From Candidatus Peregrinibacteria bacterium (GTDB taxonomy: Bacteria; Patescibacteriota; Gracilibacteria; Peribacterales; Peribacteraceae), in assembly GCA_030649955.1 (NCBI GenBank), contig JAUSFD010000017.1, forward strand, positions 62,001 through 126,000: a DNA stretch of 64,000 bases. Direction: 5' to 3'. The notes under the pieces were generated by a model. It saw nothing but the letters and a program-made list of their open reading frames with translations, ran no database searches and was not told the DNA's origin. A program made the translations under genes and the position numbers. This document shows, in pieces, positions 1 to 64,000 of this stretch. The stretch's first letter is position 1. Each line of letters opens with the position of its first letter.

Positions 1-956
1 ACCGTGGTTGCGTCGATGAAGTGATCACCGTGAAGAAATTCAGCGACGTCCTCGAGGATAGTGTGCAGAAGCAGCTGCGCACCCTGAATACGATCTTCCT
101 CCACAGTCGCTACTTCTGGGTCTACTTCGATGACTTCGCGAAGGTCGAGAACGATTTCCAGATCCCCATCTTCGGCTCCCGGCACCTGCTGCGTCTTGAG
201 GAGCGAAGTGAGAAGTTCAACCAGTACCATCTCCTGGAGAAAGCAGGGATTCGCACCCCGAAGATCTTCGCGAAGCCCACGGACATCGACCGTCTCTGCA
301 TTGTGAAGGCGAGTGAGGCGAAGCGGGGCTATGAGCGAGCGTTCTTCCTCGCAGGGAATGAGCCTAGTTGGGAGGCTGAAGGATCACGCCTCGAGAAGGA
401 GGGGATTGTCGACAAGAGCTGGCGCAAAGCGATCATTGAGGAGTTCATCGTCGGCGCCCAGGTGAACTTCAACTTCTTCTACTCACCCCTCACGAGAGAA
501 GTAGAACTCCTCGGCACCGATATGCGTCGCCAGACGAACCTCGATGGCTTCCTGCGAATGACTTCGGTCGATCAAGCGAAAGCTCTCAAACACGTTGAAC
601 TCAAGATGGTCGAGACTGGCCACGTCGCAGTGACGGTGAAGGAATCCCTCCTCGAGAGAGCCTTCGACTTGGGTGAGAAGTTCGTGAAGGCGACGCAGGC
701 TCTGCCGAAGGACATCGACCCCACTGGGAAGGGGATCATCGGGCCCTTCGCCCTCCAGGGAGCTGTCGTCGCGGAAGACGGGAAGGAGGATATCGTTATC
801 TTCGACGTCTCCCTCCGTACTCCAGGCTCCCCGGGCATCGCCGCAACTCCCTACTCGAGTTACCTCTACGGACACCCCATGACGATGGGGGAGAGAATCG
901 GGCGGGAGATTCGTCAGGCAATTTCTGAAGACGCGCTCGAGAAAGTACTCACCTGA
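1..956 (+). CDS. purP: FAICAR synthetase PurP (formate-dependent), 5' partial
   Basis: The frame is open to the first base of the window and codes through position 12 (VDEVITVKKFSDVL), so the true start lies upstream. The visible part matches the central and C-terminal region of archaeal-type PurP, an ATP-grasp enzyme that formylates AICAR with formate and ATP in IMP synthesis. Family-like stretches are FWVYFDDFAKVENDF, PIFGSRHLLRLEERSEK and the C-terminal FDVSLRTPGSPG. Full-length family members are about 360 aa; about 318 codons are present. PurP replaces the formyltransferase half of bacterial PurH, so it would be unusual in a typical bacterium. It is followed after 5 nt by a small gene, probably in the same transcript. 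The family call is firm; the exact reaction is inferred. Confidence 0.85.
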   Translation, partial: RGCVDEVITVKKFSDVLEDSVQKQLRTLNTIFLHSRYFWVYFDDFAKVENDFQIPIFGSRHLLRLEERSEKFNQYHLLEKAGIRTPKIFAKPTDIDRLCIVKASEAKRGYERAFFLAGNEPSWEAEGSRLEKEGIVDKSWRKAIIEEFIVGAQVNFNFFYSPLTREVELLGTDMRRQTNLDGFLRMTSVDQAKALKHVELKMVETGHVAVTVKESLLERAFDLGEKFVKATQALPKDIDPTGKGIIGPFALQGAVVAEDGKEDIVIFDVSLRTPGSPGIAATPYSSYLYGHPMTMGERIGREIRQAISEDALEKVLT

Positions 957-961
957 GCACC

Positions 962-1231
962 ATGAAGAATGCACCCGCTTCGCAGTCCGCTCTCCTCATG
1001 CAGCCGATCATCGACTGCATGCGGGGATTACCAAAGGAGCGGAGGAGCGAGAGCATCGCCGCGGAATTCAGACGGCAGAATAGTGCGTGGGTCGCAGCAG
1101 TCTTGCAATCGCGCGGGCTCGTTGCCGCAGCGGAACGTGCTGAGGATGTTCCACTCGAAGAGGCGATCAAGCGCTACCTCGCACTGTTCCATGCTGAAGG
1201 GTACGCATGGGTGATTGAGACGCGTTCCTAG
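962..1231 (+). CDS. Small hypothetical protein downstream of purP
   Basis: An 89-aa ORF starts 5 nt after the purP stop, in the same direction, so co-transcription is likely. It is mostly helical in appearance, with basic and acidic residues interspersed with alanines, and shows no signal peptide, membrane segment or metal motif. I do not recognise the family. An overlapping 81-aa frame starting at 969 is arginine/serine-rich and looks like a shadow. It ends about 65 nt before tRNA-Ala. Confidence 0.6.
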   Translation: MKNAPASQSALLMQPIIDCMRGLPKERRSESIAAEFRRQNSAWVAAVLQSRGLVAAAERAEDVPLEEAIKRYLALFHAEGYAWVIETRS

Positions 1232-1257
1232 GCAATTCCTTGGCGTATAGAAGCGGC

Positions 1258-1285
1258 TTGAGCAGATGTGGCAGTCAGGTAGACT
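1258..1285 (+). promoter_or_regulatory. Likely promoter of tRNA-Ala
   Basis: TTGAGC at 1258-1263 and TAGACT at 1280-1285 are separated by 16 nt and lie 12 nt before the first base of tRNA-Ala, an appropriate spacing for a sigma-70 type promoter. Confidence 0.45.
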
Positions 1286-1297
1286 TCCGGTACGTGT

Positions 1298-1372
1298 GGG
1301 GCTGTAGCTCAGTGGTAGAGCACCTGCTTTGCAAGCAGGGGGCCAGGGGTTCGAGTCCCCTCAGCTCCACCA
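1298..1372 (+). tRNA. tRNA-Ala (anticodon TGC)
   Basis: A cloverleaf is readable by eye. The acceptor GGGGCTG pairs with CAGCTCC with one G-U. The anticodon stem CCTGC/GCAGG encloses loop TTTGCAA with anticodon TGC at 1330-1332. The T-arm is GGGGTTCGAGTCCCC, the discriminator is A, and CCA is encoded at 1370-1372. Its 3' end is the left boundary of an AT-rich islet, and 17-bp copies of this end recur at about 2296 and 3050. Confidence 0.97.
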
Positions 1373-1379
1373 TTCGGGA
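1363..1379 (+). repeat. Putative att site 1 (tRNA-Ala 3' end)
   Basis: AGCTCCACCATTCGGGA spans the last ten bases of tRNA-Ala and seven bases beyond. The same 17 bp occur identically at 3050-3066. This is the arrangement expected for a tRNA-nested attachment site. Confidence 0.6.
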
Positions 1380-1564
1380 ATTGAAACTTCGGAAATGGCG
1401 TTTCAATAGAGATTTTTGAATATATAGGCGATTCTGAGCGAGTTCCCGAATAAGATTTCTGACTTTGGAGAATTTTCAACGTCGAATGCAGAAAGTGGCT
1501 TTGAGTGGCGGTATTTGTCGAGTTCCCAATGCTAAATGCGGATGCCTTCATCCGACCTTGATGA

Positions 1565-1592
1565 TAGACAAAATTATATAAAGGAGTATAAT
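1565..1592 (+). promoter_or_regulatory. Promoter of the first islet gene
   Basis: TAGACA at 1565-1570 and TATAAT at 1587-1592 with 16 nt spacing. Transcription would start near 1599, about 20 nt before the ATG at 1620. Confidence 0.6.
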
Positions 1593-1619
1593 GACCAATA
1601 ACAGATTCTCATTATATGC

Positions 1620-2102
1620 ATGAGTAAAATCCGCCTGGATCACGGGCACAAGACAGAAGGAGGAAGCGATATTCCACCTGGTGATTATTCTGCGCTCGAT
1701 GTGAATGGCAAAATCGGCCTTCAGGCGCTGGATAGCAAGACCGTCTATCTCGCCAGTGAGAACACTGCAAGGCAAATACGCAATGTTCTTAATAAGACAA
1801 GCGGGGTAAATCAGAATACCGATGAGCAGCGCTATCTCAATCATGAATATGCGCTGGCGCTTGTAGATTACTATATTGAGAAGGTCCCTCGTGAAAAAAA
1901 GAATCCCAGTTACGTCGTAGGGAAATTGCTGAATATTGCATTTATGAATTCCAAAGGGTGGCCTGCGAAAGACGTGAGTGGCGATCCGACGCCCACGAAA
2001 GCAGAAACAATCGCTGAAGCGAAAAAACTAGAAGCACTGCTAGTCTCGCTCGGTTATACCCCTGCGCAGATTCTGGAGGACTACAGAAAGAAAAATAAGT
2101 AA
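1620..2102 (+). CDS. Orphan islet protein, 160 aa
   Basis: I do not recognise this soluble 160-aa protein. It has a polar N-terminus, no signal peptide or membrane helix, and a lysine-rich C-terminal half with a helix ending in LGYTPAQILEDYRKKNK. Its base composition is more AT-rich than the core genes around it. It is preceded by a good promoter but no Shine-Dalgarno. It sits between the tRNA-Ala gene and the internal copy of the tRNA 3' end, which suggests it is cargo of an integrated element. Confidence 0.65.
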   Translation: MSKIRLDHGHKTEGGSDIPPGDYSALDVNGKIGLQALDSKTVYLASENTARQIRNVLNKTSGVNQNTDEQRYLNHEYALALVDYYIEKVPREKKNPSYVVGKLLNIAFMNSKGWPAKDVSGDPTPTKAETIAEAKKLEALLVSLGYTPAQILEDYRKKNK

Positions 2103-2167
2103 CCGAGCCTCTTTTAAGGTAGCGAGAGTTCCCAATCCTTCCCGACAGCTCATTGACGAAAATCTCA

Positions 2168-2312
2168 TCAGAGGATCAGGTTGCTCTTTTCCTGCGCTTG
2201 GCTGTTTAGGATCACTATGATGTTTTCAAGTGAGTATTTGAGTTCTGTGAACTTTTTGGCCAGTTCAAGCATATCAAAGTTTCGTTCCCAAGCTTTCCCC
2301 TCATCTCCACCA
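2168..2312 (-). pseudogene. Possible C-terminal gene remnant crossing an att copy
   Basis: On the minus strand an open frame runs from about 2326 to a stop at 2168-2170. It reads GGDEGKAWERNFDMLELAKK and then a helical tail ending in SNLIL. It has no start codon. It enters through the 16/17 copy of the tRNA-Ala 3' end. The tail resembles the tail of the frame at 2921-3229 (ELAKKFTELKYSLENI against ILLSGLTELNSKLEML). Both could be decayed 3' ends of one gene family, perhaps a recombinase. Coding status is inferred and weak. Confidence 0.3.
2296..2312 (+). repeat. Putative att site 2 (internal tRNA-Ala end copy)
   Basis: TCCCCTCATCTCCACCA matches the tRNA-Ala 3' end at 1356-1372 at 16 of 17 positions, including encoded CCA. 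It lies between the two islet genes and ends 12 nt before the -35 of the second gene. Confidence 0.5.
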
Positions 2313-2323
2313 AAAGTAAGACA

Positions 2324-2352
2324 TTGCTAATAGTTAGAATTTGTAGTACAAT
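2324..2352 (+). promoter_or_regulatory. Promoter of the second islet gene (near-leaderless)
   Basis: TTGCTA at 2324-2329 and TACAAT at 2347-2352 with 17 nt spacing. The ATG is at 2362, nine bases after the -10 box, so the mRNA would have a leader of only about two bases. Confidence 0.6.
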
Positions 2353-2361
2353 TTACGGTAT

Positions 2362-2853
2362 ATGACACTCCATAAGAATAACGTGACAGGAAATGCAGTC
2401 GATCCAAGAGAGACTTGGTTTCTTAACGCCCCAGCTGAGGATTTATTTAAACTCGCAAACATCTTAGCAGAACAAGGTAAACTGCCGACTGAACTAAGTG
2501 GTCGCGAACTTTCTCTTGTTCCATTCCAAGAACAGATGAGGGGCACTGGTGGGGGACTACACAATGGAAATTGTCTTATCATTAGAAAAGGTGACGTAAA
2601 AATTCAAATCATCAAGGAACAGGATGGTCTGGAGGTGTACATCAATGATCAACCTGTTTCATACGGACAGGAGAGAAAGCACGATGAAATGCAAGTAAGG
2701 CTAGTTGGAACTCTCAAAGAGATACACCAACAGCTACTTACAGAAGCTGAATTGATAAAAGTTCGGCAGGAAAGTATGGGTGTTGCCGAAGGGCAGAAAG
2801 ATCAAAGTGATCAGGTGCGCAGGCAATTTATTGCACTGCTTCAGAAGCTCTGA
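2362..2853 (+). CDS. Orphan islet protein, 163 aa
   Basis: I do not recognise the family. The 163-aa protein is soluble and lacks cysteine-based metal motifs apart from a single Cys. A central stretch (IIRKGDVKIQIIKEQDGLEV) suggests a small beta-sheet region, followed by a long charged helix rich in Gln and Glu (KEIHQQLLTEAELIKVRQES). It is AT-rich relative to the flanks and probably translated from a leaderless mRNA. It lies between the second and third copies of the tRNA-Ala end. Confidence 0.65.
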   Translation: MTLHKNNVTGNAVDPRETWFLNAPAEDLFKLANILAEQGKLPTELSGRELSLVPFQEQMRGTGGGLHNGNCLIIRKGDVKIQIIKEQDGLEVYINDQPVSYGQERKHDEMQVRLVGTLKEIHQQLLTEAELIKVRQESMGVAEGQKDQSDQVRRQFIALLQKL

Positions 2854-3049
2854 ACATTAAAACTCATCAGTGAGGAACCTGACAGACCTACGGGATCGAG
2901 TGAGGAAGATAACTTAGGAGTCATAGTGTAAATGCAAACTCGTTCTTTTCATTCCTATCAAAATTCAGCATCTCCAGCTTCGAATTCAGTTCCGTAAGCC
3001 CTGAGAGTAGTATTAGGATGTCCTCGTGGGGTTCGACTTTGAACTGATA

Positions 3050-3066
3050 AGCTCCACCATTCGGGA
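3050..3066 (+). repeat. Putative att site 3 (distal tRNA-Ala end copy)
   Basis: This 17-bp sequence is identical to 1363-1379. A further GGGGTTCGA at 3028-3036 echoes the T-arm of the tRNA (1346-1354) with slightly different spacing, as expected for a decayed tRNA 3' fragment. Confidence 0.6.
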
Positions 3067-3123
3067 TAAAAGGGATATAGAAACAGTTAAAATCGCTATC
3101 AGATATATAATCATGGGCTTTTT

Positions 3124-3227
3124 GGCGATTCGGAAAAAGTTCGAAATGCGGTTTTTGCGCTTTGCTGCATTCTTGTTCGCGAATCGAAAAAATGGCTTTG
3201 TGTTGCGATTTTCTTGGAGTTCGAAAG
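3124..3227. repeat. Imperfect copy of the sequence downstream of tRNA-Ala
   Basis: 3124-3227 aligns with 1427-1530 with no net gap: GGCGATTC and TGGCTTTG are each 69 bases apart in both copies, and a 35-base stretch starting at 3192 (1495 in the first copy) is identical at about 25 positions. The 17-bp att copies sit at the same ends of both stretches, with a 10-base length difference between. I read this as an old duplication of the DNA adjoining the tRNA. Confidence 0.45.
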
Positions 3228-3322
3228 CCTCAATCATTCTGGGCTAATCTCGACTTGAGGGTTATACATGTTCCGAATTCGTCGTGGCATCGTTTTCCAT
3301 GCTTCGGTATTCTCTTCACTAT

Positions 3323-4567
3323 ATGAAAACCACCCGCGCAGTCTCTGTATTTCTCTCTCTGCTTGTTCTTGCTCCTGCGATGTCAGCTCTTGCAGCTGGC
3401 TTTCCCGACGTCTCTCAGAATCATCCTTACTATGATGCAGTCGAGTATCTGCGTACCCACGATATGGTGCATGGCTACCCTGATGGAACGTTTCACGCTG
3501 ATGCGACGATCAATCGTGCGGAGTTTGTAAAGATCATCACGAGAGCCATGACATCCCCGTCTGATACTCCGTCACAGTGCGGCAGATCGAACGAGCTCTA
3601 TTTGCCATTCAGTGACGTTCATCAGGCAGACTGGTTTGCCTTCCGCGTCTGTCTCGCAGCAGCCCTATCAATAGTAAGTGGCTACCCTGACGGCACCTTC
3701 CGGCCTGCCGCCTCGATCAACTTCGTTGAGGCCGCGAAGATCATCGTCAATGCCGCTGATATCGCGAGCGATGCGGGACATACCGTGCCTTCTGAGCCTT
3801 GGTACAAAGACTTCGTCGTGGATCTGGAAGTACGCAACGCCATTCCTATTGCGATCACTCGGTTCGATCAGCCAATTACGCGTGGAGAAATGGCGGAGAT
3901 GATGTACAGACTGCTTGAAAAGAGGACAGATAGGCCGTCACAGAGTTATGAGTCACTTACTCAGGCGAATGCACAGCAGAATAGCGAACTCGATGTTGTG
4001 TACGCGGGAGAGACTGGTCGTCAGAGTTCCTACGGTTATTGGGATGCCTCGATCATTCGTCGTTACCCCGATGGCCGACAGGAGGTAGTGGTTGAGAGCG
4101 TGAAGGCAGCACTTCCGGCGGTGCGCGATCCAGAGAACCTAACCATTTCGCGCTATGCGATGATCTCATCTTCTCTCCTTATCGTTCAGACATCCTTGAG
4201 AGAAACAGACAATTCCGCTGGTGATCTCTACAAGTTTGATGCTTCCACTCGTTCCTTCAGTAAGATGAAGCTCAACGAGATTTACGATGGCTTCTATGGC
4301 GGGGAGGCGATGTCACCGGACAGCAGCATGATTGCATGGGCACCGAATGATGAGAGTAAAGGAGCACAGAAGCTCTATCTGCTCGACCTGCGGAATGACT
4401 CGTACCGCACTCTCGTAACGCTTCCGGCGAATGAGACGATTGTTACGGGTTTCGCCCTCGCTTCGCAGACAGAGGTATCGTGGACGGACTCGACTCATAT
4501 ACGGTACAGCGTCTATCAAACGGGGACGTATGACCTGAAAGGTTACCGGACTGTCTCGATTCAGTGA
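3323..4567 (+). CDS. SLH-domain envelope protein
   Basis: I chose the ATG at 3323 because it begins a clean Sec signal peptide (KTTRAVSVFLSLLVLAPAMS, cleavage near ALAAG); an in-frame start at 3284 would add 13 residues ahead of it. Three surface-layer homology repeats follow, each with the FPDV..HPYYDAVEYL / GYPDGTFHADATINRAEFVK pattern; the second contains GYPDGTFRPAASIN and the third ITRGEMAEMMYR. SLH repeats usually bind pyruvylated secondary wall polymer. The C-terminal half is an unrecognised, probably beta-rich domain. The ORF is about 415 aa. It is monocistronic, and the window ends in another SLH-like gene. Confidence 0.85.
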   Translation: MKTTRAVSVFLSLLVLAPAMSALAAGFPDVSQNHPYYDAVEYLRTHDMVHGYPDGTFHADATINRAEFVKIITRAMTSPSDTPSQCGRSNELYLPFSDVHQADWFAFRVCLAAALSIVSGYPDGTFRPAASINFVEAAKIIVNAADIASDAGHTVPSEPWYKDFVVDLEVRNAIPIAITRFDQPITRGEMAEMMYRLLEKRTDRPSQSYESLTQANAQQNSELDVVYAGETGRQSSYGYWDASIIRRYPDGRQEVVVESVKAALPAVRDPENLTISRYAMISSSLLIVQTSLRETDNSAGDLYKFDASTRSFSKMKLNEIYDGFYGGEAMSPDSSMIAWAPNDESKGAQKLYLLDLRNDSYRTLVTLPANETIVTGFALASQTEVSWTDSTHIRYSVYQTGTYDLKGYRTVSIQ

Positions 4568-4790
4568 GTCATTGAAGGCCTAAAAAGTTCGAGATTGCCC
4601 CCTTCAACTCATTGTCAGGACACAGCCATTCATAGCGTAAGTGCACATTCCATCGCCTGCGGACTCTTGAGAATGGATCTGACGAAATCCAGTGAATTCC
4701 TCAACACGATGAGCCTTTCTGACCGAGTAAGTGGATCCACTTTCTGACGATTGTCGAGTTCGAGATTGGTTCGTACAGCTCCGCCACGCC

Positions 4791-5060
4791 CTAAACCCCC
4801 GGCTGCGGTGCCACGACGCCGAAGAGCCTCTTCAAGGGCGAGAGGAAGATGTCCTCCGTATTCGTGAGCACGGAGATGCAGAAGAAGAGCAGGAGAATGG
4901 CGCAGATAATGAGGAAATTGTAGACGCCCCCGACCTTGCGCATCCAATCCGCCTCACCGACGATATCGCCCATTTGTTGACGGTACTTGATGAGGAAGAT
5001 CGAGCCGACGATGCCGACGATGGCGAGAAAATTGCCCACGAGGCTAGGCGAGGACGGCAT
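4791..5060 (-). CDS. Small two-helix membrane protein coupled to trxA
   Basis: This is an 89-aa protein with two hydrophobic segments, [15 protein letters not shown] near residues 12-26 and [17 protein letters not shown] near residues 49-65. The ATG lies inside the last codons of trxA (17-bp overlap), so translation is probably coupled to thioredoxin. No conserved family was recognised. The thioredoxin linkage may hint at a membrane redox partner, but only one Cys is visible in each of two nearby positions of the second helix. Confidence 0.65.
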
Positions 5061-5364
5061 CGAGCTCCTTCTTCATGTCCTCCCTGGACTTCGTGCCGAC
5101 GAAACTCTTCACCACCTCGCCGCCCTTGAAAATTGCGAATGTGGGGATGCTCATTACGTTCAATTTTCCTGGAGACTCGATATTCTCATCCACGTTCACC
5201 TTCACGAACTTCACCTTGCCCTGGTAGTCGGCATCCAGCTGCTCGATGATGGGGAGCATGATCTTGCAGGGGCCGCACCACGGCGCCCAGAAATCGACGA
5301 GGACGGGGACATCGGACTTGAGGACTTCACGATCGAACTCCGCATCGGTAATGGCTTTTGGCAT
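5044..5364 (-). CDS. trxA: Thioredoxin
   Basis: The 106-aa protein has the normal length for thioredoxin and the active site WCGPC at residues 29-33, preceded by VLVDFWAP. The cis-proline motif (SIPTFAIF) and the C-terminal [10 protein letters not shown] region are present. It is a cytosolic dithiol reductant for ribonucleotide reductase, peroxiredoxins and similar targets. It overlaps the following small membrane protein gene. No clear promoter was identified. Confidence 0.97.
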
Positions 5365-5411
5365 GGGAGGATGGAAAGCAGGAGAAGTGTACTCTCTTCC
5401 TTATGAGAAGA

Positions 5412-5530
5412 TCCAACTCTCCACTACCAACTTCCAAGAAAAATGGAGAAAAATCACAAGAGGAAAAAGCGTCTTGGTAGTTGTTTTCTTGTGATTTTCT
5501 TGGACTTTGAAAGTTGGAAGTTGAAAGTTT
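5412..5530. repeat. Stutter hairpin 1 (trxA-pgi gap)
   Basis: The left arm is built of CCAACTY-like words and the right arm of their complement (AAAGTTG GAAGTTG, period 7), with a nested CACAAG/CTTGTG stem. It fills the gap between pgi and trxA, which are both on the minus strand. It resembles the element at 22519-22634 in word and layout. Confidence 0.55.
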
Positions 5531-5546
5531 CCTCCGCAAAGGAGGA

Positions 5547-6827
5547 TTACATCCTCCCCCTCGAGAGAATCTCCTTGGTGATTTGCTTCCCAATCTCCAC
5601 GGCGGGCTGCCCGTAAGGATCGATGCGGTAGAGCTTGCTCAGGAAGATAGTCTCTGCGAGGAAGAAGAAGAACAGCTGCCCCAGGTGCCATGCATCGAGG
5701 CGTGTGAGCGAGACGGTCGCGTGCGGGCGCTTCGCACTCGTGAGCGCGCGGCTGGTACCCTCGTAGCAGGCATCGAGGAGCTGCCCAAAGGTCTTGCCTG
5801 CGATGGTGTGGTACGCGCCGGCGAGGTTCTCTGGAAGTGTCACGCGCGGCTTTTCCACTTCGCAGAGGAAGAGGTGCCACGTCTTGCGCGGACCTGCCAT
5901 CCACTGCTGGAGGAGCGAGTGCTGGTCTTGTGTCCCGATCGCGGTCGTGGGAATGGGGTTCTGCGTCTCCACCTTCCCCAAGCTCTCTGCGATCAGTTGC
6001 TGATCCCAACGTGCGATACTCTGGAGCCTTTGGCTGTAGGGCATGATGACGCGGATGGGGTAGCCTTTCTTCGCATCGAGCACGTACTGGATGCTTGCGA
6101 GGAGCGCTGCGGGGTTCTCGTCTAGCACGGTCTTCTGGCAGAGCGTGTCCATCTCCTTCGCGCCGCGGACGAAGGCATCGATGTCCTGTCCGAAGAGCGC
6201 GAGCGGCAGGAGTCCGATGGGGGTGAAGATCGAGAAGCGTCCCCCCACCGCGGGTGGGAGGGGGAGCATGGAGATCGAGTGATCGAGGCAGAAATCGTGG
6301 AGGTAGCCGTGCTCTGGATCTGTGATGGCGAGTACGCACTCATTTGCCTTGTCCCCACGTGCGAGTGTGAGTTGCTCCCAGCAGAGGAAGAACACGCTCA
6401 TCGGCTCCAGCGTATCGCCGGACTTGCTCGCGATCACCACGAGCGTCGACTTCCAGTCGATGAGCTTCACGTACATGTCGAGGATCGCGGGATCGATGGT
6501 ATCCAACAGAACGAACTCGATGGTGTCGGGTGTTTCGAAGACCTCCTGCAGGACCTTTGGCCCCAACCCCGATCCGCCGATGCCGATCCACACGACCGTC
6601 TGGAAGCGCTGCGCGCGCACGCGCATCGCCGCCTCCTTCACGCGCTCGATCGCCTCCTTATCGTACGGATCCATCGACCACGCGTGCTCTCCCTTCGTCC
6701 GCTCCGCGAGCCACTCCGTGACGTAGCGCCGCATGGACGTGCGCAGGGCTGTCAGCTCCTGATCGGGAACCCCGAAGGAAGGAGTGATGGCCTTCGCGAG
6801 CGTTGCGGTGACGTCGAGGTGGAACAT
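5547..6827 (-). CDS. pgi: Glucose-6-phosphate isomerase
   Basis: The 426-aa protein has the phosphosugar-isomerase hallmarks: GIGGSGLGPKVLQE, the SKSGDTLEPMSVF loop that binds the phosphate, the PGI signature region (VGGRFSIFTPIGLLPLAL) and ATTAIG/QDQHSLLQQW with the catalytic Glu/His neighbourhood. It interconverts glucose-6-phosphate and fructose-6-phosphate in the cytosol. It is shorter than the E. coli enzyme (about 550 aa) and similar to compact bacterial forms. It may join glucose released by the GH15/GH57 operon (37-41 kb) to glycolysis after phosphorylation. Confidence 0.95.
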   Translation of the reverse strand: MFHLDVTATLAKAITPSFGVPDQELTALRTSMRRYVTEWLAERTKGEHAWSMDPYDKEAIERVKEAAMRVRAQRFQTVVWIGIGGSGLGPKVLQEVFETPDTIEFVLLDTIDPAILDMYVKLIDWKSTLVVIASKSGDTLEPMSVFFLCWEQLTLARGDKANECVLAITDPEHGYLHDFCLDHSISMLPLPPAVGGRFSIFTPIGLLPLALFGQDIDAFVRGAKEMDTLCQKTVLDENPAALLASIQYVLDAKKGYPIRVIMPYSQRLQSIARWDQQLIAESLGKVETQNPIPTTAIGTQDQHSLLQQWMAGPRKTWHLFLCEVEKPRVTLPENLAGAYHTIAGKTFGQLLDACYEGTSRALTSAKRPHATVSLTRLDAWHLGQLFFFFLAETIFLSKLYRIDPYGQPAVEIGKQITKEILSRGRM

Positions 6828-6863
6828 AGAACGAGGATGAGGGTTAGGATTGGGATTAGGGGA

Positions 6864-7442
6864 TTAGAGTCCCCTCAATGCTGCGGCAACGCGCTCCTCT
6901 GTTGTGGTGAGAGTAGCGGGGAGTTCACGCAGCGCCCGCATGATCGTTGATGCGTCGTAGCCGAGCTGCGAAAGTGCGGCGATAGCATCCTGATCGAATT
7001 CGTTACGCATGGGCAGTGTTTCCCGGGAGCCGAAGATGTCCGGCTTCTTCTCGACTAAGGACTTGAGTTCGAGGAGCAGCTTCTCTGCTGTCCTCTTTCC
7101 TATGCCCTTGATGCTCATGAGCGCAGCGGGGTCCTGCGTGTTCACCGTATTCAGGAGGATGCTCCGCGGGACGGCGCAGAGTTCCAGGCCCAGCCTCGGC
7201 CCAATGCCCTGCTGCTTGATGAGCTCCTCGAAGAGCGTGCGGCCCGCACGATCCAGGAATCCGAAGAGCTCCAGCCGGTCTTCCCGCACGTACGTAGAAA
7301 CCCACACCATATTCGGCTCACCCTCCCGCAGTGCATCCCACACATCGACGGGCACTGTGACCCTGTATCCCACTCCTGCGACATCGACACTGACTTCACC
7401 CGGATCGAGCTTGTGCACGGTTCCGCGCAAGTGGGAGATCAT
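6864..7442 (-). CDS. ruvA: Holliday junction DNA helicase RuvA
   Basis: The ATG at 7442 gives 192 aa, the normal RuvA length, beginning MISHLRGTV. A longer in-frame start at 7583 would add a low-complexity extension encoded by repeat DNA and is rejected. Domain I is an OB fold (VDVAGVGYRVTVPVDVW). The two helix-hairpin-helix motifs lie in domain II (GIGPRLGLELCA and MSIKGIGKRTAEKLLLELK). A short domain III at the C-terminus would contact RuvB. RuvA tetramers bind four-way junctions and load RuvB; ruvB is not in this window. Confidence 0.95.
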   Translation of the reverse strand: MISHLRGTVHKLDPGEVSVDVAGVGYRVTVPVDVWDALREGEPNMVWVSTYVREDRLELFGFLDRAGRTLFEELIKQQGIGPRLGLELCAVPRSILLNTVNTQDPAALMSIKGIGKRTAEKLLLELKSLVEKKPDIFGSRETLPMRNEFDQDAIAALSQLGYDASTIMRALRELPATLTTTEERVAAALRGL

Positions 7443-7487
7443 GGCTCGGAGGATAGCAGACCGAGACTGGAGGAGAGAAGATAGAGA

Positions 7488-7607
7488 TCGGGAAAAGGCA
7501 GGAACGGCAGCGAGGGCAGGAAGGGCAGCATGTGAACGTATTGCCCTCCTTGCTTTCCCTGTCCTGGCTGTCCTTCCCAGCACCTGCCGTTCTCGCTGCC
7601 TTTACGA
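7488..7607. repeat. Stutter hairpin (ruvA-ATPase gap)
   Basis: The left arm repeats GGCAGGAA-type words and the right arm repeats their complement (TTGCCCTCC, CTGTCCTTCC, CTGCC). It lies between the divergent ruvA and P-type ATPase genes. The same word is found inside the coding region of the TraG-like gene at 16494-16531. Confidence 0.5.
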
Positions 7608-7678
7608 TGGTCCTCTGAGGTCTTTCCTCCTTGGCGCAAACACGCAAGAATACCGTGCTTCCTCCATTCTCCATCCCC

Positions 7679-10405
7679 ATGGCACGTACTCCGCACTCCT
7701 CAACAACCAAAGCCGATCCGAACGAATGCAACGATGCGCAGATTGCGTGGCATGCACTCACGATCCCTGCAATTTTGCAGAAGCTCGGGACGGATCAGAC
7801 ACCCGGACTCAGTGAGGACGAGGCGCGCAAGCGTCTGGAGACGTACGGACGGAATCGACTCCAAGCCTCGCACCGCATCTCGCCGTGGGCCCTCCTCCTC
7901 GAGCAGTTCAAGAATGTTCTCGTCATCATCTTGCTCCTCGCGGTCGTCGTATCGGCTGTGCTCGGGCACGAGGTGGAGGCGATCGCGATCGGTGTGATCG
8001 TGCTCTTCGCGGTCCTGCTCGGGTTCATCCAGGAGTACCGGGCGGAGCGGGCGATCGATGCACTGCGGAAGATGGCCGCACCGACGGCGACAGTCCTGCG
8101 CGATGGTGAGGAGCGCGAGGTTCCCGCAGAGGAGGTCGTCCCCGGTGATGTGATCCTCCTCAAAGCAGGGGATCGCATCCCCGCCGATGCTCGCATGATG
8201 GAATCGATGAGCCTCCATGCCGATGAAGCGGCTCTCACGGGAGAATCCGTTCCGGTGGGGAAGATCAGCGATGTCGTCGCACAGGAGAATGCCTCCCTTG
8301 GTGATCGCAGGAACATGGTGTATTCCGGTACTACAGCTACGTACGGTCGTGGTACGGCGCTCGTCGTCGCAACGGGGATGATGTCGGAGTTCGGGAAGAT
8401 CGCCGGCCTGCTCGAGACCGTCGAGACCTCGGATACACCCCTCCAGCGCAACCTCGATAAGGTGGGCAACACCCTCGCGAAGATCGCGTTCGTTGTCGTC
8501 GCGATCATCGTCGCACTCGGGTACTTCCGCGGGCAGTCGCTCCTGGAGATGCTCATCTTCGGCATCGCGCTCGCCGTCGCTGTTGTACCGGAAGCGTTGC
8601 CTGCCGTCGTGACGATCTCGCTCGCCATCGGTGTGCAGCGGATGGTCCGCCGACACGCGCTCGTGCGTCGATTACCTGCAGTTGAAACGCTCGGTTCCAC
8701 ATCGATTATCTGCACGGATAAGACGGGGACCCTCACGAAGGACGAGATGACGGTGCGCAGAATTTTCGTCGGTGGAGAGCTCATCGACGTCGCGGGAGCG
8801 GGGTACGCGCCGACGGGATCCTTCTCCGTCGATGGCAAACTCATCGAGCCATCGCACCCCCTCACGGATCTCCTCCACGCGGGAGTGCTGTGCTCGGATG
8901 CGCGGCTCATCGAAGCGGAGGGTCTGTGGGATGTGCGCGGTGATCCTACGGAGGGTGCGCTCGTCGTCGCCGCTGCGAAGGCAGGATTCCAGAAGGAAGT
9001 GCTCGATGAGCAGTTCCCGCGGACGGCAGAGATCCCCTTCACCTCGGAAACCAAGCGAATGACGACGCTCCACACGACGTCACAGGGGAGTGTCGCCTAC
9101 GCGAAGGGAGCGGGGGAGATCATCCTCGAATCCTGCTCTCGCTGGCTCACGTCCAACGGGGAAGTGGAACTCACTATGGAGGATCGTGCACAGATCACCG
9201 CGCAGGCGAGGACCATGGCGGAGGGCGCACTCCGTGTTCTCGGCATCGCGCGGAAGACAACGCCTTCTCTCGATGGTGCAGAGGAGGGCATGACGTTCCT
9301 TGGACTCGTTGGCATGATCGACCCGCCGCGGCCAGAGGCGAAGGAGGCAATCCACACGTGCAAGCACGCGGGCATCCGCACCATCATGATCACGGGGGAT
9401 CACCCGCTCACCGCGCAGGCGGTTGCGCGGGAACTCAACCTCCTCGATGGCGGACGCGTGATCACCGGTGCGGAGCTCGAGGAGATGAGTGAGTCAGACT
9501 TCCGACGCGAAGTGGAGAACATCGATGTATACGCTCGCGTCTCTCCCTCTCACAAACTCCGCGTTGTGACGGCACTCCAGGAGAAGGGACACATCGTCGC
9601 GATGACGGGAGACGGCGTCAATGACGCACCGGCGCTGAAGAAAGCAGATATTGGCATCGCCATGGGTATCACGGGCACGGATGTGACCAAGGAGGCTGCC
9701 GCCATGATGCTCACCGATGATAACTTCGCTTCCATCGTCGCTGCGGTGGAGGAGGGGAGGGGCATCTTCGGCAACATCAAGAAGTACCTCATGTACCTCC
9801 TGTCCTCGAACATTGGAGAGATCCTGCTCATGGTGGGTGCCACCGCCCTCGGCTTGCCTGCTCCCCTGACCGCCGTGCAGATCCTCTACATCAACCTCGC
9901 GACCGATGGCCTCCCCGCCCTCGCCCTTGCCGTCGATCCTCCTGAGCCTGACCTCATGCGCCGCCCGCCGCGCGATCCACGTGTGGGGATCTTCACGCGT
10001 CCCGTCGTGACACTCCTCGTCGTCGCAGGAACCTGGTCTATGGTGCTCAATTTGATCATCTTCACCTGGGCAATGCGCTCCGGCCGCACCAGCAATGAAG
10101 CCATGACAATGGTCTTTGCCTCCCTCGTCGTCATCGAGTTCCTGAAGGCCTACATCTTCCGCTCCGATCGGCAGTCCACCTTCCGCCATCCCTTCGCGAA
10201 CAAGTGGCTGAACATCGCCATCCTCTGGGAGCTCGTCCTCCTCGGACTCATCATCTACGTCCCGCTCCTCCACATCCCCTTCGGCACCTACGCACTCTCC
10301 CTCAACGATTGGCTGATCATCGTCGGGCTCGCCGTCACGATCGTCCCCCTCCTTGAGCTCTGCAAGTGGATGGTCCGTAGGAAGTGGTTTGGGGCGGTGA
10401 TTTGA
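7679..10405 (+). CDS. P2A-type cation ATPase, probably Ca2+ exporting
   Basis: I chose the ATG at 7679 over an upstream TTG (7631), giving 908 aa. The N-terminal cation ATPase domain begins near residue 20. TGES of the actuator domain is in AALTGESVPVG. The phosphorylated Asp is in CTDKTGTLT near residue 347, and the P-domain hinge is MTGDGVNDAPALKKADIG. The Ca2+-binding pattern of the SERCA/PMR1 group is kept: VVPEALPA in M4 (Glu near 305), SSNIGE in M5 and INLATDG in M6. About ten membrane helices are expected. The likely role is ATP-driven Ca2+ (or Mn2+) efflux; the ion is inferred. Confidence 0.92.
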   Translation: MARTPHSSTTKADPNECNDAQIAWHALTIPAILQKLGTDQTPGLSEDEARKRLETYGRNRLQASHRISPWALLLEQFKNVLVIILLLAVVVSAVLGHEVEAIAIGVIVLFAVLLGFIQEYRAERAIDALRKMAAPTATVLRDGEEREVPAEEVVPGDVILLKAGDRIPADARMMESMSLHADEAALTGESVPVGKISDVVAQENASLGDRRNMVYSGTTATYGRGTALVVATGMMSEFGKIAGLLETVETSDTPLQRNLDKVGNTLAKIAFVVVAIIVALGYFRGQSLLEMLIFGIALAVAVVPEALPAVVTISLAIGVQRMVRRHALVRRLPAVETLGSTSIICTDKTGTLTKDEMTVRRIFVGGELIDVAGAGYAPTGSFSVDGKLIEPSHPLTDLLHAGVLCSDARLIEAEGLWDVRGDPTEGALVVAAAKAGFQKEVLDEQFPRTAEIPFTSETKRMTTLHTTSQGSVAYAKGAGEIILESCSRWLTSNGEVELTMEDRAQITAQARTMAEGALRVLGIARKTTPSLDGAEEGMTFLGLVGMIDPPRPEAKEAIHTCKHAGIRTIMITGDHPLTAQAVARELNLLDGGRVITGAELEEMSESDFRREVENIDVYARVSPSHKLRVVTALQEKGHIVAMTGDGVNDAPALKKADIGIAMGITGTDVTKEAAAMMLTDDNFASIVAAVEEGRGIFGNIKKYLMYLLSSNIGEILLMVGATALGLPAPLTAVQILYINLATDGLPALALAVDPPEPDLMRRPPRDPRVGIFTRPVVTLLVVAGTWSMVLNLIIFTWAMRSGRTSNEAMTMVFASLVVIEFLKAYIFRSDRQSTFRHPFANKWLNIAILWELVLLGLIIYVPLLHIPFGTYALSLNDWLIIVGLAVTIVPLLELCKWMVRRKWFGAVI

Positions 10406-10435
10406 ACCTGGCCAACATGACATGATGTATTCCCG

Positions 10436-10461
10436 CAGCAGCGGTTCGAAAACCGCTGCTG
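10436..10461. terminator. Strong hairpin after the P-type ATPase
   Basis: CAGCAGCGGTT and AACCGCTGCTG pair perfectly around a CGAA tetraloop, 30 nt after the ATPase stop. There is no long T-tract, so it is a candidate terminator or RNA-stability hairpin rather than a classic intrinsic terminator. Confidence 0.45.
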
Positions 10462-10528
10462 TTTCGGTCCGCCGCGATGTTCGAATCAAGGCTACGGAAA
10501 GATGGGCCGTGACCGCGACCAGAAATGC

Positions 10529-10556
10529 TTCGGGCCGCGGGCAGAAAGCCCGCTCT
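10529..10556 (-). repeat. REP-like palindrome a
   Basis: On the minus strand it reads GAGC-GGGCTTTCTGCCC-GCGGCCCG. It belongs to a dispersed family with GAGC on the left, a short GC stem with a 3-5 base loop, and GCGGNCC on the right (other copies near 18158, 18211, 24907, 35580, 36244, 46245, 46288, 50788 and 50844). Confidence 0.55.
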
Positions 10557-10576
10557 TATTGATGATGCTATGCCTT

Positions 10577-11248
10577 CTACAGCGCGCCAATAACCACGAC
10601 GAACTCCCCCTTCTTCATGATGCTCTTCGCGATTTCAGGGAGAGCGGAGACACTCGTCTGCCCCACCTCCTCGTGCATCTTCGTGAGCTCGCGCGCGATG
10701 ACAACAGGACGATCGGGTTGCGACGAGAGTGCTTCAGCGAGTTCGTGGAGAGTCTTCTCGATGCGGTGCACAGACTCGTAGAAGACGATGGTGCGTTCCT
10801 CTGTTGCGAAGGATGCGAGCAGGGTTTTCCGTCCCTTCTTGAGCGGGAGGAATCCTATATAGAGGAAGGCGTTGATCGGGAGACCGCTCACACTGAGTGC
10901 TGTGAGGAATGCGGAGGGCCCGGGGATGGCTTCGATCTTCACTCCCGCTTCTCGTGCCCGAGAGACGAGCGCATACCCGGGATCACTGATGCCCGGTGTG
11001 CCCGCATCACTCACGAGGGCGATGTGCTCCCCGCGCTTGAGGCGATCGAGGACGCCATCGACTCTCGCATCGTCTGCGTACCCATGGAGACTGATGAGTT
11101 CCTTCTTCGGCATCTCGAGTTGCTTCAAGAGGTTCCCCGTCACACGGGTGTCCTCACAGGCGATCGCCGCGCACTCGGTCAGCGTCCGCTTCGCTCGCAG
11201 CGTAATGTCCTCAAGATTGCCAATAGGAGTGGAGACTATGGAAAGCAC
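10577..11248 (-). CDS. rsmI: 16S rRNA (cytidine1402-2'-O)-methyltransferase
   Basis: The 223-aa protein has the tetrapyrrole-methylase fold. The N-terminal VSTPIGNLEDITLRA is the RsmI signature. EDTRVTGNLL, SDAGTPGISDPG and the SAM-site stretch AIPGPSAFLTALSVSG follow, and FYESVHRIEKTL is typical near the C-terminus. It methylates C1402 in the decoding centre of the ribosome. It starts with GTG at 11248; TACCCT lies 6 nt upstream as a possible -10. It is somewhat shorter than E. coli RsmI (286 aa), lacking the C-terminal extension. Confidence 0.93.
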   Translation of the reverse strand: MLSIVSTPIGNLEDITLRAKRTLTECAAIACEDTRVTGNLLKQLEMPKKELISLHGYADDARVDGVLDRLKRGEHIALVSDAGTPGISDPGYALVSRAREAGVKIEAIPGPSAFLTALSVSGLPINAFLYIGFLPLKKGRKTLLASFATEERTIVFYESVHRIEKTLHELAEALSSQPDRPVVIARELTKMHEEVGQTSVSALPEIAKSIMKKGEFVVVIGAL

Positions 11249-11434
11249 GATGCGAGGGTACCAGTCCCGGCGCTACGAACACAGTTGGGCGGGCGTCCGC
11301 AGAGTGATGACAAGGAAGAGAAATATTGTATAGAAACGATTGATCGGTGTGGGAATTTCTAGCCTGTGTTCTCCTAAATGCGCTTTGCTCTTCGCGGGTT
11401 TCGGGTATCATCCCCGTGATCGATCCGTTTTCGT

Positions 11435-14077
11435 ATGCCCAAGAACAGCGACCCCCCCTCCACTGCTCCGCAAGCGCCTCAAGAGCCTCTTGGCGGAGAG
11501 GACTCCACACTCTCGACGATTGGCCGTATCAAGCCCCGCGCCATCGTGACGGAGATGGAGGAGAGCTACCTGGATTACGCGATGAGCGTCATCGTCTCGC
11601 GCGCTCTCCCCGATGCACGCGACGGACTCAAGCCGGTGCACCGCCGCATCCTCTTCTCCATGCACGAGCTGGGACTGCGTAGTGCAGCGAAGTTCCGCAA
11701 GTCCGCGCTCATGGTGGGCGACGTGCTCGGGAAGTACCACCCGCACGGTGATGCTCCAGTGTACGAGGCACTCGTGCGTATGGCGCAGGATTTCGCGATG
11801 CGCTACCCGCTAGTGCAGGGGCAGGGGAACTTCGGCTCCATCGATGGGGATAGCGCCGCGGCCATGCGTTACACAGAGGCGAAGATGGCGAGGATCACGG
11901 ATGAGCTGCTGCAGGACATCGAGAAGGACACCGTTGAATTCCGCCCGAACTACGATGGATCTCGCAAGGAGCCTTCCGTGATGCCCGCGAAGATCCCGAA
12001 CCTCCTCCTCAATGGCACCGTCGGCATCGCAGTCGGTATGGCGACGAACATCCCTCCGCATAATGCAACGGAGCTCATCGACGCGGCCACGCACTTGGTC
12101 GACAAGAGCGACGCGACCGTGGAGGACCTTCTCCAGTTCGTGAAGGGACCGGACTTCCCGACGGGAGGCCTCGTCTACGACAAGGAGGCGATCCAGCAGG
12201 CGTACCTCACGGGCCGCGGCACCATCGTGGTGCGCGGCAGGGCGGAGATCGAGGAGATGGAGAGCGGTCGCTATCGGATTCGCATCTCCGAGGTGCCCTA
12301 CCAGGTGAACAAGTCCACGATGATCGAGCGCATGGCGGAGCTCGTGAACGAGAAGGTCATCGTCGGCATTTCCGATATCCGCGACGAGTCCGATCGGAAG
12401 GGTATCCGCGTCATTATTGAATTGAAGAAGGACGCCTACCCGCAGAAGATCCTCAATCAGCTCTTCAAGCACACGGAGCTCCAGAGCAGCTTCGGGTACA
12501 ACATGATCGCGCTGGCGGACGGCATCCAGCCCAGGCTCCTCACCCTCAAAGAACTCCTCCAAATCTTCATCGACCATCGCAGAGTGGTGATCACGCGGAG
12601 GATCGTTTTCGACCGTGATAGAGCCAAGGAACGTGCACACATCCTGGAGGGTCTCAAGATCGCGCTCGACAACATCGATAAAGTGATCGACACGATCCGG
12701 AAGAGCGAGACCAAGGAGATCGCGAAGGAGAACCTCATCAAGAAATTCAAACTCACGGATCTCCAGGCGGATGCCATCCTCCAGATGCGCCTCCAGACCC
12801 TCGCGGGCCTCGAGAGGAAGAAGATCGAAGAGGAGCTCAAGGAGAAGCGCACGTTCGTTGCGGAGTGCGAGGCGATCCTCAAGGACAAGAAGAAGATCGA
12901 CGGCATCCTGAAGACTGAGCTCGCTGAGCTCCGGAAGACCTACGGCGACGTGCGCCGCACCACGGTGATCCCGTACAAAGTAGGGGAGTTCAGCGCCAAG
13001 GATACGATCCCCAATGCCCCAATGATCGTGACCCTCACCAGCGGCGGGTACGTGAAGCGCCTGAGCCCCACGCAGTTTCGCTCGCAGCACCGCGGAGGCA
13101 AAGGCGTGAAGGGTCTCACGACGAAGGATGACGACGAGGTGCTCTCGCTCCTGCATGTCATGAACCACGATGACCTGCTGTACTTCACGAACAACGGCCG
13201 CGTGTTCACCTTCCCCGTGTACGAGCTCCCGCAGGCGGGGAGAATCGCCAAGGGCCAGGCGATCGTCAACCTCCTGCAGCTCCAGCCCGGCGAGCGCATC
13301 ACCGCGATGCTGAAGTCCGCGCTCGAAGGCAAGACGCACCTCTTCATGACGACGCGGAAAGGGGTGGTGAAGCGCACGGAACTCACCGAGTTCGAGAACA
13401 TCCGCCGCTCCGGTTTGATTGCACAGAAACTCCCGCCGGGCGATGAGCTCCAGTGGGTGCTCGCGACCGGTGGCAAGGATGAGATCTTCATCCTCACGCG
13501 CAAGGGCAAGGCCATTCGCTTCCCGGAGGGCGATGTGCGCTCGATGGGACGCGCAGCAGCGGGCGTGCGAGGAGTCCGTTTGGGACCGGGGGATTACGTT
13601 GTCGAAGCGGCACTCATCACCAATGCGAAGCTGAGCAACCTCCTCGTCGTCATGGAGAACGGTCTCGGGAAGATGACGCCTGTGGAGCAGTACCGCTTCC
13701 AGGGACGTGGTGGCACCGGCGTGAAGGCCGCGCAGCTCACGGCGAAGACGGGGGATATCGTCGGTGGATGTGTGCTCCAGCATGGTGATGACGGCGATCT
13801 CCTCTGCATCAGCAAGCAGGGTCAGATGATTCGCATGCGCCTGTCTGACATCCCCTCGCGCGGACGCGCGACCCAGGGGGTCATCGTCATGCGTTTGAAT
13901 ACGAAAGACAAGGTCGCCACCATGAGCGTCGTCATGGAGGATAAGGAGAGCGCAGAGGCCGTGCTCTTGGCCGCTGAGGAACTCCGTGAGGAGGAGGTGG
14001 AGGAGATCAAGGAGGAGGAGAAGAAGGTGAAGCGGGTGACGCGGAAGCAGCAGAAGGACACCATGAAGAAGGAATAG
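11435..14077 (+). CDS. gyrA: DNA gyrase subunit A
   Basis: The 880-aa type II topoisomerase A subunit begins its core at residue 30 ([20 protein letters not shown]). The catalytic Tyr is Y146 in [11 protein letters not shown]. The breakage-reunion domain is followed by a coiled-coil tower ([20 protein letters not shown]) and a six-bladed beta-pinwheel C-terminal domain. The GyrA box appears as QHRGGKG near residue 551, which marks gyrase rather than topoisomerase IV. The quinolone-determining loop reads [12 protein letters not shown], so the usual Ser83/Asp87 positions are Ala and Glu. The C-terminal tail is highly charged. gyrB is not in the window. Confidence 0.96.
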
Positions 14078-14136
14078 GATTAGGATTTGGATTAGGGATT
14101 GCTTCGCCAAATCCTAATCCTAATCCAAATCCTCAT
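14077..14136. repeat. Stutter hairpin 2 (gyrA-rpmE gap)
   Basis: The left arm is GGATTAGGATTTGGATTAGG and the right arm is its complement built of ATCCTAATCC words, around a GCTTCGCC loop. It begins at the gyrA stop codon. It may act as a terminator-like structure, though no T-tract follows. Confidence 0.6.
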
Positions 14137-14152
14137 CTGGAGAGCCCTCCTC

Positions 14153-14180
14153 TTGCACTCTCCTCCGTTCTCTGTACAAT
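14153..14180 (+). promoter_or_regulatory. Promoter of rpmE
   Basis: TTGCAC at 14153-14158 and TACAAT at 14175-14180 with 16 nt spacing. The ATG at 14190 is nine bases after the -10 box, so the transcript would be almost leaderless. Confidence 0.6.
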
Positions 14181-14189
14181 CTCCCCGCT

Positions 14190-14408
14190 ATGAAGTCCGG
14201 TATCCATCCAGAGGTGTTCAAGGACGCGAAGACGACCTGCGTGAACTGCAATGCGGTGTTCGTCATTCCCTCAACCGTGAAGGACCAGAAAGTGGAGGCC
14301 TGTCGCCTCTGCCATCCCGTCTACACCGGCAAGCAGCAGACCGAGCGCAAGGGCGATCGCATCGAGCGCTTCCGCAAGAGGATGGCGGTGGGGAAGAAAG
14401 CAGCCTGA
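14190..14408 (+). CDS. rpmE: 50S ribosomal protein L31 (zinc form)
   Basis: The 72-aa protein starts MKSGIHPEVFKDAKTTCVNC, the typical L31 opening. The four zinc-ligand cysteines are present as CVNC and CRLC, so this is the Cys-containing form. HPVYTGKQQ is the family signature following the second pair. The basic C-terminus fits rRNA binding. It is monocistronic between two stutter-hairpin repeats. Confidence 0.96.
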   Translation: MKSGIHPEVFKDAKTTCVNCNAVFVIPSTVKDQKVEACRLCHPVYTGKQQTERKGDRIERFRKRMAVGKKAA

Positions 14409-14410
14409 GG

Positions 14411-14559
14411 GAAAACCCAAAGCCTCCGCCTTCGCTAAAGCTACGGCGGACAGGCAAAACCTAAAACCCAAATAATAGAAGAGTCCCAAGTTTTAAAATT
14501 TTGGGGATTTAGTTTTGGAGCTTGTTTGGGATTTGGGTTTTGGTAGTTGGGATTTTGCC
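14411..14559. repeat. Stutter hairpin 3 (rpmE-hrcA gap)
   Basis: The left arm contains AAAACCTAAAACCCAAAT (period 7) and the right arm TTTGGGATTTGGGTTTTGG, with an additional TTTTAAAATTTT palindrome at the tip and a small GCC/GGC hairpin embedded at 14424-14454. It separates rpmE from hrcA. Confidence 0.55.
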
Positions 14560-14600
14560 TATGGATTGCAATTCTCTAGGCAAAACACCGAAAGCGCTCA

Positions 14601-14629
14601 TAGCACTCCTCCCTTTTGAGTGCTACAAT
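14601..14629 (+). promoter_or_regulatory. CIRCE operator overlapping the hrcA promoter
   Basis: TAGCACTC at 14601-14608, nine bases, then GAGTGCTA at 14618-14625 is a perfect CIRCE inverted repeat, the HrcA binding site. The likely -10 box TACAAT (14624-14629) overlaps its right arm, and the ATG follows at 14637, so bound repressor would block RNA polymerase directly and the transcript would be leaderless. Confidence 0.92.
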
Positions 14630-14636
14630 CAAGGGG

Positions 14637-15347
14637 ATGAATACCCGCCAGGCGAAGCTCTTGGTCTCGATCATCGACCAGTTCATCCAGACCGCCATCC
14701 CCGTGGGCAGTAAGCACCTCCTCTCCGGGGGGGATTTCAGCGTATCCGGTGCGACGATTCGTAATGAGATGCGAGCACTGGGGGATGAGGGATACTTAGA
14801 GCAGCCGCACATCTCTGCCGGGCGCATTCCTACAGCGAAGGGCTACCGCGTGTACGTGAAGGAGTACATGGAGCCTTCCCGGGAGGAGCGCAAGGTCCGC
14901 CAGAAGTTCGAGAGCCTGAAGGACCACTACTTCCGCAGGAAGGACCAGGAGCGTGCATTCGATGCGGTCGCCCTCCTCTCGCAGATGATCCAGAATGTCG
15001 CCTTCTCCACCGTGCCCCACAAGACCCAGGTTTACTACCTCGGTCTCGCCAATGCCCTCAAGCAACCGGAGTTCCAGGCAGATCCACGCTTCGCAACGGG
15101 TGTCGTAGAGGTGCTGGAAGGTCGACTCACCGATCTCCTCAGTCGCATCAAGGTCGATGAGCAGGTGCGCTACTACATCGGGGATGAGCACCTGCTCCCC
15201 CAGATCCAGAGCTGTTCCCTCATGGTCATCGGTTACAATTTACGGGGGGAGAAGGGCGTACTCGGGATTATGGGGCCAATGCGCATGGACTACGCCTACG
15301 ATTCCGTTGCCCTCGAACTCGTCGTGAACCTCCTCCGCGGCGGGTGA
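14637..15347 (+). CDS. hrcA: Heat-inducible transcription repressor HrcA (short form)
   Basis: The ATG at 14637 fits the promoter position; the in-frame start at 14616 lies inside CIRCE and is rejected. The N-terminal winged helix (NTRQAKLLVSIIDQFI, TAIPVGSKHLL, VSGATIRNEMRALGDEGYLEQPHISAGRIPT) is well conserved. The C-terminal GVLGIMGPMRMDYAYDSVAL matches the HrcA ending. At 236 aa it is about 100 residues shorter than usual, with a reduced middle region. HrcA represses chaperone genes and itself through CIRCE. No groES/groEL, dnaK or grpE follows here; the next gene, 31 nt downstream, is a TraG-like ATPase. Confidence 0.93.
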   Translation: MNTRQAKLLVSIIDQFIQTAIPVGSKHLLSGGDFSVSGATIRNEMRALGDEGYLEQPHISAGRIPTAKGYRVYVKEYMEPSREERKVRQKFESLKDHYFRRKDQERAFDAVALLSQMIQNVAFSTVPHKTQVYYLGLANALKQPEFQADPRFATGVVEVLEGRLTDLLSRIKVDEQVRYYIGDEHLLPQIQSCSLMVIGYNLRGEKGVLGIMGPMRMDYAYDSVALELVVNLLRGG

Positions 15348-15378
15348 GTAGTCGCGTCATCTGTCCTCCGTTCTCGTC

Positions 15379-18144
15379 ATGAACACACACGGTGACATTC
15401 TCCTGCGCATCCGCCCTGCACTCCCCGATCCCGAGGAGGTGAAGACCTCGCGCGGGCCTCTCACGATGGAAGCCGTCCTGAGTTCCCTCCACTCACTGGA
15501 GGGGAAACGGGGACAGCTCAGCCTGGAGATCGGTTCCTCGGAGGGGAAGATTGGCCTGTTCGCCCGCGCCCGGAATCGCGCTGCGGCTCTCGTCGAGAGT
15601 CAGCTCTACGGGCAGTACCCCGATGCCGAGATCGAGCCCGCTTCCACGGATCTCTTCGTCGCGAAGGAGGGGGAAGTGGTGGTGACGACGGACCTCGTTC
15701 TCACGGATCCAGAGGTGTTCCCGATCAAGCGTCACCCGCAGCTCATCGACATCGCGAGCCGCCAGAACATCGATACGATCGCCGGCATCACCTCTGCCCT
15801 CGTGCGCTACCCGAAGCCGAGAATGCGCGGTCACGTGCAGATCATTGTGTCGCCCATCGCAGGTCCGGGGTACCGCCGCCGCGCGCTCAAGTTCCTCCCA
15901 CTTCTCACCCGTGGTATCTCCAAGCACTGGCCGGGATACGCGCGGTTCTTCACGCGAGTGCACCTCGCCCGGGGCTTGCGCGGCTGGCTCTACTTCCCCT
16001 TCGATATTCTCTTGGGAGGATTCCGCGCGTGGTTCCTGAAGACCGGGAAATCCGTCTCCATCCTCACGGGCCAGGAAACTCTCTCTGAGGACCCAGAGGA
16101 AGCCATGCGTTCTGTCATGCGCAGTCACGAGCGTGAGGATGCGCTGGGCGCCGCCGTCGACAAGTTGAACCGCCTCCTCTTCCTCGTGAACGTCCGCGTG
16201 AGTGTCATCACGCCGAAGGCACACGTCGCTGAGGCGGAGGTGAAGGTAGAGGAGATCGCGAGCAGCTTCCGGCAGTTCACCCTCCCACAGTGCAATGGCT
16301 TCCGCCACACGAGCCTCCGCACTGTTGAGCAGATTCCCATGGGATTCTCCATGGAGCCCTACGTCCTCTCCGTCGAGGAAATCGCGACCCTCTGGCATGT
16401 GCCGAGCGTCCTCGTGAAGACCCCGAACATGGACTGGGTGATGAGCAAGAAGCTGGAGCCTCCGGTGGATTTGCCTGTAGACACGGATGAAGGGCAGCAA
16501 AGGCAGGAAGGGCAGGAAAGGCAGAAAGGTCGTGAGATCGATGATGAGTTGACGCTCCTCGGTGAAGCAGTCTTCCGCGGCGAGCGGACGAAGTTCGGCA
16601 TTCGCCAGGATGATCGGAGGCGCCACGCGTACATCATCGGGAAGACGGGCATGGGCAAATCCACGCTCCTGGAGAACATGATCTTCTCCGACATCCACGC
16701 GGGGAGGGGAGTAGCGGTTATCGATCCGCACGGAGACCTCGTGGAAGCCGTCATGCGGTTCCTCCCGGCCTCGCGCACCAACGATGTTGTCCTCTTCGAC
16801 CCTGCGGACAAGGATTTCCCGATCTCCTTCAACATGCTCTCCTGTCCGCTCCCGGACCAGCGAGCACTCGTCTGCTCTGGGATGATGAGCGTCTTCAAGA
16901 AGCTCTGGCCAGACGTGTGGAGCGGACGCATGGAGTACATCCTGCGTAACTCCCTCTTGGCCCTCATCGAAGCAGGCGGCAACTCCATGCTCGGCATCCT
17001 GCGCATGTTCTCCGACGACCCCTTCCGCGCGAAGATTCTGGAGCACGTGGAGGATCACCTCGTGAAGACGTTCTGGGAAGTGGAATACTTGTCCTGGTCA
17101 GAGAAGTACCGTACGGAAGCCACTGCAGCGATCCAGAACAAGATCGGGCAGCTCCTCTCTGCACCGATGATCCGCAACATCGTTGGGCAAGTCCATTCCT
17201 CCCTGGATATCCGCCACGCAATGGATACGGGGAAGATCATCCTCGTGAACCTCAGCAAGGGGAAACTGGGGGAGGATAATTCTGCCTTCATCGGCTCCAT
17301 GCTCGTCACGAAGTTCCAGCTGGATGCCATGAGTAGGGCCGATGTGCCGGAGAAGGACCGCCGGGACTTTTACCTCTACGTCGACGAGTTCCAAAACTTC
17401 GCTACGGAGTCCTTTGCGACGATCCTCAGTGAGGCGCGGAAGTACCACCTCAACCTCACGATGGCGAACCAGTACGTTTCGCAGCTCCTCATTGGAGACA
17501 AGTCGACGGTGCTTCGCGATGCCGTCTTCGGCAACGTCGGCTCCATGGTCTGCTTCCAGGTTGGCTCCGATGACGCCGAACCCCTCAGCCTCCAGTTCGA
17601 GGAAATGGTGCTCCCGAAGGACATTCTGAGCCTTCCCAAGTACCACGCCTATTTCCGCCTGATGATCAAAGGTATCCCGAGCAAGCCCTTCTCTGTCCTC
17701 ACACTTCCTCCGCCGCAGTTCACCCAGGATGAAGGCAGGATGGAGATGGTGCGCAACCTCTCCCGCGAACGCTACTCGGAGAAGCGTGCTGTCGTGGAGG
17801 ACAAGATCGGCAAGTGGGTGGCGAGTGCACGCACGGCCCACGATCAGGTGAAGACTGCGGAGAAAGCCAAGGAGAAGGAGGATGAGGAGAAGAAGAAGGC
17901 GAAAGCCAAGGGCATGAGCCTCGATGAGTACCGGAAGTGGAGGGACCGGGAAATGTGGACCAACGAGTTCAATGCGCTTCGCAAGAAGAAGTTCCTTGGT
18001 GAGGCGCTCTCTCCAGAAGAAGAGAAACGAATGGCAGAGCTCGAGAAGAAGCTCATCGAGACCGGCGGTGTACCACCCCCGAGTAAGACCATGCTCACCG
18101 GTGGCAAGAAGCCAGAGAAGAAGGAGGAGAAGCTGCAGAAGTAG
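15379..18144 (+). CDS. TraG/VirD4-like type IV secretion ATPase
   Basis: This 921-aa protein is of the CPR-typical class combining an N-terminal unannotated domain with a C-terminal coupling-protein ATPase. Residues 1 to about 370 form a large beta-rich region with a possible membrane-associated segment (RGWLYFPFDILLGGFRAWFL). The Walker A motif GKTGMGKSTL is near residue 421, and Walker B LYVDEFQN is near 668. VIDPHGDLVEAV and NLTMANQYVSQL are typical of TraD/VirD4. The C-terminal 150 residues are very charged and probably coiled. A short Gln/Arg/Gly-rich linker before the ATPase is encoded by a DNA microrepeat. It probably powers DNA or protein transfer across the envelope; the substrate is unknown. 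Confidence 0.85.
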   Translation: MNTHGDILLRIRPALPDPEEVKTSRGPLTMEAVLSSLHSLEGKRGQLSLEIGSSEGKIGLFARARNRAAALVESQLYGQYPDAEIEPASTDLFVAKEGEVVVTTDLVLTDPEVFPIKRHPQLIDIASRQNIDTIAGITSALVRYPKPRMRGHVQIIVSPIAGPGYRRRALKFLPLLTRGISKHWPGYARFFTRVHLARGLRGWLYFPFDILLGGFRAWFLKTGKSVSILTGQETLSEDPEEAMRSVMRSHEREDALGAAVDKLNRLLFLVNVRVSVITPKAHVAEAEVKVEEIASSFRQFTLPQCNGFRHTSLRTVEQIPMGFSMEPYVLSVEEIATLWHVPSVLVKTPNMDWVMSKKLEPPVDLPVDTDEGQQRQEGQERQKGREIDDELTLLGEAVFRGERTKFGIRQDDRRRHAYIIGKTGMGKSTLLENMIFSDIHAGRGVAVIDPHGDLVEAVMRFLPASRTNDVVLFDPADKDFPISFNMLSCPLPDQRALVCSGMMSVFKKLWPDVWSGRMEYILRNSLLALIEAGGNSMLGILRMFSDDPFRAKILEHVEDHLVKTFWEVEYLSWSEKYRTEATAAIQNKIGQLLSAPMIRNIVGQVHSSLDIRHAMDTGKIILVNLSKGKLGEDNSAFIGSMLVTKFQLDAMSRADVPEKDRRDFYLYVDEFQNFATESFATILSEARKYHLNLTMANQYVSQLLIGDKSTVLRDAVFGNVGSMVCFQVGSDDAEPLSLQFEEMVLPKDILSLPKYHAYFRLMIKGIPSKPFSVLTLPPPQFTQDEGRMEMVRNLSRERYSEKRAVVEDKIGKWVASARTAHDQVKTAEKAKEKEDEEKKKAKAKGMSLDEYRKWRDREMWTNEFNALRKKKFLGEALSPEEEKRMAELEKKLIETGGVPPPSKTMLTGGKKPEKKEEKLQK
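16494..16531 (+). repeat. In-frame GGCAGNAAR microrepeat
   Basis: Four near-copies of a 9-base unit (GGCAG plus four purine-rich bases) lie inside the TraG-like gene and encode a QRQEGQERQKGR linker. The word is the same as in the intergenic stutter hairpin at 7488-7607. Confidence 0.6.
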
Positions 18145-18157
18145 AATTGTGCAGCAC

Positions 18158-18238
18158 GGGGACCGCACCCCGAACGGGTGCTCCCCGGGTAGAGGTATTA
18201 CTTTGAAATAGGGGAGCAGGCGTTCGGCCTGCGGTCCG
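18158..18238. repeat. REP-like inverted pair b/c
   Basis: 18158-18187 is a REP-like palindrome in minus orientation (GGGACCGC-ACCCCGAACGGGT-GCTCCCC), and 18211-18238 is one in plus orientation (GGGGAGCAGGCGTTCGGCCTGCGGTCCG). They are 23 bp apart and lie between convergent genes. The inverted-doublet layout is like REPINs. Confidence 0.6.
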
Positions 18239-18239
18239 T

Positions 18240-18872
18240 TCACACTCTCCCTTCCACAACTACATTCCACTCTCGTAAAGCAAAGAGCAGTGCAGCAATG
18301 TCGTTTCTCTTGTCATCATGCCAGTACGTCTTCATGCCCATCGCTGCTGGAGTGACAAGATTCCTCTCCTGATTATCCACGAATATCGCTTCCTGTGGTT
18401 CACATTGAACAGCTTCAAGAGCTGCATCGAAGATGGTTGTCGTTCCATCGTGCTTCAGTGCATGGACGGATGAGGAGACGACAATGGGATCGAAGAGCGC
18501 AGGGAGTTGCAGTTCTCCATTGAGCAACTCCATCCGCTCCTCTGAGTTATCGGTGATGATGCCAAGGCGGTAGTTCTTATGCAGATCACCAACGAGCGAG
18601 AACATCGCCTCATTCTTCGATACCGATCGGAGCGCCTCCTGCAGGATGGCAGAGGAAATTTCCCGTCCAGCGCACGCACAGAACTTCTCCCAAACATCCG
18701 CATGCTTTCTGCGTTCGACGAGCAAGTGTCGACAGTGCTGTCTGTAGCACTCGGTGGCGGTTTCGATTTTGAGCCCTGGGACTGCATCGCAGAGATTCCT
18801 GCAAATCCTGTCGGTTGCATTGAAATCCGTCGTCAGTACCCCATCGAGATCGAAGAAGGCAGCTTTGATCAC
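18240..18872 (-). CDS. HAD-superfamily hydrolase
   Basis: I start it at the GTG at 18872 (VIKAAFFDLDGVLTTDF); the longer frame upstream reads through repeat DNA and is not coding. HAD motif I is DLDGV, motif II is in GIITDNSEER, the motif III lysine lies in HALKHDGTTIF and the acidic motif IV is FVDNQERN. The helical cap between motifs I and II makes it similar to phosphoglycolate-phosphatase or haloacid-dehalogenase types. The physiological substrate cannot be told from sequence. 210 aa. Confidence 0.82.
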   Translation of the reverse strand: MIKAAFFDLDGVLTTDFNATDRICRNLCDAVPGLKIETATECYRQHCRHLLVERRKHADVWEKFCACAGREISSAILQEALRSVSKNEAMFSLVGDLHKNYRLGIITDNSEERMELLNGELQLPALFDPIVVSSSVHALKHDGTTTIFDAALEAVQCEPQEAIFVDNQERNLVTPAAMGMKTYWHDDKRNDIAALLFALREWNVVVEGRV

Positions 18873-18911
18873 AAGGCAGAGTGTACCGGAATTGCGTCCG
18901 ATGAGACTTGA

Positions 18912-19001
18912 GAAGGGAACAGGGAACAGAATAACAGGGGCCCTGTTCCCCGTTATTCTGTTCCCTGTTCCCAGTTCCCTGTTCCCCGATCCCTGTTCCC
19001 T
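18912..19001. repeat. Stutter hairpin 4 (upstream of the HAD gene)
   Basis: GGGAACA words (period 7) on the left meet TGTTCCC words on the right around a GGGGCCC centre. It lies just upstream of the HAD gene start on the minus strand. Confidence 0.65.
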
Positions 19002-19159
19002 TCTCTGATTCTCCAATTACAACAAAAAGACCAGATGTTCTCTGGCCTCTTTGTGTTGGTGTTCCCATCACGGAGCGTGCCAGGCAAGAAATGCATGGAG
19101 CTACCGGGACGGAGGAGGGGAGGAGCCCTCACTCATCTGCCCTGCTTCGGTCTCTTATT

Positions 19160-19545
19160 TCTCCTCGTGACCGGACGAAGTCCCCGTGACGGCCCATCGC
19201 AAGCGCCAAAAGGCACGAGGAGAGCACTGGGGAGAAGGGGGGATGCATGCTACACAGATCCTCACATATGTAGCACGACATCGCAGAGCAGCGAGGGGAG
19301 CGACCACTCGGGGCAAGACGGTCGCTATGCCCAGAGATGACAACAGGAGTTGTAATGCTTGGCCGGGAGGAACGTTTGCTTCCAGGGTGACCGCTCCTCT
19401 CGCTGCGCCACGTTCGCTCGAGAGCGATGTGACTGTGGATGACCGGTGGTGTGAAGGAACGCAGGTGTGTGTTTTCGTCCGGGCCCGGACGTGTGTCTGT
19501 GTATGTGGGTGTTGGTGGTTCCGACTGATTTGCACGAGGCAAATC
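19160..19545. ncRNA. Candidate structured non-coding RNA region
   Basis: The 19.0-19.73 kb gap has no credible gene but a run of strong stems. TCTCCTCGTG (19160) pairs with CACGAGGAGA (19214). TGCTACA (19248) pairs with TGTAGCA (19269). GCAGCGAGGGGAGCG (19288-19302) pairs with CGCTCCTCTCGCTGC (19392-19406) across 15 bp with one G-U, and encloses smaller stems. CGCTCGAGAGCG lies near 19414, CGTCCGGGCCCGGACG at 19476-19491 and GATTTGC/GCAAATC at 19527-19545. It does not match RNase P, tmRNA or SRP RNA signatures that I know. The strand is unknown. ORFs across it are composition artefacts. Confidence 0.35.
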
Positions 19546-19732
19546 ACGGCATCGTAACGGACCGTGAAAATTCCGCAAGAAACAGGACTCGTCCAGAGAT
19601 GGGAATGATGTACACCGTTCATTTGTACAAATTATTTGTCCTATATTTTTCCTCAGGAGAATGCGTAATTTAACAGAAATGTGGAGAAGTATAGAATTCT
19701 GTACTTAGCGAGGCTGGTACTTGGGCGAAGTG

Positions 19733-19836
19733 GACAATGGATAGTGGACAGTGGACAATCCACAGCGGAAATCTTTCCAGGTTCGTGAACTGAATCGCGC
19801 ATCGTCATTGTCCGTTATCCACTGTCCACTGTCCGT
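19733..19836. repeat. Stutter hairpin 5 (before the AIM24-family gene)
   Basis: TGGACAA TGGATAG TGGACAG TGGACAA (period 7) on the left is complemented by ATTGTCC..TTATCCACTGTCCACTGTCC on the right across a 40-base loop. The right arm ends at the start codon of the next gene. Confidence 0.65.
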
Positions 19837-19840
19837 TGCT

Positions 19841-20560
19841 ATGCACCATGAACTCCTCCTCCGCAGTAGCTACTGCGCGCTCAAGTGCACGATGAACAAG
19901 GGTGAGGAACTTAGGACCGAGAGCGGCTCCATGCTCGCAATGGACGGGACAGCGGCGATTGCAGGCGAGATGGAGGGCGGACTCTGGAAGGCGATCAAGC
20001 GCACGGTACTCACGAGCGAGAGTTTCTTCGTGACGACGATCACCGCGACGGCCGATGATACGGAGATTTACTTGGCTCCCCGGGCGACTGGGGATATCGA
20101 GGCACTCGAGCTCAAGGGTGATGCGTACATCGTTCAAGGTGGCTCCTTCCTGGCTTGCGAGAAGGGAGTAACGACGGACAGCCACTTCACGGGCTGGCAG
20201 GGATTCCTCAGCGGTGAGGGAATCTTCATGATCCGCGGGGAGGGGAGCGGGAAGATGTTCGTCTCCAGCTTCGGCGGCATTCTCAAGAAGGAGATCGCGG
20301 CGGGGGAAACCTTCATCGTTGATAATGGTCACATCGTTGCGTTCCCTGCATCGATCAACTATCGCATCGGGAAAGTGGGTGAGGACATCCTCAACATGGT
20401 CACGACCGGTGAAGGATTGGCATGCATCTTCACGGGACCCGGGACGGTCTACTTGCAAACGCGGAATCTCCGCACCTTCGCAGAGACGCTCAATCCCTTC
20501 CTCCGTGCACCGGAGCGATCGCAAGGAAAGGGGATTCTGGGCCAAATTATGGGTGGCTGA
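19841..20560 (+). CDS. AIM24/TIGR00266 family protein
   Basis: The ATG at 19841 (MHHELLLRSSYCALKCTMNK) is preferred; an earlier in-frame start at 19751 reads through the stutter repeat. The 239-aa protein is an all-beta, glycine-rich AIM24-like fold with the family blocks GSMLAMDG, WKAIKRTVLTSESFFV, LAPRATGDIEALEL, SSFGGILKKEIAAGE and FTGPGTVYLQTRN. Function is unknown in bacteria; the mitochondrial homologue affects inner-membrane organisation. No signal peptide or membrane helix. Confidence 0.88.
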   Translation: MHHELLLRSSYCALKCTMNKGEELRTESGSMLAMDGTAAIAGEMEGGLWKAIKRTVLTSESFFVTTITATADDTEIYLAPRATGDIEALELKGDAYIVQGGSFLACEKGVTTDSHFTGWQGFLSGEGIFMIRGEGSGKMFVSSFGGILKKEIAAGETFIVDNGHIVAFPASINYRIGKVGEDILNMVTTGEGLACIFTGPGTVYLQTRNLRTFAETLNPFLRAPERSQGKGILGQIMGG

Positions 20561-20587
20561 ACGAAAGCATAGCCCCTCCCAATGGCT

Positions 20588-21853
20588 TCACCCCGTAATC
20601 CCCGGCACGGGAAACTTCCTGCAGAACGTAACCACCTCTTCCTTGAGGTGTGCGAGTGCTGCTGTATCTGCGCGCTTCTCGATCGCACTCAGGATGAACG
20701 TCCCGAGAGTTTCCATGTCCTTCTCCATCATCCCTCGTGTCGTGATGGCGGGTGTTCCCAAGCGCACGCCAGAGGGATCCATGGGCTTGCGCGTGTCATC
20801 GGGGATCATGTTCTTATTGAGGGTGATACCCACCTTATCCAGCGTTTGTTCCACCTCGCCACCGGGGATGCCGAAGGATTGGATGCAATCGATGAGCATC
20901 AGGTGATTGTCCGTGCCGTTCGTGATCAGCTTCATCTTGTGATCCATCATGAACTTCGCAAGGTGCTTACTGTTCTTCACGATCTGCTGCGCGTACTGCT
21001 TGAACTCCGGTTTCTGCGCCTCGCCGAAGGCGACGGCCTTCGCGGCGATCATCTGCATGATGGGGCCGCCCTGGAAGCCAGGGAACACAGACTTGTCGAT
21101 CTTCTTCCCTAGCTCCGGATCGCGCGCGAGGATCATACCGCCACGCGGACCGCGTAATGTTTTGTGTGTTGTCGTCGTGATGATGTCGAAACCGTCATCG
21201 AAGGGATTCCGCAGCACTCCACCCACGATGAGCCCTGCGATGTGCGCCATGTCAGCCATCGTGTAGGCGCCCACTTCGTCCGCGATGGCCTTCATCTTCG
21301 CGTAGTTCACCTCCCGTGGATATGCGGAGAACCCTGCGAGGATGATCTTCGGCTTCTCGGCGAGAGCGACCTTCCGCATCTCGTCGTAGTCGAGCTCTCC
21401 CGTCTCTACGTCCTTCATCTTGTAGCGTACGAACTTGAAGATCTTCGTGAGATACGTCACCGGATGGCCGTGCGTCAGGTGACCGCCGTGGCTCAAATCC
21501 ATCCCGAGCACGGTATCGCCGGGTTCGAGGAGTGCGAAGTACGTTGCCACGTTTGCTGGTGCTCCCGCGTGCGGTTGCACATTCGCGTGGCCTGCGTGGA
21601 AGAGCTGCTTCGCACGCTCGATCGCGAGTGTTTCCACAATGTCGGTGAACTCCTGTCCGCCGTAGTAGCGGCGTCCGGGATACCCCTCTGAATACTTATT
21701 GTTGAAGACCGTTCCCATCGTCTCCAGGACGGCGGGCGAAATGTAATTCTCCGATGCGATGAGTTCTACGCCATCCGTTTGGCGTTTCATTTCCCCTACG
21801 AGCGCTGCGTAGACTGCGGAATCGCTCGCCTGAAGGGATGTGTACGTCGGCAT
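20588..21853 (-). CDS. glyA: Serine hydroxymethyltransferase
   Basis: The 421-aa PLP enzyme opens with GVELIASENYISPAVLE and has YPGRRYYGG, HAGAPANVATYFALLEPGD and LSHGGHLTHG. The PLP lysine is in TTTTHKTLRGPRGG. It interconverts serine and glycine and loads tetrahydrofolate with a one-carbon unit. Its downstream neighbour in metabolism, 5-formyl-THF cyclo-ligase, is encoded immediately upstream on the same strand (45 nt apart), so this is a one-carbon cluster. A -10 box 6 nt before the ATG suggests its own leaderless transcript. Confidence 0.97.
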   Translation of the reverse strand: MPTYTSLQASDSAVYAALVGEMKRQTDGVELIASENYISPAVLETMGTVFNNKYSEGYPGRRYYGGQEFTDIVETLAIERAKQLFHAGHANVQPHAGAPANVATYFALLEPGDTVLGMDLSHGGHLTHGHPVTYLTKIFKFVRYKMKDVETGELDYDEMRKVALAEKPKIILAGFSAYPREVNYAKMKAIADEVGAYTMADMAHIAGLIVGGVLRNPFDDGFDIITTTTHKTLRGPRGGMILARDPELGKKIDKSVFPGFQGGPIMQMIAAKAVAFGEAQKPEFKQYAQQIVKNSKHLAKFMMDHKMKLITNGTDNHLMLIDCIQSFGIPGGEVEQTLDKVGITLNKNMIPDDTRKPMDPSGVRLGTPAITTRGMMEKDMETLGTFILSAIEKRADTAALAHLKEEVVTFCRKFPVPGITG

Positions 21854-21859
21854 GGCCGC

Positions 21860-21865
21860 ATCATA
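21860..21865 (-). promoter_or_regulatory. -10 box of glyA (leaderless)
   Basis: On the minus strand TATGAT is followed by six bases and the glyA ATG. No clear -35 was found. Confidence 0.45.
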
Positions 21866-21897
21866 ACTCGTGCGCTCTCGGGAATGAAAGGGAATGC

Positions 21898-22479
21898 TTA
21901 CGATGACTGACCGAGTCTGCCCCGCGCTGTCACCACCGCATCGACTGTCGCATCATGTTCCTCCATCGGAATCTCCCGTACGATCTGACACTCGAGCGCG
22001 GTGCCCCACACTTGCACATGCGGGTGCGTTTTCTGGAGCTTCGCAATCCAGAAGTCGTACCCCCCATTCCCTCTCCCTAAGCGATCACCCTTCGCGTTGA
22101 ATGCTCGACCGGGGACGAGAACATGTGTGAGCACATCGAGCGGGAGGGGATCAGCCGTGAGTGGCGGTTCGGGGATATCGAACTTCCCTGGTTTGAGTGA
22201 CGTGAGATCGTTCGCCCTGCGAAATGCGAGAGCCCCCTCCTCGAATCTCGGCAGGTAGAGCGCATCGCCCCGTTTGAGGAGCGCGAGCAGCAATGGCCGT
22301 ATGTCGGCTTCGTCTCCCAAAGGCACGTACGCACACAGTGTCGTTGGTTCCTTTGGCAGCAGCTTCACCAATTCCTTGCACAGCGTCCGGCTCTCCGCTG
22401 CCCTCTCCTTTGCATTCATCTTCGACAAGCGTTCGCGGATGGATTGCCGCAGTTGCTCCTTCTGTTCTTGGACGTGCAT
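21898..22479 (-). CDS. 5-formyltetrahydrofolate cyclo-ligase
   Basis: The 193-aa protein matches the 5-FCL/MTHFS family: an N-terminal KEQLRQSIRERL helix that binds ATP, YVPLGDEADIRPLL, the folate-site stretch LTHVLVPGRAFNAKGDRLGRGNGGYD, and EIPMEEHDATVDAVVT at the C-terminus. The common GRGGGYYD motif appears as GRGNGGYD. It converts 5-formyl-THF, a by-product of SHMT, to 5,10-methenyl-THF with ATP. It sits directly upstream of glyA. Confidence 0.92.
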   Translation of the reverse strand: MHVQEQKEQLRQSIRERLSKMNAKERAAESRTLCKELVKLLPKEPTTLCAYVPLGDEADIRPLLLALLKRGDALYLPRFEEGALAFRRANDLTSLKPGKFDIPEPPLTADPLPLDVLTHVLVPGRAFNAKGDRLGRGNGGYDFWIAKLQKTHPHVQVWGTALECQIVREIPMEEHDATVDAVVTARGRLGQSS

Positions 22480-22485
22480 AGAGAA

Positions 22486-22491
22486 AGTATA
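22486..22491 (-). promoter_or_regulatory. -10 box of the 5-FCL gene (leaderless)
   Basis: Minus-strand TATACT lies six bases before the ATG at 22479, leaving essentially no leader. Confidence 0.5.
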
Positions 22492-22518
22492 ACTGATGAG
22501 GAGTCTTTAAGAGACCGA

Positions 22519-22634
22519 ATTCAAAACTTCAACTTCCAACATCCAACCTCCAAGAAAATCATGAAAAATCAAAACAAAAAATTGGAAGTTATTCTTTGTG
22601 ATTTTCTTGTGAGTTGCTAGTTGATAATTGGAAT
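22519..22634. repeat. Stutter hairpin 6 (dnaX-5-FCL gap)
   Basis: CTTCCAA CATCCAA CCTCCAA (period 7) on the left and TTGGAAGTT..GATTTTCTTGTGAG..TTGATAATTGG on the right can pair. It shares words with the element at 5412-5530. Confidence 0.55.
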
Positions 22635-22644
22635 TTTCTTCGTC

Positions 22645-24108
22645 TTAGAACACCTCCGCCGCTGCCTCTGCCAAGTTCACCATCTCCTCCTCAGCATCTT
22701 TCGCATGGACGGGAGTGTTCACATCGACAACGCACTCGATCTTGAGCGAACGCTTGAAGATGCGTTCGAGAGTGTCCTCGATTTTCCGGCTCGCCTCTGC
22801 TGTGGCCACCTTGTCCTTGTGGAATGTGGAGGTGAAGTTCACGGTCACGTTGCTCTCTGTGACCGCATGGACGCGGCCGTTCTTCAGGGACTGCTTCACG
22901 GAGGGTGGTGATGCCTCTTGCACCACCTGTGGCCACGTCGCGATGACGTTCGCGAGGGTGAATTCTGGTGCTTCCACGGTCACTGCAGACTCTGTTGGAG
23001 TTTCCTCTTCCTCCTGCCTTGCTTCTGGTTTCTGCTGTATGGGTGTGGGAGGGGGAGCTGCGAGTTTTGCCGTTGGAGCTTTCCTGGGTGGTGGAGTGGC
23101 CGCACTCTCATCGGTAATGAGGGACAGGAGAGTGGATTCCACCACGAGTCCGGGAACCGGCGAAATCCGCACATCTTTCACTGCTTCGATGATGGCATCG
23201 AGGGCACGAGCAATGTGTGCAATGGGTGCTTTCTCCTCGATTGCCGCGTGGAGCTGGGTCCGCAGGGCCTGCAGGAGAGAGCGGAGGAAGGCATCGAAGG
23301 GAATCCCTTCTTCTTCGATCTTCGCGACGGCGTTGAGGAGAGCCGGCGCATCATGCTCCGCGAGCGCGCGGAGGACCTCCTCCACGTGTTCTTGGCCGGT
23401 AGCCCCGATACGCTCTGCAACCGCTTCCACGGTGATGTGCTCGAGGGAGCGCAGCTGATCGAGGAGGGAGATGGCGTCGCGCATTCCTCCCTGCGCCGCA
23501 TGGGCAATTGCACGCAGCGCCGCACGGTCGACATCGATCTTCTCCTGATCAGCAACGTACTGCAGTCTACGGATGAGGTCATCCTCGCGGATCTGGCGGA
23601 AGAAGAACCGCTGGCAGCGCGATTGAATCGTCGCGGGGATCTTCGTCAGCTCCGTCGTTGCGAGGATGAAGAAGGCGTAGGGCGGTGGTTCCTCGAGGGT
23701 TTTCAGGAGCGCATTGAACGCTTCCTTCGTGAGCATATGCACCTCATCAATGATGTACACCTTCGCTGCAGCGACCGCGGGGGAGAACTGAATCTTCTCC
23801 ACGAGATCGCGGATGTCGTCGATCCCGCGATTGCTCGCCGCGTCGATTTCGATCAAGTCGACCAGGCTCCCATCCTCCACCCCCTTCTCGATCTGCTTCT
23901 GGAGCGTGTCATCCTTCATCCCGCGCGTGAGGAGGGCCTTCGCGAGGATACGAGCAACGGAGGTCTTGCCCGTTCCGCGCATGCCCGCGAAGAGGTACGC
24001 GTGCGTTGCCTTGTCTTGCGCGACCGCATTCTCCAGTGTCGTGACGATGTGGTCCTGCCCGATCACGTCCGAGAATGCCTGCGGCCGGTACGTGCGGTAG
24101 AGGGACAC
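22645..24108 (-). CDS. dnaX: DNA polymerase III subunit gamma/tau
   Basis: The 487-aa clamp-loader ATPase starts with GTG (MSLYRTYRPQAFSDVIGQDH). Walker A is GMRGTGKTS at residues 42-50, Walker B is IIDEVHML, the SRC sensor stretch is TIQSRCQRFFFRQ and sensor 2 is AQGGMRDAISLLDQL. The zinc-binding module normally inserted after Walker A has no cysteines here: the region LLTRGMKDDTLQKQIEKG replaces it. The C-terminal part is Pro/Ala-rich and then a small domain resembling tau domain III/V. A TATACT box six bases upstream of the GTG implies a leaderless GTG start. Confidence 0.95.
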   Translation of the reverse strand: MSLYRTYRPQAFSDVIGQDHIVTTLENAVAQDKATHAYLFAGMRGTGKTSVARILAKALLTRGMKDDTLQKQIEKGVEDGSLVDLIEIDAASNRGIDDIRDLVEKIQFSPAVAAAKVYIIDEVHMLTKEAFNALLKTLEEPPPYAFFILATTELTKIPATIQSRCQRFFFRQIREDDLIRRLQYVADQEKIDVDRAALRAIAHAAQGGMRDAISLLDQLRSLEHITVEAVAERIGATGQEHVEEVLRALAEHDAPALLNAVAKIEEEGIPFDAFLRSLLQALRTQLHAAIEEKAPIAHIARALDAIIEAVKDVRISPVPGLVVESTLLSLITDESAATPPPRKAPTAKLAAPPPTPIQQKPEARQEEEETPTESAVTVEAPEFTLANVIATWPQVVQEASPPSVKQSLKNGRVHAVTESNVTVNFTSTFHKDKVATAEASRKIEDTLERIFKRSLKIECVVDVNTPVHAKDAEEEMVNLAEAAAEVF

Positions 24109-24114
24109 GGGACT

Positions 24115-24120
24115 AGTATA
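24115..24120 (-). promoter_or_regulatory. -10 box of dnaX (leaderless GTG)
   Basis: Minus-strand TATACT, six bases, then the GTG start at 24108. The stutter repeat begins immediately upstream. Confidence 0.5.
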
Positions 24121-24212
24121 GGGTTAGGGCTAGGGTTAGGGCTAGGAATCTGTCAGAGTTTGAGATTCTTCCTTTGGTTCCAACCCTAGCCCTAGCCCTA
24201 ATCCTAGCCCTC
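24119..24212. repeat. Stutter hairpin 7 (between dnaX and the DsbA-like gene)
   Basis: GGGTTA/GGGCTA words (period 6) on the left, and CCCTAGCCCTAGCCCTAATC on the right, form a long stem. Inside it AATCT..AGATT and GAATC/GATTC make a tip. It lies between divergent genes. Confidence 0.65.
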
Positions 24213-24253
24213 ACAGCTTGCTCTTCGCCTTACAGACTGTCATGCTGCTGTGG

Positions 24254-24853
24254 ATGCACAAGCTCCTCCCTCCCTCCCTCGCACTCACCGTCTTCCTCGC
24301 AGCGTGCGTGGATACCACTGGCATCTCTGCGGAATCCTCGAAGATTCCACGCGGCAACGCGAACGGATCCGTCGTCGTCCAGGAGTTCGCTGATCTCCAG
24401 TGCCCAGCGTGCAAGGCCGCACACACACTCCTCGCGAAGCCACTCGTCGAGAAGTATGGGAAAACCGTCCGTTTCGAGTTCAAGCACTTCCCGCTCCGCT
24501 CCATCCACCGTTACGCGCTCGATGCGGCAGAGGCTGCGGAGTGCAGTGCCGATCAGGGGAAATTCTGGGAGTTCGTGGACCTCGCCTACGAGAAGCAACC
24601 GGAGCTGAAGAGGGACATCCTGGCGGACTGGGCAACGGAGGCAGGGGTGACGAACGCAGATACCTTCGACCGCTGCTTCCGCTCGCACATCAAGCGTGAC
24701 ACCGTTCTCGAGGATTACGAAGCGGGACGGGCGCTCGGCGTCAACAGCACGCCCACGTTTTTCGTGAATGGTAAGCGCGTGGAGGAGAGCACCCTCGAGG
24801 CGATCAGCAAAGCGATCGATGAAGCGTCGACGGGGATGATGCAGAAATTGTAG
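24254..24853 (+). CDS. DsbA-like thiol-disulfide lipoprotein
   Basis: The start at 24254 gives a compact lipoprotein signal (MHKLLPPSLALTVFLAAC, lipidated Cys18); starts at 24218 and 24242 are also possible. The thioredoxin-like domain with DsbA helical insert (Thioredoxin_4 type) has the redox pair CPAC at residues 50-53 (FADLQCPACK) and a cis-Pro loop NSTPTFFVNGKRV. It is probably anchored to the outer face of the cytoplasmic membrane, oxidising or isomerising disulfides of exported proteins. No DsbB/VKOR partner is in the window. 199 aa. Confidence 0.88.
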   Translation: MHKLLPPSLALTVFLAACVDTTGISAESSKIPRGNANGSVVVQEFADLQCPACKAAHTLLAKPLVEKYGKTVRFEFKHFPLRSIHRYALDAAEAAECSADQGKFWEFVDLAYEKQPELKRDILADWATEAGVTNADTFDRCFRSHIKRDTVLEDYEAGRALGVNSTPTFFVNGKRVEESTLEAISKAIDEASTGMMQKL

Positions 24854-24906
24854 GATTGCAGGCAAGTATGCCTGCGCTCGTCGTTCAATATTTTTCTTGA
24901 ACCTGT

Positions 24907-24933
24907 GGAGCACCCGTACGGGGGTGCGGTTCC
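24907..24933 (+). repeat. REP-like palindrome d
   Basis: GGAGCACCCGTACGGGGGTGCGGTTCC, same family as 18158 and 35580. It lies between convergent genes. Confidence 0.55.
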
Positions 24934-24940
24934 TCAAGAA

Positions 24941-25528
24941 TTACTTCGCAAGCTGCGCAAAGCCGTACAGCAGCCCCAGTCTCGTATCCCAAAGAACCAC
25001 CGTGCGGTACTGGACGGGATTTTCGACCTCGCCGACGAGGTACTGCTGCGCACTGTAGGGTGTTGCCAGTTCCCCAAGGTCGATGCTCGTTTCATCGGGG
25101 AAGGTTCCCTCGCGCGGGTCAGCAATGGTCGTGAGGTACAGGTGGAGTGATGGCCCTCCAACGGTCTCGAACTCCGGTCCCAGGTAGACCGTGTCCCCCA
25201 GGTAGAGCGCTTCTCCACGGACGTTTGCCTTTACCGGAATGAACGGGCCGATGGTCCCACCGCGCTGCGTGCCCGTTGCATCCTGCGCTTCCTTCAATCC
25301 CTCCTCCCGCCATTTATCGAGTACAGACTGCTTCTCCGCGAGGATGGGATCGTTCTGGATCGCGAGCTCCACGAGGAGATCGACCATGTTGTCCCAGTAG
25401 CGCTCTGCGTAGAGGGGATTCTTCAGGAGCGCCGCGCGTGATGGATTTGCCTGCGCCTCCTGCTCACCGCACGCGGAGAGGAGGAGACATGTCGTTGCGA
25501 GGAAGAAGAGTGCGGGGGTCCTTTTCAT
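24941..25528 (-). CDS. DM13-domain lipoprotein
   Basis: I chose the ATG at 25528, which gives a lipoprotein signal MKRTPALFFLATTCLLLSAC with lipid Cys20. Residues from about 100 match a DM13 domain: GTIGPFIPVKANVRGEALYL, GGPSLHLYLTT, SIDLGELATPYSAQQYLVG and YRTVVLWDTRLGLLYGFAQL. DM13 domains are proposed redox or heme-related modules that usually carry a conserved Cys in the IWCK motif; here that position is Asp (LWDTR), so classical redox chemistry is doubtful. It is convergent with the DsbA-like lipoprotein gene, with a REP-like palindrome between. 195 aa. Confidence 0.75.
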   Translation of the reverse strand: MKRTPALFFLATTCLLLSACGEQEAQANPSRAALLKNPLYAERYWDNMVDLLVELAIQNDPILAEKQSVLDKWREEGLKEAQDATGTQRGGTIGPFIPVKANVRGEALYLGDTVYLGPEFETVGGPSLHLYLTTIADPREGTFPDETSIDLGELATPYSAQQYLVGEVENPVQYRTVVLWDTRLGLLYGFAQLAK

Positions 25529-25585
25529 AGGATATGGAGCGAATAAGGGCATAGTGTACAACCAGGGTTCCACTCCGCAACCTCA

Positions 25586-27451
25586 TTACGGGGCGGTTTT
25601 TGCGGTTGATGCGGCTACTCCGCTCGTTGAACGGTTTGGACTCGTCTTCGATGGCATGCCCGTTGCAGTCGGTCCAGGCCGTTCACTTCCTGTGCGTTTC
25701 GGTTCTGCTTTTGATGTGTCTTGTGCGACGCCGGGACGGAACTCGGCTGCACCACTCGTGGAATAGATGATGCCGTGCTTGCGCATGTAGCGCATGTTCT
25801 CCTTGATGCGCTTGCTCTTCACGTAGACGTAGTCCAGGTGCTTCTCGTACGGCATCTCTGTCCGCAAGTCCGTCCAGTATCCGAACCGCTCGTCACTCTT
25901 GTGATCTTCGATCTTCTGGAGGTACGCAACCTGCGATTCGTGCTCTGCGCTCATGTAGACGATCTGTGCCATCTCCCACTTGCCGCGGATGGCTTCCTTC
26001 GTCGCGGTCCTCCCTCCCAGGATATTGTGCTCAACTCCGCCGCTGTGTCCCGTCTGCACGTACTCCTCTGTTTTCTCCTTGTTGCGGTCGCTGTTCCAGT
26101 TACGGATCTCTGCATTCTCATCGCTGTACCCGCGCTGCCGTGCCCAGTCGAGGTTGTACATCGTGCGCCCCACCTGACGTGTGCGCATAGGTGGCTCCTC
26201 GTGATCTGCCGTGTCCCTCCGGATCGTCTCGTGCAGGAGGTAGCTCATCTGCGGCATGTCGTTGACGATCGTGCGCGTCTCCTCCAGAACGTCATCCGGC
26301 TCGCGCTCAGCTTCCTGCTCTGCCGCTTTGGTCTGATGTGCTTTGATGTACCGCTCCATCGACGGGATATCGGGATCCTTGGGATCTTTCCTCCGCAGGT
26401 GCGTCACGAGTTCCGCCGCGTCCTCGAAGTCGCCCATGTCGCATGCGCTCCAGATGTGGCTCTTCAGGTGCTGCATCTCCCCATTCTTCTCTCCGCTCAA
26501 GCGCGTCTCGAGCGCATCGATGTGCGCCAAGCGCTTGTGGTACGACGAGAGGAGGAACTGGTCCAGGGTCGGCGGGTTGTACCCCTTCGGGATTCCCTCA
26601 CGATGGATCTTCCCGAGCGCCCCATCGAACCGGCTGCGCACATCGCGCCAGTTCTCCATGTACTCCGCGATCACCGCACTCGCGATCGCGGGATTCTTGT
26701 GCCCTTTGAACCAGTCGAGCCACTTCTGCACTTTCGATGGATGGAGGAAGCGATTCGTGCCTTTCGTCGCCCCTTCGAGTGCACTCTTCCACTGGGCGTA
26801 CGTCTTCGTCTCCTTGCCGCCTGCAGCGAGCTTGAGGATGCGCTTCGTCCTGTCGAAGAGCTCCTTCCGTGCAGGGTAGCTGAGGTTCAGGAAGGCATCT
26901 TCATTGAGGAGGGTGTCGAGGTGTGGCACCTCGAGCGCGCTCATGCTCTTGAGCTCGGGATGCTCCTTCAGGAATATGCTTCGCTGGTCTGCGAGGGTCG
27001 TCCACTTCGAAATCCACTCCGGCAGGGTGCTCTTGATGAACCTCTCGCGATCTTTGTAGTCCAGCTTCGGGTTCTTGAACCGGTCGGACCACTCCTTGAG
27101 CGAGGAGAAGGGGATAGCGCGCGGCTTGCGGTTGTAGAGCTCGAGTAGCTTGTCCATGAGCTCGACGTGGAAGAGTTTGTGCGCGGAAGCCAATCGATCT
27201 ACTAAATGCTTCTCATACAATGTCTCTACCTCTTCGACGTCTTTCTGCGTGATGTCCGCTTTTGTCATTTTCTCCTCGAACCACTGTTTGATCTTCTGTG
27301 TGTCGTTCTCGGATGCTGCTCCAGTCGCGACAGATTCTCTGAAGTACTTTTCGTAGTTAGCAGTGGCATTCTGAATTCTCTGTCGCAGATCAGGATTCTG
27401 CGTCACGGCAACCGTGCTCAGCTTCTCGGCTTCAGTGGTTGTATCCGGCAT
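25586..27451 (-). CDS. Large soluble alpha-helical orphan protein
   Basis: A 621-aa protein starts at the ATG at 27451 (MPDTTTEAEKL). It has no signal peptide or membrane helix. It is rich in Lys, Glu and aromatic residues and predicted helical throughout, with many Trp/Tyr-containing short helices (EWSDRFKNPKLDYKDRERF, KWLDWFKGHKNPAIA). Residues about 340-410 (HIWSACDMGDFEDAAELVTH) look like a TPR-type helical hairpin. The C-terminal 60 residues are Pro/Ser/Thr-rich and probably disordered. I do not recognise the family. A TATACT box is 8 nt before the ATG. Confidence 0.8.
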   Translation of the reverse strand: MPDTTTEAEKLSTVAVTQNPDLRQRIQNATANYEKYFRESVATGAASENDTQKIKQWFEEKMTKADITQKDVEEVETLYEKHLVDRLASAHKLFHVELMDKLLELYNRKPRAIPFSSLKEWSDRFKNPKLDYKDRERFIKSTLPEWISKWTTLADQRSIFLKEHPELKSMSALEVPHLDTLLNEDAFLNLSYPARKELFDRTKRILKLAAGGKETKTYAQWKSALEGATKGTNRFLHPSKVQKWLDWFKGHKNPAIASAVIAEYMENWRDVRSRFDGALGKIHREGIPKGYNPPTLDQFLLSSYHKRLAHIDALETRLSGEKNGEMQHLKSHIWSACDMGDFEDAAELVTHLRRKDPKDPDIPSMERYIKAHQTKAAEQEAEREPDDVLEETRTIVNDMPQMSYLLHETIRRDTADHEEPPMRTRQVGRTMYNLDWARQRGYSDENAEIRNWNSDRNKEKTEEYVQTGHSGGVEHNILGGRTATKEAIRGKWEMAQIVYMSAEHESQVAYLQKIEDHKSDERFGYWTDLRTEMPYEKHLDYVYVKSKRIKENMRYMRKHGIIYSTSGAAEFRPGVAQDTSKAEPKRTGSERPGPTATGMPSKTSPNRSTSGVAASTAKTAP

Positions 27452-27459
27452 GGACCGCG

Positions 27460-27465
27460 AGTATA
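27460..27465 (-). promoter_or_regulatory. -10 box of the 621-aa orphan gene
   Basis: Minus-strand TATACT, eight bases before the ATG at 27451, again implying a near-leaderless mRNA. Confidence 0.45.
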
Positions 27466-27533
27466 GCATCCTGGACTTGTCCAGTACCACTTTTGCTCAA
27501 CTTTCCTCATTCTTGTGGTACTCTCCTCTTCGT

Positions 27534-28121
27534 ATGATTCTGTCAGATAGAGATATTCGTAAGGCCCTTGATTCCGGGCGTGTGAAGATCGAAGCGCCCG
27601 ACCAGGAACTCTTCACCCACATCCATGCTTCCAGCATGGACCTGCGCCTGGGGAATATCTTCAAACTCTACGAGCACAGCAAATTCGCCGTCCTGGATCC
27701 CAAGCATCCCGAGAGCTTCCAGGGCAACATGCGCCAGATTGCCATCGCGGATGGCGACTCCTTCATCGTCCAACCCGGGGAGTTCGTGCTCGGTGTCACC
27801 CGCGAGACGATCACCGTTCCGGATGACCTCGTTGTTCGTGTGGAAGGCAGGAGTTCCCTCGGGCGCCTCGGCATCATCATCCACTCGACCGCGGGATTCG
27901 TGGACCCGGGTTTCTCCGGCACGATCACGCTGGAGATCAGCAACTTGAACCGTCTCCCCGTCGCCCTCTACCCCGGCATGCGCGTCTGCCAGATTGCCTT
28001 CGAGGAGATGAGCTCCCCGGCGGACATGCCTTACAATCTCAAGCCCAACAGCAAGTACCAGGGACAAATTCTTCCCGAGGAGAGCAGGCTCGCGAGTGAT
28101 CCGGAGTTTGCTAAAGCCTAA
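27534..28121 (+). CDS. dcd: dCTP deaminase
   Basis: The ATG at 27534 gives 195 aa beginning MILSDRDIRKALDSGRVKI, the standard Dcd opening. The active-site region is VRVEGRSSLGRLGIIIHSTA followed by GFVDPGFSGTITLEI; the catalytic Glu is in TITLEISN. The trimeric enzyme converts dCTP to dUTP or, in bifunctional versions, directly to dUMP. The GRSSLGRLG/GFVDPGF wording is closer to bifunctional dUMP-forming enzymes than to E. coli Dcd, but I cannot settle that by eye. It is divergent from the 621-aa gene. Confidence 0.93.
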   Translation: MILSDRDIRKALDSGRVKIEAPDQELFTHIHASSMDLRLGNIFKLYEHSKFAVLDPKHPESFQGNMRQIAIADGDSFIVQPGEFVLGVTRETITVPDDLVVRVEGRSSLGRLGIIIHSTAGFVDPGFSGTITLEISNLNRLPVALYPGMRVCQIAFEEMSSPADMPYNLKPNSKYQGQILPEESRLASDPEFAKA

Positions 28122-28127
28122 TCTGAC

Positions 28128-28199
28128 GAGAATTAGGAAGTAAGAATTAAGAATTAAGAGTTTCTCATAATTCCTAATTTTTTCTTCTTACTTCTCGTA
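28128..28199. repeat. Stutter hairpin 8 (dcd-tRNA-Val gap)
   Basis: GAATTAGGAAGTAAGAATTAAGAATTAAG (AATTAAG, period 7) is complemented by CATAATTCCTAATTTTTTCTTCTTACTTCTC. Confidence 0.6.
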
Positions 28200-28237
28200 T
28201 CCCGAAGAGAAAAACTAGTACTTTCCTCAGAGCATTC

Positions 28238-28243
28238 TATAAT
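28238..28243 (+). promoter_or_regulatory. -10 box of tRNA-Val
   Basis: A consensus TATAAT ends ten bases before the first base of tRNA-Val. Confidence 0.5.
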
Positions 28244-28252
28244 GACCGCACC

Positions 28253-28328
28253 GGGCAGCTAGCTCAGTGGTTAGAGCGTTCGGTTCACATCCGAAAGGTC
28301 GGAGGTTCAACTCCTCTGCTGCCCACCA
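28253..28328 (+). tRNA. tRNA-Val (anticodon CAC)
   Basis: The acceptor GGGCAGC/GCTGCCC pairs perfectly. The D-arm is AGCTCAGTGGTTAGAGC. The anticodon stem TTCGG/CCGAA has loop TTCACAT, with CAC at 28286-28288. The T-arm is GGAGGTTCAACTCCTC, the discriminator is A and CCA is encoded. 76 nt. Confidence 0.97.
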
Positions 28329-28432
28329 CACTTCGCCCCGCTCTGGCGGGGCTTCGCGTGGCAAGCCACACTTCTACGAGGACAATGTAGCGAAGTGTGC
28401 CCCGCGAAGCCGAAGGCGAAGTGGGACTCTCG
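28329..28432. repeat. Nested palindromes after tRNA-Val
   Basis: CACTTCGCCCCGC..GCGGGGC, GTGGC/GCCAC and CACTTC..GAAGTG pair in several alternative ways, and the outermost CACTTCGCC (28330) pairs with GGCGAAGTG (28424). It is a compact structured intergenic repeat, possibly a terminator for tRNA-Val; no coding role is seen. Confidence 0.45.
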
Positions 28433-28501
28433 CTCATGGTAAACCACCCAGAGCCATTCTTTGAAGTTCGAACATCATCCACCTTCGTCACCACCTCGCA
28501 T

Positions 28502-28744
28502 CTAGAAATCGCTATACGTCGCCTCGTTTCTCCTCTTGATCGCCTTGAGGATGATGTTCTCCCCGTCATCATGGTAGATGATTCGGTAATTGCCGACACG
28601 AATGCGGAAGATATTCTCGTATCCCTTCAAACGTTTCCGGTCGAGTGTTGCGAAGTCTCGCACCATGAGGTGCTCCACTGCTGCGAAAACGCGTTCCCGG
28701 TACTGCCGGGGAATTGCGCGAAGTTGCTTCTCTATTTTCCCCAT
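28502..28744 (-). CDS. RelE/ParE-family toxin
   Basis: The 80-aa protein has the RelE fold signature: KQLRAIPRQYRERVFAAVEHL, DRKRLKGYENIFRIRVGNYRIIYHD and a C-terminal KAIKRRNEATYS. The conserved basic and aromatic residues (RIRVGNYRIIY) fit ribosome-dependent mRNA interferases. The start codon follows the antitoxin stop directly (TAG ATG), so translation is coupled. It is presumably neutralised by the upstream Phd/YefM protein. Confidence 0.92.
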   Translation of the reverse strand: MGKIEKQLRAIPRQYRERVFAAVEHLMVRDFATLDRKRLKGYENIFRIRVGNYRIIYHDDGENIILKAIKRRNEATYSDF

Positions 28745-28987
28745 CTATCGTCGTATCTTCTTGATAATCTTCACGACATCCTCCACCGGCATACCCGCCT
28801 TCTTTCCTCCATCCGTGAAATCCACTACCGTTTCCCATTCCAACTCCGATGCATCGGCATCGACTTTCATAATCATGAATGATGGCTTCGATCTGCGGAT
28901 GATACGGAAAGATTCACCGCGCTCGGCGCGATCGGCAATATCCGAAAGCTGCTCGCGCAATTCTTTAATAGAGAGGTCCTTGGGCAT
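28745..28987 (-). CDS. Phd/YefM-family antitoxin
   Basis: The 80-aa protein starts MPKDLSIKELREQLSDIADR, the DNA-binding half of Phd/YefM antitoxins, with GESFRIIRRSKPSFMIMKVD following. The remainder would wrap the toxin. It is encoded first in the operon and probably autorepresses the promoter, which is immediately upstream and leaderless. Confidence 0.88.
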   Translation of the reverse strand: MPKDLSIKELREQLSDIADRAERGESFRIIRRSKPSFMIMKVDADASELEWETVVDFTDGGKKAGMPVEDVVKIIKKIRR

Positions 28988-28993
28988 AGGGTC

Positions 28994-29023
28994 ATTTTAA
29001 AAGTATTTTCAGTGTACATTCAA
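28994..29023 (-). promoter_or_regulatory. Promoter of the toxin-antitoxin operon (leaderless)
   Basis: On the minus strand TTGAAT (29018-29023) and TAAAAT (28994-28999) are 18 nt apart. The ATG follows after six more bases. Confidence 0.55.
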
Positions 29024-29098
29024 AGTGATACTTAGGCAAGTGAAAGAACGTGCGAACAAAGAGGGAAGCGAAAGTAGCGAATCCTCGACACTCAACGA

Positions 29099-29104
29099 TA
29101 TACT
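29099..29104 (+). promoter_or_regulatory. -10 box of the cysteine-rich protein gene
   Basis: TATACT, eight bases before the ATG at 29113; near-leaderless. Confidence 0.45.
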
Positions 29105-29112
29105 AACACTCC

Positions 29113-30768
29113 ATGAAATGCCGCTGCTCCGTGACCGGCCGGGAGTTCCAGGTCAGCGAACATGAACTCGCCCTCCGGAAGAAACTGGGAGTCGAAGGGG
29201 AGCCGGAACTGCATCCCACATTTCGCTTCCAACTGCTCGGTGCTTTCTGGCAGCACTGGAACCTCCACAAACGGACGTGCGGGAAATCGGGGAAGCACAT
29301 CATCTCCGTGTTTGGCGAGGAGTGCCCCTACCCGGTGTGGCATAAGGATGAGTGGCTACAGCACGCTGATCCTCCAGGTGCGGATTTCGTCGAAGGCAAG
29401 CCAGTCTTCGAGCAGATGTGGGAAATCTTCCATCGCTCGCCCATCGCGCACAACGTGGGAGCGGGGAACGAGAATTGTGAGTACACGGATGACTGGTGGT
29501 ACTCGAAGAATTGCTACCTGTGCCACTCTGGAGTCGAGTGCGAAGACCTGAGGTACTGCTACCGCACGTTGCGTCTGCGCAACTGTCAGTTCTGCGTCTA
29601 CTGCCTCGATAGCGAACGCAGTATCGATCTCATCAACTGCATCGGGTGCCACACAGTCCGGTACGCATTCAATTCCTGGCAGTGCTCAGACTCCGCGTTC
29701 CTCTACGACTGCCGCAACTGTCAGAACTGCTACCTGTGTTCGAACCTCCGCAACAAGCAGTACTGCATACGCAACGAGCAGTACACGAAAGAGGAGTACG
29801 TGCGGGCGATGCAGAGCGAGGATTTCCACTCCCGGAAAACGTATGACAAGGCAATGGCGGAGTTCGATGCGATGCTCCGCACACGCGCTTGGCATCGGGC
29901 ACTCTCCATCGACCGCTCGGAGAACGTGAGCGGGAACTACTTAGACGAGTGCAAGAACAGTGAGAGCTGCTACTTCCTCACGGGGGGAATGCAGGATGCG
30001 GCGAACGTGTTCCGCGGAGGGGATGGAAATAAAGACTGCGTCGATGTGGTGAGCCCCTACGGTGGCGCGGAGCTCGTGTACAACACCTGCATGCCCCAGG
30101 ATCACTGCTACGACATCAAGTGCTGCTGCGACCTAATCCAGTGCAAGTCGCTCGAGTACTGCGCGCACTGCTTCCAGTGCCAGCACTGCTTCGGCTGCTG
30201 TGGCCTCGTTGGCAAGAAGTACCACATCTTCAACAAGCCGTACGAACCGAAGGAGTACGAAGCGCTGAAGACACGCATCGTGCATGCCATGAAAAAGGCG
30301 GGGGAGTACGGACGCTTCTTTCCCGGTTTCTTCGCCCCGACTCCCTACGAGGAGAGCATCGCCGGATTCTACTGGCCACTCGCGAAAGTGGAGGGGCAAC
30401 GGTTAGGGTTCCGCATGCGAGAACGCAAGGAAGCACGTGTTGCAGACGCTGCCGACCCGAGTGCTATTCCGGACAGGAGTGATCAAGGAGGAGAGGAACT
30501 CATGACGAGAGCATTCTGGGATGACCACGCGGAGCGTCCTTTCCAGATTCTCCCACCCGATGTTGCCTTCAGTCGTGACCTGGGTGCACCGTTGCCGAAC
30601 ACGTACTACATGCGCAGACTGATGGAGAACTTCCGACGCATCTCCTGCGATGGGGAGACGCATCCTGTGCAGTGTGCGCGATGTGGAACTGCGACGCAGA
30701 CTAGCTGGCCCAAGGAGTACTACCTTCGAGTTCTCTGTGAGGAGTGCTACCTCAGGGAGGTGTACTGA
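29113..30768 (+). CDS. Cysteine-rich protein of unknown function, CPR type
   Basis: A 551-aa protein with about 40 cysteines (7%). It opens with a zinc-ribbon-like MKCRCSVTGREF. Residues about 110-230 and 275-375 consist of short repeats spaced by CxxC and C-x(5-8)-C, such as NCYLCHSGVECEDLRYCYR, CRNCQNCYLCSNL and CAHCFQCQHCFGCCG, which could form a right-handed beta-helix with stacked Cys or a metal-rich scaffold. It ends with another ribbon (CARCG..CEECY). No signal peptide, so the cysteines are probably reduced or metal-bound in the cytosol. I recall similar proteins in CPR genomes under the misleading name caib/baif; no function is known to me. Confidence 0.85.
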   Translation: MKCRCSVTGREFQVSEHELALRKKLGVEGEPELHPTFRFQLLGAFWQHWNLHKRTCGKSGKHIISVFGEECPYPVWHKDEWLQHADPPGADFVEGKPVFEQMWEIFHRSPIAHNVGAGNENCEYTDDWWYSKNCYLCHSGVECEDLRYCYRTLRLRNCQFCVYCLDSERSIDLINCIGCHTVRYAFNSWQCSDSAFLYDCRNCQNCYLCSNLRNKQYCIRNEQYTKEEYVRAMQSEDFHSRKTYDKAMAEFDAMLRTRAWHRALSIDRSENVSGNYLDECKNSESCYFLTGGMQDAANVFRGGDGNKDCVDVVSPYGGAELVYNTCMPQDHCYDIKCCCDLIQCKSLEYCAHCFQCQHCFGCCGLVGKKYHIFNKPYEPKEYEALKTRIVHAMKKAGEYGRFFPGFFAPTPYEESIAGFYWPLAKVEGQRLGFRMRERKEARVADAADPSAIPDRSDQGGEELMTRAFWDDHAERPFQILPPDVAFSRDLGAPLPNTYYMRRLMENFRRISCDGETHPVQCARCGTATQTSWPKEYYLRVLCEECYLREVY

Positions 30769-30839
30769 GAGCGATGAATTTGCAAAAAAACCCCGTTATT
30801 TTGTAACAACACTCCGTTTTCTCCGTTATCCTTCCTGCA

Positions 30840-32612
30840 ATGTCCAAAGTCACGCACACCGACGTGCTGAAATTCGTCTGGCGCTATGCCAGGCAACACC
30901 TCGTGCTGCTCTGCTGCATGGTGGTGGTCCTGCTGCTCTCGACGGCGCTGCAGCTCATCCAACCCTTCTTCTATAAGGAAGTGGTGGACACCATTGCGAG
31001 CAGCAATATCAGGGACAGCGCAGCGCTCTCCTACGCCGTGCGCATGGTCATCCTCGGAGCACTCTTCGGAGCGGTACACCTTCTGCTCCACGAACTCGCG
31101 GCGCGCATGCTCGGCTGGATCGAGACGCGCATCATGCACCGGGCACACTCCGACGTATACGCGCACGTGCAACGGCTCTCGACCCAGTTCCACGTGAACG
31201 CATTCGCGGGTGCAACATCGCGCAAGATCGGACGCGGGACGGATGCGATCGAGACGATCATGGATCGCACGTGGTTCAACTTCCTCCCGCTCATGATCAT
31301 GACGGTGGGATTCATGCTCATCCTGAGCTTCTTCGCGCCGCTCATCGGACTCGCGATCGTGGGAGGCATCCTCGTGTACGCCCCCGTCTCCATCGCGCTC
31401 AACCTCTACATGGCTCGCTACCACAGCTGGACGGACCAGCAGGATACCCACGTGACTGCGAGCCTTGTGGACTCCATCACGGGGAACGCTGTTGTGAAGG
31501 CCTTCGGTGCGGAAGAGCGTGAGGAGGCGCGCCATGGAAAAGTCCTCACGGAGTGGCAGAGCCGGCTCTGGACGACGTGGAAGCTCGGCAACATCGTGAC
31601 GTGGACGCAGTTCATGCTGCTGATCGTGATCGAGCTCGCCCTCATGCTCCTCTCCGTGTACCTGTGGTACCGCGGTGAGTTCACCCCGGGGAGCTTCATC
31701 GTCGTGACGATCTACATTGGGAGGCTGTGGGGTTTCCTCTACGACATCGGGCAGAACGTGCGCAACTACCTGCGGGCCGTTGCGCATGCGGAGGAGATGA
31801 TCGGGCTGGCACAGATGCCCCTTGGTGTAGCGGATGCTCCCAATGCTCCTCCCCTAAGTGTTCCGCAGGGATCGATCGCCTTCGAAGATGTGTCCTTCGG
31901 GTACGAGAATAAAGTGAGCCGCGTCTTCGATCACTTCAGCGTCGCTATCCAGCCGGGGGAGCGCGTTGCCCTCGTCGGGCACTCCGGTGGAGGGAAGAGC
32001 ACCTTCGTGAAGCTCCTGCTCCGCCTCTACGACGTCACCGAAGGGCGCATCACCATCGACGGCCAGAATATCGATGTGGTGACGCAGGAGAGCCTGCGCA
32101 CGTCCATCGGACTCGTCCCCCAGGATCCCATCCTCTTCCACCGCTCCATTGCAGAGAACATCCGCTACGCAAAGTCCAATGCAACGCAGGACGAGATCAT
32201 CGAGGCTGCCAAGCACGCGCACGCCCACGAGTTCATCCAGGATCTCCCCTTTGGTTATGACACCCTCGTCGGTGAGAGGGGAGTGAAGTTGAGCGGTGGT
32301 GAGCGCCAGCGCGTGGCGATCGCCCGTGCAATCATCGCGGATACACCCATCCTCATCCTCGATGAGGCGACGAGCAGCTTGGACTCACAGTCGGAGAAGT
32401 ACATCCAGGACGCGCTCCACTACCTCATGCAGGGCCGCACCACGATCGTCATCGCGCACCGCCTCTCGACCATCAAGCAGGCTGATCGCATCCTCGTCAT
32501 CGAGGACGGGCGGATCGTCGAGCAGGGGCCGCACAGTGAACTCGTGAAGAAGGAGGGCGGACTGTATCGTGATTTCTACGAGCTGCAGGCGGGTGGGTTT
32601 ATTGGGGAATAG
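30840..32612 (+). CDS. ABC exporter, fused membrane and ATPase domains
   Basis: The 590-aa half-transporter has six membrane helices in residues 1-310 (for example VLLCCMVVVLLLSTALQLI and LPLMIMTVGFMLILSFFAPL). The nucleotide-binding domain has Walker A VGHSGGGKST, Q-loop LVPQDPILFH, signature KLSGGERQRVAIARA, Walker B ILILDEATSSLDSQ and H-loop VIAHRLSTI. It belongs to the MsbA/ATM1-like exporter class and would act as a homodimer. The substrate (lipid, peptide or drug) is not evident and no partner gene is adjacent. Confidence 0.93.
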   Translation: MSKVTHTDVLKFVWRYARQHLVLLCCMVVVLLLSTALQLIQPFFYKEVVDTIASSNIRDSAALSYAVRMVILGALFGAVHLLLHELAARMLGWIETRIMHRAHSDVYAHVQRLSTQFHVNAFAGATSRKIGRGTDAIETIMDRTWFNFLPLMIMTVGFMLILSFFAPLIGLAIVGGILVYAPVSIALNLYMARYHSWTDQQDTHVTASLVDSITGNAVVKAFGAEEREEARHGKVLTEWQSRLWTTWKLGNIVTWTQFMLLIVIELALMLLSVYLWYRGEFTPGSFIVVTIYIGRLWGFLYDIGQNVRNYLRAVAHAEEMIGLAQMPLGVADAPNAPPLSVPQGSIAFEDVSFGYENKVSRVFDHFSVAIQPGERVALVGHSGGGKSTFVKLLLRLYDVTEGRITIDGQNIDVVTQESLRTSIGLVPQDPILFHRSIAENIRYAKSNATQDEIIEAAKHAHAHEFIQDLPFGYDTLVGERGVKLSGGERQRVAIARAIIADTPILILDEATSSLDSQSEKYIQDALHYLMQGRTTIVIAHRLSTIKQADRILVIEDGRIVEQGPHSELVKKEGGLYRDFYELQAGGFIGE

Positions 32613-32642
32613 GGCTAGGATTAGGGCTAGGGCTAGGCCGCA
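32609..32642 (+). repeat. Stutter repeat, single arm
   Basis: GGGCTA/GGATTA words (period 6) begin in the stop region of the ABC exporter gene. No complementary arm was seen nearby, unlike most other loci. Confidence 0.5.
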
Positions 32643-32693
32643 GGTTGAGAGTGTGATGCACGGGATGACACTGTTCCGTTCCCCTGTTTTTCA

Positions 32694-32722
32694 TTGACTG
32701 AAAAGTCGAGGGTGTATTTAAT
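32694..32722 (+). promoter_or_regulatory. Promoter of the 81-aa ORF
   Basis: TTGACT at 32694-32699, 17 nt, TTTAAT at 32717-32722. The ATG at 32744 would have a leader of about 15 nt. Confidence 0.55.
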
Positions 32723-32743
32723 GACCAACCATTTCCTGTTCCA

Positions 32744-32989
32744 ATGTCTTTCGCGAATATTCGACCGGCAGACAGCTCAATAGAAGCATCGCAGCAGAAG
32801 CAAGCGGAGTGGGAAAGAGAGGTTTGGGGGCGCCTGCAAGAGCGGAGGTCTCTCGAAGTCATCGAAGATCGCGAGGCTATGTCCCGACACCAGCTCTGTG
32901 GCCCTTTCACAGCTTTTCGGCGGGCGACAGGGCACCTGCCAAACGAAAGTGCTCCCGATCATCCATGTAAAGGGTGCCCAAATTTCTAA
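32744..32989 (+). CDS. Small hypothetical protein, 81 aa
   Basis: A small ORF with a good promoter and natural composition. It has a charged helical N-terminal half (QQKQAEWEREVWGRLQERRS) and a C-terminal HPCKGCPNF with a further Cys, perhaps a small metal site. No family recognised. It ends 24 nt before the RluA-type gene. Confidence 0.5.
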   Translation: MSFANIRPADSSIEASQQKQAEWEREVWGRLQERRSLEVIEDREAMSRHQLCGPFTAFRRATGHLPNESAPDHPCKGCPNF

Positions 32990-33000
32990 GAGGATTGCTG

Positions 33001-33006
33001 TACAGT
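33001..33006 (+). promoter_or_regulatory. -10 box of the RluA-type gene (leaderless)
   Basis: TACAGT followed by seven bases and the ATG at 33014. Confidence 0.4.
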
Positions 33007-33013
33007 ACACCCG

Positions 33014-33697
33014 ATGCCCATCCACCCCGGACGTATCCTCTACGAAGATCCGCACCTGCTCGTCGTGAGCAAGCTTCCTCGTGAGTTAGCGGTTCGTGGG
33101 AGCGGCAGAGTCGACAAGCTCCCATTGCTCGATTTCCTGCGGAAGGACTACCCGGGGATCCGCCCTATTCACCGGCTCGACTTCGAGACGTCCGGTGTCC
33201 TCCTCTTCGCACGCAGCAAGGCCGTTCTGGAGACCGTGATCGAGGGGCGATTCAAAGGATGGGTGAAGACGTACCACGCAATTATTCTGGGATCTCCTCC
33301 CAAGAACGAAGGTGCCATTCACTTCCCATTGCCTGCACGGAAGATCCACGGTCGCGACCCCGGTGGACAGGAGGAGAAGGTAGAGGCGCACACGCGCTAC
33401 CGCATTCTCGCGCGCTTCCGCGACGCGACGTACGTCGAGGCGAAGATGGAAACGGGACGGCACCACCAGATCCGTCGGCACTTCGCGATGCTGCGCTGTC
33501 CGCTCGCACTCGATGATGTGTACGGCGATGCGAAGAAGAACAAGCGCTTCACCACAGCCTACCGTTACTCTTCCTTCTTCCTCCATGCGATCAGCGTCAC
33601 GTTCCCGCATCCCGTGACGGGGAAGGAGATGAGGATTGAGGCGCCGCTGCCGGCGGCGTTTGAGGATGTCCTGGAGAAGTTGAGAGGAAAGGGGTAG
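33014..33697 (+). CDS. RluA-family RNA pseudouridine synthase
   Basis: The 227-aa protein contains the RluA catalytic motif RPIHRLDFETSGVLLFA with the nucleophilic Asp, KTYHAIILG, and AKMETGRHHQIRRHFA followed by GDAKKN near the C-terminus. The N-terminal S4 RNA-binding domain present in RluC/RluD is absent, as in RluA. It isomerises uridine in rRNA or tRNA; the exact target is unknown. Confidence 0.9.
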   Translation: MPIHPGRILYEDPHLLVVSKLPRELAVRGSGRVDKLPLLDFLRKDYPGIRPIHRLDFETSGVLLFARSKAVLETVIEGRFKGWVKTYHAIILGSPPKNEGAIHFPLPARKIHGRDPGGQEEKVEAHTRYRILARFRDATYVEAKMETGRHHQIRRHFAMLRCPLALDDVYGDAKKNKRFTTAYRYSSFFLHAISVTFPHPVTGKEMRIEAPLPAAFEDVLEKLRGKG

Positions 33698-33698
33698 G

Positions 33699-33800
33699 GA
33701 TTGAATGTGGAATGTAAAATGTAAAATGATTGGTCCTCACCTCAAAAGGAGGCCCCGTATTCAATATTCTATATTCTATATTCTATATTCTATATTCTCT
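33699..33800. repeat. Stutter hairpin 10 (RluA-trpS gap)
   Basis: GGAATGT AAAATGT AAAATG (period 7) on the left and five TATTCTA words (period 7) on the right, around a GGAGGCCCC loop. The arms are only partly complementary. Confidence 0.6.
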
Positions 33801-33813
33801 CTAGAATTCTCCC

Positions 33814-34776
33814 ATGCGCGTCCTCTCGGGCATGCAGCCTTCCGGCCAACTTCACCTGGGGAACTACTTCGGGTCCATGTTGCCGAACCTGCAGCACCAG
33901 GGGAAAGCGGAGCAGAGCTTCTACTTCATTGCGGATCTCCACGCACTCACGTCGATTCAGGATCCGAAGCTCCTTCGACAACTTCGGAAGGACATCATCC
34001 TGGATTACCTCGCGAGCGGCTTCGATCCGGAGAAGGCCATCCTCTACTTTCAATCCGACATCCCCGAGCACACGGAACTCATGTGGATTCTCGCAACGAT
34101 CGCACCGATGGGACTCCTGGAGCGTGCGGTGAGCTATAAGGAGAAGGTAGAGAAGGGGATCTCTGCAACGGTGGGACTCTTTAGTTATCCGGTGCTGATG
34201 GCTGCGGATATCCTTCTGTACGATGCGAACCTGGTTCCCGTGGGAAAGGACCAGAAGCAACATCTCGAAATGACGCGCGATCTCGCGATCAAGTTCAACT
34301 CGACCTTTGGTGAAACTTTCGTTGTCCCCGATGTGCAGATTCGCGAAGAGGTTGCCGTCGTCCCGGGGACGGATGGGCAGAAGATGAGCAAGAGCTACGG
34401 GAACACCATCCCCATCTTCGGGGATGAAAAAGTGATCAAGAAAGCGATCATGGGGATCGTGACGGACTCACGCGGGGCGACTGATCCCAAGGATCCGGAA
34501 ACCTGCGTCACCTACCGCATTCATAAATTATTCCTGTCTGCAGCGGACGCGAAGGAATTGGCAGATCGGTACCGGGAGGGACTTTCCTACGGCGATGCGA
34601 AGAAGCTCCTCCTCCAGGCGTACTTGGACCACTTCGCTCCACTGCGTGAGCGACGGCTGGAGCTCGAGGGGAAGCCGGAGTACGTGCAGGAGGTTCTGCG
34701 CAAGGGGACGCAGAAAGCCTCCGTTGTGGCTCAGAAAACGATGGAACGGGTCCGGAAGGCCACAGGATTGCGGTAG
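33814..34776 (+). CDS. trpS: Tryptophanyl-tRNA synthetase
   Basis: The 320-aa class Ic synthetase has the HIGH-equivalent HLGN in SGMQPSGQLHLGNYFGSM and KMSKS in GTDGQKMSKSYGN. The Trp pocket region (SYPVLMAADILLYDANLVPV, GKDQKQHLEMTRDLA) is typical of the bacterial enzyme. Length is standard (334 aa in E. coli). Confidence 0.97.
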   Translation: MRVLSGMQPSGQLHLGNYFGSMLPNLQHQGKAEQSFYFIADLHALTSIQDPKLLRQLRKDIILDYLASGFDPEKAILYFQSDIPEHTELMWILATIAPMGLLERAVSYKEKVEKGISATVGLFSYPVLMAADILLYDANLVPVGKDQKQHLEMTRDLAIKFNSTFGETFVVPDVQIREEVAVVPGTDGQKMSKSYGNTIPIFGDEKVIKKAIMGIVTDSRGATDPKDPETCVTYRIHKLFLSAADAKELADRYREGLSYGDAKKLLLQAYLDHFAPLRERRLELEGKPEYVQEVLRKGTQKASVVAQKTMERVRKATGLR

Positions 34777-34796
34777 AACGCCAAATCTGCTATAAT
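34768..34796 (+). promoter_or_regulatory. Promoter of the 228-aa gene
   Basis: TTGCGG at 34768-34773 (overlapping the trpS 3' end), 17 nt, and TATAAT at 34791-34796. The ATG is at 34819, so a leader of about 16 nt is expected. Confidence 0.6.
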
Positions 34797-34818
34797 AAAG
34801 GCAATTCCCAACACACAC

Positions 34819-35505
34819 ATGAAGTACCTCGAGAATCTCTCCAAAGAGGCTGTTGCCCAGCTCATGGTTGCCATGGTTGCGGTCGTCATCGCCGTGCCGC
34901 TCACGACGCAGGCGCTCTTCCGCGGTCAGGACCAGGACGGCTTCAGTGTGGAGTCACAGCCGGACATGCGCGAGCGCGCGAATGCTGATCGGGAGGAACG
35001 CCTCCAGATCCGGTTGCGCTACCACAAAGCGCTCGAGATCTACCGCGACCTCCTGAAAGTTGGAGAGAAAGATCTCATCAAGCCGGACGTCAATGATCCG
35101 GATACTGTGGATTTCTACCTCGATACTCCTGGGTATGACGAGGAGCTCGTTGATCACGAAGCTGCCAGGCGGAAGCCAACGACGCTCCAGATTGAGCAGG
35201 TATCGAAGGATGATCGCTTGCTTCTGCGTCGTTACGAGCGTGCACGCCAGTGCCCAGAGAGCCTGAAGAACTACATCGATGGGTTCTACGAACTCTGCCT
35301 CTCCCTCGTGGGGAAGCAGGCGAAGCTCCAGCCTCGTGTGGGTCTGTTGAATGATCTCGCACGGGCGAAGAGGGCATTGAATGTCCTCCCGAATACGTGG
35401 GAGACGCGCATGCAGATGCTGCGTGAGGCGAGGGATCCCTCGACACGTTCTGCGGATATCCCCCCGACCAGGCTCTCCGCACCTGCTGCTCCCACAGGAG
35501 AGTAA
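34819..35505 (+). CDS. Membrane-anchored hypothetical protein, 228 aa
   Basis: One N-terminal helix (AQLMVAMVAVVIAVPLTTQA, about residues 13-32) would anchor the protein, with the rest outside or inside the membrane. The remaining 190 residues are charged and helical, with a Pro/Ala-rich end (PPTRLSAPAAPTGE). No enzymatic motif and no family recognised. It has its own promoter and a clear intrinsic terminator, so it is monocistronic. Confidence 0.75.
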   Translation: MKYLENLSKEAVAQLMVAMVAVVIAVPLTTQALFRGQDQDGFSVESQPDMRERANADREERLQIRLRYHKALEIYRDLLKVGEKDLIKPDVNDPDTVDFYLDTPGYDEELVDHEAARRKPTTLQIEQVSKDDRLLLRRYERARQCPESLKNYIDGFYELCLSLVGKQAKLQPRVGLLNDLARAKRALNVLPNTWETRMQMLREARDPSTRSADIPPTRLSAPAAPTGE

Positions 35506-35534
35506 GAGCCAACACAGGCACATTCTCTACGGAG

Positions 35535-35562
35535 GAGCAGGACAGGGTCCTGCTCTTTTTTT
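35535..35562 (+). terminator. Intrinsic terminator
   Basis: GAGCAGGAC/GTCCTGCTC with loop AGG is followed by seven T residues, 29 nt after the stop of the 228-aa gene. It is the only textbook Rho-independent terminator I found in the window. Confidence 0.92.
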
Positions 35563-35579
35563 ATCTGCTTTTGAACTAT

Positions 35580-35605
35580 GGGAGCACCCGTTCGGGGTGC
35601 GTTCC
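35580..35605 (+). repeat. REP-like palindrome e
   Basis: GGGAGCACCCGTTCGGGGTGCGTTCC, nearly the same stem as copies at 18158 and 24907. Confidence 0.55.
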
Positions 35606-35656
35606 ATTTCCTTTCATCCTTCCAGAGGGACCTGTGGCATGAGAGAATGTCTATGC

Positions 35657-36235
35657 ATGCTCTCTCCTCTCATACTCGCTTCGGCTAGCCCTCAGCGATC
35701 GACTCTTCTTAAGAGTCTGGGTGTTGTATTTGAGGTCATATCGAGCACCATCGAAGAGCGTTCGTGCACGGAGTCAGATCCCGCGAAGCGCTCCATGGCA
35801 TTGGCACTCATGAAAGCGAAGGATGTTGCTGGTTCCCATCCCAAAGCATGGATCATCGGGTGCGATACGTTGGTCGTAGCGGACGATGGGATTCTCCTCG
35901 AGAAGCCACGCGATGCGGATGATGCACGGCGCATGCTGCGTCTGCAGAGTGGAAGGACCTCGACGGTTCACTCCGGACTCACACTGCTCTCCCCGAAGGG
36001 GGAATCGTGGACGGATATCTCTTCGTCGCGCGTAACGTTCAAGGAGCTCTCCAATGCGGATGTGGAGTGGTGGATTGCGACGGGACAGTGGGAGGGTAGA
36101 TCAGGTGCGTTCCAGATCGATGGCCTGGGTCAGCTGATGATTGTGCACCTCGATGGGGACTGGACTTCCGTCGTGGGATTGCCCGTCTTCCTCCTCGGTG
36201 AACTTGCAGAGCGAGCAGGGGAGAGGATCGTGTAA
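35657..36235 (+). CDS. maf: Maf-family nucleotide pyrophosphatase
   Basis: I start at 35657 (MLSPLILASASPQRSTLLKS), which puts the Maf signature at the N-terminus; 35639 would add six residues. The conserved IIGCDTLVVADDGILLEKP and GAFQIDGLGQLM motifs are present. Maf proteins hydrolyse non-canonical or certain canonical NTPs (dTTP/UTP or m7GTP types) and influence septum formation. 192 aa, normal length. Confidence 0.92.
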   Translation: MLSPLILASASPQRSTLLKSLGVVFEVISSTIEERSCTESDPAKRSMALALMKAKDVAGSHPKAWIIGCDTLVVADDGILLEKPRDADDARRMLRLQSGRTSTVHSGLTLLSPKGESWTDISSSRVTFKELSNADVEWWIATGQWEGRSGAFQIDGLGQLMIVHLDGDWTSVVGLPVFLLGELAERAGERIV

Positions 36236-36243
36236 TCCTTCGC

Positions 36244-36268
36244 AACCGCAGCCCGAACGGCTGCTCTT
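36244..36268 (-). repeat. REP-like palindrome f
   Basis: On the minus strand AGAGCAGCCGTTCGGGCTGCGGTT. It lies just after maf. Confidence 0.5.
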
Positions 36269-36275
36269 CTTCGTC

Positions 36276-36431
36276 CTACCGTTGCTCGCCTATCTGTCCA
36301 TGTCCGCCATCAGCATGCCCTGTCACATCCGCGCTCTCGGTGTAGTTTCCTGGATCTGTTGGCTCAGGCGGAGGTTCTTTTTTCTTCTTGTCGTCGTCAT
36401 CTCCGTCTTCAGTAATTCTACGCATGTGCAT
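36276..36431 (-). CDS. Short charged ORF, 51 aa
   Basis: A minus-strand ORF begins MHMRRITEDGDDDDKKKKEP and continues with a Pro/Gly/His-rich tail. Below the usual ORF cut-off, it fits the gap between maf and the metallopeptidase gene, directly downstream of the latter (42 nt). The composition (DDDDKKKK, PPPEPTDPGNY) is plausible for a small disordered protein. No homologue recognised; alternative start at 36425. Confidence 0.4.
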   Translation of the reverse strand: MHMRRITEDGDDDDKKKKEPPPEPTDPGNYTESADVTGHADGGHGQIGEQR

Positions 36432-36473
36432 AAGGGGAAGTGTATCTCGCAGAGTAGCTGAATCACACTCCTT

Positions 36474-37172
36474 TCACAATGTGCAGATGCGGTAATTGTG
36501 GAGTTTTTTGCGCGTGAGTACGTACTGCGGAAGGGCGGAAGCTACCTCGCGCCAGTAGGCAGGGGAGTGGTCTGTCCAGCGCCGGTGTGCGAGCTCGTGG
36601 ATGATGACGTAGCGCAGGATCGAGGGCGGGACGAAGAGTAGTGCGGAGTTGAGCATGATGGTGCCATGCGGGGAGCAGCTTCCCCACTGCGTAGACGCGA
36701 AGCGCAGCTTCACGCGACCGATGCGCACGCGGAGCGTCTCGCGATTCGTCCGCTCGACGAGCGCGCTCATGCGCGCAAGCTCCGCAGAGGCGAGCAGATT
36801 CCAGAGGAACCGGTGCAGTGCACGCCGACGTACCTGTGGGCTCACGCGAACAACGAAACCCGTGGAAGTGCGCACAGCATCGGTGCGCGATGCTGGCTGC
36901 AGAGAGAACGCGTAGCGCCTGCCAGAAGCCAGCGTGATCGTCTGTGTCTGACCACCGCGGAGCAGGTGCCGGAAGGGATCGATGCACAACTTCTGTCGCT
37001 CCTCGAGGACGTGCTTCATCATCCGGCGGAGCAGATTCTCGATATGCTCACGCTCCTCTGTGCGCGAGAGATTGCGTGCGAGGCGGATCACAATCGTGTT
37101 CTCCCGGAGGAATGCTCGAGAGTGCTTGTTGCGCGTGCGTTCGACCCGGTGTGGGATGTCTGCGTTCCTCAT
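36474..37172 (-). CDS. YgjP-like zinc metallopeptidase (DUF45/M48 type)
   Basis: The 232-aa protein ends with the YgjP-family pattern: TQWGSCSPHGTIMLNSALLF, PPSILRYVIIHELAHRRWTD and HSPAYWREVASALP. HELAH plus the downstream His form a zinc site as in SprT and WLM proteins. The N-terminal 60 residues are basic. Cytosolic; substrate unknown. A TATACT box is 10 nt before the ATG. Confidence 0.88.
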   Translation of the reverse strand: MRNADIPHRVERTRNKHSRAFLRENTIVIRLARNLSRTEEREHIENLLRRMMKHVLEERQKLCIDPFRHLLRGGQTQTITLASGRRYAFSLQPASRTDAVRTSTGFVVRVSPQVRRRALHRFLWNLLASAELARMSALVERTNRETLRVRIGRVKLRFASTQWGSCSPHGTIMLNSALLFVPPSILRYVIIHELAHRRWTDHSPAYWREVASALPQYVLTRKKLHNYRICTL

Positions 37173-37182
37173 GGGGCTGGCG

Positions 37183-37188
37183 AGTATA
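37183..37188 (-). promoter_or_regulatory. -10 box of the YgjP-like gene
   Basis: Minus-strand TATACT, ten bases before the ATG at 37172. Confidence 0.4.
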
Positions 37189-37414
37189 GCCAGGATGGGA
37201 AGACCCTCCTCCGCCCGGAGATGCGCTGGCTGATGGGGCGATATTTCTGCTTCAGAGAGCCATTTTTTTAGGGTTCACTCTTTTCTTGAATGAGAAGGCA
37301 TAGGCTTCCCATGCAGAATTTCCAGTAGGTCTCGGCTTGACGGTCAGGGCTTTTACGATCGGCTACTTCTTCACTCTCATTAGCCCTGCATTCTCAGGGG
37401 CAATGGAAAGGAAA

Positions 37415-39481
37415 CTAGACAGCACTTTTTCCTGCCTTCTCCCGGAGCTGTTCCTCCTTCCGGATGAACTTGAGAACGGTGTCTACGAACGTCGCATGGC
37501 TCCAGGTGAGGGGGGCGACGGAGAGGGGATCGCGCGTGTAGGGATGCACCTGTTCGGGGAGGATGCCGCTCTCGCTGGCGCAGCTCACGGCCCAGAGGAG
37601 AGCCTCACGGGCGGGTTCCAGAGCCTGGAGCGTCGTCGCGAGTGCGATGGCGTACTGCGCTTCCCAGAGCGTCGTGATGATCCACGGATTGCCGGGGACA
37701 TCGCGGCTGGGGGGCACTGCTGCGTGGTAGTGATCGATCGCGTAGCGCGCGAGGCCGCCGATGTCCGTGCGCACGGAGAGTGCATCGTGGAGGGCATTCA
37801 TTGTAGAGACGACGCGTGGATCATTCGCTGGAAGGACCTCGAGGATCCAGATCGCAGCGATACTCGCATCGGGTGTTGAGTCTCGCTCCACGGTCACGCC
37901 ATCCTTGCGCTTGATCTTCTTGAGGAACCGCTGCTCCCCCTCGTCGAATAGGTGGAAGAGGAGGGCCTGGCGCATCTCGTCCGCGACGGACTCGAAGCGC
38001 TCGGAGTGCTTGTAGTGGCCGAGGATGTGCGCGATGCGTGCGGAGGCGTGGAGCCCGGCGATGACGCACGACGTGGTGTACGTGAAGACGCCGCGGTGCT
38101 CCTCCCACAGGTCATAGCTGGGGAGCGGGAGCCCCGTCGTCTCCTCGCGGAAGTCGCAGAGGAAGGCCGCTGCGCGCTTCACGAATTTCTCGTACATGCG
38201 CTGGAGGAATTCAAAGTCCTGTGTCCGCTCGAAGTGCTTCCACAGTGCGTAGAGCACGAGCGCCGTCTCGTCCTCCTGAATGGGGAGCTGCGCTTCTCCG
38301 TCGCGTTCCCATGGATGCCACGAGGAACCCGGCGACTTATCCGGGTTGTACTTGTGGAGCAGGTACCCGTCCTGCATCTGCACGGCTGCGCAGAACTCGA
38401 AGAACCTGCGTGTCACCTCCCCGTACCCCGCAGCATCGAGTGCTAGGGACACGAATGCACCATCGCGAGGCCACACGTATGTATAGGTATCCCGGTTGAA
38501 CGCCATGATGTCCGCGTCTGCGGCAGCGATCACCCCACCACCGTTGTCGATGTGCGTGCGGATGATGAGGAGGCTCCTCTTGTACAGGTCGACGACAGAG
38601 CTCCCGAGGGAACCGAACGAGGGGAGACCTTTGTGCACCCAACTCTTCCAGTAGTTGTGGCAGTTGCGATGCAGGCGTTCCGGTGTCTCTGTCAGGATGG
38701 TCTGCTGCAGCGTGAGTACCTCGTCGAGAGTCTTCCCGAAGCAGAGCCACAAGTCGATCTCTGTCTCTGTGTCCGCCGGCACATCGCAGTGAATGGCGAC
38801 GGTGGAATCGACGGATCCCTGTTCGATGGGGTTGCGGGCGAGCTCACCATCCTCCGCATCGCGAAATGTCCCCTCGAGTCCACGGTATTCTGTCTTCCCC
38901 GTGGTGAAAGAGGAGATGCCGCACGTGCGCAGCTGCTCACGGCTGCGGAGGACGGATGCGTACTTGCCACCCTGGAAGCCGGTTGTGCACTCTGTTGGAC
39001 GGTTCGTGACGCCCCCGATGAGGAAGTACCGGGTCTGGCGGAAGTGGATGACGCTGTTCGTGAACGGCTCGTAGAAGGCGGTGTCCTTCTGCTTGTCGCC
39101 GTAGATATGCAAGTCGTGGTGGAAGAAAGCTCGCACGCGCTTCGCTTGTCCATCGATCGAGCGGATGGCGAAGTGCCGGATGAGCACGTTGTGCACGGGG
39201 TGCACGTAGTCGCGTACGGAGAGGGCGATTCCCAATGTCTCGGAGACGGCATGAGAGTGCGTCACAAGCGTGTCCTGTTCGTAGCGCGGCTCGATCCTCC
39301 ACGTGCCATCGGAGATCCACGAGAATCCCTTCCCCTCGACGAAGAAGCCAATGCGGTGCGCATCTCCGAAGTGCGTGTGGTCCTCCATGCCTACATACGG
39401 GAAGTACACGTCCTTGAGCTGGAGGAACCTATCGAAGGTTGCCAGAATGGAGCCGTTCCCGAGGACGAGAGCACGCGGCAT
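37415..39481 (-). CDS. Glycoside hydrolase family 15 (glucoamylase/trehalase-like)
   Basis: The 688-aa protein has the two-domain GH15 layout: an N-terminal beta-sandwich (to about residue 270) and a C-terminal (alpha/alpha)6 barrel. Family marks are YTYVWPRDGAFVSLALDAAG, GYLLHKYNPDKSPGSSWHPW, LPIQEDETALVLYALWKH and the likely catalytic acid region GLPLPSYDLWEEHRGVFTYT. No signal peptide, so it would act inside the cell on alpha-glucans or trehalose, releasing glucose. It is last in a three-gene operon with GH57 and a glycosyltransferase (4-nt gap), which suggests storage-glucan turnover. Confidence 0.9.
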   Translation of the reverse strand: MPRALVLGNGSILATFDRFLQLKDVYFPYVGMEDHTHFGDAHRIGFFVEGKGFSWISDGTWRIEPRYEQDTLVTHSHAVSETLGIALSVRDYVHPVHNVLIRHFAIRSIDGQAKRVRAFFHHDLHIYGDKQKDTAFYEPFTNSVIHFRQTRYFLIGGVTNRPTECTTGFQGGKYASVLRSREQLRTCGISSFTTGKTEYRGLEGTFRDAEDGELARNPIEQGSVDSTVAIHCDVPADTETEIDLWLCFGKTLDEVLTLQQTILTETPERLHRNCHNYWKSWVHKGLPSFGSLGSSVVDLYKRSLLIIRTHIDNGGGVIAAADADIMAFNRDTYTYVWPRDGAFVSLALDAAGYGEVTRRFFEFCAAVQMQDGYLLHKYNPDKSPGSSWHPWERDGEAQLPIQEDETALVLYALWKHFERTQDFEFLQRMYEKFVKRAAAFLCDFREETTGLPLPSYDLWEEHRGVFTYTTSCVIAGLHASARIAHILGHYKHSERFESVADEMRQALLFHLFDEGEQRFLKKIKRKDGVTVERDSTPDASIAAIWILEVLPANDPRVVSTMNALHDALSVRTDIGGLARYAIDHYHAAVPPSRDVPGNPWIITTLWEAQYAIALATTLQALEPAREALLWAVSCASESGILPEQVHPYTRDPLSVAPLTWSHATFVDTVLKFIRKEEQLREKAGKSAV

Positions 39482-39484
39482 GGA

Positions 39485-40774
39485 TTAGGTGAGTGAGGGG
39501 CCGGAGACGGTGTCTACGGATGGCGTCGTTTCATCGGTTGCGAGTCTGCAGCGCAGATCGTGGAGTGCGTGGCTGAAGCGGCGGTACGCTTCGTACGGGG
39601 AGTCGTAGGGACTGAAGTACTTGTGCACGTCACCGTCGCTCCAGTACTTCGTGCTCATGTAGTAGAAGTGGTCCGAGGTCTGGAGCCTGCGCCAATCTTG
39701 TAATAGCTGTGCATCGCCCCGTTCCTTCACATCGTGCTCGAGCGCGTAGAGCGCTGCGACCGATGCTTCCTGGATGCGGTTGCCCAGCCACGCGGAGAGA
39801 TCGCGCTCACAGTCCGCCCACGAGATCGGTGCATGTGCATCGAAGACGCCGTGGTCTCTCTTCCCCCATGCAGCGATCACCTGTGAGGGTGTTGCGGCGT
39901 TCAATCCACGTTCCTCCCACAACCGCGGGAGAGCTTCCAGGAACTCGAAGACGCCCGTGTCCTTCCACTGGTGCTCCCCAAAGGTCTCGTAGTCCATGAA
40001 GAGGTTGATGCTGTGACCCCCTGCCTCCGTGATCCAGTCCGTGAAGCGGTCTGCGGTGAGGGGGAATCCCACCCATGTCCTGTCGGAGAAGCGGAAGGCG
40101 ACGTCATCGGAGAGACGATAGTTCTTGAGGAGGACGGCGATCTCCTCCGCTTGTTCTCGTTCTCCACACGCAGCTTCGATCATTGCTTCCTTCTCGGGTG
40201 GGAGGCGGAACTGCGGCGGGGCGAAGGGGTCGTTGGGGCTCCTTCCTGCGAGGAGTGCGTCCACGCCCTCGGCGAGGATGCCGTTGAATCCCAACAGTCG
40301 CACTACCTGCGCGAGTTCATTGGAGTATATGAGTTCCGTATTGCGGAACGTCGTCGGGTCCACTCCGAAGAGATCGCGGATGGTATCGCGGTGGAGCGTC
40401 ACCTGCTCGCAGAACTCCGGGAGGGACTTGAGGGAACTCAGCGAGTGGTAGTACGTTTCTGCGAGGAACTCCACCTTGCCCGTTGCCGCGAGCGCGCGGA
40501 AGGACTGGAGCACGTCCTCCCCGTAGTCTCTGCACTGATCGATGAACGAACCAGAGAGGGAGTAGGCGACGGAGAAGTGCGAATACTTCTGCAGGAGCGA
40601 AAGCATCAGCTTGTTCGCTGGCAGGTAGCATTTCTCCGCAACCTTGCGGAAGAGTGTGCGATTGAGTTCCGCGTCGAAGTACTTTGTTCCGGCTTTGCCG
40701 ATGTCCGTGATCCTGAGGTCCCTCAGCCGGTAGGGCTGGTGAACCTGAAAGTAGAGGGAAATGAGTGGTTGCAT
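39485..40774 (-). CDS. Glycoside hydrolase family 57 alpha-amylase-like protein
   Basis: The 429-aa protein begins with the GH57 motif ISLYFQVHQPYRLR. The nucleophile motif is TFRNTELIYSNE, and the acid/base Asp is in INLFMDYETFGEHQW. It lacks a signal peptide, so it acts in the cytosol. GH57 covers amylases, branching enzymes and 4-alpha-glucanotransferases; the short length and FMDYETFGEH wording fit the intracellular alpha-amylase subgroup. It lies 1 nt after the glycosyltransferase gene and 3 nt before GH15. Confidence 0.92.
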   Translation of the reverse strand: MQPLISLYFQVHQPYRLRDLRITDIGKAGTKYFDAELNRTLFRKVAEKCYLPANKLMLSLLQKYSHFSVAYSLSGSFIDQCRDYGEDVLQSFRALAATGKVEFLAETYYHSLSSLKSLPEFCEQVTLHRDTIRDLFGVDPTTFRNTELIYSNELAQVVRLLGFNGILAEGVDALLAGRSPNDPFAPPQFRLPPEKEAMIEAACGEREQAEEIAVLLKNYRLSDDVAFRFSDRTWVGFPLTADRFTDWITEAGGHSINLFMDYETFGEHQWKDTGVFEFLEALPRLWEERGLNAATPSQVIAAWGKRDHGVFDAHAPISWADCERDLSAWLGNRIQEASVAALYALEHDVKERGDAQLLQDWRRLQTSDHFYYMSTKYWSDGDVHKYFSPYDSPYEAYRRFSHALHDLRCRLATDETTPSVDTVSGPSLT

Positions 40775-40775
40775 T

Positions 40776-42014
40776 TTAAATGCGGAGGGTCGAGAGGGAG
40801 CGAATCGTGTCTTCGTAGATGGCGCGCACGCGCTCTGCCTGGCGCTGCCATGTGAGGCGCGTGAGGATGCGCGGGGCTTCCGCCTTGAGCTGCATCGCGA
40901 GAGGTTCCTCGCGGAGGATAGTCAGGATGCAGTCGGCCATCTTCTCCCCGTCCCAGAAGTCGACCTTGAAGCAGTGGTCGATCACTTCACTCACGCCGGA
41001 GTGCTTACTGAGGATGATGGGGACGCCGTGTGCGGCAGCCTCGAGTGCCACCAGCCCAAAGGGCTCAGAGAGCGAGGGCATGACGAAGCAATCGGCGCTG
41101 TGGTAGAGGCTCTCGCCCTCCTCACGGCTCACTCTTCCCGCGAAGAATACCGTCCTCTCCAGCCCCATCGCGCACGTGCGTTCGATGAGAGCAGGGAGCA
41201 GCGGACCGTCACCCGCCATGACGAACTGCACGTCCGGTCGCAGCGCGTGGACGCGCGAGGCGACGTCCAGGAACTGCAGGGGATTCTTCTGCACGGTGAG
41301 CCTTCCTACGAAGAGTACGAGCGGGGGTTTGCGCCGTCCGTACTGCGAGAAGATCTGTGTGGGACGGTGCCCCTCCAGCTTCGCGTGCGCATTGTGAACG
41401 ACGGCAATTTTCTCCGCGGGAATTCCGTAGTGTTCCGTGAGGATGCGCTTCGTGTAGTCGCTCACCGCGATGATCTTCTGTGCGTGGAGGAAGCCCCGAC
41501 GTTCCTGCACGAAGATCCTCTCGTTCGGGTGGAAGTCCGTGCGATCGAGCTCCGTTGCGTGGATGTGCGCGACGAAGGGGACGCCGTGGTGGTCCGATGT
41601 GCGGATACCCGCCTCGTACGTCATCCAGTCGTGTGCGTGCACAACATCCGGTGTGAGGTTCTGCGTGAGAGCCACGCTCGCATCAGTGAAGTTTGCAACG
41701 GCGCTGCTCAGGTCTGGACCGTACAGCTGTCCCTCCATTTCCGTTCCGCGGTGCTCCACTCTGCGCGTCGCGTAGCTTGCGCTCCCATCGTACGGCTGCA
41801 GATCACTCGGAACCGTGACAACTGAAAATTCTCCGCTCTCCGGCGTGAGGATCTCTGCACCTTCCTCTTCACTCCCTGCTCTGCGTGGCAGTACGAGTGT
41901 GACGCGCACACCAGTCTTCAGCAGACCGCGCACCAACCCCTGACATGCGACGCCGAGTCCTCCCGAGTGACGCGGGGGGTACTCCCAGCCGAACATGAGG
42001 GAATGCAGTGGCAC
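40776..42014 (-). CDS. GT4/GT5-type glycosyltransferase (glycogen-synthase-like)
   Basis: The 412-aa GT-B enzyme opens MFGWEYPPRHSGGLGVACQG, as in starch/glycogen-synthase relatives that bind the donor through the KxGGL-like loop (here SGGLG). DVVHAHDWMTYEAGI, LVLFVGRLTVQKNPLQFLD and the C-terminal SLSEPFGLVALEAAAHGVP (E-x7-E retaining motif) follow. It is first in the operon with GH57 and GH15, so I infer synthesis of an alpha-1,4-glucan from UDP- or ADP-glucose. A role in another glycan remains possible. Confidence 0.87.
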   Translation of the reverse strand: MPLHSLMFGWEYPPRHSGGLGVACQGLVRGLLKTGVRVTLVLPRRAGSEEEGAEILTPESGEFSVVTVPSDLQPYDGSASYATRRVEHRGTEMEGQLYGPDLSSAVANFTDASVALTQNLTPDVVHAHDWMTYEAGIRTSDHHGVPFVAHIHATELDRTDFHPNERIFVQERRGFLHAQKIIAVSDYTKRILTEHYGIPAEKIAVVHNAHAKLEGHRPTQIFSQYGRRKPPLVLFVGRLTVQKNPLQFLDVASRVHALRPDVQFVMAGDGPLLPALIERTCAMGLERTVFFAGRVSREEGESLYHSADCFVMPSLSEPFGLVALEAAAHGVPIILSKHSGVSEVIDHCFKVDFWDGEKMADCILTILREEPLAMQLKAEAPRILTRLTWQRQAERVRAIYEDTIRSLSTLRI

Positions 42015-42195
42015 GTGATGTTTGTGTTTTGGCTACCTGAAGCCTAATTAATCTATGAAGTATACCAGGAAAACTGCTCCCGGACTACCGTGTCAAACTT
42101 GCAAGAAGCGTAGAATAGTACATGAATATCGACGAGTTTCTTCTCAAGCACGTTTCGTCTACTGGAAGCAGAAACGAGGGGGCTAGAGTTCGTCT

Positions 42196-43065
42196 CTACG
42201 TTACTTCATCCTCGTCGAATTCCCGCAGGAACCCTTCTTGAGCCTCCGTGTACCACGCAGCGTACGTTCCCTGAGGATCGTTGAGAGCTTCTAAGAGGTC
42301 CTTGTGCTGTGCCGTTCGCTTCTCACTCCTCCCAATTTTCTGTACACCGAAAACGCTCTCCATCCTCTGAATAGCCGACGGATTGCGCTGAAGGGCTGCG
42401 AAGAGCGTTGCAAGCTCTCCTGCGGAGGGGTTGATCTCGTAGCAACGATTGGCAATCGCCGAGAGTGCTGCTCGGTCGATCCCGGGGAACGCATTTGAAG
42501 CTGCATTGATAATCTCACTCAAGAAAAATTTGTCCGTTGAAGAATCTCCGAGGTTCTGAAGCGCGGAGTACAGCAGTTGGTACAACCGTTCACGAGGAGG
42601 AGGCCCGCCGATGACTTCACGGAAAAACTGGTCAATGTGGTCCATATCCCCCAAAGACACAACGTAGTCAGCACACCTGTCGATGCCTTCGCGCTCGCCA
42701 AGGAGGCGGTATAGACCGCCAGCCTCCATCCCCGCTTCGAGTTCGATGTTGCGCTGCATTTCCAGAGCATGAGCGTCGGCGAGTCTTCCAACATCATCTT
42801 TCTGGAAGCCGAAGTCCTTGTTCATCGCCGATTGCATGACGTCTGCGAGGCGTGTTATTCCCTCGAGTCGAGTCTCCTCATTTTTAAAACAGCGAGCCGC
42901 AATACTCGCCCGCAACGCCGCACGGACCGTTTCCCCATGATCGAGGCAGATCGCATCACTCAGCTTCGTCGAGCCCTTCGGGATAGCATGCTGCTGTATG
43001 ACCTTCTTCAAAGGGAGCTTGAGTATTTGAGTTCCGCCGATAGTTCCCTGACGCTCTGTAAGCAT
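42196..43065 (-). CDS. Hypothetical protein, 289 aa
   Basis: The ATG at 43065 is placed by a good promoter directly upstream; the longer frame to 44214 is antisense to the aminotransferase and rejected. The protein is soluble and helical, with repeated short helices typical of alpha-solenoid or ARM-like folds (LYQLLYSALQNLGDSS, LSAIANRCYEINPSAGELAT). No catalytic motif and no family recognised. It is alone between convergent and divergent neighbours. Confidence 0.75.
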   Translation of the reverse strand: MLTERQGTIGGTQILKLPLKKVIQQHAIPKGSTKLSDAICLDHGETVRAALRASIAARCFKNEETRLEGITRLADVMQSAMNKDFGFQKDDVGRLADAHALEMQRNIELEAGMEAGGLYRLLGEREGIDRCADYVVSLGDMDHIDQFFREVIGGPPPRERLYQLLYSALQNLGDSSTDKFFLSEIINAASNAFPGIDRAALSAIANRCYEINPSAGELATLFAALQRNPSAIQRMESVFGVQKIGRSEKRTAQHKDLLEALNDPQGTYAAWYTEAQEGFLREFDEDEVT

Positions 43066-43074
43066 ATCAAAAAT

Positions 43075-43103
43075 ATTAAACTTTATATTTTTGTGATTGT
43101 CAA
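43075..43103 (-). promoter_or_regulatory. Promoter with consensus -35, leaderless start
   Basis: On the minus strand TTGACA (43098-43103) and TTTAAT (43075-43080) are 17 nt apart, the best promoter in the window. The ATG at 43065 is nine bases after the -10 box, so the leader is at most about three bases. Confidence 0.8.
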
Positions 43104-43233
43104 GATCCCATTGTCTCCAGAAAAAAATGTGATCTGAGAATTCTCTCTCGAATGACGTACAGATTCCCTTCCTCGTGCTTTTGGCAGACACAAGCATCGT
43201 TTGAGAACGTGTACCTTTTCGCATCCCTGCACA

Positions 43234-44559
43234 ATGTCCCTCTTCTCCATCGATCCCTATTCTCTCCCCGTGCCCACCCTCCACCCTCTCGCCGCAGAGG
43301 CGAACGATGTAATCCGTAGGGATTGTCCGGCGTTCTTCGACATGCTGTCCGCGAAGGGGAGAGAGATCTACTTCCCGCGCTTCGGGATCCTCGGGCAGAC
43401 AGCAGAAGCGAAGGCTACCAAGTTGAACGCAACCATCGGGATTGCGACGGAGGACAACCGGCAGCCCATGCATCTTGCGTCGATGGATCAGTTGCTCACG
43501 CTCCCCCCCTCGGAGGTGTACCCGTACGCCTCGAGCTTTGGTGTGCAAGCATTGCGGGAGATGTGGCAGCGCCTCATCTGCGAGAAGAACCCATCGCTCA
43601 CAGCACCTATCAGCCTCCCCATCGTGACGAGCGGGATCACGCACGCACTGAGCGTCGCCGGGTACCTCTTCATCGATCCCGGTGACGAGCTCATCGTCGC
43701 CGACTGCTGCTGGGACAACTACTCGCTGATCTACACGAATGTCTACGGAGCGGAGATCGTCATGCACGACACGTTCCGGGATGGGCGATTTGCCGTTGAG
43801 AGTTTGCAGCAGAGACTTAGCAAGAGTAAGGGGAAAAAGCGGGTCGTCCTCTTCAATTTCCCGAATAACCCTGCGGGGTACACACCGCTCAAGGAGGAAG
43901 TGGTGAAGATCGTCGATGTGCTCCGCGAGAGTGCAGAGGATGGAGGGAGCACGGTGGTGATCCTCGACGACGCGTACTTCGGTCTCGTGTACGAGGATGG
44001 TGTGTTCCTGGAATCCCTCCTCGCTCCTCTGGCGAACCTCTCCGAGCATCTCCTCGTGGTGAAGGTCGATGGTGCGACGAAGGAGGACTACGTGTGGGGA
44101 CACCGCATCGGCTTCGTCACATTTGGGGGGAAAGGGCTCACAGAAGCGGTATTCCGGGCTCTCGAATCGAAGGCGGCAGGCGTGGTGCGCGCGACGGTCT
44201 CCAATGCTCCGCACGTGTCGCAGTCACTCCTCTTGCATGCGTACACATCGCCGACGTATGCGGAGGAGAAGCGCGCGAAGTTGGCGATTCTCCGAGAGCG
44301 ATACCAGCGTGTGTGCGAGGTTCTGGAGAGTGGCAAGTACGACGCGCACTTCCATGCGCTGCCCTTCAACTCCGGGTACTTCATGTGCGTGCAATTGCGG
44401 GAGGGACTCGATGCCGATGCGATTCGGAAGAAGCTTATCGCGGAGTACGACACCGGTGTGATTGCTCTGGGGAATCTCCTGCGTGTTGCGTTCTCGTCAG
44501 TTCCTGCGAAGGACATCGAGCAGCTCTTCGAGAATATCGCTTCCGCTTGCGCTTCCTGA
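43234..44559 (+). CDS. PLP-dependent class I/II aminotransferase
   Basis: The start at 43234 (MSLFSIDPYSLPVPTLHPLA) is preferred to 43201. The 441-aa fold-type I enzyme has YPYASSFGVQALREMWQ, SGITHALSVAGYLFIDPGDEL, NFPNNPAGYTPL and LDDAYFGLVY. The likely PLP lysine is in KVDGATKEDYVWGHRIGF. The final NLLRVAFSSVP carries the substrate-carboxylate Arg. The sequence is CPR-like, and the amino-acid substrate cannot be told. It is followed by pckA in the same direction, so aspartate or alanine metabolism feeding oxaloacetate is possible (inference). Confidence 0.87.
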   Translation: MSLFSIDPYSLPVPTLHPLAAEANDVIRRDCPAFFDMLSAKGREIYFPRFGILGQTAEAKATKLNATIGIATEDNRQPMHLASMDQLLTLPPSEVYPYASSFGVQALREMWQRLICEKNPSLTAPISLPIVTSGITHALSVAGYLFIDPGDELIVADCCWDNYSLIYTNVYGAEIVMHDTFRDGRFAVESLQQRLSKSKGKKRVVLFNFPNNPAGYTPLKEEVVKIVDVLRESAEDGGSTVVILDDAYFGLVYEDGVFLESLLAPLANLSEHLLVVKVDGATKEDYVWGHRIGFVTFGGKGLTEAVFRALESKAAGVVRATVSNAPHVSQSLLLHAYTSPTYAEEKRAKLAILRERYQRVCEVLESGKYDAHFHALPFNSGYFMCVQLREGLDADAIRKKLIAEYDTGVIALGNLLRVAFSSVPAKDIEQLFENIASACAS

Positions 44560-44649
44560 CCACCCATCCCCCCGCTCTCCCTCCTCCATAGGCAAGAGCA
44601 CTCCTCCGCAACAGAGCCACTTCTCACTCTTCTCGAGCGTCACCACAAT

Positions 44650-46233
44650 GTGCGCTTGCACCCTTCGCGTGGATCGCTCATCCGCGAAGCGATTCTCCGT
44701 CGTGAGGCCATGGTGACGCAGACGGGAGCGCTCGCTGCGTGGCACGACAGCGGATCGACTGGGCGGATTCCACAGGATACCTACATGGTGGATCACGGCG
44801 CGAAGACACAGGGGATCGATTGGTCCGCTGCAGCCTGTCATCCCATGGAGCCGCACGTCTTCGATGCCCTTCTCGCTGATGCTGTCGCGGATCTCGGACA
44901 AGGGAATTCGGTTCTCGTTACTGATTGCCGTGTGGGGTCGCGGCCTGGGAACGCCCTCCCCGTGCGGATGATCACGGATAGTGCGCTCACGGCACTCTTC
45001 GCGGATAACATGTTCCCCGATGCGCTCCTTCTTGAGCAGGAGAGCATCTTCGAGAAGCCCTTTCACTTGGTCGTCCTCCCGAAGAGCAGAGTGCGTACGG
45101 AGCGCTACGAGGGTAAGTTGCGGAAGATTGATGGAAAGACCGTCGACCGCGTGATCGCGATGGATTTCGAGCGTCGTCTCGGCATCGTGTACGGCACATC
45201 GTACTTGGGTGCCGTGAAGAAAGTCCTCTTCACCGTGATGAACTACCTGCTTCCGGCCGAGGGGATTCTCCCGCTCCACTGTGGAGCGAATGAGTCGAGG
45301 GAGGGGACTGCATTGTTCCTTGGACTCTCCGGAACCGGGAAAACGACGCTCTCTACCGTGAAAGGGAGAGAACTCATCGGCGATGACGAGCACGCATGGT
45401 CAGATGCCGGGATCGAGAATCTGGAGGACGGTTGCTACGCGAAGCTCATCCGTCTGAGTGCGGAGAAGGAGCCGGAGATCCACAGTGCGGTGTTTTCACA
45501 GCGGGATCCGCACGAGAACGGTTGCATCATCGAGAACACGATGACGTTCCCCGACGGAAGCGTGGATACCGACGATGACCGCCTCACGGAGAACTCGCGG
45601 GCGAGCTACCCGCTCTCGTTCCTTCCACATTCGAAGATGGGCGGCATCTCCGGCCACCCAAACCGCATCATCTTCCTCACGGCCGATGCGAATGGCGTAC
45701 TTCCTCCAGTCGCAGTGCTTTCTCCCCGCCAGGCACTCCTCTGGTTCCTTCTTGGATACACGAGCAAGCTCGCGGGGACGGAGACGGGCGTGATCACCCC
45801 GAAGTCCACCTTCTCTCGCTTCTTCGGGGCACCGTTCATGCCGCGGCACCCGATGGACTACGTGGATCTCCTCGCGCGCAAACTCGCGGAGCACCGGCCG
45901 CAAATCATTCTCATCAACACTGGGTGGACAGGTGGTCCCTACGGCGTCGGTGCGCGGATGGACCTGGGGCTCACCCGCGCACTCGTCGATGCGGCGCTCT
46001 CCGGAGAAATTGCAGGAGCACCACTGTGCGAAGATTCTCGCTTCCACCTGCGCGTTCCTACGGCCTGCCCCGGCATCGATCCCCGCGTGCTCGATCCACT
46101 GTCGAACTGGAGGGATCCGCAGGCATATGAAGCGCGTGCAGATGCGCTCGCTCAGGAATTCTCCACGGCGTTCACCAAGGAGTTCGCAGGGAGAGTCCCT
46201 GCCGATCTCGCAAATCTTTGCCCAGGAAAGTAA
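44650..46233 (+). CDS. pckA: Phosphoenolpyruvate carboxykinase (ATP)
   Basis: The ATP-type PEPCK has VYGTSYLGAVKKVLFTVMNY, the P-loop GLSGTGKTTLS, the metal site IGDDEHAWSD, ENCYAKLIRLS-like EDGCYAKLIRLS, NHPNRIIFLTADANGVLPP and NTGWTGGPYGVGARM. It interconverts oxaloacetate plus ATP and PEP plus CO2, linking C4 acids to glycolysis or gluconeogenesis. I use the GTG at 44650 (527 aa), but the frame is open back to the aminotransferase stop at 44557-44559, and upstream codons (TEPLLTLLERHHN) look coding; no ATG/GTG/TTG is there, so the true start may use a rare codon. Confidence 0.95.
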   Translation: MRLHPSRGSLIREAILRREAMVTQTGALAAWHDSGSTGRIPQDTYMVDHGAKTQGIDWSAAACHPMEPHVFDALLADAVADLGQGNSVLVTDCRVGSRPGNALPVRMITDSALTALFADNMFPDALLLEQESIFEKPFHLVVLPKSRVRTERYEGKLRKIDGKTVDRVIAMDFERRLGIVYGTSYLGAVKKVLFTVMNYLLPAEGILPLHCGANESREGTALFLGLSGTGKTTLSTVKGRELIGDDEHAWSDAGIENLEDGCYAKLIRLSAEKEPEIHSAVFSQRDPHENGCIIENTMTFPDGSVDTDDDRLTENSRASYPLSFLPHSKMGGISGHPNRIIFLTADANGVLPPVAVLSPRQALLWFLLGYTSKLAGTETGVITPKSTFSRFFGAPFMPRHPMDYVDLLARKLAEHRPQIILINTGWTGGPYGVGARMDLGLTRALVDAALSGEIAGAPLCEDSRFHLRVPTACPGIDPRVLDPLSNWRDPQAYEARADALAQEFSTAFTKEFAGRVPADLANLCPGK

Positions 46234-46244
46234 TTTTCACCTGA

Positions 46245-46310
46245 GGAGCAGGTCTTCGACCTGCGGATATTCAGCATGTTTCCTCAACCGCGGGTCAGAA
46301 GACCCGCTCC
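46245..46310. repeat. REP-like inverted pair g/h
   Basis: 46245-46266 (GGAGCAGGTCTTCGACCTGCGG) and 46288-46310 (CCGCGGGTCAGAAGACCCGCTCC, opposite orientation) are 21 bp apart, between convergent genes. Same family and layout as 18158-18238 and 50788-50872. Confidence 0.6.
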
Positions 46311-46327
46311 CAACTATTCAAAACTAT

Positions 46328-46630
46328 TTATAGAGGAGGTTCCCGGACAATGGTCGCTCCCACTTCTACTGGATGATCCACGCGCATGGCGGCAATTCTC
46401 CCGCTCCCTGCGCACTCCACCGCGAGTTGATTCACCGCGAGACTCTCGATGAACTGCACGAAGGATTTCTTTCCCACCCCAATGCGGACGTGGTCTCCCA
46501 CATTCGCGGGGGCGGATAGCGTGACGATGGCGACTCCGTGCGCCGCGTCGTACCGCAGGACTTTCCCGATGAGATCTTCCTCACGAACTACAGTCTTGGA
46601 TTTCTTCGGCCGAGCCGCTGTCACGCGCAT
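46328..46630 (-). CDS. EF-Tu domain-2-like (translation-factor-like) protein
   Basis: The 100-aa protein from the ATG at 46630 has a basic start (TAARPKKSKTVV) and then a single OB/translation-protein beta-barrel: LIGKVLRYDAAHGVAIVTLS, ANVGDHVRIGVGKKSFVQFI, ESLAVNQLAVE and PVEVGATIVREPP. Such stand-alone domain-2-like proteins are annotated as translation elongation factor-like and also resemble the C-terminal domain of U32 peptidases. An in-frame TTG at 46681 would add 17 residues. Role unknown. Confidence 0.72.
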   Translation of the reverse strand: MRVTAARPKKSKTVVREEDLIGKVLRYDAAHGVAIVTLSAPANVGDHVRIGVGKKSFVQFIESLAVNQLAVECAGSGRIAAMRVDHPVEVGATIVREPPL

Positions 46631-46731
46631 GGGAAATGGGGAACAACCCTTGATGCTACCGGGCGCCGGGCTCTTTGCCAAATTTGCTCAACGAATGGCT
46701 CGAGGAGCGCAGATCCAAGCGGAAGACTCAT

Positions 46732-47289
46732 TTAGGGAGATGGTGAAATGCAGCCCTCTCCCATGGAATCAGAAGCTCTCCTGCGAACCTCCACTCGCTC
46801 GAGTTCTACGAATTGTCCAACGAGTTGCTGGAGGATGTTTGGCAGATCGTCATCCCGGTTCCCAGGAGCAGCGATACTCGTGGTGAGGTGCTTCATTGTT
46901 TGCACAATTGAGTCCTTCTCCCCCGATTGCAGCGGGAGAGAATTGGTGTACCGCTGGAGCTGCCGGAGAATGGGGTACAGAGCGTTCTTCCAATCAGAGG
47001 AAGCAGCGATTCCATCGATGAGCTTCTCCCCTGCGTGAGCCGCAATTCCCCTGGCATGATCACGAGGGACGAACAGATTCCCGTGAACGAAATGCTGGAG
47101 AACGGAGACCCGTCCTCCGAATCGAGGGGGAAAATGCCGTTGCTCACTCACCATACTGGCAATGAGTAACTCTGCGGTCTGTTGAGGATCTACCGGTTCA
47201 CCACCCGCTTTGGATGATCGAGCGTGTTCCACCAGGCGCTTGAGCGCATCGAGATGGTCTGGACTCTCCGCGGGGTCACTCGGTTCCAT
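46732..47289 (-). CDS. Hypothetical protein, 185 aa, downstream of the DUF35-kinase gene
   Basis: A soluble, helical protein (SDPAESPDHLDALKRLVEHA, WKNALYPILRQLQRYTNSLP) with no recognised family, signal peptide or catalytic motif. It follows the DUF35-kinase fusion by 49 nt on the same strand and could be the last member of the thiolase/HMG-CoA-synthase transcript, or independent. Confidence 0.65.
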   Translation of the reverse strand: MEPSDPAESPDHLDALKRLVEHARSSKAGGEPVDPQQTAELLIASMVSEQRHFPPRFGGRVSVLQHFVHGNLFVPRDHARGIAAHAGEKLIDGIAASSDWKNALYPILRQLQRYTNSLPLQSGEKDSIVQTMKHLTTSIAAPGNRDDDLPNILQQLVGQFVELERVEVRRRASDSMGEGCISPSP

Positions 47290-47338
47290 AGCTGTTGATT
47301 ATCTTCCTTTGCGAGTGTGTGTCAATTTCACTGAGTAT

Positions 47339-48262
47339 TTACCCATTGGATAGCCCCGGTACGTTCTTCGTCAGTATCGCCATGAGGGAATCCAGGTCCT
47401 CGTTCACGACGATGTGATCGAAGAGATCGGAGCGCTCCTTGAAGAAGGCGAGATCGCGCTCCGCGTTCTTCATGCGGTCGCGGATATGCTCCTCTGTATC
47501 GCGGCCGCGTGTGCGCAGGCGGTGGAGCAAGTGACTGAGCATCGTGCGCTTGCTCCTGCCGGGGGGCAGGAGCCCGAAGGAGAGGATCGAGCGGCGGCCG
47601 AAGTGTGACGCCAAGCCCTGGAGCAGGTGCATCTCCGTGATGACGACGGGGAGCTTTCCCTTGTTCCAGATAGCCTCGATGTCGTCCTTGCGGTAGCCGT
47701 AGAACCGCTCCTCGGAGTGCGAGGGGATCTCCGTCATCGCGACGATCTTGCTCTGCTTTCGCAGAGCATCGAATTCATTCTTCGATACGTACACGTACTC
47801 GCCTTCATCGCCCTGCTTTGGGGAGCGCGTCGTGAGGATCGGCACCGGTTCTGTGTACTCCGCAGACATCGTAGCGAGGAGGCGGCTCACGGTGGATTTC
47901 CCTACACCGGAGGGGCCGGTGAGGGCGAGGATGTAGCCCGGGAAAACTCGTTCTTCTTCCTTTGCCACAGGCTTGAGTGCGCTCGCTTCGTAGGCGACTT
48001 CGTACACGCGCAGTCCTTCCTTCGTCGCGTAACTCAAGCGCATTCGCGGGTGCACGTGCATCCCGATCATGGGAGCATCGACAAGCAGCGGGGCGAGAAC
48101 GCGCTTCCCTGAATCGAGGAGGATCATCCCGATCGTGCGCGGCTGCGAGCCAAATTCCTTGAGGGGGTGTGCGAGGAGCGTGAACGATTCAATCGTCCCA
48201 TCCTGGAGGCTCTCCCTCCGCTTCGCCTGCGCGCGCGCGATGATGGGAGGAGTGGCGGTCAT
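47339..48262 (-). CDS. DUF35 OB-fold fused to a guanylate-kinase-like domain
   Basis: Residues about 18-98 match the OB half of DUF35 (LQDGTIESFTLLAHPLKEFG, MILLDSGKRVLAPLLVDAP, MHVHPRMRLSY) without its usual zinc ribbon. Residues 109-303 are a P-loop kinase of the guanylate-kinase group: LTGPSGVGKST at 114-124, TTRSPKQGDEGEYVYVSKNEF, FYGYRKDDIEAIWNKGKLPVV, SFGLLPPGRS, RGRDTEEHIRDRMKNAERDL and HIVVNEDLDSLM. Several GMP-contacting positions differ from canonical Gmk (second Arg of TTRxxR is Lys, Ser after YYG is Tyr, the acidic D-x-D/Q-G loop is TEMHLLQG). It overlaps the thiolase gene by 4 nt. In archaea a DUF35 protein bridges thiolase and HMG-CoA synthase. The kinase might be a Gmk or a missing phosphomevalonate kinase. 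Confidence 0.85.
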   Translation of the reverse strand: MTATPPIIARAQAKRRESLQDGTIESFTLLAHPLKEFGSQPRTIGMILLDSGKRVLAPLLVDAPMIGMHVHPRMRLSYATKEGLRVYEVAYEASALKPVAKEEERVFPGYILALTGPSGVGKSTVSRLLATMSAEYTEPVPILTTRSPKQGDEGEYVYVSKNEFDALRKQSKIVAMTEIPSHSEERFYGYRKDDIEAIWNKGKLPVVITEMHLLQGLASHFGRRSILSFGLLPPGRSKRTMLSHLLHRLRTRGRDTEEHIRDRMKNAERDLAFFKERSDLFDHIVVNEDLDSLMAILTKNVPGLSNG

Positions 48263-49380
48263 GGCATGGAGGCGAGGACGTGGACGCCGCAGGTCGCTCC
48301 CGCGCCGCCGAAGTTGTGGGCGATGCCGTAGCGTTCCTCATGCGCTTGGAGCTGCTTCGCGACATCGATGATCTGCTTGATGCCCGTTGCGGCGACTGGG
48401 TGACCGCACGCTTTGAGACCGCCGCTACGATTGAGGCGCATTGTGCTCTTCCCCTCGTGAATATCTTTGTAGATCCTGATCGCTTCTCCGGGATTCGCGA
48501 ATCCCATGTCCTCCAGGTTGATGAGTGCGGCGATGGAGAAGCAGTCGTGGGTCTCGACAGCGCCAACATCGTCAAGCGATATTTCGGCTTCCCGAAGCGC
48601 TTTCTCACATGCCTCTTTCGTTGCGGGGAAGGAGGTGAGCGACGGACGCTCCGTGATGCTCACGGTGTCGCTCGCCACTTGGGATGCGAGGAGACGCATG
48701 GGGGTCTGGTACTTCGTGGAGAGAATGAGTGCTGCTGCACCATCGCTGATAGGGGAGCAATCGAGGAGGCGAAGGGGATCGGCGATGAGCGGACTCTTGC
48801 TAATCGTTTCCGGGGGAATCGCGGAGCGGAACTGCGCATAGGGGTTCTCCTTTCCGTGCATGTGGTGCACTGCACTCACCAGACTCAGTTCATCGCGCGT
48901 GAGCCCGTACTCGTGCATGTAGCGTCGCGCGATCAGGCCGAAGATCCCGGGGAACGTGATGCCCGAGGGGCGATCGAGTTCCGCGTCTGCCGCAGCCATG
49001 AGCGCAGAAGCGATATCCTCCTGTGAAGCATCCGTCATCTTCTCCACGCCGAGTACGAGGACACTCTGCGCACGGTTACTCTCGAGGAGCGCGCACGCCA
49101 TGTGCACTGCGAGCGACCCCGATCCGCACGCTGCTTCCACACGGAGAGCAGGCGGACGGTGCGGGAGGAGTGCGGAGGCGAGCGTGCCCAAGTGTGCCTG
49201 CGCATTCGTGAACTCCCCGAGCATGTTCGCAACGATTACCGCGTCGATATCGAGTGCGGTCGCTGGCGATGCACTGAGGGCGGAATCGAGTGCCTCTGCC
49301 ATCAGATCTCTGAGGCTCTTGTCCCACCATTCGCCAAAGCGCGTCTGGCCGGAACCGATGAGGGAGATAGCGCGCTGCAA
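48259..49380 (-). CDS. Acetyl-CoA acetyltransferase, archaeal/SCP-x thiolase type
   Basis: The 373-aa thiolase has the nucleophile Cys85 in VEAACGSGSLAVHMAC, the VETHDCFSIAALI motif, GLKACGHPVAATGIKQI and the C-terminal NFGGAGATCGVHVLASM. The wording is that of archaeal acetoacetyl-CoA thiolases rather than bacterial PhaA/AtoB. It condenses two acetyl-CoA at the head of the mevalonate pathway. It lies 1 nt after the HMG-CoA synthase gene and overlaps the DUF35-kinase gene (ATGA), matching the archaeal trio in which acetoacetyl-CoA is channelled. Confidence 0.92.
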   Translation of the reverse strand: MQRAISLIGSGQTRFGEWWDKSLRDLMAEALDSALSASPATALDIDAVIVANMLGEFTNAQAHLGTLASALLPHRPPALRVEAACGSGSLAVHMACALLESNRAQSVLVLGVEKMTDASQEDIASALMAAADAELDRPSGITFPGIFGLIARRYMHEYGLTRDELSLVSAVHHMHGKENPYAQFRSAIPPETISKSPLIADPLRLLDCSPISDGAAALILSTKYQTPMRLLASQVASDTVSITERPSLTSFPATKEACEKALREAEISLDDVGAVETHDCFSIAALINLEDMGFANPGEAIRIYKDIHEGKSTMRLNRSGGLKACGHPVAATGIKQIIDVAKQLQAHEERYGIAHNFGGAGATCGVHVLASMP

Positions 49381-49381
49381 A

Positions 49382-50410
49382 CTACCGGGGAGTCAGGTGG
49401 CAGTGATCGAGGTACTGAGCGTAGCTCACGTAGGTGAGCTCCCGTTCATCCGGGGGGAGGGGACTCCCGGATTGTAGCATGGTGAGGAGGAAGGCGTCTG
49501 CACCTGCTCCGGAGCCGTAGGAGACGAGGAGGACCGTCTCCCCCTTCTTCGCCTCCTCGAGCACGGATGTGAGCCCCAGGAGTGAACATGCACTGTACGT
49601 GTTGCCCACCTTCGGCACGATGAACCCGAGTGCGCACTGCTCCTTGGTGAATCCAAACTCCTTCATGATTGCGGTTGGGAACTTTGCATTCGGCATGTGG
49701 AGGACGACGTGCGCGATGTCCTTCACCTCAAGTTTCGCAGTATCGAGCATCCCGCGGATCGCCGTGCGCACGTGGTGGAAGTATCCGGGCTCTCCCGTAA
49801 ATCGTCCTGCGTGCTGCGGGAATCGTTCGTCCGCTGCGCGCCAGAAATCGGGAGTGTCTGTCGTGAACGATAGTGTCCGCTCGATCCGCGCTAGTGCACC
49901 CTTCGCCTTTTCCGATCCAAGGACAATCGCCGCCGCACCTGCGGCCGCCGAGTACTCGAGTGCATCCCCCGGCTTCGCCTGCGCTGTATCCGTCCCGATG
50001 GCGATCCCGTACTCGATTTGCCCCGCGCGAATGAACGCATCCACGATCTGCATCCCCGCCGTCCCCGCCTTGCATGCGAATTCCAGATCCGCGCAGTGCG
50101 AGAACGGATCGAGCTCCAGTGCCGATGCCAGCATCCCGCTCGTCGGCTTCACCGCGTAGGGGTGACTCTCGGACCCGACGAAGATTGCAGAGATCTGCGA
50201 TGGTCGAATGCCCGCTCCCTCGATCGCCTGTTTCCCCGCCTCGAACGCCATCGTGAAACTGTCCTCATCCCTGTCCGGCACCGTCTTCTCCGTGATGCCG
50301 AGGGAGGATGCGAGTGCTGCAGAATCCTGCTGCCAGTGTTCGGCGATCGCCGAAGTCCGCAGCCGGAAGCGCGGGAGATACCTGCCGAACCCGAGGATTG
50401 CCGACTTCAT
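49382..50410 (-). CDS. Hydroxymethylglutaryl-CoA synthase, archaeal type
   Basis: The 342-aa protein begins AILGFGRYLPRFRL. The catalytic Cys is C113 in LEFACKAGTAGMQIV, the His is in VVLHMPNAKFPTAI (near 238), and the acidic residue lies in VGSESHPYAVKP. GRFTGEPGYFHHV corresponds to the conserved TRGxPAYF block, and GNTYSACSLLGLTSVL follows. It adds acetyl-CoA to acetoacetyl-CoA to give HMG-CoA. It is first in the HMGS-thiolase-DUF35 operon; a TATACT box lies 10 nt before the ATG. Confidence 0.93.
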   Translation of the reverse strand: MKSAILGFGRYLPRFRLRTSAIAEHWQQDSAALASSLGITEKTVPDRDEDSFTMAFEAGKQAIEGAGIRPSQISAIFVGSESHPYAVKPTSGMLASALELDPFSHCADLEFACKAGTAGMQIVDAFIRAGQIEYGIAIGTDTAQAKPGDALEYSAAAGAAAIVLGSEKAKGALARIERTLSFTTDTPDFWRAADERFPQHAGRFTGEPGYFHHVRTAIRGMLDTAKLEVKDIAHVVLHMPNAKFPTAIMKEFGFTKEQCALGFIVPKVGNTYSACSLLGLTSVLEEAKKGETVLLVSYGSGAGADAFLLTMLQSGSPLPPDERELTYVSYAQYLDHCHLTPR

Positions 50411-50420
50411 GAGACGCGCG

Positions 50421-50426
50421 AGTATA
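50421..50426 (-). promoter_or_regulatory. -10 box of the HMG-CoA synthase operon
   Basis: Minus-strand TATACT ten bases before the ATG at 50410. Confidence 0.45.
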
Positions 50427-50478
50427 GCAGAGGTTGCTAGCTGTTTCTTGCGTTTTTCCTTAGATTGTTTCCAGGTAA

Positions 50479-50760
50479 TTACCTTGTGGCAGATTCCGGA
50501 GACGTGCGCCAGTACGCACTCCCATCGAGCTTCCTATCCAGGTATCCTTTCATGAAGAGTTCCCTGCGGAGGAGTGCTGGATCCTCGAACGTGTGATGCT
50601 GATTCAGCAGCTCGTTCACCTCGCGTTCCGTGAGGCGTTTTTCCCACGGGAACTTCTCTGCCAGGTACTGGAGTGCGAGGAGTTTCCTCTTCGGCTTCGC
50701 TGGCCAGTTCGTGAGTTGGCCGGCCTCGTTGAGGTGGTTGCTGAGTTCGTTCTTCTCCAT
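50479..50760 (-). CDS. DUF2087-domain protein
   Basis: The ATG at 50760 gives 93 aa. AKPKRKLLALQYLAEKFPWE, LTEREVNELLNQHHTFEDPA and LRRELFMKGYLDRKLDGSAYWR match DUF2087, a small winged-helix-like module usually fused to bacterial regulators. Here it stands alone between HMG-CoA reductase and HMG-CoA synthase, so it might regulate the pathway genes (inference). The upstream part of the longer frame crosses REP-like DNA and is not coding. Confidence 0.82.
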   Translation of the reverse strand: MEKNELSNHLNEAGQLTNWPAKPKRKLLALQYLAEKFPWEKRLTEREVNELLNQHHTFEDPALLRRELFMKGYLDRKLDGSAYWRTSPESATR

Positions 50761-50787
50761 GCATTGAGCATACAGGTGTCTATGCGT

Positions 50788-50872
50788 CTTCGGGCCGCGC
50801 ACCAGAAAGTGCGCTCTCGTTGTACATGCTATGCATCCACCGACGAGAGCGGCCTTTATGGGCCGCGGGCCA
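50788..50872. repeat. REP-like inverted pair i/j
   Basis: 50788-50819 (minus orientation, GAGAGCGCACTTTCTGGTGC on the other strand) and 50844-50872 (plus orientation, CGAGAGCGGCCTTTATGGGC and on) are 24 bp apart. They lie between the HMG-CoA reductase and DUF2087 genes. Confidence 0.6.
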
Positions 50873-50884
50873 TTTCCGTATATT

Positions 50885-52042
50885 TCACCGCCCCAATTCC
50901 CTATGCGCCTTCGCGAGCGTGTGACTCGCCTGCGCAGCGAGCAGCGAAAGCTCCCCTGCGAGCACTGCAGCACCGATGGACTGCGCAAGTTGGACGACAG
51001 GTTTGAGAGTTGTTTCTGGTGAGAGCAGGAGATTGCGACACTGCTCCTGCGCAGGGAGACCGGTACCACCACCGCGGACACCGACGATCACGGCGGGGAG
51101 GTGCACTCGAATATGCAGAGAGTTTCCGGTAAGTGAAACATCTGTGTCTGCGAGTGATCCCTCTACAACGTGCGCGGCATCCTGGCCTGTTGCGAGATAG
51201 AGCGCTGCGATGATGTTCGCAGCGTGGAGGTTCTTCCCGATTGCACCGGCGAGAGAGGAGCCAATGGTGAGTTTCGCCTCCGCGACATCGAGCATCGCCT
51301 GTGCATCACTCTTGAGAATGGTGCGGAGAATTTCTTCACTGATGTCCGCCTCCGCAGTGACGCGGTACCCGCGACCGTGATCGTGCGTGCGCACACTCGG
51401 TTTCTTATCGCTGTCGACATTCCCTGCGACGGTGACGAAGCGGAGCTCGGGAATCCGCTCCTGGAGCCACTCTCCCAGAGCCTGTCCCGCGATCGTGATC
51501 ATGTTCATCCCCATCGCTTCATCGGTGTCGCAGGCGAGTGTGAGGAAGATGTATCCGTCGCGCTCATCGAGATCGTAACGCAGGAGTTTCAAGTGGCTGC
51601 TCGATCCTTCGACGATCTGCTTCCACTCATTCTCCATGCTTCGGATATTTTCAGAAGGAGATTCTCTTCCATTCACTTTGAACGCGAGAGATCGCGTGAT
51701 GCCGATGTACTCCGAAGACACATGCACTCCGCCGCTCATCCAGAGCGCTTTGCATCCACGGTTCACACTCGCGACGAGCGCGCCTTCCGTTGTAGCGAGT
51801 GGGAGATGAATGTCTGCCTGTGTTGCATCACTGAAGTGAACGGCGAGTGGCCCCGCGTATCCCACCGGAATGGGGACTGCACCAAGCATCTGTTCACAGT
51901 TCTTCTCCTCTGCACTCGCCGTGCGCTCATCGGTGATTGCGAGAGCGCTCAGGTCTGAGCCTGTTTCCTCTTCAATCATGCGTCTCCGCTCTGTACAGCG
52001 TTGAGCAGGGGTGAGGCCGTTGGGGAGAGAGCGCAAATCCAT
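50885..52042 (-). CDS. Hydroxymethylglutaryl-CoA reductase, class I
   Basis: I start at the ATG at 52042 (MDLRSLPNGLTPAQR), giving 385 aa, the size of archaeal/class I catalytic cores; the longer frame begins in repeat DNA. Signatures are EKNCEQMLGAVPIPVGYAGP, LATTEGALVASVNRGCKAL, CDTDEAMGMNMITIA, IGKNLHAANIIAALYLATGQ and GVRGGGTGLPAQEQC. It reduces HMG-CoA to mevalonate with NAD(P)H, the committed step. There is no membrane domain. It is 130 nt after mvaD on the same strand. Confidence 0.94.
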   Translation of the reverse strand: MDLRSLPNGLTPAQRCTERRRMIEEETGSDLSALAITDERTASAEEKNCEQMLGAVPIPVGYAGPLAVHFSDATQADIHLPLATTEGALVASVNRGCKALWMSGGVHVSSEYIGITRSLAFKVNGRESPSENIRSMENEWKQIVEGSSSHLKLLRYDLDERDGYIFLTLACDTDEAMGMNMITIAGQALGEWLQERIPELRFVTVAGNVDSDKKPSVRTHDHGRGYRVTAEADISEEILRTILKSDAQAMLDVAEAKLTIGSSLAGAIGKNLHAANIIAALYLATGQDAAHVVEGSLADTDVSLTGNSLHIRVHLPAVIVGVRGGGTGLPAQEQCRNLLLSPETTLKPVVQLAQSIGAAVLAGELSLLAAQASHTLAKAHRELGR

Positions 52043-52052
52043 GTAAGCAGAA

Positions 52053-52164
52053 ATGTAGAATGCACAATGGACAATGTACAATGGGGAAAGTTCTGGGCGG
52101 TCACTCAACACTCCATTCAATTAATCCTGCATCGTACATTTTACATTGTACATTCTCCATTCAG
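52053..52164. repeat. Stutter hairpin 11 (mvaD-HMG-CoA reductase gap)
   Basis: ACAATGG ACAATGT ACAATGG (period 7) on the left is complemented by GTACATTTTACATTGTACATTCTCCATTC on the right. It fills the gap between mvaD and the HMG-CoA reductase gene. Confidence 0.6.
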
Positions 52165-52172
52165 TATTCGTT

Positions 52173-53183
52173 TCACGTACTCCTCGCACCAGGGCCCGTC
52201 TGTGTCTCAAACACCGTACAGCTCTTCTGCGACCGCGCGTAACCCAGGACCACCAATCGCGCTTCCTCTGTGCAGAAGAGGTGAACAGTCGGGCCGGCAT
52301 CCATCGTGTAGAGGACCGGCAGGTGCTGCCGCTCGCGCATGGCCTTCACCTCCGTGATGATGCGATGCGTGTCCTTCGTGAGGTAATTCAGTGCGGGCGT
52401 ACTCGTCTCCATGACTTTGTGCATGTCGAGCGCATCCTCCTCCGCCACGTGCTGGAGCTTCTCAAAGTCCCGGGCTTTGATCGCATCGATGCACTCGCGC
52501 AGACGGCGGTGCATGATCGCATCGACACGCTCCACGAAGTACGGACTTGTGGAAGCAAGGGCGTGCCCTTCCGTTGATCCAATAGCCTTCTCCTCCTGCG
52601 AGGGGATGATGGCGATGTCGTGGAGAATCCAGTGCTTCTCATCCGCAATCTGCTCTGCATGTGCTGCATCGATGGAGTTCGTTTTCCCCGCTCTCAGAGC
52701 GACGTAGCCACCGTAGATGCTCCGTGCTGCGGAGCCGGAACCGAGGCGCGCCATCACGCTCACCTGCTCATCGGAGAGGGGGAATGCTTCTCCTACCAAT
52801 CCTGCTACCGCGCGCGCGACTCCTGCGAAGACTGCGGCGGAGGAAGCGAGGCCGATCGATGGAGGGATGTGCGAGCGGATCGTGATCGAGAGGGATGCGG
52901 GGAGAACGTCAGAAGGAATGCGGAGCATGTCCAAGTATTGCTTCATGAGCGCGAGGTGGTGCCCGAAGCGGTGGACGTGCTTGTCTGTGAGCGTGCGCTC
53001 GAGCCCACTCTCGAGGTAGGAATACACGACGAGTTCCTTGCTGTGCTCGACCGTCACTTCGACGGAGGGTGTATCGAGCGTCATCGAGAGGGAATCTGCA
53101 GCGGGGAGGCGAAGTTCCTCGCTCTGGTTCCCCCAGTATTTGATGAGCGCAATGTTGGGTGTGGCGATGGCTGTTGCGGGCAT
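52173..53183 (-). CDS. mvaD: Diphosphomevalonate decarboxylase
   Basis: The 336-aa GHMP-fold protein begins ATAIATPNIALIKYWGNQSE, the mvaD signature. ADSLSMTLDTPSVEV, PPSIGLASSAAVFAGVARAV (phosphate loop), RLGSGSAARSIYGGYVAL and LYTMDAGPTVHLFC are typical. It converts diphosphomevalonate to IPP. A decarboxylase acting on phosphomevalonate, as known from some archaea and Chloroflexi, cannot be excluded by eye. The next gene upstream is mevalonate kinase, across a 136-bp gap with a hairpin. Confidence 0.9.
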   Translation of the reverse strand: MPATAIATPNIALIKYWGNQSEELRLPAADSLSMTLDTPSVEVTVEHSKELVVYSYLESGLERTLTDKHVHRFGHHLALMKQYLDMLRIPSDVLPASLSITIRSHIPPSIGLASSAAVFAGVARAVAGLVGEAFPLSDEQVSVMARLGSGSAARSIYGGYVALRAGKTNSIDAAHAEQIADEKHWILHDIAIIPSQEEKAIGSTEGHALASTSPYFVERVDAIMHRRLRECIDAIKARDFEKLQHVAEEDALDMHKVMETSTPALNYLTKDTHRIITEVKAMRERQHLPVLYTMDAGPTVHLFCTEEARLVVLGYARSQKSCTVFETQTGPGARST

Positions 53184-53242
53184 GTTCGTAAGGCTTGTTA
53201 TAGAAACTTCATCAATGACTGATGAGAGGATACAGCAAAATA

Positions 53243-53274
53243 TCGGCGAAGCAGTATCGCTACGCCGATATGCT
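53243..53274. repeat. Hairpin between mvk and mvaD
   Basis: ATATCGGCG and CGCCGATAT pair perfectly around a 14-base loop in the 136-bp gap. It may separate the two halves of the isoprenoid region transcriptionally. Confidence 0.5.
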
Positions 53275-53319
53275 GCAGCTATAGAACAACAACAGCATTA
53301 TCCACGCTGCGAAGCCGTA

Positions 53320-54168
53320 TCAGAGTGGGAAAGTTGGCCACCCGCGTTCCTCAGCGAGACGTTCGAGGAGTGCATGATCATCGTGGACAGCGATCACTAT
53401 ACCTCCTCCGCCGGAGCGACCGCCCGCACCCGTGATCTTCGCGGCTCCGCCCTGCGCTTCCACAGCAGCAACGAACTCTTGCACGTTCTCCGGTACCACA
53501 CCGAGCGCTATCTGTGCACGATGATGATCACGGAAGACTGCGAGGGGATTCTCTTTAGCGAGAATGCGGTCTGCGCACGATCCGATCGTCGTGAGCGGTT
53601 TCTTCAGTTCTGCCTCCCGTGACCGAACCCATTTCACGAGCTCTGCGGTGGTCTCTCCCGGTGCACCCGTATCGATCAGAAGGGCTCGGTCCAGAATCGT
53701 CCGAGGGATCTGGATAGGCTGTGCAGGTTTCCCGCGTTCGTACCGGATCGGTTGCGCGTTCCAGATGACCGTGAAATCCATGCCGCTGTGTCCCGGATTC
53801 ACGTGATCCTCGATAGCGAGTGCGTCGTCCAAGCACTTTTCTCCGAGCAAGCAGCGTGCAATGGCGATGACGAGCGCAGTTGAGGAACCCATCCCCTTCC
53901 CGAGCGGGAGATCGGATTCAACAGTGAGTGTGCCACAGACAGGCTTTCTCTTCTCCTCGCAGAGTCGAACAATCGTGAGGGCAAACTGCTCTTTCTGCGT
54001 GTCTTGCTCCGCGCCTTCTCGCTGGATCGTGAGCGTCCTCCCACCATCCTCATTGCACGTCACTCGCACTCCTTGTTTCGATGGCAGCGCGAGACCCGGA
54101 GAGCCGAAGACCATCGCATACTCCCCAGCTAGGACGATTTTGCCGCTTGCAGAAGCCACGTTCCTCAT
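53320..54168 (-). CDS. mvk: Mevalonate kinase
   Basis: The 282-aa GHMP kinase begins ASASGKIVLAGEYAMVFGSP. The phosphate-binding motif is DLPLGKGMGSSTALVIAIAR, NPGHSGMDFTVIWNA carries the catalytic Asp region, and the C-terminal motif is KITGAGGRSGGGGIVIAV. The SGMDFTV wording fits mevalonate kinase rather than phosphomevalonate kinase. It overlaps uppS by 4 nt (ATGA) and forms an idi-uppS-mvk operon. Confidence 0.9.
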   Translation of the reverse strand: MRNVASASGKIVLAGEYAMVFGSPGLALPSKQGVRVTCNEDGGRTLTIQREGAEQDTQKEQFALTIVRLCEEKRKPVCGTLTVESDLPLGKGMGSSTALVIAIARCLLGEKCLDDALAIEDHVNPGHSGMDFTVIWNAQPIRYERGKPAQPIQIPRTILDRALLIDTGAPGETTAELVKWVRSREAELKKPLTTIGSCADRILAKENPLAVFRDHHRAQIALGVVPENVQEFVAAVEAQGGAAKITGAGGRSGGGGIVIAVHDDHALLERLAEERGWPTFPL

Positions 54169-54842
54169 GCCCCGAATCTGCGGGTACGCCGGTTGAACTC
54201 CGTGAGTGCGCTCTCCAAATCTGAAACCGTGAGATCCGGGAAGAACTTATCGAGGAAGATCCACTCCGCGTACGCGCTCTGCCACAGTGCGAAGTTACTG
54301 GTGCGCTGCTCTCCGGAAGTCCGCAGCACGAGATCGATGTCCGGGAGCTCCGGGTGATCCAACTGCGAGCGTAATTTTTCATCGGTGAGATTGGCGCAGT
54401 CTCCGATCTTCCGTACCGCGCGTAGCACCTCGTCCTTCCCTCCATAATCGATCGCGAGGTGGAGGGTGAAGTCGCTGTACGCTTGCGATTCCTCACACAC
54501 CTCCTTTATGAGTGATGCGAGTGACCCGGGAATCCGATCCGTCCGTCCCGAGTGCGCCAATCGTGTCTTCTTCTCCTGCATCTTCGGGCGCTCTCGCTGG
54601 ATGTACTCCTCTAGTAATGCCATCAGCTTCGCGATTTCCTCCGGATCCCGATTCCAGTTCTCCGTCGAGAAGCACCACACGGTGAGAGTCGAAATCCGCG
54701 GATTCGTCCGGCACCACTCCGTGATCTCCCGGAAGTTCTCGATCGCTTTCTCGTGCCCGTTCCACGGCAGCAGGAGCCGCTGCTTCGCCCACCGGCGGTT
54801 ACCATCGGGGATGATCGCCAAGTGGATCGGCTTCTCGCTCAT
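54165..54842 (-). CDS. uppS: Isoprenyl transferase (undecaprenyl diphosphate synthase)
   Basis: The ATG at 54842 gives 225 aa beginning SEKPIHLAIIPDGNRRWAKQ. Asp in IPDGNRRWA binds the diphosphate, and LTVWCFSTENWNRDPEEI, HLAIDYGGKDEVLRA and DIDLVLRTSGEQRTSNFALW are the other family blocks, ending SAYAEWIFLDKFFPDLT. It extends FPP with IPP to a C55-type cis-prenyl carrier for peptidoglycan and other glycans. It overlaps idi (ATGA) and mvk (ATGA), so all three are translationally coupled. Confidence 0.95.
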   Translation of the reverse strand: MSEKPIHLAIIPDGNRRWAKQRLLLPWNGHEKAIENFREITEWCRTNPRISTLTVWCFSTENWNRDPEEIAKLMALLEEYIQRERPKMQEKKTRLAHSGRTDRIPGSLASLIKEVCEESQAYSDFTLHLAIDYGGKDEVLRAVRKIGDCANLTDEKLRSQLDHPELPDIDLVLRTSGEQRTSNFALWQSAYAEWIFLDKFFPDLTVSDLESALTEFNRRTRRFGA

Positions 54843-55384
54843 CGTTCGGAGAGAATAGTAGGGAGAGGAGTCGTGAGGAGCTGACGCAGACCGAGGTGGA
54901 ACCACGGAGCGTACGCATCTTTGTTCTCCTTCATATCTGTGATGAGCATCGGAACGTCGACCCACTTCCACTCAGCGACTTCCTCCGCATTTGGACTGAT
55001 CGAAGTCGATTGCGGGATCTTCCCGACGAGGAGTGTCACGTGCTCGTGCTCCACTCCCTTTCCCTCTGGATCCTCTGCGCGGTACACAAACGTTCCCGCT
55101 TCGGTGAGTGCACAGGAAAATCCGAGTTCCTCCTGGAGTCTGCGAGCACCCGCTGTCTGTGCATCCTCATTCTCGAACGGGTGACTGCAGCACGTATTTG
55201 CCCAGAACATTGCGAAGAGCATCTTCTCCCGAGCTCTCTGCTGAATGAGGAGGGACTCGCCATCGTCGCTGAACACGTACACAGAGAATGCGCGGTGGAG
55301 TTTCCCTTCACCTGTATGCGCCTCGAGGAGATCCGCCGAACCGATGGGCGTGTTCCGCTCGTCGACGAGGGTGACGGTGCGCAT
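54839..55384 (-). CDS. idi: Isopentenyl-diphosphate delta-isomerase, type I
   Basis: The 181-aa Nudix-like IDI-1 has LHRAFSVYVFSDDGESLLIQ, the metal/catalytic Cys motif WANTCCSHPFENE, ARRLQEELGFSC (Nudix-type Glu helix) and GVEHEHVTLLVG with the catalytic Glu. It interconverts IPP and DMAPP. Type I is common in eukaryotes and some bacteria. It is first in the idi-uppS-mvk operon. Confidence 0.94.
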   Translation of the reverse strand: MRTVTLVDERNTPIGSADLLEAHTGEGKLHRAFSVYVFSDDGESLLIQQRAREKMLFAMFWANTCCSHPFENEDAQTAGARRLQEELGFSCALTEAGTFVYRAEDPEGKGVEHEHVTLLVGKIPQSTSISPNAEEVAEWKWVDVPMLITDMKENKDAYAPWFHLGLRQLLTTPLPTILSER

Positions 55385-55408
55385 GCGGGGAGACTAGCAC
55401 AGGAACTG

Positions 55409-55548
55409 CCCTCATCCCCGGCCCTTCTCCCGGACGCGGGAGAAGGGGGCGATTCAATAGAACAACAACAGTTCCCTCTCCCGCGTCCGGGAGAGGGAGA
55501 GGGCTTGCCCGTCCGTAGCCCCGCGCACGGGGCGGAGGCGGGTGAGGG
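55409..55548. repeat. Cloverleaf-like intergenic palindrome
   Basis: An outer stem CCCTCATCCCCG / CGGGTGAGGG encloses three hairpins: CCCTTCTCCCG/CGGGAGAAGGG, CCCTCTCCCG/CGGGAGAGGG and GCCCCG/CGGGGC. The first two hairpins are near copies of each other. It lies just upstream of idi. Confidence 0.65.
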
Positions 55549-55570
55549 CAATATTCCCGTCACGCCAAAG

Positions 55571-55627
55571 AGACCAGATTCCAAATCTGGTCCCCGTGGG
55601 TGAGCCAGGCAACGCGCCTGGCTCGGT
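55571..55627. repeat. Two consecutive hairpins
   Basis: GACCAGATT/AATCTGGTC and GAGCCAGGC/GCCTGGCTC stand in tandem, 3' of the secreted-protein gene on the minus strand; they may serve as its terminator. Confidence 0.5.
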
Positions 55628-55645
55628 GCTCCTTGGATGAATTCA

Positions 55646-56506
55646 TCATTTCTTCTTCTCAGTTTTCTTCTCTTCAGGCGTCTTCGGTGCATTTTTCGCG
55701 AGCCAATCCTTGGCCGTTTCAACTTCTGAAGCGATGCTGTCGCCGAGCGGAGGCCGTTGCTCGGCGATCAAACGGAAGCCCTCTTCCAACACTGGAATGA
55801 GGTCTTCCAGTTTTGCCTCATCGAAGGGGGCTGGGCAGCCATCGTAATCGGTTTGGATGATCATTGCCGAATGGAGGCGGCCGCCGTATTTGCCGTTGCG
55901 GCCACTACCCCCCCGGTCGCGAACGAAGGCCTCGGCCAATTCCTTGGCGAGGCCCTTCGGTCCATGCTTGGCGAGCGCTACGGCCCCATTGGGCATGTCG
56001 GCAGACTTGTAGGTGCCTTTCTCGTATTCTTCGAGATTCGCCGATGCCTTCGGCAGTCCGAGAATGACAAGCATCCACTTCCCGCGATAGCGCACCATTG
56101 CACCGTTCCACGGAGGGACGGGCTGCAATGCCCAAACTCTGACGCGGTCGCCCTTCTCAAGACGGCGCTTCATCTGATTCATTCCGGCCGTGACGACCTT
56201 GTCGTTCACGATCCAGATCGCCCAGATGAAGTGGTCCTGGTTGCCCTTCTTGTACCCGACGGGGCGCAAGGTAATTTCCGCCTCTCCGGGTGGCAACATG
56301 CCGCGGCCTGAGGCGAGGACGACCCCTCTGGTCACTGGCTTTCCATCCTTGTCTTTTCCCGTGACCACGGAACAGTCGAGCTTCAATGGGAAAATGGCGT
56401 TTTCCACGCCGATCTTCACGCTTTCTGCGGGTTCTTCCTTCTTGATTTCCTCTGCGGCTCGGGCGGAGCCACAGAGGAGAAGGAAAAGAAACATCCAATT
56501 TCGCAT
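55646..56506 (-). CDS. Secreted hypothetical protein, 286 aa
   Basis: A Sec signal peptide (MRNWMFLFLLLCGSARAAEE) precedes a soluble domain. A region near residues 45-140 looks beta-rich (ITLRPVGYKKGNQDHFIWAI, KGDRVRVWALQPVPPWNGAM), followed by a helical part and a Lys-rich end (PEEKKTEKKK). No family recognised. The 5' leader is unusually long here: a TATATA-like -10 lies about 90 nt upstream and GAGGAATCC precedes the ATG, in contrast to the leaderless genes elsewhere. This may point to foreign origin. Confidence 0.75.
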   Translation of the reverse strand: MRNWMFLFLLLCGSARAAEEIKKEEPAESVKIGVENAIFPLKLDCSVVTGKDKDGKPVTRGVVLASGRGMLPPGEAEITLRPVGYKKGNQDHFIWAIWIVNDKVVTAGMNQMKRRLEKGDRVRVWALQPVPPWNGAMVRYRGKWMLVILGLPKASANLEEYEKGTYKSADMPNGAVALAKHGPKGLAKELAEAFVRDRGGSGRNGKYGGRLHSAMIIQTDYDGCPAPFDEAKLEDLIPVLEEGFRLIAEQRPPLGDSIASEVETAKDWLAKNAPKTPEEKKTEKKK

Positions 56507-56705
56507 TTAGGATTCCTCTGACTTTCTGAGTTGCGTCTCCCCACAGGCTCCCAGCCCGCAAAGAGACTCCGATGTTTTCCAAGGAGCAAATGTATATATC
56601 TCATACATTAAGTAATAATGTCAATTCTCGACTATGTGAATTAGAGTGGACTCTTAAACCCTTGGCTCCCAGGGGAAAGTCCCGTATGCTCCGCGCTTGC
56701 CGTAG

Positions 56706-58115
<1,410 letters not shown>

Positions 58116-58125
58116 TCCTCCGCAC

Positions 58126-58572
58126 ATGCCCACGATGCACCTCTCCATCATCACGCCCGACCGTTCCGTCTTCGATGGAGAGATCGAGTCTGTCACGTTG
58201 CCCACCGCGGATGGGGAGATAACGGTGCTCCCGGGTCATGTCTCCCTTATCGCGTCGATCCAGCCAGGGTCCGTCGTCGCCCGCACTCGCGGGAACGAGG
58301 CGATCTTCGCTGTGGCGAAGGGGGTCATCGAGGTCACTGGCAAAGGAGTGCAGGTCCTCACGGATATTGCAGATGAAGCCGATACGCTCGATGAGCAGAA
58401 GATCGAGGAGGCGAAGCAGCGAGCGGAGGAGCTCATGAACAGCAAGCGCTCTGATGCCGAAGGCTTCGCCGAGGCGACTGCCCTCCTCGACCGCGAGCTC
58501 GCGCGACTCCGCACGGTGCGCAGGCACCGGTCGAAGCCGCGTCTCTCTCCCCCCACTTCTCGCACACTATGA
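58126..58572 (+). CDS. atpC: ATP synthase F1 subunit epsilon
   Basis: The 148-aa protein has the N-terminal beta-sandwich (HLSIITPDRSVFDGEIESVT, LPTADGEITVLPGHVSLIAS, FAVAKGVIEVTGKGVQVLTD) and a C-terminal two-helix domain rich in Glu/Arg that can inhibit rotation. The last 20 residues are a basic extension. It overlaps the next gene by 4 nt. Confidence 0.93.
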   Translation: MPTMHLSIITPDRSVFDGEIESVTLPTADGEITVLPGHVSLIASIQPGSVVARTRGNEAIFAVAKGVIEVTGKGVQVLTDIADEADTLDEQKIEEAKQRAEELMNSKRSDAEGFAEATALLDRELARLRTVRRHRSKPRLSPPTSRTL

Positions 58573-58817
58573 CCGACGGAAAGCCACCCTCCATTGCGGA
58601 CCGGAAACCGGAGATGAGCATGTGGGCGTCCCTGAGCCTCGTCTGGGAAATCGGGTACTTGATCGCCATCCCTGCATTCCTCTTCGGCTTTGGCGGCGCC
58701 TACCTCGATCAGCACGTCGGCACCTCCCCCCTCTTCGTCCTCCTGGGTCTCTCCCTCGCTCTCACCGCTTCCATGCTCGTCGTCTACCGCAGAGTTCAGC
58801 GCTTACTGCGGCCGTAA
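58569..58817 (+). CDS. AtpZ/AtpI-family membrane protein
   Basis: The 82-aa protein has two helices (LSLVWEIGYLIAIPAFLFG and LFVLLGLSLALTASMLVVYR) linked by GGAYLDQHVGTSP, the AtpZ/AtpI pattern. It probably assists assembly of the c-ring or Mg2+/Ca2+ supply. It sits between the F1 genes atpDC and the Fo genes, the position of atpQ in N-ATPase operons. Confidence 0.85.
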   Translation: MTDGKPPSIADRKPEMSMWASLSLVWEIGYLIAIPAFLFGFGGAYLDQHVGTSPLFVLLGLSLALTASMLVVYRRVQRLLRP

Positions 58818-58869
58818 TCTCCTCTCCGTCGCCTGTCCTCGTTCCCCTCCTTCCGTTACACTCTCCACT

Positions 58870-60038
<1,169 letters not shown>

Positions 60039-60075
60039 GACGCGATCGCTCACTGTCTCCTCCCATTCCTCCCCT

Positions 60076-60582
60076 ATGGAATTGATCAACACCCTTGGCA
60101 TCGATGTAGGACTGCTGATCACGCAGGCCCTCAACTTCGGCCTCCTCCTCATCGTCCTCACCTATCTCCTCTACAAGCCGATCCTGCGTGTCATCGACGA
60201 CCGCAAGGAGCGTGTGCGCAAATCCATCGAGGATGCGAAGCATCTGGAAGTGAGTGTGAAGGAAATGGAGAAGACCCGCGTTGCGCGTCTTCAAGAAATG
60301 GATCGCGAAGCGAAGGAATTCCTGGAAGCTGCGAAGAAGCAGGCGGAAGCGAGCAAGAAGGAGATCGTCGACCGCGCCCAGCGCGAAGTGGATCAGCTGC
60401 TAGAGAAGGGCAAGATGCAGCTCGAGAGCGAGCGCAAGAAACTCCTCTCTGACCTCCAGAAGACCGTCAGCGACTTGAGCGTCACCCTCGCTTCGAAGAT
60501 CCTCGAGCGCGAGTTCAGCGATGCTGACCAGCAGCGCCTCCTCGCGAGTATCGAGAAGGAGGTTCCCGCTCTCCTGCGATGA
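60076..60582 (+). CDS. atpF: ATP synthase Fo subunit b
   Basis: The 168-aa stator subunit has one N-terminal membrane helix (ITQALNFGLLLIVLTYLLYKPI) and a long charged helix to the end (EFLEAAKKQAEASKKEIVDR), forming the peripheral stalk dimer. It overlaps atpH by 4 nt. Confidence 0.95.
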   Translation: MELINTLGIDVGLLITQALNFGLLLIVLTYLLYKPILRVIDDRKERVRKSIEDAKHLEVSVKEMEKTRVARLQEMDREAKEFLEAAKKQAEASKKEIVDRAQREVDQLLEKGKMQLESERKKLLSDLQKTVSDLSVTLASKILEREFSDADQQRLLASIEKEVPALLR

Positions 60583-60947
60583 GCATCACTCCACTCGAGA
60601 TCGCGCGCATGGCCATCGCTGCGGCGTACGAAATGCTCGAGAAAGAGGGACTCTCCAGCGAGGCCCCGCACTTCCCACGTGCTCTCAAGCAGGCGATCGC
60701 AGAGCGTGAGGAGGTCCTCACGGTCACGATCACAACCCCCACGGGCGATGCAGGTCCTCTCAAGATGAAGGTCGCGGAAACCCTGAAGGCACGCCTCGGC
60801 CGCGACGTGGAGATCGTCGAGGAGAAGGATCCCACTCTCCTCGGTGGCGCGCTCATCGCCTTCGGCGACCAGAGGATTGATCTCACTATGCGCGGCGCCC
60901 TCGATACTGTGGCGCAAGAGCTCCTGTCATCCACCCCCTCCCTCTAA
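60579..60947 (+). CDS. atpH: ATP synthase subunit delta, shortened
   Basis: At 122 aa this is about 55 residues shorter than normal. The C-terminal beta-rich block [20 protein letters not shown] and [11 protein letters not shown] match AtpH, where it joins the b dimer. The N-terminal six-helix F1-binding domain is reduced to about 50 residues ([33 protein letters not shown]). The position between atpF and atpA supports the call. Confidence 0.85.
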
Positions 60948-60951
60948 CACC

Positions 60952-62478
60952 ATGGCCCTCGCAGCAGACATCCAGGCAGCACTCGAGAAGCGCATCGCCG
61001 CGTACCACAAGGAGGCGAAGCAAGAGCACGTCGGCACAGTCGTCTCCATCGGCGATGGCATCGCGCGCTTGAGTGGCCTCTCGAACATCGGCGCGGCAGA
61101 GATGATCGACTTCGGCAACGGCGTCCTCGGGAGTGCTCTCAACCTCGATGAGGATTCCGTCGGTGCGATCATGTTCGGGGATTTTACCCTGGTGAAGGAG
61201 GGCGATACGGCAAAGGCACTCGGGCGCATCCTCTCTGTCCCCGTGGGAGACGCCCTCATCGGCAGAGTCGTTTCGCCGCTCGGTGAAGCCAAGGACGGTG
61301 GACCTGCCATCCCCACCACGACGCTCTACCCCGTCGAGAAGATCGCCCCGGGCGTCATCCAGCGCAAGTCCGTGACGACACCGCTCCAGACGGGGATCAC
61401 CGCCATCGACGCGATGATTCCGATCGGGCGCGGCCAGCGCGAACTCATCATCGGCGACCGCCAGACCGGCAAGACCGCGGTGGTGATCGACGCCATCATC
61501 AATCAGAAGCAGACCCAGTCCTCCGATCGTCCCGTCATCTGCATCTACGTTGCCATTGGTCAGAAGGAGTCCAAAGTTGCGAAGATCGTCGCGGAGCTCG
61601 AGAAGCGTGGGGCGATGAGCTACACGATCATCGTCTCTGCCGGTGCTTCGGAATCCGCAGCGCTCTCGTACATCGCACCCTTCGCAGGCTGCGCGATGGG
61701 GGAGTACTTCGTCGACCAGGGGAAGGACGTGCTCTGCATCTACGATGACCTCACGAAGCACGCGTGGGCGTACCGCCAGATCGCGTTGCTCCTCCGTCGC
61801 CCTCCTGGGCGCGAGGCGTACCCGGGAGACGTCTTTTACCTTCACTCGCGTCTCCTCGAGCGCGCGGTCTGTCTCGATGACAAGCTTGGCGGAGGATCCC
61901 TCACGGCACTCCCCATTATCGAGACACAGGAGGGAAACGTCTCTGCGTACATCCCGACGAACGTCATCTCCATCACTGATGGGCAGATCTATCTGGAGGC
62001 GGACCTCTTCTACAAGGGCATCCGTCCTGCGGTGAACGTGGGTCTCTCCGTCTCCCGCGTCGGCTCCGCAGCCCAGGTGAAATCGATGAAGAAAGTTGCC
62101 GGCAAGCTCCGCCTCGACCTCGCTCAGTACCGCGAGCTCGCCGTCTTCGCCCAGTTCGGCTCCGATCTCGATGCAGCGACCAGACAGCAACTCGACCGTG
62201 GTGCGCGCCTGACGGAACTCCTCAAACAGGGCCAGTACGAGCCGCTCCCGGTCGCGGAGCAGGTCGTAATGCTCTACGCGGGTGTGAACGGTTTCCTCGA
62301 TGACGTCCCGCTCCCCGATGTGAAAACGTTCCTCCACGACTTCATCGCGCTGCTCAAGTCCCAGCATCCGGATGTGATGCAAGCCCTTGCGAAGGAGATC
62401 ACGAAGGAGGTGGAGGAGAAGCTCAAGAACGCCCTCCAGACGTTCCGCGGTCACAAGGGACTCCCGTCCTCGAAGTAG
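60952..62478 (+). CDS. atpA: ATP synthase F1 subunit alpha
   Basis: The ATG at 60952 ([20 protein letters not shown]) gives 508 aa. [21 protein letters not shown]-loop [34 protein letters not shown], the arginine finger segment [18 protein letters not shown] and the C-terminal helical domain are all standard. Starts 5 nt after atpH. Confidence 0.97.
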
Positions 62479-62480
62479 GC

Positions 62481-63413
62481 ATGGCGAGTGGGCTGCGCGA
62501 GATCCGGCGCAAGATGAAGGCCATTAAGGCGACGCGCCAGGTGACGAAGGCCATGGAACTCGTCGCTGCATCGAAGATGCGTAAGGCGGTGCAGAGCGCC
62601 CAGCAACTGCGACTCTACGCGCAGCGTGCGTGGAGCATTCTCGAACGTGTTGCAGCGCTGAATCCCGATATTCACCCCACTCTCCACGAACGTCCGGTGA
62701 AGAAGGTCCTCGCGATCCTCTTCTCCTCCGACCGCGGACTCGCCGGAAGCCTCAACGCACAGCTCTTCCGCGCTGTCACACAGTACGTGAAGACTGCGCA
62801 GAAGGCGCCCACATTCCAGAGTCTCGAGTTCATTGCCGTGGGGCGGAAAGGGCAGCAGTACTTGGCCCGCACGAATCAGACGGTGATCGCCGCGTTTCCC
62901 GCATTCTCCAATACTCCGTCGTTTCGGGATATCGCCCCGGCGATCCGCCTCGCGGAGCAGGGGTTCCTCAGGGGGGAGTACGACCACGTTTCGCTCATCT
63001 TCATGGACTTCATCTCCGCTCTGATCCAGGAGCCCGCGGTGAAGGTGCTCCTCCCATTCTCCCGCTCTGAACTCAAGGAGATGGTCGCGGGTCTGGTTCT
63101 CCACAAGCATGGACATCCAGGGGAGCAGGAGATTCCTCCGGCAGTGCAGTCGGGTGGAGAGTACCTCCTGGAACCCTCCCCACAGGAGGTCATCGACGCG
63201 ATCATCCCGCAGCTCACGCAGGTGCAGGTCTACCAGGGCCTCCTGGAAGCCGTCGCTTCCGAGCACTCCGCACGTATGGTGGCCATGCGCTCCGCGACAG
63301 ATAACGCGACAGACATCATCGATGACCTCACCCTGACCTACAACCAGACACGTCAGGCGAATATCACTGCTGAGCTGGCGGAGCTCTCGGCGAGCAAAGC
63401 AGCACTGGATTGA
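62481..63413 (+). CDS. atpG: ATP synthase F1 subunit gamma
   Basis: The 310-aa rotor subunit begins ASGLREIRRKMKAIKATRQV and TKAMELVAASKMRKA (N-terminal shaft helix) and ends VASEHSARMVAMRSATDNAT..LTLTYNQTRQANITAEL (C-terminal shaft helix). FSSDRGLAGSLNAQLFR is the Rossmann-like middle domain. It is the last gene of the operon and is followed by a stutter hairpin. Confidence 0.96.
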   Translation: MASGLREIRRKMKAIKATRQVTKAMELVAASKMRKAVQSAQQLRLYAQRAWSILERVAALNPDIHPTLHERPVKKVLAILFSSDRGLAGSLNAQLFRAVTQYVKTAQKAPTFQSLEFIAVGRKGQQYLARTNQTVIAAFPAFSNTPSFRDIAPAIRLAEQGFLRGEYDHVSLIFMDFISALIQEPAVKVLLPFSRSELKEMVAGLVLHKHGHPGEQEIPPAVQSGGEYLLEPSPQEVIDAIIPQLTQVQVYQGLLEAVASEHSARMVAMRSATDNATDIIDDLTLTYNQTRQANITAELAELSASKAALD

Positions 63414-63415
63414 GG

Positions 63416-63492
63416 AATGAGCTATGGGCTTTGAGCGATGAGCAATGAGTACGGCTTTTCTCATAGCTCATAGCCCAAAGCTCACCGCTCAG
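63416..63492. repeat. Stutter hairpin 12 (after atpG)
   Basis: GAGCTAT GGGCTTT GAGCGAT GAGCAAT (period 7) on the left, and CTCATAGCTCATAGCCCAAAGCTCACCGCTC on the right, separated by ACGGCTTTT. It lies 3 nt after atpG and may serve as its transcription end structure. Confidence 0.65.
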
Positions 63493-63553
63493 AGCAGGGA
63501 TGTAAGACCAACCTCACTTCCCCGTCAGATACAGCATCCCTCCCCCATATTCT

Positions 63554-63682
63554 ATGAGTGGAGAGCAAGAACATCGCTTCCTCGACCTCTGCGTGGGCTC
63601 CCTGCCCGTCGTGTGCGCCTGCTGTGCCCTCACTGCAGGCAGTGCGCTCCTCCTCCGCGTCCTCGCGAACAGCTTGCAGTAG
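63554..63682 (+). CDS. Possible 42-aa membrane peptide
   Basis: A short ORF, MSGEQEHRFLDLCVGSLPVV followed by a hydrophobic Cys-containing stretch (CACCALTAGSALLLRVL), could be a single-span membrane peptide. It is the only sensible ORF in the 422-bp gap between atpG and the final gene. No ribosome binding site or clear promoter. No homologue recognised. Confidence 0.3.
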   Translation: MSGEQEHRFLDLCVGSLPVVCACCALTAGSALLLRVLANSLQ

Positions 63683-63835
63683 TCCATCGATGGATTCTCG
63701 GTAAGGCGGCACCCCGACAGCCGTCGTATTCCCTGTAGCCCGCTTGATGCTATCCCACTAAATGGTCGATACCTCAAAAAACGAACGACAAAGGAATGCA
63801 CAGCAAGCGGGCTCATTCATTCTATTTCTCATTCA

Positions 63836-64000
63836 ATGTCTATGCTGCGCTCCGTTCTCCCATTCCTCGCTGCATTCTCCGTGACAGCGACAGCCGTCGC
63901 GAGTTCCAGTGCGCTCCTCACGGATACATTCACGCGTCCCATCCTCGACGATGTCTCCGCTGATCACTGGGCGTATCCTGCGATTGAGTGGGTGCTCCAG
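63836..64000 (+). CDS. SLH-like envelope protein, 3' partial
   Basis: Fifty-five codons are visible before the window ends. MSMLRSVLPFLAAFSVTATA is a Sec signal peptide with cleavage near AVASSSA; the ATG at 63842 is an equally good start. FTRPILDDVSADHWAYPAIE is the opening of an SLH repeat (DV..DHWAYPAIEWVL). It is probably a second surface-layer-type protein, as at 3323-4567. Confidence 0.75.
   Translation, partial: MSMLRSVLPFLAAFSVTATAVASSSALLTDTFTRPILDDVSADHWAYPAIEWVLQ

Follow-up and report, generated by a model that had tools for sequence, protein, structure and literature searches.

The mevalonate cluster and the DUF35-kinase fusion

The window (the whole stretch of DNA analysed, 64,000 nt from a Candidatus Peregrinibacteria bacterium of the family Peribacteraceae) carries a minus-strand cluster of mevalonate pathway genes in the order isopentenyl-diphosphate isomerase (IDI), polyprenyl diphosphate synthase (UppS), mevalonate kinase (MK), a mevalonate-phosphate decarboxylase homologue (MVD), HMG-CoA reductase (HMGR), HMG-CoA synthase (HMGS), thiolase and, last, a gene in which a DUF35 domain is fused to a domain of the guanylate kinase (gmk) fold. 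The fusion is proposed to be a phosphomevalonate kinase (PMK). The features, from the start of the cluster to its end, are:

54839–55384, minus strand: isopentenyl-diphosphate isomerase, type 1 (NF002995 and TIGR02150 above cut-off)
54165–54971, minus strand: polyprenyl (undecaprenyl) diphosphate synthase UppS (TIGR00055 above cut-off)
53320–54168, minus strand: GHMP mevalonate kinase, MK1 clade (TIGR00549, 93 bits; in a clade with other Patescibacteria MKs, support 100/99)
52173–53183, minus strand: mevalonate-phosphate decarboxylase homologue, MVD of the 'W' type, with Asn at the position of MDD Lys21 (TIGR01240, 187 bits, cut-off 171)
50885–52120, minus strand: HMG-CoA reductase (ORF; true start probably internal; PF00368, E 1.7e-92)
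49382–50410, minus strand: HMG-CoA synthase, archaeal type (NF003274 and TIGR00748 above cut-off)
48259–49380, minus strand: thiolase, acetoacetyl-CoA type (PF00108/PF22691; NF004720, 379 bits)
47339–48262, minus strand: fusion of a DUF35 OB-fold and a guanylate-kinase fold, 307 aa, proposed phosphomevalonate kinase (ORF, Pfam, AlphaFold2, gmk structure match)
48041–48205, minus strand: DUF35 OB-fold of the fusion, residues 20–74, without zinc ribbon (PF01796, 30.7 bits, cut-off 27.1)
47342–47947, minus strand: guanylate-kinase-fold domain of the fusion, residues 106–307 (PF00625, E 2.7e-15; TIGR03263; fold match)
47894–47917, minus strand: P-loop GPSGVGKS, residues 116–123 (Lys122 kept in 54 of 54 PMK-less fusion genomes)

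The fusion ORF begins with an ATG at 48262 and stops at 47339, its start overlapping the thiolase stop (48259) by 4 nt. The earlier note had placed at 47339–48262 a single gene with an OB-fold DUF35 domain and a P-loop kinase domain, overlapping the thiolase gene by 4 nt; the ORF and Pfam bear this out, on the minus strand, and the motifs that it quoted (TTRSPK, FYGY and TEMHLLQG) are present. Pfam placed OB_ChsH2_C/DUF35 at residues 20–74 and Guanylate_kin at residues 113–298, and found no GHMP domain in the protein and, among families up to E 0.01, no match to the animal-type PMK family PF04275. Orthologues sharing 43–64% identity keep the same site after thiolase across the family, so the fusion is no chance ORF.

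An AlphaFold2 model built from an alignment of 25 orthologues had a mean pLDDT of 88, and its kinase half (residues 106–307) matches GMP-bound guanylate kinase structures with a Z of about 25. The Foldseek/VIA matches listed were all gmk-type enzymes or more remote P-loop proteins; animal PMK was absent among them, an absence that proves nothing. Against the gmk equivalog TIGR03263 the fusion scored 82.1 bits, below the cut-off of 160.45. Taken alone this is a weak feature, since the canonical gmk of the same genome also falls short (130 against 160.45).

In archaea, a DUF35 protein is a scaffold subunit of the thiolase/HMGS complex (PDB 6et9, Voegeli 2018; via PMC6996347), and all DUF35 structures known in 2019 bind zinc (PMC6996347). 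The fusion resembles the archaeal subunit in its OB-fold and in the position of its gene beside those of thiolase and HMGS, but differs in the added C-terminal kinase and in the missing zinc ribbon, there being no Cys pairs in residues 1–40. The stand-alone DUF35 proteins of other Patescibacteria are likewise without a zinc ribbon.

The phosphomevalonate kinase step and the occurrence of the fusion

The genes of Peribacteria were known as far as mevalonate-5-phosphate and again from mevalonate-5-diphosphate onwards, and the pathway was described as "near-complete" (Anantharaman et al. 2016, PMC4736985). The gap recorded then is precisely the PMK step that is missing here. The genome containing the window (1.67 Mb, 98.6% complete) was searched with family models. 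Its only GHMP proteins are the MK-like protein and MVD (PF00288), with no GHMP PMK found in this 98.6%-complete assembly. The AA_kinase search returned two proteins, ProB (beside proC) and PyrH (beside frr), and since these are the only ones, the genome has no isopentenyl phosphate kinase (IPK) of the known, AA-kinase-fold type; an IPK of that type elsewhere in the genome was rejected on these neighbours. A separate, canonical gmk (L001; motifs TTRVRRPGE, YGT and EVDVQG) does lie elsewhere, and the possibility that the fusion is the genome's own gmk was therefore rejected. The earlier note had called the fusion the only unassigned kinase of the mevalonate region and had seen no PMK in the window. 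Both statements hold and can be extended to the whole genome, and of the genes that it proposed to look for, the canonical gmk was found and an ERG8-type GHMP kinase or IPK was not (PF00288 and AA_kinase searches).

With the fusion itself as query, a separate gmk-like match was found in 27 of 30 fusion-bearing relatives, and 22 PMK-less fusion genomes each have a single AA_kinase, mostly PyrH-sized (the proteins were not individually identified). Alternative mevalonate pathways that use a phosphomevalonate decarboxylase (MPD) and IPK (PMC3857490) also do without a GHMP PMK, but the genome of the window lacks their AA-kinase-type IPK.

Within the family, the fusion was found in 64 of 74 genomes and HMGR in 62 of 74. 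Co-occurrence with the mevalonate genes, which the earlier note had proposed as a check, was seen: HMGR is present in 62 of the 64 fusion genomes and in 0 of the 10 without the fusion. One of these ten, G433 (75% complete), retains MVD without HMGR. The two fusion genomes without HMGR are G013, where just the kinase half is present and GHMP proteins are absent, and G442, which has MVD and no reductase match. The fusion directly follows thiolase in relatives that carry both on one contig. All 14 strong matches in a sample of 380 genomes of the phylum fell in the window's own family, and a scan of 84,980 genomes with an alignment of 25 sequences gave six fusion-type loci, five titled Peribacteria or Peregrinibacteria and one Kaiserbacteria; the remaining matches were ordinary gmk relatives (25–34% identity).

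The G013 copy (L055:9001-9756, G013:C1, minus strand) is a kinase domain lacking DUF35 and located among ribosomal-protein genes and secY, in a genome (99% complete) in which HMGR and GHMP proteins were not found. It keeps Tyr156, Arg186 and Tyr188, while Arg239 is replaced by Asp and Arg250 by Cys. Besides the full gene, G002 (L042:8107-8241) and G014 (G014:C31:9822-9935) have short fragments matching the kinase C-terminus (residues about 262–307), located downstream of it or elsewhere, which look like remnants of a partial duplication.

Acceptor-site residues and decay of the kinase half

Residues were surveyed in 54 fusion genomes that have the pathway and lack a PMK, with positions mapped by pairwise alignment with yeast gmk. 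In the yeast enzyme, S34, E69, S80 and D98 are taken here to be the guanine contacts, and R38, R41, Y50 and Y78 the contacts to the acceptor phosphate. All four guanine contacts are replaced in the fusion: S34 by Ile142 (54/54), E69 by Ala, Ser or Thr at 175, S80 by Tyr190 (54/54) and D98 by Ile, Val or Thr at 208. The acceptor-phosphate positions are largely kept, with Arg146 for R38 (53/54), Tyr156 for Y50 (54/54) and Tyr188 for Y78 (54/54); R41 is replaced by Lys149 in 46 of 54. The P-loop and the lid arginines are invariant in these genomes, Lys122 being present in every one. Two inserts absent from gmk each carry an invariant arginine: Arg186 lies in an insert of about 4 residues before Y188-G-Y190, and Arg239 in an extra basic loop, PPG(K/R)S(K/R)R. 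These arginines might hold the carboxylate, which is an inference.

Compared with Gmk (TIGR03263/PF00625), the fusion shares the fold, the P-loop, the lid arginines and the equivalents of R38, Y50 and Y78, and departs from it in the replaced guanine contacts, the Arg186 insert, the Arg239 loop and a score of half the equivalog cut-off. Judged from these residues, it seems to be a functional kinase whose acceptor is phosphorylated but is not a guanine nucleotide, its activity being inferred.

Nine genomes of the family carry an extra GHMP kinase, which was assigned as PMK. NCBIfam labels it a mevalonate kinase (5/9 genomes scanned), a label overturned by gene order and tree; since NCBIfam alone would make it a mevalonate kinase, the evidence for PMK is the tree, a motif and the gene order. 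The tree was referenced to MK and PMK from Enterococcus, Staphylococcus, Limosilactobacillus and Streptomyces, and to MK from Natrinema. The extra kinase clusters with the reference PMKs at moderate support (84/88) and has the common motif QGxGS-D-AA. Its scores against solved structures are ambiguous on their own. Eight Patescibacteria outside the family have thiolase, a stand-alone DUF35 (about 100 aa), MK, a PMK-like GHMP kinase and MVD as separate genes, in most cases in the order HMGR-HMGS-thiolase-DUF35-MK-GHMP-MVD.

Where this PMK is present, the kinase half of the fusion is mostly degraded. Tyr156 is lost in 8 of the 9 PMK genomes (replaced by V, T, T, H, H, L, L and E) versus 0 of the 54 others (Fisher p 2.7e-9, phylogeny ignored), so that the acceptor site has decayed as a PMK role of the fusion would lead one to expect. 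The eight copies mostly also lack Tyr188, Arg186, Arg254 and Arg263, and in G424 and G425 the P-loop lysine is changed to Arg. Changes affect 8–15 of the 62 conserved kinase positions in these copies, versus 0–1 of the 10 conserved DUF35 positions; the leave-one-out maximum for kinase change in PMK-less genomes was 6.5%. G026 is the only family genome with both a GHMP PMK and an intact fusion.

Mapped on the thiolase tree, the presence of PMK takes 5 changes, of which well-supported branches force at least 4, and decay takes 4. The independent contrasts (n = 4) gave three as expected, none opposite and one neutral, and the sign test on independent pairs remains at p = 0.25 because there are too few independent events. 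The kinase half appears to have decayed while DUF35 persisted in about three independent lineages, a pattern that favours the PMK reading. The simplest reading would be that the fusion and the GHMP PMK perform the same step, with DUF35 still needed for thiolase/HMGS.

Proposed role and alternative functions

The fusion fills the PMK position of a pathway that is complete in its other steps: PMK and known IPK are absent, it co-occurs with the pathway, and its decay is coupled to the presence of a GHMP PMK. It is probably the phosphomevalonate kinase of the Peribacteria, with substrate and activity both inferred and no biochemistry at hand. In the proposed route, thiolase, HMGS, HMGR and the GHMP MK (53320–54168) would lead to the fusion at the PMK step, followed by MVD and IDI. 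A gmk-type domain that kept its P-loop, catalytic arginines and acceptor-phosphate tyrosines and lost its guanine-binding residues would phosphorylate mevalonate-5-phosphate to mevalonate-5-diphosphate. The DUF35 half would be a scaffold or CoA-site subunit of a thiolase/HMG-CoA synthase complex, through which the kinase would sit at the head of the pathway; physical association with thiolase and HMGS is inferred. That the fusion brings the kinase to this scaffold is plausible by analogy with the archaeal complex, and such a placement might give channelling, co-regulation or no more than co-expression.

The precedent is animal-type PMVK (PF04275), a P-loop NMP-kinase-type enzyme that carries out the PMK step. 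The fusion is likewise a P-loop kinase, but without a PF04275 match, and would have been recruited independently, out of the gmk branch. The GHMP PMKs (ERG8/MvaK2, TIGR01219/TIGR01220) share the proposed reaction and have an unrelated fold, and are absent from the genome of the window. It seems likely that the fusion is a third, independent solution to the PMK step, recruited from guanylate kinase, fused to a scaffold domain, in use across a family of tiny, uncultured CPR bacteria and repeatedly decayed where a GHMP PMK is present. The reaction and the folds are known and the combination is new. The earlier note knew of no description of this architecture, and none of a guanylate-kinase-type PMK or of a DUF35-kinase fusion was found in the open-access papers searched (subscription papers were mostly outside the scope). 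Its reading of the gene as a candidate PMK is supported by the separate gmk, the absence of ERG8 and IPK, the co-occurrence and the decay in 8 of 9 genomes, with the substrate unproven.

If correct, this would fill the mevalonate gap recorded for Peribacteria in 2016, and a non-homologous PMK would come from a protein family that had been taken to be specific for nucleotides. In routine annotation such a gene is likely to be named 'guanylate kinase', with the result that the pathway is marked as broken. One bacterial family would contain active, redundant and decayed copies, a natural experiment in enzyme replacement, and for mevalonate-pathway engineering the covalent joining of a kinase to the thiolase/HMGS scaffold would offer a new layout. 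Counting against the PMK role, besides the lack of biochemistry, the small number of independent contrasts and the moderate support for placing the extra GHMP kinase with PMKs, are the Asn21/Arg27 pair of the W-type decarboxylase, the presence of both kinases in G026, and the kinase of G013 in a genome where no mevalonate genes were found.

The decarboxylase residues lead to the alternative that survives best, in which the fusion would be a new-fold isopentenyl phosphate kinase, acting after MK and a W-type MVD that serves as phosphomevalonate decarboxylase. At six diagnostic positions, mevalonate diphosphate decarboxylases (MDD) have Tyr18, Lys21, x27, Ser139, Ser141 and Ser192, and MPDs have Tyr/Phe, Leu/Met/Tyr, Arg/Thr, Ala/Ser, Ser and Thr/polar (Dellas 2013, Table 4, PMC3857490). 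The W-type decarboxylase has Tyr, Asn, Arg, Ser, Ser and Ser, and Asn21 with Arg27, found in every W-type sequence aligned, lies near the haloarchaeal MPD row (PMC3857490). The retained phosphate-binding residues and more hydrophobic pocket of the fusion would also suit isopentenyl phosphate. All nine PMK genomes carry the other MVD type and none the W-type, and gain of a PMK and an MDD would make the old decarboxylase and the fusion redundant together. However, PMK and its MVD adjoin in other Patescibacteria, so that their joint transfer needs no functional coupling, and position 27 is uninformative because other Patescibacteria with PMK also have Arg27. The W-type also keeps Ser139, Ser141 and Ser192, as MDDs do, and passes the TIGR01240 cut-off. 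G023 and G436 have an MVD of the MDD pattern (Lys21/Asn27), an intact fusion and no PMK; they could not make IPP if the fusion were an IPK and can if it is a PMK, which counts against the IPK role. The missing Lys21 is, as far as sequence comparison can tell, a real hint in the IPK direction, and with a partner decarboxylase that lacks the MDD lysine this role remains possible. A gmk-fold IPK working with a W-type phosphomevalonate decarboxylase is unlikely, then, and not excluded.

A more doubtful alternative is that the fusion is no pathway enzyme and is a second guanylate or nucleotide kinase, or a sensor tuning thiolase/HMGS by nucleotide or energy state. Its fold and sequence are gmk-like and joined to a scaffold domain, and the gmk-like domains of MAGUK proteins are non-enzymatic. 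Yet all 4 guanine contacts are replaced while there is no change in the P-loop, the lid arginines or the acceptor tyrosines, a canonical gmk is already present, and a regulator would not predict decay alongside a GHMP PMK. Least credible of all is an exchange of roles, with the fusion as mevalonate kinase and the cluster GHMP kinase as PMK: the latter has AGEYA, as in Gram-positive PMKs, instead of GEHAVVYG and falls under the TIGR00549 cut-off, but it groups with Patescibacteria MKs (100/99), has their SG-D motif and matches only MK structures by sequence, and an acceptor-phosphate site of the gmk type would be hard to explain if the substrate were unphosphorylated mevalonate.

The decarboxylases of these genomes vary in further respects. 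In the W-type, Asn occupies the position at which MDDs have a lysine binding the terminal phosphate; the decarboxylases of other Patescibacteria have Lys or Arg here. The genes of G023 (G023:C32:22797-23807, L259) and G436 (G436:C52:310-1311, L260) represent a third subtype, in which the YMGK motif is followed by an insert of 8 residues; its presence in two distant members of different genera suggests transfer of a single pathway gene. The ALT-type decarboxylases (L056:870-1838 and others) mostly have Asn at the position of the catalytic Asp283, and a D-to-N mutant of the Saccharolobus enzyme was reported to be active (PMC9254496).
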